A stretch of 33,942 nucleotides of DNA from positions 1 through 33,942 of IMG/VR virus record IMGVR_UViG_3300013233_000546. One strand, given 5' to 3'. Position numbers and translations under genes: made by a program. Of the stretch, positions 1-33,942 are shown piece by piece. The stretch comes from a virus. Below the pieces are notes generated by a model. It made no database searches. It saw nothing but the letters and a program-made list of their open reading frames with translations, and had not been told where the DNA came from. How positions within the stretch are numbered: the first letter of the stretch is position 1; each line of letters opens with the position of its first letter.

Positions 1-333
1 GCGCCGTCCACCGCCGCCCCAACCACCACCACCACCGCCGCCATTACCACCACCCCAGTTGCCGCTTTGTTGCTTGGGTCTCCAGGCATCGACTTGGAAG
101 CCTTGGTTCATGAGGTTTTGGATGGCGGCTAAGAGGGCTTGAGGGGTTGCGGCTTGGTCGGCTGGGAGCATGATTTGGGCTTTAACCACGCCCATTGGTG
201 TTTCAACCTTGACCGGAATGCCAACACCTTCAATTTGAGCGGCAGGCGATCCGGTGGCCATTCCACCTGACTGCATCCCTTTCATCATTTCGAGCATTTG
301 TTGCATCTGTTGTGCTGAATTGTCGTCTGACAT
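1..333 (-). CDS. Gly-rich C-terminal protein, partial at window edge
   Basis: An open frame starts at the ATG at 333 and runs off base 1 without a stop. The visible 111 residues begin MSDDNSAQQMQQMLEMMKG. A Met/Gln-rich helical start is followed by a compact segment (about 33-90) and a Trp/Gly-rich tail with runs such as GGGGGGWGGGG. Such Gly-rich tails occur in single-stranded nucleic-acid binding proteins, but I do not recognise the N-terminal domain. It starts 15 nt after the stop of the upstream repeat-protein gene and belongs to the leftward early operon. If the two window ends are joined as a circle, the frame continues without a stop through Ala-Leu-Leu into the exonuclease at 33933. 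It could then be the N-terminal part of a 354-residue fusion. Function unknown. Confidence 0.7.
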   Translation of the reverse strand, partial: MSDDNSAQQMQQMLEMMKGMQSGGMATGSPAAQIEGVGIPVKVETPMGVVKAQIMLPADQAATPQALLAAIQNLMNQGFQVDAWRPKQQSGNWGGGNGGGGGGGWGGGGRR

Positions 334-348
334 TTTGATAATCCAATG

Positions 349-696
349 TTAAAAGTTTGAATAAATTTCTTTACCAACACTTATGTTGTCGGGAAGTTGA
401 GTGATGCCAGTGCCACGGATGTCGAGGTACCCACCAACATTCAAGTTGTCTGGAAGTTGAGTGATGTCAGTGCAACGGAGATAGAGTGATCCATCAACAC
501 TCAGGTTGTCGGGAAGTTGAGTGATACCACTACCTTCTAGGTCGAGGTATCCACGAACACTCAGGTTGTCGGGAAGTTGAGTGTTGGGAATGTCTGCGAG
601 GTTGAGGGATCCTCCAACACTCAGGTTGTCGCCATAAATGTTAAATTCGACATTATTATCAATAAGATACTTTTTCAGTTTTATTGAAATCTTCAT
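349..696 (-). CDS. Leucine-rich-repeat-like protein (20-residue repeats)
   Basis: This gene encodes 115 residues. After a basic N-terminal stretch (MKISIKLKKYL) come about four tandem 20-residue units of the form LPDNLSVxGxLxLxxxxITQ. The repeat is obvious in DNA as a 60-bp period. The LPxxLxVxGxLxL pattern recalls the short LRRs of the IpaH/YopM kind and similar small repeat proteins often seen in phages. Such a protein would form a short solenoid used for protein binding. No enzyme motif or signal peptide is present. It is the third gene downstream of PL, preceded by a 73-nt gap with two competing hairpins. The ribosome-binding site is weak (AGAGA, upstream of ATG 696). The target is unknown; an anti-host or anti-defence role would be a guess. 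Confidence 0.8.
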   Translation of the reverse strand: MKISIKLKKYLIDNNVEFNIYGDNLSVGGSLNLADIPNTQLPDNLSVRGYLDLEGSGITQLPDNLSVDGSLYLRCTDITQLPDNLNVGGYLDIRGTGITQLPDNISVGKEIYSNF

Positions 697-726
697 TTTT
701 TGTCTCTTAATGTGTGAAAATTAGGT

Positions 727-762
727 GCTCGGCTTAATGGCGGTGGTGCCGAGCGAACCACC
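727..762 (-). promoter_or_regulatory. Two mutually exclusive hairpins in the PL operon
   Basis: A perfect 7-bp stem (GCTCGGC 727-733 with GCCGAGC 748-754) competes with a 6-bp stem (GGTGGT 742-747 with ACCACC 757-762). The two share bases, so only one can form at a time. They lie between the 88-residue and the repeat-protein genes. The arrangement resembles an attenuator or an mRNA-processing site. There is no strong U-tract on the minus strand. Confidence 0.35.
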
Positions 763-769
763 TGAGGAA

Positions 770-1036
770 CTATTGCCCGTGTTGCATTGCTTCGTTCCAG
801 CCACGTTCTTGGCCGGTGAAGTCGGCTGGTACGTCAAAATCAAAGCCTCTGCTGATGAGCGCATCGAGGTAGGTTTCATCTGAGTTCATCTGTTCGAACT
901 GGTACCGGCTGATGGCGTTGTCCAGCTTTACCGACAGGCTTGATTCCTGTTCTGGGTGTTGTTGCAGTTGCGCCAAGATCCGCATCATTTCAACGCGGCG
1001 TTTTTGAATCGGTGGTACTTGTGCTATTGTTCCCAT
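770..1036 (-). CDS. Hypothetical early protein, 88 aa
   Basis: The frame is open up to a GTG at 1201, but the ATG at 1036 is the better start because a strong Shine-Dalgarno (TAAGGAG) lies 10 nt upstream and the longer form would overlap the next gene. The product begins MGTIAQVPPIQKRRVEMMRI. It looks largely helical and acidic-polar, with an N-terminal basic helix (about 11-30). No domain, signal peptide or membrane segment is recognised. It is the second gene of the leftward early operon from PL, a position usually held by small host-takeover or regulatory proteins. Function unknown. Confidence 0.75.
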   Translation of the reverse strand: MGTIAQVPPIQKRRVEMMRILAQLQQHPEQESSLSVKLDNAISRYQFEQMNSDETYLDALISRGFDFDVPADFTGQERGWNEAMQHGQ

Positions 1037-1065
1037 GTCTTGTGACTCCTTAGACGAATGATGTG

Positions 1066-1099
1066 GGCTTAAGCAGCTAGAACTACTTAAGCCTTTTTT
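1066..1099 (+). terminator. Rho-independent terminator facing right
   Basis: A perfect 8-bp stem, GGCTTAAG (1066-1073) with CTTAAGCC (1086-1093), is followed by six T. The T-tract is on the plus strand, so it stops rightward transcription and is antisense to the leftward operon that surrounds it. In the leftward transcript the same bases form only an intercistronic hairpin. Confidence 0.65.
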
Positions 1100-1100
1100 G

Positions 1101-1445
1101 TTACTGCCATTCACCAACGACTTGTTGGTTGCTTTCAAACTCATGTGCTGCCAACTCACTGGCAAATTCGCGCAACAAGATCCCCAGAGATTTACCCGCA
1201 CCGTCCACGTTCATGGCGCACTGTGCTAGCAGGAAATCAAACGCTGCTGATTGCACTTTTGCCCAACCGTGATCGGAGTACAGTTCGCCGGTCAGTTCGC
1301 CGATGTTTTTAGGCTGGATCAGGAATTCAGCGCGATTTTCAACAGCGGTTTCAAACTCTTCTTCGCTGCGTTCAGCGTCATCAATTGCGGACATGTAGCG
1401 GTTGTATTGAGATTCGTAATGACTGTCTATGCTTGGTTGGTACAT
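1101..1445 (-). CDS. Hypothetical first gene of the leftward early operon, 114 aa
   Basis: The 114-residue product begins MYQPSIDSHYESQYNRYMSA. It is acidic and probably all-helical, with a Glu-rich patch (SEEEFE, about 27-32) and no recognised domain. The ATG is preceded by GAGGG at a good distance. It is the first gene behind the proposed PL promoter, whose start point would lie near 1473, and is therefore expected to be directly controlled by the CI-type repressor through the operators at 1482-1548. In lambdoid phages this slot carries N, cIII or similar factors, but no arginine-rich N-type motif is seen here. Function unknown. Confidence 0.8.
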   Translation of the reverse strand: MYQPSIDSHYESQYNRYMSAIDDAERSEEEFETAVENRAEFLIQPKNIGELTGELYSDHGWAKVQSAAFDFLLAQCAMNVDGAGKSLGILLREFASELAAHEFESNQQVVGEWQ

Positions 1446-1472
1446 TGTGTTGCCCTCTGCTGTGTTGTTCGA

Positions 1473-1509
1473 TGTGTCTATATTACCTCTTTGGTAATTA
1501 TATAGTCAA
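1473..1509 (-). promoter_or_regulatory. Leftward early promoter PL
   Basis: On the minus strand, -35 TTGACT (1504-1509), an 18-bp spacer and -10 TAATAT (1480-1485) precede the 1445 start by a leader of about 28 nt. The operator ATTACC-N5-GGTAAT occupies the spacer and part of the -10 box. Spacer length and operator placement are identical to those of the rightward promoter at 2844, which supports both. Confidence 0.75.
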
Positions 1510-1548
1510 CACCTTTTAGGTAATATTTTTTATTACCAAAGCAGGAGT
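1482..1548. promoter_or_regulatory. Left operator cluster (three repressor sites)
   Basis: Three 17-bp sites share the design ATTACC-N5-GGTAAT. The first, 1482-1498, has perfect arms. The second, 1508-1524, is AACACC-N5-GGTAAT. The third, 1532-1548, has a good left half (ATTACC) and a poor right half (AGGAGT). Centre spacing is 26 and 24 bp, as in the tripartite operators of lambda. The first overlaps the PL -10 and the second overlaps the -35, so occupancy should block PL. Confidence 0.75.
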
Positions 1549-1554
1549 GGTTGT

Positions 1555-1662
1555 ATGTGCTCAATAATGAGTGTCAATAATGCGGGGTGTAATGATGTTG
1601 TTTTTATGGTGATGAAGGAAAAATTGTGGTGGGAGGCCATGAAACATGGCTGTTTTCTTTAA
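1555..1662 (+). CDS. Possible 35-aa ORF diverging from PL
   Basis: A short rightward ORF (MCSIMSVNNAGCNDVVFMVM...) has a convincing ribosome-binding site, GGAG, 8 nt before its ATG. It starts just past the third left operator site. No clear rightward -35/-10 pair was found, and the product matches nothing I know. It would be a small peptide with a hydrophobic middle and a Lys/Trp-rich end. It could be a small regulator made divergently from PL, or a chance ORF. Confidence 0.35.
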   Translation: MCSIMSVNNAGCNDVVFMVMKEKLWWEAMKHGCFL

Positions 1663-1730
1663 GGTATACTGGGATTGTTCCGATAACATTGATCTCACAG
1701 CGCATGCTACGCCATGAGTGAAAATGAGTG

Positions 1731-1768
1731 CCTAAGGCTGCATGCAAAGCAACCCTAGGTCTTTTTTT
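1731..1768 (+). terminator. Probable rightward terminator
   Basis: CCTAAGG (1731-1737) pairs with CCCTAGG (1753-1759) over six base pairs with one mismatch, followed by TC and seven T. It would end the transcript of the 35-aa ORF, or a short RNA from the TATACT box near 1665, just where the convergent small ORF at 1767 ends. Confidence 0.45.
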
Positions 1769-1871
1769 AGAGGATCTTAAGTAATGCGGCGATTGCCGTA
1801 ACCAATCCCGTGAGGGCGGCTAAGGCTTTTGCAACATCAAGTTTTACCTCAATTGAAAGTGTGGTTTTCAT
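1767..1871 (-). CDS. Possible 34-aa hydrophobic peptide downstream of cI
   Basis: The frame encodes MKTTLSIEVKLDVAKALAAL and then a hydrophobic stretch ending in ALLKIL. The first half is charged and amphipathic, and the second (about 16-34) could span or coat a membrane. It lies downstream of the repressor gene on the same strand, separated by the structured segment 1895-2110. The ribosome-binding site is weak and the upstream RNA is heavily folded, so translation would be low or regulated. Small hydrophobic peptides behind structured leaders are typical of type I toxins, but that is inference from layout only. It could also be a chance ORF. Confidence 0.4.
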   Translation of the reverse strand: MKTTLSIEVKLDVAKALAALTGLVTAIAALLKIL

Positions 1872-1894
1872 GGTGTTATCCAAGTTAACCGACG

Positions 1895-2110
1895 CCTCCC
1901 GGGAGGGTCTTAAGTTAAAAGACCCACTTTTATATACCGCCTAGCGAGCGGTTAAGGTCGCCGAAACTAGTATAGGCTTCCTTAATCAGGTGTTTCTGCT
2001 GGCTCTGCCAGCCCAAACTTCGATCACAGACCTTGGTTTGGTTTCACCCTTAAGCGGCTTGCTTTAGCCGCAGTCGGGAAATAGCATATCTCCCTGCACT
2101 TCAAGTTTGG
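1895..2110. ncRNA. Candidate structured non-coding RNA between cI and PL
   Basis: This stretch has no significant ORF but dense complementarity. CCAAACTT (2013-2020) pairs with AAGTTTGG (2103-2110), an 8-bp long-range stem. It encloses the hairpin GCGGCT/AGCCGC (2054-2071) and a GGGA/TCCC stem. Immediately beside the closing stem is GCTGGC-TCT-GCCAGC (1998-2012). Further left are ACCGC/GCGGT (1936-1952), GGGTCTT/AAGACCC (1905-1925) and the palindrome CCTCCCGGGAGG (1895-1906), which overlaps the previous hairpin by two bases. The strand is uncertain; minus would make it the 3' part of the cI transcript or the leader of the 34-aa ORF. I do not recognise a known riboswitch or Rfam family. Confidence 0.5.
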
Positions 2111-2151
2111 CCGTGTATCCCTGACACAAAGCCTCACTTGCGGTGTTCTTT

Positions 2152-2790
2152 TTAATCCATCCACATACCAATCACCTTGCCAAGAATTCTAAAATCACTT
2201 GAAACAATAGGGTATTGAGGATTCAGGGGTTTTAAAAATCGATTACCTGCATCTTCAACAAAAGCCTTGAAGGTTACCAAGTCCTCACCACAAACCTTTG
2301 CGATTACTCGGTCGCCGGTTGTGATACCTCCGCGCTGGTCTGGATCAACGTATATTAACGCGCCATCTGGATAGCTACGACCGTACGGACTTGTCATCGA
2401 GTCACCGCGAACACGAAGGCAATAGGTGTGAGGGCCATGCGAGATAGGGCATGGATAAAAGTCCTCGGCATCACCAGGCACATAATGATCTTCTGCCATA
2501 TGCCAGTTTCCAGCTTGAACCCATGATATGAGTGGTATAAGGCCTTTTGTTGATGGGCCTTGTTCAGTGTTGTCGTGAATCTGGTCAAGCCAGCCATGCG
2601 CTTTGTTGAACGATGACTCAATATCTCTAGCGAAATTACCACCTATTTGTTTCGTTGGGTTTTTTCCGATTGACCTACTTATCAATGTCTGTGGTTTGTT
2701 TGTTTTCTTTATGAACGCGCTTTGGCTGCCGGATTGCTTGGCCAGCCGCCGTGCGTTTTCTCTTCTTATGTCGTGTATGTCCATCTGCAT
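2152..2790 (-). CDS. cI: CI/LexA-type prophage repressor (HTH + S24 peptidase)
   Basis: The product has 212 residues. Residues about 5-50 form a short HTH-type DNA-binding domain. After a linker comes a peptidase S24/LexA-like domain with the Ala93-Gly94 cleavage site (WVQAGNW), nucleophile Ser131 (GDSM) and general-base Lys175 (VTFKAF). RecA-stimulated self-cleavage after DNA damage would cause induction. The ATG at 2790 has AAAGG upstream. The gene diverges from cro across 89 bp holding the right operators. The same operator sequence at PL shows that it probably represses both early operons. Confidence in the family is high because all catalytic and cleavage residues are visible. Confidence 0.93.
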   Translation of the reverse strand: MQMDIHDIRRENARRLAKQSGSQSAFIKKTNKPQTLISRSIGKNPTKQIGGNFARDIESSFNKAHGWLDQIHDNTEQGPSTKGLIPLISWVQAGNWHMAEDHYVPGDAEDFYPCPISHGPHTYCLRVRGDSMTSPYGRSYPDGALIYVDPDQRGGITTGDRVIAKVCGEDLVTFKAFVEDAGNRFLKPLNPQYPIVSSDFRILGKVIGMWMD

Positions 2791-2803
2791 AATTGTGCCT
2801 TTG

Positions 2804-2871
2804 ATTACCCAAAAGGTAAAACGACTGATTTAGTAATATTGTGTTGACCAGTGCATTACCATAATGGTAAT
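2804..2871. promoter_or_regulatory. Right operator region between cI and cro
   Basis: Two clear 17-bp sites are present: 2804-2820 (ATTACC-N5-GGTAAA), just upstream of cI, and 2855-2871 (ATTACC-N5-GGTAAT, perfect arms), inside the cro promoter. A weak third site may lie at 2821-2837, with a good right half (AGTAAT) only. They match the left cluster at 1482-1548. Confidence 0.78.
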
Positions 2872-2880
2872 CTGTTGAAA
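2844..2880 (+). promoter_or_regulatory. Rightward early promoter PR
   Basis: -35 TTGACC (2844-2849), an 18-bp spacer and -10 TAATCT (2868-2873) predict a start point near 2880, which is the A of the cro ATG. The perfect operator 2855-2871 lies in the spacer, exactly as at PL. Confidence 0.72.
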
Positions 2881-3110
2881 TGAAATTAGATAAATACTTT
2901 AGATCTCTTGAATCCGGTCAACAGGAATTGTTCGCAAGATCTGTTGGGACTACCACTGGGTACTTAAAGGCTCATGTCTTTGCGCCTATCAGTCGCCGTA
3001 AAATTCCTCGTCGAGAGATGCTGGATAAGATTTGGCTTGAAAGTGGCGGAAATGTCAGTCGATCAGATGCGCTGAACTACTTTTACCCAGACCCAAGAGT
3101 TCAATCCTGA
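2880..3110 (+). CDS. cro: Cro / YdaS-like transcriptional regulator
   Basis: This 76-residue protein (MKLDKYFRSLESGQQELFAR...) matches the YdaS/Cro type of HTH: a Leu-x-x-Tyr start, GQQELFARSVGTTTGYLKAHV as helix-turn-helix (about 13-33), then basic IPRREMLDKI and a C-terminal NVSRSDALNYFYPD, which resembles the usual ending of YdaS-like regulators. It probably binds the operator region next to it and lowers cI expression during lytic growth. There is no Shine-Dalgarno before the ATG, and the PR start point is predicted on the ATG itself, so the message may be leaderless. It is followed by a terminator at 3140 and the replication gene. Confidence 0.83.
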   Translation: MKLDKYFRSLESGQQELFARSVGTTTGYLKAHVFAPISRRKIPRREMLDKIWLESGGNVSRSDALNYFYPDPRVQS

Positions 3111-3139
3111 ATAAGTTTCCACACTCTCCTAGGTGGTTT

Positions 3140-3165
3140 GCCGGTCATCTTTGATCGGCCTTTTT
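3140..3165 (+). terminator. tR1-like terminator after cro
   Basis: GCCGGTCA (3140-3147) and TGATCGGC (3152-3159) form an 8-bp stem with one G-U pair and a 4-nt loop, followed by C and five T. It lies between cro and the replication gene, so replication genes depend on read-through or antitermination. Confidence 0.75.
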
Positions 3166-3189
3166 ATTTGAAACGTTAGTGAGCTGAAT

Positions 3190-4152
3190 ATGAATCGTTG
3201 GAGTTGGAACGAACTTGAAGAAGAGGCCTTACAAGGGCTTCCTCTTCGAGCACAGATCATCTACTTGAGAGGCCTACGCCGATTTATGGATTACGCCACT
3301 GGCGTGGTCGGTATCAAGCGCGGTATCTCTTACGGCTCACTGGCTGAAACGTCTGAAACTCGCCGTACTGCGGGCAGCACCATCCAAGAAGACCTACCCA
3401 GCCGAAAGGCCGTCCGTATTGCAGTTGAACAGCTTGAAAAAGCCGGTTTGATTGTTCGTCATTCTTTGGGACGTAAACTTATTTTTTTGATGCCAATGGC
3501 TGATACGGATAAAACCGTCGAATCGAGCAAGGGCAGAGGAAGGGCAGAGGAAGGGCAGATCAGCAAGGGCAGACTCAAACCGCAACAGAATGCGGCATCT
3601 GAGCAAATGAAGGGCAGAGGGGGGGCAGACCCAACACCCCAGAGGAGGGGCATACCTCCGAATACCGATATCCGAAGTACTACTACTGCGTGCGCGAAGA
3701 GAGAGGCGATTGCCCAACCAGAGCAGCCCACCAAGCCAAAAGAAGTAAAAGACGTAAGTAGTAATGAATTTGTATTTCCAAGCGGTCTAAGCACGAAACA
3801 GGTCAGCAAGATTCAAACATCGTTAAGAGCGGTCTCTACAGAGGAAGCTCAGGAGGTGCTTGATGTCTTGGCAGCAGGATTGAAGGCTAAGAACATACCC
3901 AGTCCAGTTGGGTTTTCGTTGGCGATGATCAAAAGTGTTCAGGCCGGTACGTTCAATGCCCAACCAGGCAGAGCAATCGCTCAATCTCGAACTGAGGTGT
4001 TTACCGGTAAAGCCCAGCTTGCCAACACAACCCCAGAAGACCACAGATCCACTGACGACATCCTTTCTATCCATAACCGTTACCTGACATCAAATAAACC
4101 CAAAAAGACCGTTAGCAGACCCTCACGGCTTCGTGGTGGTGATTCGTCATGA
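3190..4152 (+). CDS. Phage replication initiator (O-like, winged helix)
   Basis: This protein has 320 residues. Residues 1-100 look like a winged-helix domain of phage replication proteins (WNELEEEALQGLPLRAQIIYL, then SRKAVRIAVEQLEKAGLIVR as the recognition helix and wing). Residues about 110-175 are a Gly/Arg/Gln-rich low-complexity linker encoded by the iterons. Residues about 190-290 form a helical C-terminal domain that would recruit helicase or a loader. By analogy with lambda O it would bind the iterons within its own gene and start replication. It sits after the tR1-like terminator. No P-like helicase loader or helicase gene follows, so the host helicase is probably recruited. The gene ends in an ATGA overlap. 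Confidence 0.72.
   Translation: MNRWSWNELEEEALQGLPLRAQIIYLRGLRRFMDYATGVVGIKRGISYGSLAETSETRRTAGSTIQEDLPSRKAVRIAVEQLEKAGLIVRHSLGRKLIFLMPMADTDKTVESSKGRGRAEEGQISKGRLKPQQNAASEQMKGRGGADPTPQRRGIPPNTDIRSTTTACAKREAIAQPEQPTKPKEVKDVSSNEFVFPSGLSTKQVSKIQTSLRAVSTEEAQEVLDVLAAGLKAKNIPSPVGFSLAMIKSVQAGTFNAQPGRAIAQSRTEVFTGKAQLANTTPEDHRSTDDILSIHNRYLTSNKPKKTVSRPSRLRGGDSS
3529..3631. other. Candidate origin of replication (six 11-bp iterons)
   Basis: Three contiguous copies of AAGGGCAGANN lie at 3529-3539, 3540-3550 and 3551-3561, with a fourth at 3565-3575 and a pair at 3610-3620 and 3621-3631 (the last starting GGGGGCAGA). The 11-bp period equals one helical turn. They lie inside the initiator gene, where lambda-type origins sit. 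An A/T-richer stretch follows about 110 bp downstream (3740-3780). Confidence 0.62.
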
Positions 4153-4244
4153 GCTGTCGGTTTGTTGTCGCCATGGAGGTGTTCGCTGCGGCTTGGTTCT
4201 TCGCGTTTGTTGCTGCGGTGATCTTTGGGAATATTTTCGGATGA
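4149..4244 (+). CDS. 31-aa membrane peptide
   Basis: This short ORF is linked to the replication gene by an ATGA overlap (4149-4152) and to the next gene by another ATGA overlap (4241-4244). It encodes MSCRFVVAMEVFAAAWFFAF and a further hydrophobic stretch ending in GNIFG, which is a single transmembrane helix. The double stop-start overlap argues that it is translated as part of the operon. Function unknown. Confidence 0.6.
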   Translation: MSCRFVVAMEVFAAAWFFAFVAAVIFGNIFG

Positions 4245-4411
4245 GCGGCCATGAGGTTCAGGATTGGGTGGTGCGGATTATTCGCACTCGTGGGCGTGAG
4301 CAGCGTCGAGTGATTGTTAATCAGGTTCCGGTTCGCTTTCGTGAGTCGGTTGAAAAAATGGTGCATCAGCAATGGCACCGCAGAGCGGAGATTCGTAACA
4401 ATGGCAGATGA
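4241..4411 (+). CDS. Hypothetical small basic protein, 56 aa
   Basis: The frame is open further upstream (from 4133), but the start at 4241 makes a tight ATGA overlap with the preceding peptide. The product begins MSGHEVQDWVVRIIRTRGRE and contains RRVIVNQVPVRFRESVEKMV. It is basic and helical. Similar short proteins lie between replication and Zn-finger genes in other gammaproteobacterial prophages, with no known role. Its end overlaps the next gene by 11 nt. Confidence 0.65.
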   Translation: MSGHEVQDWVVRIIRTRGREQRRVIVNQVPVRFRESVEKMVHQQWHRRAEIRNNGR

Positions 4412-4619
4412 TGTGGATCGGGCAGAGGTGCGTCAGCGTGAAGCACTGGAGCGCAATATCAAGGCGGCTCGTGGTTCGTTTGGTCACGGTGAGTCTGAGA
4501 ACAATTGCGTTGAGTGTGGCGCTGAGATTCCTGCCGCTCGGCGTGATTTTGGTGGCGTGACGATGTGCGTTGACTGTGCGTCTGAACTTGAGCGAATGGA
4601 GGCTATGCAGCGTGGCTAG
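4401..4619 (+). CDS. TraR/DksA-type C4 zinc-finger protein, 72 aa
   Basis: The product of 72 residues starts MADDVDRAEVRQREALERNI. A short N-terminal helix is followed by the four-cysteine finger CVECG...CVDCA (about 44-66), with the RR pair typical of the DksA/TraR finger (IPAARR). Small phage TraR-like proteins can bind the RNA polymerase secondary channel and mimic DksA with ppGpp. The start at 4401 removes an unsupported 29-residue extension and overlaps the preceding stop. It overlaps the next gene by 8 nt. Confidence 0.82.
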   Translation: MADDVDRAEVRQREALERNIKAARGSFGHGESENNCVECGAEIPAARRDFGGVTMCVDCASELERMEAMQRG

Positions 4620-4977
4620 AGTGCAGGCATCTGAGAACTTCAAACTGACTCAAATTGAGCGCAGTGAGGCTGAGATTCAGCGGGATATTTTGCGGCTGCT
4701 GAAGGTTCACCCGAAAGTGGCATGGGCGCAGCGGTTCAATGTTGGGGCGCAGCGGATTGAGTCCAAGAGCGGTACTCGGTTTATCCGGTATGCGTTCAAG
4801 GGGTGTGCTGATATTTTGGGGCAGATGACCGATGGCCGTTTTTTGGCCGTGGAGGTGAAGAGCCGCAAGGGCAAGGCTACGCCTGAGCAGGAGGCGTTTT
4901 TGGCGTTGGTTGGCAGCTTTGGTGGGGTGTCGGTGATCGCTCGGTGTGAAGATGATGTGTTGGCGGTGATGTCATGA
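4612..4977 (+). CDS. VRR-NUC domain nuclease
   Basis: This protein of 121 residues uses a GTG start at 4612, chosen because GGAGG lies about 10 nt upstream and a longer start would run deep into the previous gene. The VRR-NUC version of the PD-(D/E)XK fold is visible: E-x-x-I-QRDILRLLK helix, then GCADILGQMTDGRFLAVEVKSRKGK with catalytic Asp and Glu-x-Lys, and a closing helix TPEQEAFLALV. Stand-alone VRR-NUC proteins in phages are thought to cut branched DNA (Holliday-junction or replication intermediates), a role RusA plays elsewhere. Its place after the replication gene fits. It overlaps the next gene by ATGA. Confidence 0.85.
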   Translation: MARVQASENFKLTQIERSEAEIQRDILRLLKVHPKVAWAQRFNVGAQRIESKSGTRFIRYAFKGCADILGQMTDGRFLAVEVKSRKGKATPEQEAFLALVGSFGGVSVIARCEDDVLAVMS

Positions 4978-5339
4978 GTTTGGCTGGTCAGTACTCAGAG
5001 ACGTTTGATCAACTGTGGCAATGGCACCTCTGGAGCCGGTCGGGCAGTGTTGATTTGGCTTACCCACATTCTGAGCCGTATGCGCGCATGACTGAGACCA
5101 CTGGTGGCAGTTCGTCGCCGTCGATAACCGATGATGAGGCTTTGGAGATTGACCGTTGTGTGGCGGCCTTTAAGGCGCGTTTTGATGATGAGGCGCGAGC
5201 GTTAATGGTGTGGCTGCGGTGCGGTTGCAATATTTCAAAGTCGGTGGTGTGTTTGGGGATGTCCAGAGAGCGGGTTAATCAATTGGTTACCTTTTCGATT
5301 GGGTGGCTTGGTGCTGAGATCTGTTCTCAGGTTAATTAA
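4974..5339 (+). CDS. Q-like late antiterminator / late regulator
   Basis: The product has 121 residues. The N-terminus carries several aromatics (FDQLWQWHLWSRSG). The C-terminal half (about 55-115) has a helical domain ending in a sigma-region-4-like HTH (ISKSVVCLGMSRERVNQLV). This resembles the phage antitermination Q families found just before lysis genes. Its position, last of the early rightward block and before holin-like genes, agrees. Terminators at 8750 and 13524 inside the late transcript would need such a factor. The family is assigned by pattern and context, not by a diagnostic motif. Confidence 0.58.
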   Translation: MSLAGQYSETFDQLWQWHLWSRSGSVDLAYPHSEPYARMTETTGGSSSPSITDDEALEIDRCVAAFKARFDDEARALMVWLRCGCNISKSVVCLGMSRERVNQLVTFSIGWLGAEICSQVN

Positions 5340-5365
5340 TGGTTGTTGTTTTGAGGGTGAGTTGA

Positions 5366-5704
5366 ATGGAAATTATTTTATTGATTGCGGGTGTGTTGCT
5401 GGCTACGTCGTTCCTTTGGACGCTGTATCTGGCGGTGATGAATTTGAAACGAAACGAGGCCACTTTGACCCCCGTTGCCAAGGCGTTTGGTTATCCAATT
5501 TACTATTTGGGTCTGGTTACTGATTTTCTCTACAACGTCATTGTCGGCACGATTGTTTTTGCTGAATTGCCAAAAGAGTGGCTCTTGACAGGTCGGTTAC
5601 AGAGGCACATTCGTGGTGACCGGTGGTTGTGGCGCTGGGGCGTTGCCAATTGGTTTTGTCGTAACTTTCTTGATGCGTTTGATCCGTCCGGCAAGCACTG
5701 CTGA
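5366..5704 (+). CDS. Phage membrane protein, 112 aa
   Basis: Residues 1-26 form a strong hydrophobic helix (MEIILLIAGVLLATSFLWTL) and about 48-68 a second. The C-terminal part is basic and Trp-rich (WLLTGRLQRHIRGDRW) and ends FCRNFLDAFDPSGKHC. Proteins of this form, with a conserved end rich in Cys, Asp-Pro and His-Cys, are common hypothetical genes in phage middle or lysis regions. GAGGG precedes the ATG. It abuts the next gene by one base. Function unknown; a link to lysis is inferred from context. Confidence 0.72.
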   Translation: MEIILLIAGVLLATSFLWTLYLAVMNLKRNEATLTPVAKAFGYPIYYLGLVTDFLYNVIVGTIVFAELPKEWLLTGRLQRHIRGDRWLWRWGVANWFCRNFLDAFDPSGKHC

Positions 5705-6033
5705 TGTTGAGTGAATACGCGGCATCAAAGGCGATTCAAGGCGCTGCTGGGGCGATGGGGGCGGCTGCGGTGATGGTGTTTCTTACGACCAAAAACACAA
5801 CAGATCTCATTGCTCGGCTCGGCCTTGGTATGTATTTGGCCATGATGGGTTCGCCACGGGTCATGAGTTATTTCGAGATGCTGGGAACAACAGATGATGT
5901 GATTCTTGTTGCTGGAATTATTGGCATGGGGTCGTGGTTCGGCATGGGGATGGTTGTCGAGTATCTGTCCAAAATCAGAGAGTCTGGCGGGATTAAGCAG
6001 CTCATTGCTGATATCCGAGGGAGCGGAAAATAA
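5704..6033 (+). CDS. Holin-like membrane protein
   Basis: This protein of 109 residues has three predicted membrane segments: AAGAMGAAAVMVFLTT (about 13-28), a middle segment LGLGMYLAMMG (about 39-50), and VILVAGIIGMGSWFGMGMVV (about 65-85). A charged C-terminal tail (EYLSKIRESGG...) follows. The size and topology suit a class I holin or a related lysis-module membrane protein. It is coupled to its neighbours by one-base stop-start contacts. No holin family is recognised by sequence alone. Confidence 0.6.
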   Translation: MLSEYAASKAIQGAAGAMGAAAVMVFLTTKNTTDLIARLGLGMYLAMMGSPRVMSYFEMLGTTDDVILVAGIIGMGSWFGMGMVVEYLSKIRESGGIKQLIADIRGSGK

Positions 6034-6323
6034 TGCCATCATCAAATGAAATTATGATAGTTCTGCTGCCGATTATTGTTCTCGGCATTTTCGTTTTGAT
6101 GGCGCACCATCACGCAATACTGCCAAAGACCCAAAAGCTCGGGTGGGGCCTGATTGCACTGGGAATGCTGGGTGAGCTGGTTTTAAGATTAGACCCTGAG
6201 TCTGGCCTGCTTTGGATGTGTGTTCTCAAGGATTTTGGTGTTGGCATTTTGGTCGGCAGAGTGCTTTACATGCACCACGCGGGCAAAAACTGCTACAAAG
6301 GCGGGGTTTCGCTCAATGATTAA
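6033..6323 (+). CDS. Second holin-like membrane protein
   Basis: This protein of 96 residues has membrane segments at about 6-25 (IMIVLLPIIVLGIFVLMAHH), 36-52 and 60-78, and a short soluble tail. It starts on the last base of the preceding gene's stop codon and overlaps the deaminase gene by 8 nt. Paired small membrane proteins are typical of holin/antiholin sets. No endolysin gene follows, which is unusual and weakens the call. Confidence 0.52.
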   Translation: MPSSNEIMIVLLPIIVLGIFVLMAHHHAILPKTQKLGWGLIALGMLGELVLRLDPESGLLWMCVLKDFGVGILVGRVLYMHHAGKNCYKGGVSLND

Positions 6324-6906
6324 AAAATGGGATCGGCGCTTTCTGGATCTGGCTGAGCATGTTGCTGGGTGGTCAAAAGATCCATCTACCAAGGTCGGGG
6401 CGGTTATCGCGGATGGCAGGCGGGTGGCAGCGGTGGGCTTCAATGGCTTCCCCTCAGGTGTCTGGGATCGTCAGGAGCGATTGGACGACCGTGATCAACG
6501 GCTGGCGTTGACGATTCATGCCGAAGAGAATGCTTTGGCTCAGGCGGTTGAGACCCGTGGCATGACGCTCTACACCACTCATGCGCCGTGCTTAAATTGT
6601 GCGATGCGGATCATTCAGGGCGGGATTCGTCGTGTTGTTTTTGATGATCCAGATCGTGATTACATGGAACGTTGGGGTGACAGCATCGAGCAGGCCAAGA
6701 AGTTCTTGGGCGAGGCGAGGGTTTTGGTGGATGTGCTGCCAACGGCGACCGTTGCCCATCTTGATCCAATGATGGCTATAACGGGTTTGGGTTGCATGGA
6801 TCTGGAGTCAGAGCATCATGCTGCTGAAATACTGAAGGTGGCTCAAAACTCATGGTTTAACAGATTGAAGAACAGGATCACGCCGTTTAAGGTTGATCAA
6901 GATTAG
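6316..6906 (+). CDS. dCMP/cytidine deaminase
   Basis: The protein has 196 residues from the ATG at 6316, which begins MIKKWDRRFLDLAEHVAGWS, the usual start of deoxycytidylate deaminases. The zinc site is complete: His68-Ala-Glu70 (HAEENAL) with catalytic Glu70, and Pro91-Cys92-x-x-Cys95 (PCLNCAM). It would convert dCMP to dUMP for thymidylate synthesis during phage replication. Residues about 145-196 are an extra C-terminal segment not usual in the core family (which ends near 150) and unrecognised. An upstream in-frame extension to 6220 is ignored because it overlaps the holin-like gene. Confidence 0.87.
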   Translation: MIKKWDRRFLDLAEHVAGWSKDPSTKVGAVIADGRRVAAVGFNGFPSGVWDRQERLDDRDQRLALTIHAEENALAQAVETRGMTLYTTHAPCLNCAMRIIQGGIRRVVFDDPDRDYMERWGDSIEQAKKFLGEARVLVDVLPTATVAHLDPMMAITGLGCMDLESEHHAAEILKVAQNSWFNRLKNRITPFKVDQD

Positions 6907-6974
6907 GTTAGTGCTGGTAATTTACTTTCCTAGGAGGTAGTGTTCTTCCTTGGTTTTTACTGTTGGAATCAATA

Positions 6975-7718
6975 ATGAAAAAAATAATCACATTTGCTTG
7001 CTCCTTGTTTTTTGCCAGCATGGCGTTTGGTGCTGATGTTGCTGTGGATAAGCTTCCAAATACCCCGAAAACGTTCAGCAAAGCGAAGAAGCTGCTTTAT
7101 GGTCAGATTTACAAAGGGCATCGTAAGACCTTGTATTGCGGATGTGATTACTCGAAACGCCGAAAAGTTAATTTAAGCAGTTGCGGTGTCAAACCTCGAA
7201 AGAATGTGAAGCGGGCTAAGAGAGTCGAAGCTGAGCACGTTTTTCCTGCAAGTCAGTTTGGGAATTATCGCCAGTGCTGGCGGGAGAAGGTTTGCACAAA
7301 GAAAAATGGTAAGAAATACAAAGGCCGTAAGTGTTGCGAGCATTCTGATCCTGTTTTCAAAGCCGCCCACAATGATCTCCACAACTTGTTTCCGTCGGTA
7401 GGTGAGGTGAATGGTGATCGCTCAAATTACAAGTGGGGTGCTGTTAGTGGTGAGGTTCGTAGTTATGGGAAATGTAACTTTGAAATCGACAGGAAGCGAA
7501 AAATAGCAGAGCCACCAGAGGCATCCCAAGGCGAAATTGCACGCACAATGCTGTATATGGAGAAAACTTACGGTTTCAGGTTGGCCAAATCTAAAAAGAA
7601 GATGTACAAAGCTTGGTCTAAAGCTGATGCCCCAGATGATTGGGAAATTGAGCGCAATAATCGGATCAAAAAGATCCAAGGTAACGGCAATCCATTCATA
7701 GAAAACTACGGGAAATAG
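6975..7718 (+). CDS. endA: Endonuclease I (EndA/Dns family), secreted
   Basis: The product has 247 residues from ATG 6975. Residues 1-20 are a signal peptide (MKKIITFACSLFFASMAFGA). The endonuclease I signature is complete: EAEHVFPASQFG (about 85-96) with the catalytic His, and DLHNLFPSVGEVNGDRSNY (134-152). Many Cys residues (55, 57, 70, 101, 107, 120, 121) suggest disulfides in the periplasm. The family cuts DNA non-specifically with Mg2+. It has its own spacing (68 nt from the deaminase), with AGGAGG at 6932 and a mini-ORF whose TAA overlaps this ATG. It is an unusual phage cargo; possible roles are destroying competing incoming DNA or host DNA after lysis. Confidence 0.9.
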   Translation: MKKIITFACSLFFASMAFGADVAVDKLPNTPKTFSKAKKLLYGQIYKGHRKTLYCGCDYSKRRKVNLSSCGVKPRKNVKRAKRVEAEHVFPASQFGNYRQCWREKVCTKKNGKKYKGRKCCEHSDPVFKAAHNDLHNLFPSVGEVNGDRSNYKWGAVSGEVRSYGKCNFEIDRKRKIAEPPEASQGEIARTMLYMEKTYGFRLAKSKKKMYKAWSKADAPDDWEIERNNRIKKIQGNGNPFIENYGK

Positions 7719-7839
7719 CGAGTTCAGTGGAGGCGGGATCTGGTTACAATCCTAGTTAAGCCGTGGTGCTTGCTGATTTAGGGTTGACTTCACCTTATGA
7801 TCTAAACTACGCTTCGTCCGTCGCTGCACATCAGCGGCT

Positions 7840-7967
7840 GGGATTGGAACCCCATGTACGGGCGTATAGGCGCTCATTCGAAGCGTTTTTTTTGTGCCCC
7901 CAGTTTATGGTGGGCTGCGCAGGAGAGCCGTAAGGCTCGCCGATCTCGTACCGGTAGTTCCAATCCC
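7840..7967 (+). ncRNA. C4/Ash-like structured leader upstream of rha
   Basis: A perfect 11-bp inverted repeat bounds the element: GGGATTGGAAC (7840-7850) and GTTCCAATCCC (7957-7967). Inside are CGCT/AGCG plus eight T (7871-7893, weak terminator), GCCCCCA/TGG-GGGC (7896-7915, one bulge) and GAGCC-GTAA-GGCTC (7925-7938), a GNRA-type tetraloop. It lies upstream of a rha-like gene. The best-known RNA in such a place is the C4 antisense RNA of P1-type phages, which blocks antirepressor translation, and the embedded ORF recalls Ash family proteins. Identity as C4 is from memory of layout, not alignment. Confidence 0.45.
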
Positions 7968-8039
7968 GCGCAGTCTGCCACCTTAATTCGTCTGGAACCG
8001 AAAGTGGTAGATCTCTCAATCAGTACGAGGATCGTCCTT
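7854..8039 (+). other. Ash-like reading frame, in frame with rha
   Basis: Sixty-two codons from ATG 7854 are open and continue in frame into rha. They read MYGRIGAHSK, then LWWAAQESRKARRSRTGSSNP, a pattern recalling Ash-family phage ORFs. Because the same bases form the hairpins of the C4-like element, the codons may be a by-product of RNA structure. The RBS-like GGAAC is itself one arm of the inverted repeat. Confidence 0.35.
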
Positions 8040-8672
8040 ATGAATAACTTATCCATTACCCAAAATGATTGGGTTTCTGTTGTTAACAACACCGTTACCA
8101 CCACTTCCATGCAGGTTTCCCAGTTTTTCGGTAAGCGTCACGATGATGTCTTAAAGAAAATTAGAGCGCTGGATTGTTCTGCCGATTTCAACGCCCGCAA
8201 TTTTGCGGCGGTTGACTATCGAGACGCGAAAGGAGAGTTAAGACCCATGTGGGAGATGACCAAAGATGGTTTTATGTTCTTGGTGATGGGCTTCACCGGC
8301 AAGAAGGCTGCTAAGGTCAAGGAAGCTTATATTAATGCCTTCAACTGGATGGCCGATCAGTTGGCCTCTGAACGTGCTGCTGCATTGCCAGCACCTCAAA
8401 CCAGTATGGATGTGGTCTCTGGGTTGAACCCTATGGATGAGATTCACGCCGTTGATTTCTTTAATGGTGATCAGGAACTGGCCATATCCGTGGTAATCGA
8501 CTCACTCAAAGCCACCTGCCAACAAAACATTACCCTCTCGCTTGAGGGTGCAGAGATCGCACGAATGCAGGCCGAGTGGGATGCCGCACGCCATATCATT
8601 GAAAAAATGTACTGGAAGCTGCGCGACATCGAGAAGCTGTCCGCGAAGATCCCTTCCTTCAGACCCTTTTGA
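8040..8672 (+). CDS. rha: Rha family phage regulator
   Basis: The protein has 210 residues from ATG 8040, which has GAGG 9 nt upstream. Residues about 17-110 match the Rha domain: TTSMQVSQFFGKRHDDVLKKI, then DYRDAKGELRPMWEMTKDGFMFLVMGFTGKKAAKVKEAYINAFNWM. Rha proteins are DNA-binding phage regulators; in phi80 and P22-like phages expression interferes with growth in IHF-deficient hosts. The C-terminal half (about 120-210) is a separate, unrecognised helical domain ending in an amphipathic helix (WDAARHIIEKMYWKLRDIEKL). The upstream structured leader suggests control at the RNA level. The frame is open back to 7854, so an N-terminally extended form is possible. Confidence 0.83.
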   Translation: MNNLSITQNDWVSVVNNTVTTTSMQVSQFFGKRHDDVLKKIRALDCSADFNARNFAAVDYRDAKGELRPMWEMTKDGFMFLVMGFTGKKAAKVKEAYINAFNWMADQLASERAAALPAPQTSMDVVSGLNPMDEIHAVDFFNGDQELAISVVIDSLKATCQQNITLSLEGAEIARMQAEWDAARHIIEKMYWKLRDIEKLSAKIPSFRPF

Positions 8673-8749
8673 TCTGAAAACCGTTTGCATCTTTTACGGA
8701 AGCAAAGTATAGTTTTACCCGTAGCCTGCTAGAGCAGCGCAAACACACC

Positions 8750-8776
8750 AACCCGCACCTCGTTGCGGGTTTTTTT
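8750..8776 (+). terminator. Rho-independent terminator before the late genes
   Basis: A perfect 8-bp stem, AACCCGCA (8750-8757) with TGCGGGTT (8764-8771), runs into a seven-T tract (8770-8776). ATG follows at once at 8777, then a segment whose twelve bases AGTTTATGGTGG are identical to those in the rha leader (7902-7913). Confidence 0.8.
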
Positions 8777-8803
8777 ATGCCCAAAGTTTATGGTGGCCAG
8801 ACG

Positions 8804-9016
8804 ATGAAATGCACGATATTGATGGTGATTGTCGGGCTGCTGCTGTTGGTGATCGGGATCGGATTCCTTGAGCCTGAACTTGATTTGAGTCGCAATCAGG
8901 CCGTCATGCTGGTATTTGCGTTTTGGACTCTCTGGCATCTTGGCATCACCGTGCTGGTTTGGTGTGCTTGGGGTGGTTGGGTTGCTCCAATGATTGGCCG
9001 CAATGGAGAAGGGTGA
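8804..9016 (+). CDS. Small membrane protein before terS, 70 aa
   Basis: The product has 70 residues with two membrane helices (about 3-22, ILMVIVGLLLLVIGIGFL; and about 36-58, MLVFAFWTLWHLGITVLVWC). The ATG at 8804 is preferred over the in-frame ATG at 8777, which sits directly on the terminator T-tract and would put a polar segment before the helix. The ribosome-binding site is weak. It follows the terminator and so requires read-through. Function unknown; its place next to the terminase could suit a lysis or accessory role. Confidence 0.6.
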   Translation: MKCTILMVIVGLLLLVIGIGFLEPELDLSRNQAVMLVFAFWTLWHLGITVLVWCAWGGWVAPMIGRNGEG

Positions 9017-9041
9017 TATCGATGCTGAGTCAGAAAATAAA

Positions 9042-9569
9042 ATGAATAATAATGATGATAATCTGACTGCAAAACAGCGCGCTTTTATTGAAGAATATAT
9101 TATTGATTTAAATGCGACTCAAGCAGCGATTCGTGCTGGCTATAGCGAGAAAACAGCTCGCGCAATGGGTCACGAAAACCTAACAAAACCTAACATAATT
9201 GAAGCTGTTTATTTATTAAATCAAGAAAGATTAAATCGCTGTAAAGTCGATGCGGATTACGTTTTAAATCGATTAATTGAGATCGATAAAATGGATGTAA
9301 TCGACATTGTTGATGATGATGGCGGAATTAAAAGCATCTCAGAGTGGCCAGAGTCTTGGCGTAGAACAATCAGTGGGATTGATGTTTCTGAGGTTGGCGA
9401 GATTGGGTTTTTGAAGAAGATTAAGTGGCCCGATAAGATCAAAAATATTGAGTTGCTCGGCAAGCACGTCGATATTCAAGCATTCAAGGACAAGGTTCAG
9501 CACTCCGGCGAGATTCAAAACACGGCTCCCTCGATCAATCTGATTGTGAAAAACAGTGGCGGCGCTTGA
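9042..9569 (+). CDS. terS: Terminase small subunit
   Basis: This protein of 175 residues has the Terminase_2-type N-terminus: LTAKQRAFIEEYIIDLNATQ then AAIRAGYSEKTARAMG, an HTH that recognises pac/cos DNA (about 7-45). A helical middle and a C-terminal tail that contacts TerL follow. In-frame starts at 8994 and 9003 exist; 9042 is chosen because the conserved domain starts just after it and because a seven-codon mini-ORF at 9021 with a good ribosome-binding site ends in ATGA on this start. The first 200 bp are notably A/T-richer than the flanking genes. TerL overlaps its end by 14 nt. Confidence 0.87.
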   Translation: MNNNDDNLTAKQRAFIEEYIIDLNATQAAIRAGYSEKTARAMGHENLTKPNIIEAVYLLNQERLNRCKVDADYVLNRLIEIDKMDVIDIVDDDGGIKSISEWPESWRRTISGIDVSEVGEIGFLKKIKWPDKIKNIELLGKHVDIQAFKDKVQHSGEIQNTAPSINLIVKNSGGA

Positions 9570-11004
9570 TTTAGAGCTGCACGAACAGCAGAGCGCTGCG
9601 TTTCTCAGCCATGCAACAGAAATTCTTTATGGTGGCGCTGCCGGTGGTGGCAAGTCTCACCTCATTCGAGTTCTGGCCATCACGGTCGCTTACGAAGTGG
9701 CAGGCGTTCAGGTCTATCTGTTTCGTCGTCTGAGCGATGATCTGTATAAAAACCATATGGAAGGTGCTGGGGGATTTTTTGCACTGCTGCTGCCTTGGAT
9801 TGAGACCGGCCACGTCAGTTACAACGGCTCGAAAAACTACATAAAATTTTGGAACGGCTCGAAAATCTGGCTGAGTCATTGCCAGCACGAAAAAGATAAA
9901 TTCAAATATCAGGGCGCAGAGATCCACTTGCTGTTGATTGATGAGTTGACCCACTTCAGTGAGTCGATTTATCGGTTCTTGCGCGGCAGAACGCGCCTTG
10001 GTGAGCTTGCGTTGCCGGAAAAGTACATCGGAAAACTGCCGTTGGTGTTGAGTGGATCAAACCCAGGAGGCGTTGGCCACAACTGGGTGAAGCGCTCGTT
10101 TGTGGATCGGTCGGCACCGATGGCCATTGAGCGCATGGGCAGAGACGATGGCGGTATGTTGCGCCAGTTCATCCCCGCACTGCTGACGGATAACCCAACA
10201 CTGACTGAGAGTGATCCAGATTATGCGGATCGGCTTGGCGGTCTTGGTGACCCAGCCTTGGTGAAAGCCATGTTGTCGGGTGATTGGAACATCGTCAGCG
10301 GCGGTGCTTTGGATGATGTTTGGGGTGGCCACCTCATATTGGAGCCGTTCAATATACCCTCACAGTGGCGTGTTGACCGGTCGTTTGACTGGGGTAGCTC
10401 TCACCCATTCAGTGTCGGTTGGTGGGTAGAGGCGGACGGTTCGGAGGTTGAGTTGGCTGATGGCGACACCTTCTGTCCTCCGGCTGGCTCTCTGATCCGC
10501 ATTGCTGAGTGGTACGGATCGGATGGCATTGGCTGCAACAAGGGTTTGAAATTATCACCCACTGACATTGCTGTTGGCATCAAAGAGCGTGAGGCCGAAA
10601 TGATTTCGAGCGAGCTGATTCAATCACCGCCGCTTGCTGGCCCTGCTGATAATCAGATTTCACAAACAACGCGCTCTGATGTTGCGACCATTGCGGATTC
10701 GATGGCTGAGCACGGTATTTATTGGACTCAATCAGACAAAAGCGCAGGCTCTCGAATCGGTGGGCTTGAATTGCTCAGGTCGAGAATGCGTGAATCTGGG
10801 AAGGATCATCCAGAGCAACCGGCTATCTATTTTTTCAGCAGTTGCATGGCGGCAATATCAACACTGCCAACCCTGCCGAGAGATAAACGCAAGCCGGACG
10901 ATGTGGACACGAATTCAGAAGATCACGTTTATGATGAAATACGCTACAGAGTGCTTTCAACAAGGCGAGCGGTAATGAATATTGAACTTGGGATGGCCTT
11001 TTAA
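9556..11004 (+). CDS. terL: Terminase large subunit
   Basis: The protein has 482 residues from GTG 9556. The ATPase has Walker A GGAAGGGKS (26-34) and Walker B LLLIDE with Asp129-Glu130, followed by a motif III-like segment LPLVLSGSNPGG. The nuclease half (about 270-480) begins with the acidic RSFDWGSSHPF strand of the RNase H-like fold and continues to the C-terminal helix. It packages DNA into the procapsid and cuts the concatemer. It lies between terS and portal with tight overlaps. The family is terminase_6-like; headful or cos packaging cannot be told from this sequence alone. Confidence 0.95.
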   Translation: MAALDLELHEQQSAAFLSHATEILYGGAAGGGKSHLIRVLAITVAYEVAGVQVYLFRRLSDDLYKNHMEGAGGFFALLLPWIETGHVSYNGSKNYIKFWNGSKIWLSHCQHEKDKFKYQGAEIHLLLIDELTHFSESIYRFLRGRTRLGELALPEKYIGKLPLVLSGSNPGGVGHNWVKRSFVDRSAPMAIERMGRDDGGMLRQFIPALLTDNPTLTESDPDYADRLGGLGDPALVKAMLSGDWNIVSGGALDDVWGGHLILEPFNIPSQWRVDRSFDWGSSHPFSVGWWVEADGSEVELADGDTFCPPAGSLIRIAEWYGSDGIGCNKGLKLSPTDIAVGIKEREAEMISSELIQSPPLAGPADNQISQTTRSDVATIADSMAEHGIYWTQSDKSAGSRIGGLELLRSRMRESGKDHPEQPAIYFFSSCMAAISTLPTLPRDKRKPDDVDTNSEDHVYDEIRYRVLSTRRAVMNIELGMAF

Positions 11005-12431
11005 TGCCTGATGTAACGTTTGCCAGAGAGGACTACACATACTCCATGCTTGATTGGGGCTTGGTGTCTGACGTGTGTTCTGGTGAGCGAGGGGTGAAGA
11101 GTTCTGGCGTTCGGTATTTGCCAAAGCCAAACCCAGGCGATGACTCCAAAGATGCCTCTGATCGTTATAAGCAGTACTTGCTTCGGGCTGTGTTTTACGG
11201 CGTAACATCCAGCACGTTGACGGGGCTTATCGGCGCGGCATTTAGAAAAGCCCCCGTTTTGTCCGTGCCGACCGGCATCGATTATGTGTCTGCCGATGTT
11301 GACGGCGGTGGTGTAAATATTTATCAGCAATCCCAGAAAGTTGTTGGCCAAGTTCTGCAAAAAGGCCGCTGTGGCTTGCTTGTGGATTACCCCTCACTTT
11401 CATCACCTGTCTCGATGGCCGAGCAAGCAACTCTTGGTGTTAGGGCGACCATTTCCACTGTTGATGCTGAGCAGATCGTCAATTGGCGGACAAGCCAGCT
11501 TGGCGGTGTTCGAAAACTGTCCATGGTTGTTATCAGCGAAACCTCTGAGGAGGTGTCAGCCGATGGGTTTGGTTCTGATGTTGTTTCTCAGTATCGCGTT
11601 TTGCAGTTGGTTGACGGGGTTTATGTCGTTTCTGTGTGGCGCAAGACGGATGACAATGACAATGACAATGGCGACTGGATTGAGATTGAGTCTCACACCC
11701 CAACGGATGGTGCGGGCCGCAATTGGAATGAAATACCGTTTTTGTTCGTCGGATCTGAGAACAATGACCCGGGTATTGATCGCGCCCCGATGCTGGATAT
11801 TGCGCGTTTGAATTTAGCCCACTACCGAAACTCAGCAGACCATGAAGACAGTGTGTTTTTTTGTGGCCAACCTCAGCCGTGGATTTCAGGCTTGGACGTT
11901 GAGTGGCGTGATCACCTGAAAAAATCGGGGATCTATATGGGGTCTCGCCAGATCATACCGATTCCAAAAAATGGCGCTCTTGGCATCGAGCAGGCAGCAC
12001 CGAACACACTGGCAAAAGAGGCGATGGATCAAAAAGAACGCCAAATGGTTGCACTTGGTGCTCGACTTGTTGAGCGTGGCACGGTCGCAAAAACAGCAAC
12101 GGAATCACAAAACGAGAATGCGGTGCAGCACTCAGTGTTGTCATTGGTGGTTTCAAATGTCAGCGCTGCTTATACGGCCTGTCTTGCTTGGGTGTCTCAG
12201 TATCAGAACGTTTCCGGTGATGTCGGTTACAGCATCAATCGTGAGTTCATTGATCAGCGTTTAGACCCGCAAATGATCACCGCGCTGGTTGGTGCTTGGC
12301 AGTCAGGCAAGCTGCCAGAGTCGGACTTATGGGGCTATTGGCGAAAACATGGTTTGATCGACCCATCCAAGTCTGATGAAGAGATTAAGGGTGAGATTGA
12401 TGCCTCTGGGTCTGGGCTTGGCCTTGAATAA
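11004..12431 (+). CDS. Portal protein (DUF4055 family)
   Basis: The product has 475 residues. The N-terminus (YTYSMLDWGLVSDVCSGERG and GVRYLPKPNP) and the segment RYKQYLLRAVFYGVTSSTLTG LIGAAFRK are typical of the DUF4055 portal family, as is the long helical stem region near 330-420 (AKEAMDQKERQMVALGARLV). It forms the dodecameric channel at the capsid vertex. It overlaps terL by one base and the MuF-like gene by one base, as expected for the terL-portal-MuF block. A Glu/Asp-rich insertion (DDNDNDNGDW) near 217-225 is encoded by a short ATGACA-like tandem repeat. Confidence 0.9.
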   Translation: MPDVTFAREDYTYSMLDWGLVSDVCSGERGVKSSGVRYLPKPNPGDDSKDASDRYKQYLLRAVFYGVTSSTLTGLIGAAFRKAPVLSVPTGIDYVSADVDGGGVNIYQQSQKVVGQVLQKGRCGLLVDYPSLSSPVSMAEQATLGVRATISTVDAEQIVNWRTSQLGGVRKLSMVVISETSEEVSADGFGSDVVSQYRVLQLVDGVYVVSVWRKTDDNDNDNGDWIEIESHTPTDGAGRNWNEIPFLFVGSENNDPGIDRAPMLDIARLNLAHYRNSADHEDSVFFCGQPQPWISGLDVEWRDHLKKSGIYMGSRQIIPIPKNGALGIEQAAPNTLAKEAMDQKERQMVALGARLVERGTVAKTATESQNENAVQHSVLSLVVSNVSAAYTACLAWVSQYQNVSGDVGYSINREFIDQRLDPQMITALVGAWQSGKLPESDLWGYWRKHGLIDPSKSDEEIKGEIDASGSGLGLE

Positions 12432-13492
12432 TGCCGGTTCCTGATCGTCTGGCCGATGCCGCCATACGCCACCAAGTGTTTCTTGAGCGGTTGAAGGCGG
12501 GTGAGTCGAGCCAGTTTCTCAAAACAGCCAAGGCGATTGATTCTGCTGTAAGGGCTGTTCTTTACGGTCGCGATGATGTTTCGTCAATGCCAAGGGGGCG
12601 GTTTAAAAAACTGATTGATGGCCTTAGATCGTCTATTTCAGGGTCGTATAGCAAATTTGCAGATGAGTTCTTTGCGCGATTGTCCGAGATTGCCGGTTAT
12701 GAATCAGGCTTTGAGTTGGCAGCACTGAAAAAGGTGATTTCTGGCGTTGCGGTCACTCAGGCTGAGGCTGCCAAGGTTGTAAAATTGATGATGGAGTCGC
12801 CGTTGTCTGTTCGCGGAGCCGATGGTGGAAAGTTGCTGCAACCGTTTGTGGATGATTGGGGAAAAAAAGACACCGACATGATTGTTGGCGCGATTATTCA
12901 GGGTGTGTCGGAAGGTCAGAGCAACAGTCAAATCGTGCAGACCATTCGCGGTACCAGAAAAAACAAATTTTCAGACGGCCTGATACGCACGTCAACACGA
13001 CACGCAGAGGCGATCACCCGCACAGCGATTCAGCACGCATCGAGCGTGGCTCGTGAGGCTGTCTGGCTGGAAAACAAAGACATTGTTGATGGACTCGTTT
13101 GGCTGTCAACGCTTGACGGCAGAACAACAACACGGTGCCGGTCTCTGGATAATGTTGAGTTCAGCTTGGGTGAAGGCCCTCGCCCCCCGATTCACATCGG
13201 CTGTCGCTCCCTTATGGTGCCGAGCGTGAAAAACAAAAGCCTAAACGGCGGCACTCGGTCGTCATTAAGCGGCTATGTGGCACGCGATGAAACCTACTAC
13301 TCGTGGCTAAAGAAGCAGCCAAAGTCGTTCCAGAATGAAGCGGTCGGACCCAATAGGGCGAAGTTGCTTCGAGACGGTGGACTCTCGACAGATGAGTTTT
13401 CCAGACTGAATTTGGGGCGCAATTTTCAGCCGATGACACTGGATCAGATGAGAAATCTTGAGCCGTTGGCGTTCGAGAGAGCAAATATTTAG
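12431..13492 (+). CDS. MuF/SPP1 gp7-like head morphogenesis protein
   Basis: The product has 353 residues. The MuF-type domain lies at about 195-275: ITRTAIQHASSVAREAVWLE, then DGLVWLSTLDGRTTTRCRSL DN and a closing HIGCRSLMVPSV with the conserved Cys pair. The N-terminal 180 residues are helical. Minor head proteins of this type sit inside the capsid by the portal and help assembly or are ejected with DNA. It directly follows the portal and is followed by a terminator at 13524. Confidence 0.9.
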   Translation: MPVPDRLADAAIRHQVFLERLKAGESSQFLKTAKAIDSAVRAVLYGRDDVSSMPRGRFKKLIDGLRSSISGSYSKFADEFFARLSEIAGYESGFELAALKKVISGVAVTQAEAAKVVKLMMESPLSVRGADGGKLLQPFVDDWGKKDTDMIVGAIIQGVSEGQSNSQIVQTIRGTRKNKFSDGLIRTSTRHAEAITRTAIQHASSVAREAVWLENKDIVDGLVWLSTLDGRTTTRCRSLDNVEFSLGEGPRPPIHIGCRSLMVPSVKNKSLNGGTRSSLSGYVARDETYYSWLKKQPKSFQNEAVGPNRAKLLRDGGLSTDEFSRLNLGRNFQPMTLDQMRNLEPLAFERANI

Positions 13493-13523
13493 CGGAGCTG
13501 CTGGGCAGTTTTGCAAATCAACC

Positions 13524-13550
13524 AACCTCGCCATTGTGCGGGGTTTTTTT
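13524..13550 (+). terminator. Terminator between MuF-like and scaffold genes
   Basis: AACCTCGC (13524-13531) and GCGGGGTT (13538-13545) form an 8-bp stem with one G-U pair, ending in seven T (13544-13550). ATG and a second perfect hairpin, GCTGCC-CGA-GGCAGC (13557-13571), follow at once. It lies inside the late operon, so capsid genes need read-through or antitermination. Confidence 0.75.
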
Positions 13551-13595
13551 ATGTTCGCTGCCCGAGGCAGCACGCACTTTTCCAGAGGAACTGTG

Positions 13596-14279
13596 ATGGC
13601 TTTGAAATTTGAAATTGATAATTTGGACGGTCTTGATGATGCGATCAAGAAACTTTATGTCGAAAAAAACGGTAAGTATCAGCTCGACCTTGATGGCGCA
13701 CCTTCAGCAGGCGGTGGCGATGACGCTGGCCTAAAAGCAAAAGTCGATCAGCTTCTCGCTGAGAAAAAAGCCGAGGCTGAAAAACGCCGCACAGCAGAAG
13801 AAGCCGAGCGTGTTGCATTGGAAGAAAAGGCGCGTGCAGGCGGCGATAATGCTGCGCTCTTAAAGTCGGCGCAAGAGCGCATATCAACGATGGAGGCTGA
13901 TGCGTTGGCAGCCAAGAAAATGGCGGCGCAGAGTGCGATTGAGCGGATCTCAATGGAAGTTAGCGCAAAAATTTCAGACGGTGCAAATCAAAAAATATTG
14001 AGCAGATTTATTGCTGATCGATTGAAATTCGGAGAAACGGGGGTTGTTGTCACTGACGCAAACGGTAACCCAACAATCTCGACGGTTGATCAGTTGCAGG
14101 AAGAATTCAAAACGTCACCGGACTTCGCGTCTTTGGTGACGGCTTCAAAAGGATCTGGCGGCGGGGCTGCTGGGTCGGGAGGTGCTGGCGGGGCTGGCAA
14201 GAAACTCTCAGAAATGAACGAGGCCGAGCGTGTTGCTTTGGCGAAATCCAACCCAGAGGCGTTTGCCGCCCTAACTTAA
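13596..14279 (+). CDS. Capsid scaffolding protein
   Basis: The protein has 227 residues from ATG 13596, which has GAGGA 7 nt upstream; a longer in-frame start at 13458 would overlap the MuF-like gene and the terminator. Residues about 40-115 are an Ala/Glu/Lys-rich coiled coil (VDQLLAEKKAEAEKRRTAEE), followed by a Gly-rich hinge (GSGGGAAGSGGAGGAG, about 190-206) and a short C-terminal helix (LSEMNEAERVALAKSNPEAF). This is the classic scaffold layout just upstream of the major capsid gene. The C-terminal helix would bind the capsid protein. Confidence 0.85.
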   Translation: MALKFEIDNLDGLDDAIKKLYVEKNGKYQLDLDGAPSAGGGDDAGLKAKVDQLLAEKKAEAEKRRTAEEAERVALEEKARAGGDNAALLKSAQERISTMEADALAAKKMAAQSAIERISMEVSAKISDGANQKILSRFIADRLKFGETGVVVTDANGNPTISTVDQLQEEFKTSPDFASLVTASKGSGGGAAGSGGAGGAGKKLSEMNEAERVALAKSNPEAFAALT

Positions 14280-14295
14280 TTTTGAGGTTTATCTC

Positions 14296-15297
14296 ATGGC
14301 TTTATCAGATGTAATTATCCCCGCAGTTTACAAAACCTACCAGGTGGAAAACTCACCTGAAAAAACCGCTTTCGTTGAGAGCGGTGTGATTGTGAAAAAT
14401 CCGTCTCTCGACACTGCCGCAAGTGGTGGTCAGCTTGTTAATTTGCCGTTTTGGCGCGACCTTGATGGCGCAGCAGAGGCGAATGTTTCGGACGGCAATC
14501 CCGCCAATACTGGCGCAACCCAAAAACTCACTGCTGGCGAACAGATTGCCCGTGTTGCGAATGTGAACAACGGTTGGACTGCTTCAGATCTTGAAGGTGA
14601 ATTGGCTGGCGCGGAACCCATGACCCGCACAGCTTCTCGAACCAGCGCTTATTGGCTCAAACAGTGGCAGCGCCGCGTTATCTCAACCGCAAGCGGCGTA
14701 ATGGCAGACAACATTGCCAGCAACGCCGGAGACATGGTCAACGATGTTTCAATTGCTGATGGTGCGGCGGCTGGCGCTGCAAACGTGTTCAGTCGCGGTG
14801 CATTCACTGCCGCAGCATTCACGATGGGTGATGGTGTTGATGGCCTGTCCATGATTGCGGTTCATTCAATGGTCTACAAGCGGATGGTGGACAACAACGA
14901 CATCACGTTTGTGAAGCCGTCAGAGGGCGCTATTTCAATCCCCACGTTCTTAGGCAAGGCGGTTGTTGTTGATGACTCTATGCCTGTTGTTGCCGGTGCT
15001 ACGAGTGGATTCAAATACACCTCGATCCTGTTTGGTGCCGGTGCGTTTGGATTCGGTGAAGGTGCTGCAAAAATGCCCGTTGAGATCGAGCGAACTGCCG
15101 CAGGCGGCAATGGCGGCGGCATCGAGACCCTGTGGGAGCGCAAGAGCTGGATCATTCATCCTCTTGGCTACAAATTCAACAACGCCACAGTCTCTGGTGC
15201 ATCTCCAACCATTGCCAATCTGGCGTTGGCTGCAAACTGGACGCGGGTTATTGACCGCAAATCAGTACCGATGGCATTCCTGATCACCAACGGCTAA
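14296..15297 (+). CDS. Major capsid protein
   Basis: The product has 333 residues with a strong ribosome-binding site (GAGG). It begins MALSDVIIPAVYKTYQVENS and continues with VNLPFWRDLDGAAEANVSDG and a long Ala-rich spine-helix region (RTSAYWLKQWQRRVISTASG, about 115-135), then a beta-rich half ending with WERKSWIIHPLGYKF. This matches phage coat proteins of the HK97 fold that are not proteolytically processed and that use a separate scaffold. Fold is assigned by resemblance and by position between scaffold and connector genes. Confidence 0.9.
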   Translation: MALSDVIIPAVYKTYQVENSPEKTAFVESGVIVKNPSLDTAASGGQLVNLPFWRDLDGAAEANVSDGNPANTGATQKLTAGEQIARVANVNNGWTASDLEGELAGAEPMTRTASRTSAYWLKQWQRRVISTASGVMADNIASNAGDMVNDVSIADGAAAGAANVFSRGAFTAAAFTMGDGVDGLSMIAVHSMVYKRMVDNNDITFVKPSEGAISIPTFLGKAVVVDDSMPVVAGATSGFKYTSILFGAGAFGFGEGAAKMPVEIERTAAGGNGGGIETLWERKSWIIHPLGYKFNNATVSGASPTIANLALAANWTRVIDRKSVPMAFLITNG

Positions 15298-15335
15298 TCA
15301 TTCAAGGCCAAGGACGGCCAAAAGAGGGTTTAATC

Positions 15336-15494
15336 ATGGCTAAAAAAAACGAAGATGCAGCTGCAAAGCAGCCATCCATGTCTGATATGTTGAAATCTGC
15401 TGCAAAAATCGACCTCAGCATTGCTGGCAAGAAAAAAACCGACCTTGCCGAGGCGATGGTCAGCGCTTTGAATACGGATAAGAAAGACACGTGA
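15336..15494 (+). CDS. Small Lys-rich protein after the capsid gene, 52 aa
   Basis: An ORF of 52 codons begins MAKKNEDAAAKQPSMSDMLK and contains SIAGKKKTDLAEAMVSALN. AGAGGG precedes the ATG. It ends with a GTGA overlap on the start of the next gene, which supports translation. The product is highly charged and helical. Similar short genes sit between capsid and connector genes in many phages, sometimes as head decoration or head-completion factors. Function unknown. Confidence 0.68.
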   Translation: MAKKNEDAAAKQPSMSDMLKSAAKIDLSIAGKKKTDLAEAMVSALNTDKKDT

Positions 15495-15961
15495 TCGTTG
15501 TCGAGGATGGCAGCATTGTCGCTGGGGCAAACAGCTACGTCACCCTAACTGACGCGCGTAATTACGCTACTCAGCGCGGCGTGTCGCTGCCTACTGATGA
15601 TGTTGTGCTTGAGGGGTTGATTGTTCGCGCCTCTGATTACCTCGACCTGATCGGTGATTATTTGGGTTCGCCGTCCGCACCAGATCAAGAGCTTGAATGG
15701 CCAAGAACCTCGTTTTCCGGTATTCCAAAAAAACTCATATCAGCTCAATGTGAACTCACTATTGAAGGTGTCTCCTTTGGTGATCTGATGCCGTCAAGTG
15801 ATGGCCGAGAGGTCTTGATGGAAAACATTGGCGGAAAATTGATTACTCAATACGCTGAATCTGGATCAGCTCTGTCTAAGCCGATCTTCCCAAAAGTCGA
15901 GCGGCTGCTTTCGTCTCTTCGATTCGCTGATAAATTTTCCATACCGGTTGTTAGAGGCTGA
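15491..15961 (+). CDS. Head-tail connector (DnaT-like/gp4 type)
   Basis: The product has 156 residues with a GTG start overlapping the preceding stop. It opens VEDGSIVAGANSYVTLTDAR NYATQRG, then LIVRASDYLDLIGDYLGS and LEWPRTSFSGIPKKLISAQCEL. This is the pattern of the family annotated as putative DnaT-like proteins in phages, which act as the adaptor ring under the portal. The short linking turn SGIP and helix KKLISAQCELTIE are typical. The gene order capsid-adaptor-closure-tail completion supports it. Confidence 0.82.
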   Translation: MIVVEDGSIVAGANSYVTLTDARNYATQRGVSLPTDDVVLEGLIVRASDYLDLIGDYLGSPSAPDQELEWPRTSFSGIPKKLISAQCELTIEGVSFGDLMPSSDGREVLMENIGGKLITQYAESGSALSKPIFPKVERLLSSLRFADKFSIPVVRG

Positions 15962-16290
15962 TGGCCAGCGTTGCTGCAACTCTAAAAAAGAAGGGTGTGG
16001 CGATGACTCTGGAGCGAGTGTCTGGGTTATTTGACCCGATCACGGGGCTATCAACACCAACAAGCACTGTTTTCACAATCTACGGCATAGAGTTGGACAA
16101 CAAGTCTTCAATCTTGCGAAAAGGCAGTGGTGACGTGTCATCAAAAAGCAGCGCTCTTGTTGAGCCAACGGTGTCAATAAGCGTCGGTGACCGGTTAACA
16201 ATTTCCGGTGTTGTTTGGAGTGTCTCCTCTGTGTCAGAGGTTCGTCCGCAAGGTCGGGTCGTGATGATTGATGTTGGGCTGTCTAGATGA
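15961..16290 (+). CDS. Head closure / neck protein
   Basis: The product has 109 residues and is mostly beta. It starts MASVAATLKKKGVAMTLERV and contains a Ser/Val-rich barrel region ending VVWSVSSVSEVRPQGRVVMI. Size and position between the adaptor and the gp10-like gene match head-closure (stopper) proteins, which prevent DNA leakage and offer the docking surface for the tail. No specific motif is recognised. It overlaps the next gene by ATGA. Confidence 0.65.
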   Translation: MASVAATLKKKGVAMTLERVSGLFDPITGLSTPTSTVFTIYGIELDNKSSILRKGSGDVSSKSSALVEPTVSISVGDRLTISGVVWSVSSVSEVRPQGRVVMIDVGLSR

Positions 16291-16685
16291 GTTTTGTTGA
16301 TCAGATTGACGGATTCGTTGACCGTGCAAACAGGGTTGTTCAGGACATCTCAAAAGAGATTGTTATTGAGTTGTTCTCCGCCATTGTATACGACACCCCT
16401 GTTGACTACGGGCCATTGAGAGGCTCTTGGCAGGTAACCGCTGGAGCGTCAGCGTCATCTGATATTGGCAGGGTCGATACTTCTGGCGCAGATGTAATAT
16501 CGGATATTCGGTCGAGTGTGGCGGGCGGTATTCCAGACGTTCTGTATCTATCAAACCTAAAGCATTACGCGCACAGGATTGAGTATGACGGATGGAGTCA
16601 CACCAAGGCACCGGAAGGCATGGTTCGCAGAAACACTGTTAGGTTTGGTCAAATTGCGAATGACGCAATAAGGAACAACATTTAA
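16287..16685 (+). CDS. HK97 gp10-like tail completion protein
   Basis: The product has 132 residues. VYDTPVDYGPLRGSWQV (about 34-50), preceded by a long N-terminal helix and followed by LYLSNLKHYAHRIEYDGWSH, is characteristic of the HK97 gp10-like / minor tail Z-type proteins, in which the 'TPVDTG-LR-SW' segment is conserved. It acts at the head-tail interface. Tight one- to four-base overlaps link it with both neighbours. Confidence 0.83.
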   Translation: MSFVDQIDGFVDRANRVVQDISKEIVIELFSAIVYDTPVDYGPLRGSWQVTAGASASSDIGRVDTSGADVISDIRSSVAGGIPDVLYLSNLKHYAHRIEYDGWSHTKAPEGMVRRNTVRFGQIANDAIRNNI

Positions 16686-17089
16686 TGCTCTCATTTAGTG
16701 CTATTAAACGCGCGCTGCTGAGCGGCTATGAGGCGCTTAATATTGGTCTGCCAACAGCGTACGAGAACCAGTTGCACACGCCTTTAAACGGCGCTCATTG
16801 GGCATCTGTCTTTATTATCCCAGCATCAACGGCCATAACAACGTCAGGCTCTTCGCCCTCATCTGAGCATGTTGGCTTGATGCAGATTGATTTCAATGTG
16901 CCGGTGAATTCAGGTGACGGCGAGCTGCTTGAATACTGCGACCGAGCAGCAACATTTTTTTACCCAGGGCGGCGATTCAGCCACTCTGGTGCAACCGTTT
17001 TAATTCTCAATTCAAGTCGAAGCCAAGGCCGTCATGTTGACGGATGGTTTCGAATATCAGTAACAATAAATTGGAAATTTAGGGGATAG
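16685..17089 (+). CDS. Tail terminator protein
   Basis: The product has 134 residues of the alpha/beta type usual for tail terminators (gpU or DUF4128-like). An N-terminal helix, MLSFSAIKRALLSGYEALN, is followed by beta strands VGLMQIDFNVPVNSGDGELL and a C-terminal VDGWFRISVTINWKF. It would cap the tail tube once the tape-measure length is reached. The call rests on size, secondary structure pattern and its slot between gp10-like and tail-tube genes. Confidence 0.72.
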   Translation: MLSFSAIKRALLSGYEALNIGLPTAYENQLHTPLNGAHWASVFIIPASTAITTSGSSPSSEHVGLMQIDFNVPVNSGDGELLEYCDRAATFFYPGRRFSHSGATVLILNSSRSQGRHVDGWFRISVTINWKFRG

Positions 17090-17091
17090 TC

Positions 17092-18021
17092 ATGGCTGAA
17101 AACACATCACATCAATTATCAATTGTTGAAGAGTCCGCTTACGGCGCGACCCCGACAACTCCGGCGTTTCAGATCCTCAGAAACACGGGCTGCACACTAA
17201 AAATGACCCGTGCCTCTGTTGATAATCCTGAGATTCGAGCGGACAGACAGCACGCGGGGATGCGGCTTGGGTCGTTCTCTATCGCTGGCAATGTGAGTGG
17301 TGTTCTGTCGTTTTTGACCTACAGCGCGCTGCTGGAGGCGGGTCTTACCAGCGCCTTTCAGATCGACACCCCGTCTGCTGGAACCGATCAACTGAAAAAT
17401 GGCGTGGCTCGAAAATCATTCACCTTCGAGAGATACTTTAGCGATCAACTGGCTGCCGCAAACCCGTATCACCGTTATCACGGCGTTGAAGTTTCTGGAT
17501 TGAGCATCAAAGGCGGCCCCGATTCAAACGTGGAGATCACCGCTGAATTGATTGGCCAGTCAGAGAGTCGTTCAGGAGTCGCCCTTACTGGAGCCTCATA
17601 CGCACCTCAGACAGCTGATGATCCAATGACGATGCTAGGCGGAAACGTTCTTATTGGCGGCGTTAGCTCTGGCGTTGTCACCTCGTTTGACATCAGTGTT
17701 AAAAATGCAATGAACGCCAACCCGGTCGCAACTGATAATTTTGGCCTCCGCCCCTCTATTGGCCCAATCGATGTCACTGGATCAATTGCGGTCTATTTTG
17801 AAGGTGACAGCAATATTTCTGCTCTGGCAAATGAAACAGAAACCTCAATTGATGTGTCGTTCACTGACGGGGTCAACATCTACCGGATCCTGATGCCGCG
17901 CGTTAAATTCACTGATGCCGGTGTCGAGAGTGGAGGCACTGGGACGTTTATCGAAACCATCCCGTTCCGCGCTCTGCCGGACGCTGCAACAAGTGCCACC
18001 ATCATCATCGAGGAGATGTAA
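17092..18021 (+). CDS. Major tail tube protein
   Basis: The product has 309 residues. The start NTSHQLSIVEESAYGATPTT PAFQILRNTG is typical of phage tail tube proteins, where an E-x-x-YG-x-xP motif opens the first strand. A duplicated beta-rich body follows, with SGLSIKGGPDSNVEITAELI near 140-160 and VTSFDISVKNAMNANPVATD near 200-220. It polymerises into the tube around the tape measure. It lies just before the chaperone frameshift pair. Confidence 0.85.
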   Translation: MAENTSHQLSIVEESAYGATPTTPAFQILRNTGCTLKMTRASVDNPEIRADRQHAGMRLGSFSIAGNVSGVLSFLTYSALLEAGLTSAFQIDTPSAGTDQLKNGVARKSFTFERYFSDQLAAANPYHRYHGVEVSGLSIKGGPDSNVEITAELIGQSESRSGVALTGASYAPQTADDPMTMLGGNVLIGGVSSGVVTSFDISVKNAMNANPVATDNFGLRPSIGPIDVTGSIAVYFEGDSNISALANETETSIDVSFTDGVNIYRILMPRVKFTDAGVESGGTGTFIETIPFRALPDAATSATIIIEEM

Positions 18022-18024
18022 TCG

Positions 18025-18438
18025 ATGTCGAATATTAAAGATTTTTTCACCAAACCTGCGGCAGAAGCTGGCTGCAAATTACCCGTAAAGGCTCCAGATG
18101 GATCTGATACAGGTGATTGGGTTGAGATTGTGGGCACAGAGTCCGACCAATTCAGACAGGCAAAAATTGTTGCAGAGCGTGAGGCGTTTGCGGAAACGGT
18201 GCGATTTAAAGCCTCTGAGCGTGGCGGAGAAAATCCGTGCAAACACGACAGTGACGGTGTTTTGCGCGACATTAACACGCGACTGATTGCGTCAACAATC
18301 GTGTCATGGTCGTTCGATGACGACTGCACTGACGACAACAAGATTGCCCTGCTTGATAACGCCGAATACATCCGCGATCTTGTCAACACGTCTGCTGCCG
18401 ACAACGGGACGTTTTTCAAAAAAAAGCCGATGAGTTAA
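18025..18438 (+). CDS. Tail assembly chaperone, short form (G-like)
   Basis: This form has 137 residues, beginning MSNIKDFFTKPAAEAGCKLP, and is probably mixed alpha/beta. It is the zero-frame product of a programmed frameshift: codons 132-134 (AAA AAA AAG, 18418-18426) are followed by a stop four codons later. In lambda the equivalent gpG and gpG-T coat the tape measure and recruit tube subunits. The alternative -1 product is described in the next entry. Located between tail tube and, after an insert, the tape measure. Confidence 0.8.
   Translation: MSNIKDFFTKPAAEAGCKLPVKAPDGSDTGDWVEIVGTESDQFRQAKIVAEREAFAETVRFKASERGGENPCKHDSDGVLRDINTRLIASTIVSWSFDDDCTDDNKIALLDNAEYIRDLVNTSAADNGTFFKKKPMS
18420..18426 (+). 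promoter_or_regulatory. Slippery heptamer for -1 frameshift
   Basis: A AAA AAG in the zero frame, within a run of eight A followed by G. It is identical to the E. coli dnaX slippery site. Slipping back one base at codon 134 leads into an open frame of 103 codons. Confidence 0.82.
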
Positions 18439-18737
18439 TTCAATACGCCAAGTCATGGTGGGAGCTTGAAAAGCCAATATCTGATGGCGGAGCATCTCTC
18501 AGGTCGCACTTGATTGATATTGAGCGACAAACCGGAACAACCCCGCAGCAACTGAAAGACGCGCCAGATATTCCAGATGGTGTTGGTTACTTGTGGGGTG
18601 TTTTTTTCGAGATAAAGAGGGCTGGCGAGCCGGTTTCCTTTTCTTCAATAAACGACTGGTCTTCTGCAAGCGGAATCGCTCTCACTTATTACGAGGCCGA
18701 TATTTTGCGAGGCATAGACAGAGTGATAATGGGGTAG
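18426..18737 (+). CDS. Tail assembly chaperone -1 extension (T part of GT fusion)
   Basis: This is the -1 frame reached by slippage at 18420-18426. It reads ADELIQYAKSWWELEKPISD, then LRSHLIDIERQTGTTPQQLK and a C-terminal LTYYEADILRGIDRVIMG, giving a fusion of about 237 residues from 18025. A separate start (TTG 18510) would give only 75 residues and has no good ribosome-binding site, so frameshifting is the better reading. Minor fusion product at low ratio is expected, as for lambda G-T. Confidence 0.82.
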   Translation, partial: ADELIQYAKSWWELEKPISDGGASLRSHLIDIERQTGTTPQQLKDAPDIPDGVGYLWGVFFEIKRAGEPVSFSSINDWSSASGIALTYYEADILRGIDRVIMG

Positions 18738-18741
18738 CTTG

Positions 18742-19989
18742 ATGTTGATTGGGTGGGCAACGCATAAAGAGATCACGGTGCCGGTCGGAAAATTTCCCTC
18801 GGATGGAAAAACCTTCGATATGCCGGTGATGTTTATCGGTAATCCAGACATTACGGCCAACGTGTCCGCTAACGGCTCTGATATTCGCGCGTCCCTGCCC
18901 GATGGCACAATCATCGACTACGGGATTGTGCGGCTGGATGTGGCGGCAGGCAACCTGCTGATGTTCGTTTCGGTACCTGCGAGCGATGGCGTAAGCGACT
19001 CAATTATTCACATCGACATCGGCAATGCTTCGGCTGCTGATGCTCAAAACCCTGCCGGAGTGTTCGTTGATTACACTGCTCGCGGTCATTGCGCTGGCGA
19101 CCCGACCGGCATTATTGCAGTGCCAGACTCAAGCCCCAGCGCCAACAACGGAAACATCGTCGGAACCCTGTTGCCAGCTCGAACACTCTCCCCTCTCGGC
19201 CTCGGTTATTTTGATGACGGTGCAGGCAACGAGGTGGATTGGGGCGCGAACGGGTTTAACCCCTATCTCTATACTTGTTCTTGGTGGCAGGCGGACGCAA
19301 CCGGAGCGGCAACCCCACTCAACCTTTGCGGTACCGGAGGTGGTGCTGAGGACGTGTGCCGGTTTAGCTGGGATGAGACCGTGCCAGAGGTGGCGTGGAA
19401 ACACGATTGGGGTGTTAGCGGGGTATCTGCAACAACAATCGGCGGCTGGCATAGACACACGATGACGTATGACGATACCACCACGATCATGATTCACTAC
19501 GAAGACGGGGTTGAGCTGAGTCGTGGCAGTGGCGGCAATATTCCCGCCGGAGTTGTCGGCGCTCAACAGCACTGGGGCGCAAAATCTGGCGCTGCTGGCG
19601 CGATGATCTGGGACATTGCAGATTACGGAATGCAAAATTACGCCGTGTCTGCTGCGCGTGAGTTGGCGTATTTTCAATCTCAATTCTCTCCAAGCACCTT
19701 TTATTCTGAATCTGCGTGGCTCCCAAACATCGTGATCATCAACACAATCACGGAGACGTTTAATCTCAGCACAGGCAGCCCTTTCCCTGATGGGGTGGTG
19801 ATTCGGGCATACGATGCCAGCGGGTTTCCAGTGTCTGCTGTTGATGTTGGCGGGGGTAGTGTTGCTGGCGGGGCTGGCGTAGCTCAATTCACAATCGGCA
19901 TATCAACTGAGGTCATTCTGATTGCCGATCAAACGCCGCTTGGTGGTGAAGCGGCGATCTCTCTGCCGATCCTGCCGGTGGTGACATAA
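18742..19989 (+). CDS. DUF2341/LamG-like surface protein
   Basis: The protein has 415 residues from ATG 18742, with one codon of TTG upstream ignored. Residues about 8-115 resemble a DUF2341-type beta sandwich (DIRASLPDGTIIDYGIVRLD, then IHIDIGNASAADAQNPAGVF). Residues about 125-305 resemble a LamG/concanavalin-like jelly roll (DSSPSANNGNIVGT, then GGWHRHTMTYDDTTTIMIHY EDG, then GAMIWDIADYGM). Residues 325-415 form a separate C-terminal beta domain. Such folds bind sugars. It lies between the chaperone and tape-measure genes, an unusual place. A tail or capsid decoration that attaches to cell-surface glycans is inferred. Confidence 0.72.
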   Translation: MLIGWATHKEITVPVGKFPSDGKTFDMPVMFIGNPDITANVSANGSDIRASLPDGTIIDYGIVRLDVAAGNLLMFVSVPASDGVSDSIIHIDIGNASAADAQNPAGVFVDYTARGHCAGDPTGIIAVPDSSPSANNGNIVGTLLPARTLSPLGLGYFDDGAGNEVDWGANGFNPYLYTCSWWQADATGAATPLNLCGTGGGAEDVCRFSWDETVPEVAWKHDWGVSGVSATTIGGWHRHTMTYDDTTTIMIHYEDGVELSRGSGGNIPAGVVGAQQHWGAKSGAAGAMIWDIADYGMQNYAVSAARELAYFQSQFSPSTFYSESAWLPNIVIINTITETFNLSTGSPFPDGVVIRAYDASGFPVSAVDVGGGSVAGGAGVAQFTIGISTEVILIADQTPLGGEAAISLPILPVVT

Positions 19990-20928
19990 ATGGCAATCTA
20001 CTCGCGCCCAATATCGACACCGGTCGTGTCGTGGAATCCGTCCACGCCTGCCGGTGCGGGTGCGCCGTCGATGTCTGCTGCGCCTCTCACCCAAGGCCAG
20101 TCGGTCGCAGCTACAGTGCTGGCTGGATCAACTCCGGTGGCAGCTCAAGCGATCACCCAAGGCCAAGAAATTCAAACAGCCGGTGCTGCTGGCTCAACCC
20201 CGATCAATGCCGCGCCACTGACTCAAAATCAGGCGTTCGACGCGGTCACAATGCTGTTTAACGGCGTGATTGCTGGAGCTTCGTTAAGCCAATCTCAGGC
20301 CGTTTTAAGCGCAAGCCTGCTATCTCACAACTCAATCACTGCAACCGCTCTGGCGCAGTCTCAGTCGGCATCTGCTGTCACTGTTTCAGGCTCCACGCCG
20401 ATGCAGTCCGGTAACTTAGCGCAATCTCAGGTGGTGGCTTCAAGCCAAATCATCGGCCACTCGATCATGCAATCGACGGCATTAGAGCAGGGGCAGTCGA
20501 TCCAAGCCGCTTACGCTGCTGCCGGTGGCGCGGTGTCGGCTGTTGGTTTGACCCAGAGCCAGTCTGTCGGCCTGCCATTAATCTCGACGCAATACAGTAT
20601 TTCATGTGCTGCAATCGCTCAATCACAGGCTGTTAATGCGGCTCAGTTGATCAGCGGAAACTCGATGGCGGTCACTGGGTTATCCCAATCGCAATCAGCT
20701 CAATCGGCATCACTCTATACCGTCCCTGCTGTTTTGGCCTTGGGTCTGGAGCAGGCGCAAAAAGTTGGGCTGGTTGGTCTCGGATTAATCCCAGACGGGT
20801 ATTCCATGACGCTCAGCGTGGTGTCGCGCAGGGTGTCGATCACTTCAGTTGAGCCAATCCAAGTAATCAAGAAATTTTCTCGCAGAGTCAGCATTAGCGC
20901 TGTCTCTCGATCAGTGGTATTAAATTAG
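19990..20928 (+). CDS. Protein of eleven 22-residue LxQxQ repeats
   Basis: This 312-residue protein has a Pro/Gly-rich start followed, from residue 27 to about 268, by eleven tandem units. The first is 23 residues and the rest are 22, with consensus (V/I/M)xxxx(L/I)(T/S/A)Q(S/G/N)Q then about 12 Ala/Ser-rich positions. Examples are ITATALAQSQSASAV and MAVTGLSQSQSAQSA. The strict period suggests a beta-solenoid or stacked fibre. The C-terminal 40 residues are basic, with two SRRVSI boxes. It starts on the base after the preceding stop codon. I do not recognise the family. A fibrous tail or capsid appendage fits the context. Confidence 0.8.
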   Translation: MAIYSRPISTPVVSWNPSTPAGAGAPSMSAAPLTQGQSVAATVLAGSTPVAAQAITQGQEIQTAGAAGSTPINAAPLTQNQAFDAVTMLFNGVIAGASLSQSQAVLSASLLSHNSITATALAQSQSASAVTVSGSTPMQSGNLAQSQVVASSQIIGHSIMQSTALEQGQSIQAAYAAAGGAVSAVGLTQSQSVGLPLISTQYSISCAAIAQSQAVNAAQLISGNSMAVTGLSQSQSAQSASLYTVPAVLALGLEQAQKVGLVGLGLIPDGYSMTLSVVSRRVSITSVEPIQVIKKFSRRVSISAVSRSVVLN

Positions 20929-20937
20929 GAGATAGAT

Positions 20938-21300
20938 ATGGCATTCGGAAACGATGCAATCGCAGATGCTGGCCTTGGGGTTGTCGGATCAGCAACCGAG
21001 CTTCGAGTATGTTCAGCAGCACCAACAGATTTGGCGACCGCAATCAGCCTGACCATTGCCACCACGGCTCTTGTTGGCGGTGATTATGTGATTGCCAATG
21101 GCGATGTTTCAGGCCGTAAAACCACCCGCGCAGCAAAATCAGCGCTTGCTGTCACAACCACCGGCACCGGCACTCACATCGTAACAACAGATGCCACGCG
21201 ACTGGTCACTGAGGTGACGGCCATTTCTGCTGTTGCTCTCACTCTGGGTGGCACTGTTGACGTTGGCGCGTCAGATTACACCATCACCGACACCATTTAA
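20938..21300 (+). CDS. Hypothetical structural protein, 120 aa
   Basis: The product has 120 residues, beginning MAFGNDAIADAGLGVVGSAT, with a Thr/Ala/Val-rich all-beta look (TTTGTGTHIVTTDATRLVTE, then LGGTVDVGASDYTITDTI). A very good ribosome-binding site (GGAGATAGAT) precedes the ATG, so high expression is likely. It follows the repeat protein and may be part of the same appendage. Similar Ala/Thr-rich small virion proteins are common in phages. Function unknown. Confidence 0.72.
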   Translation: MAFGNDAIADAGLGVVGSATELRVCSAAPTDLATAISLTIATTALVGGDYVIANGDVSGRKTTRAAKSALAVTTTGTGTHIVTTDATRLVTEVTAISAVALTLGGTVDVGASDYTITDTI

Positions 21301-21311
21301 GGAGAGTTGAA

Positions 21312-21515
21312 ATGAGAGTTGAAATCACAGAAGAGAAGATCTTGGACGGCTACGACACGCGCCAGCTTGGCGATCAGATCACCGTTCCAGACGACAAAGG
21401 CAATTTGTGGGTGAGCATGGGTTGGGCTAAAAACCTCGACACTGGCGAGCAGAACGCGCGCAATTTGACCCCGCAAACCGTGGAAGCAACGCCGATGACT
21501 CAAGGCGTTAAATAA
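21312..21515 (+). CDS. Hypothetical protein, 67 aa
   Basis: The product has 67 residues, starting MRVEITEEKILDGYDTRQLG and continuing DQITVPDDKGNLWVSMGWAK. The pattern of a short beta region (IT-V-x-D-x-x-G-x-x-W-V-x-x-GWA) occurs in small virion proteins that sit beside tail fibre or decoration genes. GGAGAG lies upstream. It abuts the next gene by one base. Function unknown. Confidence 0.7.
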   Translation: MRVEITEEKILDGYDTRQLGDQITVPDDKGNLWVSMGWAKNLDTGEQNARNLTPQTVEATPMTQGVK

Positions 21516-21853
21516 TGTCTCTCCAAAATATCGGTGTCGGCTCTGAGTTTGTCGGCACCGCCTCGCTCACTTATGAGTATGAGGGAGCCTCTTTTCCGTC
21601 GACGATCTCAACATCATCAGTGGTAACGGTGACGGTTAAAGACGCAAGAGGTCAGGCGTTATTTCCTGCCGTGGCTCAGTCGTCCGCTGACACCCACCCT
21701 GTTACCGGTGCGGCAGACTGGCCTGCTGGGAAAATCCTTGTCCGCATACCGCCATCGTCAACGTCTGGTGTGAAAACCGGAGCGCATGGGGTGATGGTGG
21801 TCAGTGTTGATGGTGAGCTTTACCAACAGGGCGGCGGAGTTTGGTTTATCTAA
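21515..21853 (+). CDS. Hypothetical beta-rich virion protein, 112 aa
   Basis: The product has 112 residues. SEFVGTASLTYEYEGASFPS, then SSVVTVTVKDARGQALFPAV and a closing HGVMVVSVDGELYQQGGGVW look like a single immunoglobulin-like or similar beta sandwich. It is the last of the five genes inserted between the tail chaperone and the tape measure. Likely a virion component by location. No family is recognised. Confidence 0.68.
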   Translation: MSLQNIGVGSEFVGTASLTYEYEGASFPSTISTSSVVTVTVKDARGQALFPAVAQSSADTHPVTGAADWPAGKILVRIPPSSTSGVKTGAHGVMVVSVDGELYQQGGGVWFI

Positions 21854-21865
21854 TGAGGGGTCTTT

Positions 21866-24388
21866 ATGTCAACTGATACGGCGAGTCTGAGAATATCAAT
21901 TCACAGCAGCAGCGTGCGAACCGCAACATCTGATCTTGACCGATTTTCATCGAGGTCGGGTGCGGCAGAAAGGTCAAGCGACTCGCTTGGTGGCAGTGTG
22001 CTCAAGATGGCGGCAGCCGTTGGTGTTGCCGCTGGAGCAATTGCTGCTCTCAATAAAATCACAGACATTACTCGACAGACGCAAATATTCCAAGCGACCC
22101 TTGAGACCGCTACCGGCAGTGTCGAGGGTTCTGCCATTGCATTTGAAGCCCTCAATGAGTTCGCCGCCGAAACACCATATACCTTGGATCAATCGATTGA
22201 TGGGTTCGTCAAACTGACCAATCTTGGCCTGAATCCATCCCGTGAAGCGATGATGTCGTACGGCGATACCGCGTCCGCTCTCGGCAAAGACATGATGGAC
22301 ATGGTTGAGGCTGTTGCTGATGCTGTATCCGGTGAAAATGAGCGTCTCAAAGAATTTGGCATTAAGGCCAGTGTCAACGGTGACCGCGTAAGATACACGT
22401 TTAAGGGGATCACAACAGAGATCGGCAACAACGCTGCCGAGATTGAGAAGTACTTGATAAGCCTTGGCCAAGACAGTTTTGGCGGCGCGATGATCAAGCG
22501 CATGGACACTCTTGACGGCAAGATTTCCAATCTATCTATGGTCTGGGATGACCTGTTTAGAACGGTTGGCGAGGGCGATGCTGGAGGCCTAATTACTGAC
22601 GGCGTGGTGCTGGCGACCGATGCCATAGAAACACTGACTGACATGCTGCGTTCGGGTGAGCTTGGCGAGCTTGTTGATGCGAACTTGTCTCGATTTTCCG
22701 GCATCGCAACCGGTGCGGCTGACTCAATAACAATCATCTCAGATCTCATTGATAAGACGTTTGGCGTGTCGGCGGCAGACAACTTGAAGGGCGGCGTTAT
22801 TGATACGCTAAGCTCGGCGTTCTTTGATTTTCCTGAGAACGTTCAAGCGGCGATCCAGTTGGCAACGGTTGAAGTGGCCAGTTTTCACCAAAAAGTTTTC
22901 GCTTACGGAGACTCAATAGCGATTGCCTTAAATCCGTTCTCAGACGAAAAATCAACGCTTGATAGCGATATTGCCAGAATAGACGAAACCTACGCAGAGT
23001 CCGTTACAAGCATCTTGCAACGACGAGATGTTGCTATCGCTGCGTTTGGCGATGAAGTGGCCGAAATCAAGGAGCTGTCGGCAGCAGCAAGAGAGGAAGA
23101 GGCGCTTAATAAGTCGGGTCAAGGCGATGTGCTTGCTCAATTCAAATTTCAAAAGCCAAAAGACAATACGCCAAAAATAGACAAAAAAGCTGCCGCAAAA
23201 TCACTCAAATCCTATCAAAAACTCATCGTTGATGCGAATGCCACCGAGCTTGAGGCAGAAATTGCACACTACGGAAAGCTAAAAAGTGTTGTGTCTGGCG
23301 CGCTTGAAAATAGAGTTATCGATTTAGCAACGTATAACTCAGACTCAGAGCGACTCTCCACTGATCACCAGGCGAAACTGGCAGAGATTCAGTTCAATAC
23401 AAAATACGGCATGAGCCGCGACGATCTTGAAGAGCAGGTCGCTGACCTTCGGTCTGGCTTAGGGGTAGAAGCAGCGGTTCTATCTGATCATTATTCTGAC
23501 CTCAATCAGCTTGCATCTGATGCGCGATCTGCTGACGTTATTTCATTCTCTGAATACCAACAGACCAAGGCTCAATTGGCCGCTGACTTTCGTGCAGAGT
23601 CACTTGATCTACAGATTCAAGACGAGTTTGGAGTGACATCAGATCAAGCGCTTTTGGCTGTTGAGGGATTGCAGCAGAAGTACGCTACTGAAACTGAATT
23701 GCTGCAAGTCTCTCTCGAAGAACAGTCGTTTTTAGTCGAGGCTGCGTTCGTATCTGAGCAGATCACGGCACAAGAGCGAAACACGCTGCTGGAAAACCTT
23801 GAGTCAGACCACCAGAACGCAATGCACGGCATAACGATGCAGGGCTGGCAGTCTCGCGCCAACATAGCCACTGGAATTCTCGGCAACATCCAGCAAGCTA
23901 TGGCCGGTGGATCTAAGAAAGAATTCGATATAAGCAAGAAGGCCTCAATCGCAACCGCCGCAATTAAAGGCGGGGAGGCCGCTGTTTCGTCGTTCGCTGC
24001 CGGTGCGAAAGTGGGCGGCCCTATCCTTGGCGGGGCGTTTGCCGCTGCGTCATTGCTCGCAACAACAAAACAAATATCCAACATCCAAAAGCAGAGCTTT
24101 GGCGGCGGAGTTTCGAGTTCTGGTGGTGTCGGGTCTGTGTCATCTGCTGGGGTTGGCGGAGCCAACAACTCTTCAGGAGGGTTTTCAGGTGGCCAGATAG
24201 CCTCTGCTCAACAGACAGAATCGAAGCCAAGAGGTCAGACCATCATAAATATGAACGGGATGAAAATCAGCGGCATGAGTGAGAGCACGGTTGAAGAGTT
24301 CGCAGGCCATCTGGCAAAACTCATGAGTGATAACGATGTGGTGCTGTTTGGAGAAGGCACTGCGCAGGCAGAGGCGCTGAGAGCATGA
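21866..24388 (+). CDS. Tape measure protein
   Basis: The protein has 840 residues. The N-terminal tape-measure domain is visible (FQATLETATGSVEGSAIAFE, then LNEFAAETPYTLDQSIDGFV, about 75-130), preceded by a hydrophobic helix (VLKMAAAVGVAAGAIAALNK, about 46-66). A long helical middle (about 370-660) has many acidic coiled-coil segments. A Gly/Ala-rich hydrophobic patch lies near 690-735, then a Gly/Ser linker. At roughly 0.15 nm per residue it implies a tail near 125 nm, a siphovirus. No lysozyme or peptidase motif was seen in it. The C-terminus overlaps the next gene by ATGA. Confidence 0.92.
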   Translation: MSTDTASLRISIHSSSVRTATSDLDRFSSRSGAAERSSDSLGGSVLKMAAAVGVAAGAIAALNKITDITRQTQIFQATLETATGSVEGSAIAFEALNEFAAETPYTLDQSIDGFVKLTNLGLNPSREAMMSYGDTASALGKDMMDMVEAVADAVSGENERLKEFGIKASVNGDRVRYTFKGITTEIGNNAAEIEKYLISLGQDSFGGAMIKRMDTLDGKISNLSMVWDDLFRTVGEGDAGGLITDGVVLATDAIETLTDMLRSGELGELVDANLSRFSGIATGAADSITIISDLIDKTFGVSAADNLKGGVIDTLSSAFFDFPENVQAAIQLATVEVASFHQKVFAYGDSIAIALNPFSDEKSTLDSDIARIDETYAESVTSILQRRDVAIAAFGDEVAEIKELSAAAREEEALNKSGQGDVLAQFKFQKPKDNTPKIDKKAAAKSLKSYQKLIVDANATELEAEIAHYGKLKSVVSGALENRVIDLATYNSDSERLSTDHQAKLAEIQFNTKYGMSRDDLEEQVADLRSGLGVEAAVLSDHYSDLNQLASDARSADVISFSEYQQTKAQLAADFRAESLDLQIQDEFGVTSDQALLAVEGLQQKYATETELLQVSLEEQSFLVEAAFVSEQITAQERNTLLENLESDHQNAMHGITMQGWQSRANIATGILGNIQQAMAGGSKKEFDISKKASIATAAIKGGEAAVSSFAAGAKVGGPILGGAFAAASLLATTKQISNIQKQSFGGGVSSSGGVGSVSSAGVGGANNSSGGFSGGQIASAQQTESKPRGQTIINMNGMKISGMSESTVEEFAGHLAKLMSDNDVVLFGEGTAQAEALRA

Positions 24389-24780
24389 GCTGTATAAAAT
24401 GGACGGCGTTACGTGACATTTCTTCTGGGCATGTTGCCGGTAGCGTTTATTACCTGAATTTTCAGCCATCAGAGATAATTCAAAGTCAGTCTGCGATTGG
24501 GTCAGACAATGAGAGTGATGGCGGAAATCCTGAGTATGTTTTGCACTTAGTTAAGAAAAAATGGCGAGTAACAACATCCCACGTCCACCTCTCTGAGCTG
24601 CCGGTTATCGATGAATTAATTGGCAGCATCATTGGCAGAGAGTTGCTTGAATTTGACCCTTATGGGTCATTTGCGGTGCCTGACAATGTGTTGGCGTGTC
24701 GCGTTGATTCTGATCCCGTCCTAAGCAGGGTCGGGGATTCAATGTACTACACGCTGTCTCTAACCCTGAGAGTAAAATAA
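24385..24780 (+). CDS. Minor tail / distal tail protein
   Basis: The product has 131 residues and is mostly beta: ISSGHVAGSVYYLNFQPSEI, then VLHLVKKKWRVTTSHVHLSE LPVIDELIG and a closing SRVGDSMYYTLSLTLRV. Its size and slot between the tape measure and a giant tail-tip gene match distal tail or adaptor proteins, which form the hub ring. It is linked to both neighbours by one- to four-base overlaps. Assignment is mainly by position. Confidence 0.7.
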   Translation: MSCIKWTALRDISSGHVAGSVYYLNFQPSEIIQSQSAIGSDNESDGGNPEYVLHLVKKKWRVTTSHVHLSELPVIDELIGSIIGRELLEFDPYGSFAVPDNVLACRVDSDPVLSRVGDSMYYTLSLTLRVK

Positions 24781-27700
24781 TGCCAATCACAATCAACCCT
24801 GCGTTTGCAACTGAGCTGACAAACCCAACCAAGCGTCCAGTTCACACAATTGCCTTATCATTCACAAATGACAATACAGATATCGTGTACCTGACTGACT
24901 CTGATGAGGCGGGATTTCCGACTGATGCGCCCGTGATCAGAAACGTGATCCGCAATATTTCAGGCACATCACAAAGAATCAACCCAGCAAAATCAACCAG
25001 CACGATTGGTAGTATTTCATTTCAAGCAGTTGACGTTGGCGGCCAAGTGTCCGCAATGCTCGCATCAAAGAGATCGTCAGGAAATGGGGTTCGGCATAAA
25101 AGAGTTGTCGTTTACTCTGGATTTGCTGGCATGGCTTGGATTGATTATGAGCAGAACCCCGCGTTTTATATCGACGGCGACCTTTCTACCAAGGATGCGG
25201 TGATCTCGTTCAATACGTTTGACGCTCAGGCGCAAACTAAAAAGACGATACTTGAACCCCACCAAGGAAATCTGAGTGCGTCAGTAACAGCGGATCAGAC
25301 GCACATCCCTGCTTTAACCACTGATGGGTTTGATACATTCCAGCGTGACAGCAGTTACAAGGATCGTCCTGGTCAGGTTTGCAGCTACATCAAAATAGGC
25401 ACGTCAAAACGTTATGAGATTGTTTGCCATTCAGGGTTGTTTAATCACCCATCTGACGGCCTGTCATTTCAGGTTCTCGACCGTGGATCGCTAGGCACTA
25501 TCCCGCTTGCTCATTCAATAGATGCAGCTAAGCCAGCGGATCGTCAGCCAAAAATCACTGAGCACACTCTCATAGAGGGGGCAGCACCAAAGCTGGCCTA
25601 TGCGTTGTTGACAGGCGATCTTTATGGCCAGTCTGGTGGTCAATTGCCACCTCACTGGCACCTTGGATTGCCACCGTCGTTGGTTGATGTTGATTCGTTT
25701 ATTGGCGCAGGCAGTTCTTTTTGGAATTTAAGCGACGACACAGGCAAGCACCTGAGGTTTGAAAATATAGGTGGCCAGCAGGGAAAAGAGTTTATTCAGC
25801 GCGAGATTTTGCGATGGCTTGTTGCTGTCTTTGCGATCAATCAAAACGGCTCTTTGTCTCTCAAAATTCTACAACCTCCAACACCAACAGCCGCATATTC
25901 TGCTGTGCTGGACACGACAAACATCATAACAGCCGGATCCCTTGTTCAGAAAAACGGTGATGTTGTCAATATTTTTGCGGTCAAATGGAATCACATTGAC
26001 TCGGCGAATGACTTCACTAAAACCACGGTTGATATTGACGGCAACTCAATATCTGTAGAGAATTTAGCCAAGCCGCTGATCTATAAATTCTATGGCGTTA
26101 CATCTGGCGCATCAACTGAGAATGACATTTACAACACCATAGACGCATGGAGTGCCGCGCATTCAACGCCGCCGCTTGATTTCACTATAACTGCTCAAAT
26201 GAGCGCTATGGCGATTCAGGTCGGCGACAACGTGATGGTAGATTACCCGCATGTGCGCGACCCGATCACAGGAAGCCCGATAAAAAGAACGATGCAAGTC
26301 CAACAGAGAAAGCCTGACTTCAAAACTGGACGGGTGGTATTTTCCTTGTTTGCTGCAACGTCTCGCGGTGTTGCTCGTTCTCGCCAAGCAACGACATCTG
26401 TTTTACCTGCTGGGTTTTACGCTGTTGGCACAGACCTTTCTGGATTGGTCGTCAACGGTGTGCTTGACGGCGGGACAATATCAGGAGGCATAACCTTCAA
26501 CGCTGGAATTCACCGACACTCCGGTGATCTTGAAATAAGAAACTGCGTGATAACGGGCAATGTCAGTCTCAGAGTCGATGGGCATCTGACGTTTGGTGCT
26601 GGATTGGTTGACGGTAAAGGCCGTGCGCTTTCTGGGTCGGATGGTTTTGGATATTCAAAATCTCAGGGCGCGATCACCCAAAACGACAACACCAACGCAT
26701 ATTCAATTATCGACATTATCGACAAGAAAGGCTTGTCTAATGTTGGCCGTGTTGATTCAATCCCATTTTACCCCATCGTAAATTCATCGAGTGGTGTTAC
26801 TGGATTTCCTGAGTCCCTGTCTGGGGTTGGAGGTTTTAGCGGGACAGACGCTGTAATCAATATGACTGACGGGTCAACTACGGTCGGCTCTGGAGGACAA
26901 GGTGGACTCGGTGGCGCTGCTCTGATGGTTACCGCCAAAGGAATATCTTTTTTAACAGGTTCAAAAATTGATCTTTCTGGAACCGATGGATTGTCTGGCT
27001 CCGTGGCCTCAACATCGTATACGTTTGGATCAACAACGTACGCCACCAACATTGTTGGCGGTGGCGGTGGCGGTGGAGACACTGGGGGGCTGATGATGTT
27101 TGTTGACGGCAATCACTCTCCGCCATTTGTTGGATCACACGTTAATCTAATCCAAGGGGTTTGCCCAAACAACGACTTTGGAAGTTGGACAAACCGATAC
27201 GGGAGTTTCTTTGTTGGCAACCCTGGCGGTATAGATCGCGGAGAGGCTGCGTATTCAATCCAATACATACCAGCTGTCATTGATGCTGTTTCAGACACGA
27301 CTCAGGCTCACAAGTTGTCAGCGCCATCCAGCCTAGTTTTGGCTGCTGGGTCAACTCCACCCAGCCCTGCTGCTGGCGGAAAAACAATGGGGTCTATTTT
27401 AGCAACATGGACTCCGATGTCAGACCCAGACTGCACAGGATATGAAATCCTTGCAAGGAGATCATCTGACACTGATTTCATTGTTGTTGGCTCAATATCT
27501 TCTGTCGGCGTTGGCAGGGCTGAGTTTCCAGCTCAGCAGGGGGTTACTTATGTTGTCCGCATCCGATCACTGTCTGTTGTTGGGGCTGCTGGCCATTCTG
27601 ATTACGCTGAGCAATCTACATTGCTCATCACTACCGGTGCGGCGCTCACAGGCCCTCAGTTAACATATTCAGACGGGCAGACAATAGAGAACCTAAAGCC

Positions 27701-29417
27701 AGCTCAGTCAGGATCGACTGTTGGTGCTGATTGGGGCGTTGATGTTTCCGGCATTGATACAGGGGCGGTCTCGGGAGGTAGGTTTAAAAGTTTTGATTTT
27801 CCAGACAGCCAATCAAAATCAAACTGGATTGCAAGCCCCGGCAACAGCTCTGGAATCGGGTGGGTTGCCGCAGGACAGCCGTTCACAGGCGGCGGCTACA
27901 TCTACTGCAACGCAGGCACAGGGTGGCACACTCATGGTGAGTTTATTCCGCTGACCGACAATCTTATTGAGATCCATTTTAGGTTGTTTATCGCAACAGC
28001 AGGGTTGTGCTACCTAGGGTGGGAAGGCTACGACGAGTCGGGCGGCCGCGTCAATATTAACGGGGCGGACTCCCATGGAACCCAATATTTTCACGCCGCA
28101 AATGGAGTTGCAGGATCAGGACAGGTGGATTTTATTGGATACTCGCAAGGACGTGGTGAGACAGTTGGAACAACGGCTGCTGGGACTCTATCTAGCCCCG
28201 GCAAATTTCACCCCAGCGTTGTCAAAATCCGACCTGTATTTGTTGTCAACTACCCGTCTGCGGCAGGGGCAACGTCAATTGATTTTATTCGCATTCGCAC
28301 AATTCAAACAGCGTCTGAGACTCCATATTCTGATGGCCAAACGATTGACGCATTACAACCCGCAGAGGTCAACGCAGGAGACAATCAAAACGTAGATTGG
28401 ACAGCGCCCGCATTAGCAGCAAAAGAACCCGCGCAGGCCGGAGCAGATGTGACCGGAACAAACGTGGCACTTGGTGCGGACACTGGATCTGTTGGCTCAA
28501 CCGCAAAACGCATATTCGTCAACCCGGTATCCGGCGAAATGGAGGTGTGGGCGGATGCTGGCGCAGGTGTTGAGCTTGTTGGCAGCGTTGGACTCTCAAG
28601 CTCTGGTGTGGATTTCAGCATCATGTCTGGCGGATCAACATCTGTTGGCGCGGACGCTTGGGGTGGGGATTTCCGATCTCACGGAGGCCTCGGGGTTTAC
28701 GGATATTCAGAGACATTTAACGGCGTTTCAGGCGCTAGCAATGGGTCTGGGGCAGGCGTTGCCGGAGCCTCGGCGACAGGAACAGGTGTTCGCGGAACAT
28801 CAAACGGCACTGGCTTTGCGTTCGGCGGCGACTTTTATGGATCACTTCCGGGCGCAACCGGCGTGAGATCAAAAGGCCCTGCCGGAGGCGCTGCATTCTA
28901 CGCGCAGCAGGGCGCATACCTCCCCTTTACCGGCGCTCACCCAACCATCATTCCAGGCGACCTACAGCCAGAGGTCGGCGACATACTCTGTGAGAAGCAG
29001 ATTGTCGCAACTCACGGAATCTCTGACGCGATAGCGATTAGCGGATTTGGTCGATACCAGCAGAATGCGATCGGGATTTTTGTCGGATCGACACCGTTCT
29101 CAGAGACACCGTACAGCTCCGACCCAGCATTGAAATCACTCACACCAAACCAGCAACTCACGCTAACGATGGACATGGAGAGGGCGGTGGTGAACGCCCT
29201 CGGAGATGGATTGGTCAGCGTGTGCGACGAGGCCGGAGAGATTTTAGCTGGCGACCTGATTTGTGTTGCAGGGCATCGCGGAAAGGGTTGCCGTCAACTG
29301 CATGACGGCGATCTGGATGATGTTGTGAGATCATATACCGTGGCCATTGCGCGTGAAGATGCGATTTTCGACGATGATGGACTGGCTAAAGTGGCTTGTT
29401 TTTATAAATGTGGATAA
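24780..29417 (+). CDS. Tail tip / host-specificity fibre protein
   Basis: This is one 1545-residue protein. Residues about 1-520 form a tail-hub region (beta-rich, with LKILQPPTPTAAYSAVLDTT near 360 and the IQVGDNVMVDYPHVRDPITG site near 480). Residues about 560-830 are a Gly-rich beta region with a run of seven Gly near 760. Residues about 840-950 form a fibronectin type III domain (ILATWTPMSDPDCTGYEILA). Two YSDGQTI(E/D)xLxPA linkers at about 963 and 1180 flank a jelly-roll-like domain. Residues about 1300-1365 have fibre repeats (GVYGYS, GVSGAS, GVAGAS, GVRGTS). The last 160 residues form a compact tip domain with conserved GDLICVAGHRGKGCRQL. It is the last late gene. Confidence 0.85.
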   Translation: MPITINPAFATELTNPTKRPVHTIALSFTNDNTDIVYLTDSDEAGFPTDAPVIRNVIRNISGTSQRINPAKSTSTIGSISFQAVDVGGQVSAMLASKRSSGNGVRHKRVVVYSGFAGMAWIDYEQNPAFYIDGDLSTKDAVISFNTFDAQAQTKKTILEPHQGNLSASVTADQTHIPALTTDGFDTFQRDSSYKDRPGQVCSYIKIGTSKRYEIVCHSGLFNHPSDGLSFQVLDRGSLGTIPLAHSIDAAKPADRQPKITEHTLIEGAAPKLAYALLTGDLYGQSGGQLPPHWHLGLPPSLVDVDSFIGAGSSFWNLSDDTGKHLRFENIGGQQGKEFIQREILRWLVAVFAINQNGSLSLKILQPPTPTAAYSAVLDTTNIITAGSLVQKNGDVVNIFAVKWNHIDSANDFTKTTVDIDGNSISVENLAKPLIYKFYGVTSGASTENDIYNTIDAWSAAHSTPPLDFTITAQMSAMAIQVGDNVMVDYPHVRDPITGSPIKRTMQVQQRKPDFKTGRVVFSLFAATSRGVARSRQATTSVLPAGFYAVGTDLSGLVVNGVLDGGTISGGITFNAGIHRHSGDLEIRNCVITGNVSLRVDGHLTFGAGLVDGKGRALSGSDGFGYSKSQGAITQNDNTNAYSIIDIIDKKGLSNVGRVDSIPFYPIVNSSSGVTGFPESLSGVGGFSGTDAVINMTDGSTTVGSGGQGGLGGAALMVTAKGISFLTGSKIDLSGTDGLSGSVASTSYTFGSTTYATNIVGGGGGGGDTGGLMMFVDGNHSPPFVGSHVNLIQGVCPNNDFGSWTNRYGSFFVGNPGGIDRGEAAYSIQYIPAVIDAVSDTTQAHKLSAPSSLVLAAGSTPPSPAAGGKTMGSILATWTPMSDPDCTGYEILARRSSDTDFIVVGSISSVGVGRAEFPAQQGVTYVVRIRSLSVVGAAGHSDYAEQSTLLITTGAALTGPQLTYSDGQTIENLKPAQSGSTVGADWGVDVSGIDTGAVSGGRFKSFDFPDSQSKSNWIASPGNSSGIGWVAAGQPFTGGGYIYCNAGTGWHTHGEFIPLTDNLIEIHFRLFIATAGLCYLGWEGYDESGGRVNINGADSHGTQYFHAANGVAGSGQVDFIGYSQGRGETVGTTAAGTLSSPGKFHPSVVKIRPVFVVNYPSAAGATSIDFIRIRTIQTASETPYSDGQTIDALQPAEVNAGDNQNVDWTAPALAAKEPAQAGADVTGTNVALGADTGSVGSTAKRIFVNPVSGEMEVWADAGAGVELVGSVGLSSSGVDFSIMSGGSTSVGADAWGGDFRSHGGLGVYGYSETFNGVSGASNGSGAGVAGASATGTGVRGTSNGTGFAFGGDFYGSLPGATGVRSKGPAGGAAFYAQQGAYLPFTGAHPTIIPGDLQPEVGDILCEKQIVATHGISDAIAISGFGRYQQNAIGIFVGSTPFSETPYSSDPALKSLTPNQQLTLTMDMERAVVNALGDGLVSVCDEAGEILAGDLICVAGHRGKGCRQLHDGDLDDVVRSYTVAIAREDAIFDDDGLAKVACFYKCG

Positions 29418-29517
29418 CAAAATATTATTTTTATGAGTGGATTGATGCAGTTTATTGCGATGATTTTGGATGTAGTGGTTGCCTGGAGTTGATTTTGAGC
29501 TTTCGATTTGGCGACCG

Positions 29518-29759
29518 GCGTGTGATGTGCGTGTGAATATGTGGACAACGTAGGACAACAGCAGACAATATAGATGTGATCTACAGTGTTTTGTATGTTG
29601 TTGGTTTGGCTTGTGTTTTGTAGTGTGGGGTTGTGTGGGGTTGTTTTATAATATGGTGCCGAGAAGAGGACTTGAACCTCTCCCCGTTTCCATTAAATAC
29701 ATTGTAAAAACAATAGCTTATCAATTCTATATAATTCCGCGTGTGATGTACGTGTGAAT
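29518..29759. other. attP region with arm-type and excisionase-type repeats
   Basis: Two 21-bp direct repeats differing at one base lie at 29518-29538 and 29739-29759. Each is itself two 11-bp copies of GCGTGTGA(T/A)xx. They flank the tRNA-like core at 29654. Beside the left repeat are three (G/A)GACAA(C/T) boxes at 29543, 29553 and 29563, a 10-bp period. Directly left of the core is a 10-bp tandem, GTGTGGGGTT, at 29623-29642. This is the layout of a complete phage attachment site: integrase arm sites on both sides, probable Xis sites on one. No gene is present from 29418 to 29870. Confidence 0.8.
29654..29681 (-). other. att core: 3' end of a tRNA (Leu-type) gene
   Basis: On the minus strand the core reads T-stem AGAGG, T-loop TTCAAGT, T-stem CCTCT, acceptor strand TCTCGGC, A and CCA. 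Only the 3' part of the tRNA is present; no matching GCCGAGA acceptor 5' strand follows upstream. Integration would restore the 3' end of a host tRNA gene. A GCCGAGA acceptor stem fits several tRNA-Leu genes; identity is not certain. Confidence 0.8.
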
Positions 29760-29847
29760 TTGACCAACTGTTTCACCTTGGTTCACTTGGTTCATCTTAT
29801 TTTTGAGGCGCATGATAACCTCTTTCTCCTCCTCGTGGTTGGTTTTT

Positions 29848-29870
29848 AAAGGTGTAAAAATCACACCTTT
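29848..29870. terminator. Hairpin directly after the integrase stop
   Basis: AAAGGTGT (29848-29855) and ACACCTTT (29863-29870) form a perfect 8-bp stem with a 7-nt loop, ending one base before the int stop codon. There is no long T-tract on the int strand, so it may stabilise or process the int mRNA 3' end (as lambda sib does) rather than terminate. Confidence 0.4.
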
Positions 29871-31049
29871 TCACTGCCCAAACTCAGAAACGAAAACATG
29901 CCGTGCCTCTTCGCCTTGCTCCACCCACCTTGCGTAGTGCTTGGTGATCATCTCGGTGGTCTTGTGTCCCATCTGTGTTGCCACAAACAAGGGATTCTCT
30001 CCACCGGATAGGAGTTGGCTGGCGTAGGTGTGGCGTGTTTGGTATTGGTTCCGGTATCTCACCCCTGCGGCTTTCAGTATCCGCTTCCACGGTCTCTCCA
30101 TGTGACTGTAGTCGATGAATGCCCCACGGTTCAGTGGTCTCACGAAGATCTCTTTATGCTGCTTTCCGGTGATCTCCTGCTGGCTTTCCAGTGCAGCCAG
30201 AGCCATCGGCAGCAGGATCACTTCACGGGTACCGGCCTTGGTCTTGGTCTCCTTCACCTTCCTTTCCACCACTGCCCTCTGAATCTTTACCACGCCGTTA
30301 CGTTGATCCCAGTCACTCCATTGCACCCCGAAGAGTTCGGATGTTCTTAGGCCACTGTAGAAGGCGAACTGGAACAGGTTTCTAATCAGCGGCTCCTCTT
30401 CTGCTGCTGCCTTCAGAACGGCGGTGACCTCCGACTCGCTTAATGGATCAACGGCATACCCTGACTTTGCCTGTTTTCGGCTGACCAGTTTTGCCACCTT
30501 GATTTTATCCAGTGGGTTTTTCTCAATCACATCGTCGTTTAAAGCCGTGTCCAAAATGGCGCGGAGGGGGATCAGGTCGTTACGAATGCTTTTAATGGTT
30601 CCACTTCGGCCTCTGATCCATTCTCTGATGTGTTGTGGTGATAGCTCGGTTGCCACGATGTCGCCGAACATGGGTACCAGGTGAGCTTGGCAGCTCTTGC
30701 GATAACTGCGATAAGTGCTGTGTGGGTGGGTGCGCTCGATGTCGATTAACCAATCTTCCAGCAGGTCGCCAATGGTTGCCAATGACTTGCCACCGCCGAG
30801 CCGTTTGGCTCTGGGTGACTCTGGGAAGTAGTCGGAATAGGAGAAGGTGCCACGGACAATGGCGTTTTCTATTTCGGCTTTGAGGTTGGCGGCGTACCGC
30901 TCTCCTTGTGGGTTTGCGGTTATGCCTTTGAGGGTTTCGCGGCACTGGGTGCCGTTGTGTTGGAATGCGATTTGAATGGATTTTTTGCCACTGGAATAGG
31001 TTCGAATGGTTACCCCGCTGTAACGCTTTTTAGTCCGTGTACCACCCAT
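29871..31049 (-). CDS. int: Tyrosine-recombinase integrase
   Basis: The protein has 392 residues. Residues 1-80 form an arm-DNA-binding domain of the DUF3596/Arm type (KKRYSGVTIRTYSSGKKSIQ). Residues about 90-185 are the SAM-like core-binding domain (LEDWLIDIERTHPHSTYRSY). Residues about 200-390 are the catalytic domain with Arg235 (SGLRTSEL), beta-hairpin Lys near 270, Arg339 (YQTRHTYAS, with Tyr where many members have His), His362 (GHKTT) and nucleophile Tyr372 (KHYARW). It recombines attP at 29654 with a host tRNA gene. Its start overlaps xis by 40 nt. It is the last gene of the leftward early operon. Confidence 0.95.
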   Translation of the reverse strand: MGGTRTKKRYSGVTIRTYSSGKKSIQIAFQHNGTQCRETLKGITANPQGERYAANLKAEIENAIVRGTFSYSDYFPESPRAKRLGGGKSLATIGDLLEDWLIDIERTHPHSTYRSYRKSCQAHLVPMFGDIVATELSPQHIREWIRGRSGTIKSIRNDLIPLRAILDTALNDDVIEKNPLDKIKVAKLVSRKQAKSGYAVDPLSESEVTAVLKAAAEEEPLIRNLFQFAFYSGLRTSELFGVQWSDWDQRNGVVKIQRAVVERKVKETKTKAGTREVILLPMALAALESQQEITGKQHKEIFVRPLNRGAFIDYSHMERPWKRILKAAGVRYRNQYQTRHTYASQLLSGGENPLFVATQMGHKTTEMITKHYARWVEQGEEARHVFVSEFGQ

Positions 31050-31204
31050 CTTTCTACCGCCTCGACGTTAACCCATAGTTTTTTGTCTGGCCCTACCTTG
31101 CAGTGGATGCCATCCATCCAAACGCCGCGCTGGCGTTTTGCGTGAACGGCGTTGCTGGTATCGCCGGACAGTTCACAATATTTTTTCAATTTAACCCACT
31201 TCAT
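31010..31204 (-). CDS. xis: Excisionase
   Basis: The protein has 64 residues from ATG 31204, chosen because AAGGAG lies 10 nt upstream; the longer frame from 31288 has no support. The sequence MKWVKLKKYCELSGDTSNAV HAKRQRGVW followed by KVGPDKKLWVNVEAVERWV is the common winged-helix excisionase pattern of prophages. It would bend attL or attR DNA and favour excision, probably at the 10-bp-spaced boxes at 29543-29569. It lies just upstream of and overlaps int, as in most lambdoid phages. Confidence 0.87.
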   Translation of the reverse strand: MKWVKLKKYCELSGDTSNAVHAKRQRGVWMDGIHCKVGPDKKLWVNVEAVERWVVHGLKSVTAG

Positions 31205-31224
31205 TTTTGATGCTCCTTCTGTGC

Positions 31225-31557
31225 CTATTGTGGTGCAATTAACTGCTGATGCTTCCCTAACCTGTGCTCGCTTGGGATGCCGCCCCATCCAACTGGGTAG
31301 TCGATGCGCTGGCGTTTCTTTTTGGCCTTGGCCTGCTTTGCTCTGATTTTTTTTGCCTCTTCAATTGGCATAAGGATGGTGCTTTCACTCCAACCCCGTC
31401 GAATTCGTGCAACCATTATTCCTTTTGAAATGCCAGAAACCTGCGCCATCTCTTCCATGCTCAACCAGCCGTGGCCAGTGATGTGGTAGACCTTCTTTTC
31501 GTAATGCCGGTTTCGTTTTGCGCTGAAAACCGTGATGGTTTGTGCCTTAATCTTCAT
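31225..31557 (-). CDS. Small HTH-like protein, 110 aa
   Basis: The product has 110 residues. WLSMEEMAQVSGISKGIMVA RIRRGWS (about 31-57) has the spacing of a helix-turn-helix, and the C-terminal third is strongly basic (KKIRAKQAKAKKKRQR). It is probably a DNA-binding accessory protein. It is coupled to the upstream gene by a 4-nt ATGA overlap and lies just before xis. Proteins of this look recur in phage recombination regions. No named family. Confidence 0.68.
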   Translation of the reverse strand: MKIKAQTITVFSAKRNRHYEKKVYHITGHGWLSMEEMAQVSGISKGIMVARIRRGWSESTILMPIEEAKKIRAKQAKAKKKRQRIDYPVGWGGIPSEHRLGKHQQLIAPQ

Positions 31558-31790
31558 TGTCTCGCTTCCTTGAGTGTTCCAACCATGCGCCGAAGAATGG
31601 CGGTGTCGATCTTTTGTGACGGGAGGCCGAGTGACATTGATTCACCGAAGCACTCCCATGTCTGCGGGTCGATAAACCCCGCGCTGGCCACCTCTTGGCC
31701 GTTGGCCACCTCGCTGTGAATCATGCTGCATGGGAAGATCACCAAGCCAGCGCCGTTGTTTTTTAAGCGGATGTATTTTATTTTCCTCAT
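31554..31790 (-). CDS. Hypothetical protein, 78 aa
   Basis: The product has 78 residues, starting MRKIKYIRLKNNGAGLVIFP, with IDPQTWECFGESMSLGLPSQ in the middle and a helical end (TAILRRMVGTLKEARQ). It reads like a small beta-rich protein related to those encoded next to integrases in other prophages (the FPCSMIHSEVA...F-G-ES-SL-L pattern). It has ATGA overlaps at both ends, so it is translationally coupled. Function unknown. Confidence 0.68.
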   Translation of the reverse strand: MRKIKYIRLKNNGAGLVIFPCSMIHSEVANGQEVASAGFIDPQTWECFGESMSLGLPSQKIDTAILRRMVGTLKEARQ

Positions 31791-31948
31791 GGAGTCACCG
31801 CAGCTTTGAAAGCCAGAATGATGGGCAATGCAATGGCGATAACTAAAGTGATTTTTTTCAAATATTCCACTTTAGAAACCTTCGACTCTGCCGCTAATTG
31901 GAGGGGGAGCCTCACTCCCTTGTGGGTGATCTGCTGAAATGTGTTCAT
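31787..31948 (-). CDS. 53-aa membrane protein
   Basis: This short ORF begins MNTFQQITHKGVRLPLQLAA, continues with a charged segment (ESKVSKVEYLKK) and ends with one transmembrane helix (ITLVIAIALPIILAFKAA, about 33-50). The stop TGA overlaps the next gene's ATG (ATGA), which supports translation. It is a single-pass protein with the N-terminus probably in the cytoplasm. Function unknown; small membrane proteins in this place may act in superinfection exclusion. Confidence 0.65.
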   Translation of the reverse strand: MNTFQQITHKGVRLPLQLAAESKVSKVEYLKKITLVIAIALPIILAFKAAVTP

Positions 31949-31997
31949 TGTTGTTTCTCAGGCTGTGCCGTAGCCAAGTGGCTACAGCAAAAATGGA

Positions 31998-32822
31998 TTA
32001 AAGGGTTAGGTTGCCCTGATAGGTTTCGATGTGGAGGTCAATGAAGGCGGTTTGTAAATTTCCAGAGAACTCAGCCCCCATTTCTTCCTCTTCTGCATCG
32101 AGTCGCTTGATTCGACAAGTGATAGAAGGCTTATCGCCACCGGTTAGAATTGACAATCTGAGATCAAACACACGCTCTTTTAGTGATGTGTAGGGGGTGC
32201 ATTTGAATAAAAACCCAGATGGCAGGCCTTGGTCACTTTTGGCTTCAATGTTTTCAATTGAGCTGCGGCTTGATTTCAGGTCACCGGCTTGGTGATCTTC
32301 TTTCCGGCTTGATTCAATTGTTAAGCGACGAATGCCACTGATCGCACGAGAAACTTTAATTGTCTCCCCTCCTGTGGCGTAAGGACTGATAAATTCGGCG
32401 AAGTCCTCCATCCATTCAGCTAAGCCTTTCTGGCTTCTTTTTTCCCCATTAATCTCCAATAGGTTTTGAAACTCAGCCGTTCTTGTCAACGTCAGCTCTG
32501 CCGTGAAATCACCGTGACCGGGATTCAGGTCGTCACCGAGATTAAAAAACGTTTTAGACCCCATGCGATTTTTATCAACAAAGCATTGAGCGCCTGCGGC
32601 ATCGTTCTTTTCGCAGTACGCCACGAAGTCGTCATAACAGCGGCTCTTCATTTGTGAGCGATAGCGATTTCTGCCTAATGCGTGCTTTTCAATGTTCGCA
32701 ATATTGAAATCGTGCGGCATGGCAATAACAGTGCATTCATGGCCTAGCGCAGCGTTGATTGCGTCTTGTGCCTGCTTTGTTGCATCCAGTTTTTGGATTT
32801 GTTCGATTGCTGATTTATCCAT
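31998..32822 (-). CDS. yfdQ: DUF2303 / YfdQ family protein
   Basis: The protein has 274 residues, the usual family length. The start MDKSAIEQIQKLDATKQAQD AINA, the segment GHGDFTAELTLTRTAEFQNL LEINGEKRSQKGLAEWMEDF and the C-terminal PYTSLKERVFDLRLSILTGG match the DUF2303 family known from the E. coli CPS-53 prophage (yfdQ). Its function is unknown. It is usually found with a small upstream partner and recombination or exonuclease genes in early operons, as here, which points to a role in DNA metabolism or in evading host defences. It follows the 118-aa gene by 11 nt. Confidence 0.85.
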   Translation of the reverse strand: MDKSAIEQIQKLDATKQAQDAINAALGHECTVIAMPHDFNIANIEKHALGRNRYRSQMKSRCYDDFVAYCEKNDAAGAQCFVDKNRMGSKTFFNLGDDLNPGHGDFTAELTLTRTAEFQNLLEINGEKRSQKGLAEWMEDFAEFISPYATGGETIKVSRAISGIRRLTIESSRKEDHQAGDLKSSRSSIENIEAKSDQGLPSGFLFKCTPYTSLKERVFDLRLSILTGGDKPSITCRIKRLDAEEEEMGAEFSGNLQTAFIDLHIETYQGNLTL

Positions 32823-32833
32823 TTTTACGGCCT

Positions 32834-33190
32834 TTATTTTGTTGCGTTAGGGAAAGTGGGTGACTGTTGGCCACCGGTTTTGTTAAACATTTCGCCTTGA
32901 TTTTCTGGGAAGAAACTCAACGCGCCTTTGGTTCCAACGTGCATCGGTGTTGTTGTTTGGTTATCCTCAGAAATGCTGCCTTTTGATGTCGGGCGTTTGT
33001 ATTTCAGGGTGTGATCAATAGCGATCTGATAGCTGCTGCCGATCTGCTTCAAGTTCAATTGGATGGTTACTTGGCCAACTTTGCCGTGATCTATTACAGC
33101 GCCTGCAACGTCACTCAGGATGGCGGACAGCTTCTGTTCAAAAACGCCGCCGTCCAGATCTGCAAAAAACTCTTCTACTTTCGTGCTCAT
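32834..33190 (-). CDS. Hypothetical YfdP-like partner, 118 aa
   Basis: The product has 118 residues. It opens MSTKVEEFFADLDGGVFEQK LSAILSDVAGAVIDHGKVGQ, followed by a beta segment (VTIQLNLKQIGSSYQIAIDH) and a polar Thr/Gln-rich tail. The size and place directly upstream of a DUF2303 gene recall yfdP of the CPS-53 prophage, but I cannot align them here. GAGG precedes the ATG. Probably acts with the DUF2303 protein. Function unknown. Confidence 0.68.
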   Translation of the reverse strand: MSTKVEEFFADLDGGVFEQKLSAILSDVAGAVIDHGKVGQVTIQLNLKQIGSSYQIAIDHTLKYKRPTSKGSISEDNQTTTPMHVGTKGALSFFPENQGEMFNKTGGQQSPTFPNATK

Positions 33191-33210
33191 AATTACTGCC
33201 TCAGTTTTAT

Positions 33211-33933
33211 TTAAGTGGTTAATCGACCGGTCATCATCAAAAACGCTTTGTGTGTCACGAGTGTGTCCAAAGCACAGTACGTTGTGATCTCTTGGTGCTT
33301 ACCTTCCTCTGCCATGCGCGGCACGTCAGCGCCGCTTATGATGCTCTTGTGACGTTCGATGCCGAGTGAATCAGCCATAGCGTCCATTGAGCAGAACGGG
33401 TTGCCACGATGCTGCATCGAGTAGTAGCGGGTGAACATGCTCATGGTGTCGTAAACGGGTTGATTGGCTCCCGCTCTTGGCATGAGTGAATCAGGCATGG
33501 GCAGACGATGGCGCAAGTAGGCGTTTCTCAGTTTCGGCAAATCAAAGCCGATGACGTTGTGGCCAACCAGTTCGGTGCGTTCATCGGTCATCAATGCCAG
33601 CAGTGCCGCCAGTTCTTTGAGCAGATTCGCTTCACCCTCGTTGCTGATGACTGTCCAACCTTCCAGCTCCCACTTGTCGGAACTCATGCCATCAATGGCT
33701 ACGCTGCCGATGTCGCTTGTCAGGGTGATGCAGATCACTGGCGATGCGTCGAGCAGGGCGGCTTTGTCAGCCGCTTTGTCCGCTGCTTCCACCCGTTTTG
33801 CCTCGATCTTTGCGGGATCTTTGATGTTTTTGGGCGGCTTCCAACTGGCCATCTTTGATTCGACGTGCTCGATACCGGCGTTACCGGTCTCAATGTCGAA
33901 GGTGATGAACTCGGCCTTACGGAATTCGTTCAT
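33211..33933 (-). CDS. DEDDy 3'-5' exonuclease (PolB-like)
   Basis: The product has 240 residues from ATG 33933. The three exonuclease motifs are in place: ITFDIETGN (about 10-18, Asp/Glu), VGHNVIGFDLPKLR (about 124-137, Asn/Asp) and ITTYCALD (about 218-225, Tyr and Asp). This is the DEDDy class, like proofreading domains of family B polymerases. It would degrade single-stranded or mismatched 3' ends in phage replication or recombination. No ribosome-binding site is visible before the ATG, and the frame is open to the window edge. Joined to base 1 it continues in frame from the Gly-rich protein, so this may be the C-terminal part of a longer protein. Confidence 0.88.
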   Translation of the reverse strand: MNEFRKAEFITFDIETGNAGIEHVESKMASWKPPKNIKDPAKIEAKRVEAADKAADKAALLDASPVICITLTSDIGSVAIDGMSSDKWELEGWTVISNEGEANLLKELAALLALMTDERTELVGHNVIGFDLPKLRNAYLRHRLPMPDSLMPRAGANQPVYDTMSMFTRYYSMQHRGNPFCSMDAMADSLGIERHKSIISGADVPRMAEEGKHQEITTYCALDTLVTHKAFLMMTGRLTT

Positions 33934-33942
33934 CAGTAGCGC

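Follow-up and report, generated by a model that had tools for sequence, protein, structure and literature searches.

A candidate mobile RNA-plus-peptide module next to the repressor genes of temperate phages

Type I toxin mRNAs, such as those of hok/sok, tisB/istR and aapA/isoA, encode a small, hydrophobic membrane peptide behind a long and structured 5′ leader and are found on prophages. Classical type I systems depend on an antisense RNA. In lambda, OOP-type RNA runs antisense to cII beyond cro, and RNAs in the regulatory regions of other phages include the C4 antisense RNA (P1/P7) and the P4 CI RNA. The site between cI and pL is the home of lysogen-expressed exclusion genes, namely rexAB and the accessory genes in the same position (rex, bstA-like). 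Structured RNAs of enigmatic function include the multimeric ornate RNAs ROOL, GOLLD and OLE, of which ROOL and GOLLD are phage-borne; these two large phage RNAs form homo-oligomers through kissing loops (PMC12286853). Pairs of the hok/sok type occur in prophages (PMC8621323).

The unit described here shares its layout with the type I toxin mRNAs, its site with the rexAB-position genes and its setting in a phage regulatory region with the C4 and P4 CI RNAs. Like ROOL, GOLLD and OLE it is a structured RNA, and its conserved palindromic loop would be suited to kissing.

Anatomy of the RNA unit in the window

The window, by which we mean the whole 33,942-base viral record analysed, comes from a temperate phage whose portal relatives are in Microbulbifer, Pseudomonas and other gammaproteobacterial genomes. 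The RNA unit and the cI repressor gene are co-directional, and the first helix of the unit starts 58 nt after the cI stop. A pattern scan found palindromes at 2805 and 2856, the presumed pR/pRM, which match the TTACC-N5-GGTAA palindrome at 1483. These three sites place 1500–2150 between cI and the presumed leftward promoter. From this anatomy the RNA unit would sit where lambda has rex, between cI and pL. The features are as follows:

2152–2790, minus strand: cI-type repressor with an S24 peptidase domain (Pfam PF00717, E 2.9e-20; PHROG phrog_4 repressor, E 1e-33)
2076–2094, minus strand: helix P1 (GGGAGAUAUGCUAUUUCCC), from the fold, with 4 of 5 pairs covarying over 20 members
2054–2071, minus strand: helix P2 (GCGGCU...AGCCGC), the 6-bp GC hairpin of the original prediction, then conserved UUAAGG; a motif across members
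1988–2049, minus strand: P3 domain, a three-way junction closed by GGGUG (2049–2045) and CACCU (1992–1988), with arms P3a (2041–2036/2018–2013) and P3b (2012–2007/2003–1998); minimum-energy fold
1952–1985, minus strand: helix P4, 6 bp, an AA/GA internal loop and 3 bp, with the palindrome ACUAGU (1971–1966) in the terminal loop; 7 of 7 modelled pairs double-changed in the family
1936–1952, minus strand: helix P5 (ACCGC UCGCUAG GCGGU), then single-stranded AUAUAAAAGUG; every cell paired across the family (100%), with 3 of the pairs double-changed
1905–1925, minus strand: hairpin P6 (GGGUCUU...AAGACCC), then the palindrome CUCCCGGGAG (1905–1896); fold
1767–1871, minus strand: small ORF MKTTLSIEVKLDVAKALAALTGLVTAIAALLKIL, 34 aa, a putative single-span membrane peptide; position, size and hydrophobicity shared with members
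1731–1759, minus strand: terminator-like 11-bp hairpin at the end of the unit; terminator scan and fold
1483–1497, unstranded: operator-like palindrome TTACC-N5-GGTAA, presumed pL; pattern scan

The minus strand of 1884–2151 folds at −99.9 kcal/mol (z −4.4), a value that none of 200 shuffles reached, and the plus strand folds less well (z −3.1). The full unit, 2094–1731 on the minus strand, reaches a fold z of −5.8. The best-supported strand of the RNA is the minus strand, and it was fixed as such because G-U pairs are frequent across the family. These values bear out the original prediction that 1895–2110 is strongly structured, and the stems that it named are present (GCGGCT/AGCCGC at 2054–2071, GCTGGC/GCCAGC at 1998–2012, GGGTCTT/AAGACCC at 1905–1925 and TTAAGG/CCTTAA at 1952–1985). 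Its long-range 8-bp stem, CCAAACTT at 2013–2020/2103–2110, also exists, but not as the closing stem of the conserved fold: it conflicts with P3a (2013–2018/2036–2041) of the best minus-strand fold, and the conserved domain does not include one of its arms. Finally, the segment had been called gene-free; no credible gene was found inside 1895–2110, but on the minus strand the unit continues immediately beyond these coordinates into the conserved ORF of 34 aa.

The element is about 365 nt long and consists of a structured 5′ domain (2094–1925, minus strand), in which helices P1–P5 are conserved, followed by hairpin P6, the ORF and the terminator hairpin. Along the fold come the P1 and P2 hairpins, conserved UUAAGG, the variable P3 junction, P4 with its internal loop, P5, an unpaired UAAYAAGU or AUAUAAAAG, and P6. 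Among relatives P2 takes the forms GCGCC/GGCGC, GCAGC/GUUGC and GCGUG/CACGC, the P3 domain varies in length and a hairpin is found at the same place as P6.

Against Rfam 15 the window region gave only a sub-threshold plus-strand match (26.4 bits against a gathering score of 56), and the members gave no family match over the unit. The proposal of a possible new phage RNA is therefore supported, since no Rfam family matches and the fold is conserved in homologues. Neither Pfam nor PHROGs matched the peptide, known toxins included, and the literature, of which our coverage is incomplete, yielded no description of the element.

Two other features of the window were observed. At 7807–7985 on the plus strand there are a C4 antisense RNA (RF01695, 63.6 bits) and its target c4-a1b1 (RF03163). 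They immediately precede, and overlap, an ORF (7854–8672) whose DNA matches a Rha/Ant anti-repressor gene of an Aeromonas phage. The window phage thus has a P1-type anti-repressor circuit. Near the left end (349–696, minus strand), a 115-aa ORF is built of 60-bp tandem repeats and has a weak leucine-rich-repeat match.

Relatives, covariation and the small ORF

The family has 22 members including the window, the 21 relatives having been obtained through motif and covariance-model searches. Direct searches gave no match, be it blastn with the region against phages and plasmids, tblastn with the peptide against phages, or blastn against 245 genomes. Repressor and replication-protein scans yielded no relatives, and the region was not shared by portal loci. 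A repressor-based scan led to locus L103, where a weak peptide match pointed to a similar layout: CTGCGGC-loop-GCCGCTTAAGG, further stems, a small ORF starting MK and a hairpin. Scanning viral contigs for the L103 motif returned L146 (the same locus as L103), L147, L150, L151, L153, L154 and L155, plus four chance matches. Two other motifs gave L168–L175 and L180, a final motif gave L195 and L196, and genome searches with covariance model R2 gave L185, L186 and L188. The unit is rare, at 2 of 399 genomes of one order, 1 of 391 of another and 0 of 299 of a third under strict filters.

Several candidates were set aside: L148, L149, L152, L156 and L176–L179 as chance matches that, judged from sequence, lack the unit layout; L157–L159 as weak matches; L167 as coding; and a short match in L034 for its different sequence context. 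A second match in L175 (3140–3293, 18 bits) was rejected as chance, and its row is still in alignment A7.

Model R1 was built from L154, L147, L150, L146 and L151 only, with the window left out. It nevertheless recovers the window RNA, in which every modelled pair is intact (33.6 bits, E 3e-9), as well as L153 and L155. In an alignment of 17 members, paired cells make up 96.0%, and double changes affect 23 of 38 pairs, against 7.1 ± 1.8 in shuffled controls. With 20 members and the chance row, 95.4% of cells form standard pairs, 30 of 38 pairs are double-changed (shuffled, 14.2 ± 2.3) and double-changed cells number 105 (shuffled, 23.6 ± 4.0); sliding the partner by 1–3 columns leaves at most 43% paired and at most 16 pairs double-changed. 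Such counts lean towards structure, as the alignments are model-fitted and the sequences related, a weakness from which the held-out window match is free. The original prediction was to be refuted by homologues with stems broken without compensation; with 95.4% of cells paired and the excess of double-changed cells, the RNA withstood this test.

The P4 loop is palindromic in all 22 members. It reads CUAG in 11 and CGCG in 9 of the 20 aligned members, and CGCG again in L195 and L196. The UA-to-GC swap preserves self-complementarity and no other column follows it (the next best mutual information is 0.42, against 0.99). Pairing of the P4 loop with the P5 loop was rejected, as these loops do not co-vary. 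That self-complementarity is kept in either form of the loop suggests that the RNA forms a kissing homodimer through it.

The small ORF is as regular as the fold. In 16 of 16 members examined, the ATG of an ORF of 27–34 aa stands 47–55 nt beyond P5, and a GC-rich hairpin follows the ORF; that of L173 continues beyond the usual stop. With the 26-aa peptide of L185, the size range across the family is 26–34 aa. The peptides are hydrophobic and mostly of net positive charge. Codons with a single difference in four relative pairs, which are not fully independent, are synonymous in 29 cases and non-synonymous in 8, with 24.5% synonymous expected (P 8e-12). Codon comparison thus gives a clear signal of purifying selection on the ORF in relatives. 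Because the peptide is selected and the spacing fixed, RNA and ORF appear to act together.

Borders and genomic surroundings

Genes for S24 repressors lie near the unit in the window and in L146, L150, L153, L168, L169, L171, L172, L173, L174 and L186; for L146 the association partly reflects its retrieval by the repressor search. Most members have such a repressor nearby, and the viruses concerned are many and unrelated. The unit is mostly convergent with the repressor gene and is co-directional in the window, L172 and L168. Upstream of P1, relatives have a promoter-like GAGATACT. The unit of L146 has a promoter and operator-like sites ahead of it on the opposite strand.

At both ends of the unit, inverted repeats of 24–45 bp are found in 14 of 16 testable members, as in MITE-like elements; the window copy has neither these repeats nor a clear promoter. 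The repeats match better within a unit than between units, and the DNA similarity of distant members stops near them. That they are general phage operators is unsupported: the surrounding DNA holds 0 further copies within 3 mismatches and two at 5. A clear target-site duplication was not seen by eye at two flanks.

Copies outside immunity regions are those of L185 and L195. The L185 copy is an integron gene cassette beside an integron integrase (TIGR02249, 478 bits), with attC-like repeats, and its neighbour is a gene for an Mrr-type nuclease; no integron surrounds the window copy. In the cassette array of L185 (3500–11200), a gene for an IS110 transposase lies between the integrase and the cassettes. 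The L195 copy adjoins a YafQ toxin gene and genes for DUF4238 and DUF2971 proteins, the last resembling the PADLOC candidate PDC-S31. Defence-like neighbours were seen at two loci only.

Other structured RNAs and genes were noted nearby. In L150, L151, L169, L171, L173, L174 and L175 the left inverted repeat is immediately preceded by the Burkholderiales-2 RNA (RF02917), and this RNA and the unit may be functionally linked. The phage contig of L150 also has an RT-15 RNA (9105–9285, plus strand; RF03018, 144.5 bits), a family named for its association with reverse transcriptases. Near the unit in L154 (8480–8740, minus strand), an ORF resembles, by eye, a Cas2-type protein. In Pseudomonas phage MPK9 (L059, 2918–3560) and its relatives Haboob, PSA04, FBPa19 and PACT201, a long segment with little annotation comes after the C2 repressor gene; it folds well (z −3.85), with a long closing stem, and reaches no Rfam gathering score. 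We saw no sequence similarity to the window RNA and set this gap aside as a relative; it is possibly another undescribed RNA in the rex position.

Possible modes of action and comparison with known systems

Our preferred reading, which we hold tentatively, is that of a mobile prophage-borne module in which an RNA controls a membrane peptide. Its role would probably be exclusion, defence or addiction. One transcript would carry the folded P1–P5 domain of about 170 nt, probably a homodimer via the P4 loop, then P6 with a leader of about 50 nt, the ORF for a hydrophobic peptide of about 30 aa and the end hairpin. It would be expressed in the lysogen: the window copy probably through read-through of the cI gene, whose stop is 58 nt away, and the copies of relatives from their own promoter-like site. 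The folded domain would hold translation or stability of the peptide low until a trigger, for example superinfection or loss of host transcription, frees the peptide, which would act on the membrane and block growth or the incoming phage. Such a unit would work like a type I toxin mRNA with its control element in cis.

Several points speak against this module. No conserved antisense promoter was recognised, the window copy lacks inverted repeats and a clear promoter, and defence-like neighbours occur at two loci only. Conservation of the RNA in sequence and structure also far exceeds that needed for hiding a ribosome site, and the RNA could act in trans. The main rival is a dual-function or purely trans-acting RNA whose probably dimeric P1–P5 domain does the work by binding a protein, the ribosome or an RNA from host or phage, the peptide being a second product. 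No part of the unit is more conserved than the RNA domain, in which unpaired UUAAGG and UAAYAAGU are near-invariant; its P4 loop stays palindromic through UA/GC swaps without a co-varying partner column, and large phage RNAs that assemble through kissing loops are known (ROOL, GOLLD; PMC12286853). The clear selection on the peptide and the fixed distance between RNA and ORF nonetheless leave us doubtful of it.

The fixed order of folded domain, leader of about 50 nt, ribosome site and ORF in members would also suit a leader acting in cis, akin to a riboswitch or bound by a protein, through which a signal sets how strongly an ordinary small membrane peptide is expressed. Ligand-binding leaders usually precede varied genes, whereas here the peptide type is always the same; the unit moreover has its own borders and a probable promoter, and no Rfam riboswitch matches it, so we judge such a leader unlikely.

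A classical type I toxin-antitoxin, with a hydrophobic toxin and an unrecognised antisense RNA, fits the small peptide gene (26–34 aa, hydrophobic, mostly of net positive charge, selected), the long structured leader and the phage and integron locations, with hok/sok as a prophage precedent (PMC8621323). It seems quite improbable, as no conserved antisense promoter was recognised by eye in the unit and the peptide has no known-toxin homology in Pfam or PHROGs. Least probable is an immunity regulator tuning pL or cI, for example by antisense or transcription interference: it would agree with the site beside cI, the convergence with cI in many members and the opposite-strand promoter and operator-like sites of L146, but the unit is co-directional in the window, L172 and L168 and has copies outside immunity regions (L185, L195).

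Returning to the RNA-controlled peptide, one can conceive, with more reserve, of a new mobile class: a homodimeric RNA with kissing P4 loops and a selected membrane peptide of about 30 aa on one transcript, forming an anti-phage or superinfection-exclusion module of about 460 bp in prophages and integrons of Pseudomonadota. The integron-cassette copy suggests a benefit to the host. At less than 500 bp the unit would be one of the smallest modules of its kind, and it would escape protein-based searches for defence systems. Both the dimer idea and the RNA-peptide coupling are open to direct testing.

Compared with known systems, the OOP-like or P4-CI-like antisense role that had been suggested finds nothing to point to it. 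Relative to OOP, the unit is found across cI, with which it shares its strand. It matches C4 and P4 CI RNAs in neither sequence nor structure; the C4-clan model has no match over the unit, and its matches in the window are only at 7903–7985, the true C4 RNA of this phage, and at 7807–7858. The Burkholderiales-2 RNA is a separate motif that sits just upstream in seven Burkholderiales-type members, ends before the left inverted repeat and is absent from the window. The ROOL, GOLLD and OLE models gave no cmscan match; the new RNA is much smaller (a core of about 170 nt against several hundred nt), has an ORF and lies at the repressor rather than near tRNA islands. Where rexAB-position genes encode proteins, it offers an RNA and a 34-aa peptide: an RNA family new to Rfam, supported by covariation and coupled to a selected micropeptide, in the spot for lysogen-expressed exclusion genes of temperate phages. 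From type I toxin mRNAs it differs by its strictly conserved, separately folded RNA domain of about 170 nt, by having no recognised antisense RNA and by a peptide unrelated to theirs in Pfam and PHROGs. On these comparisons the family and its RNA-peptide coupling are new; the mechanism might turn out to be a variant of that of the type I toxin mRNAs.
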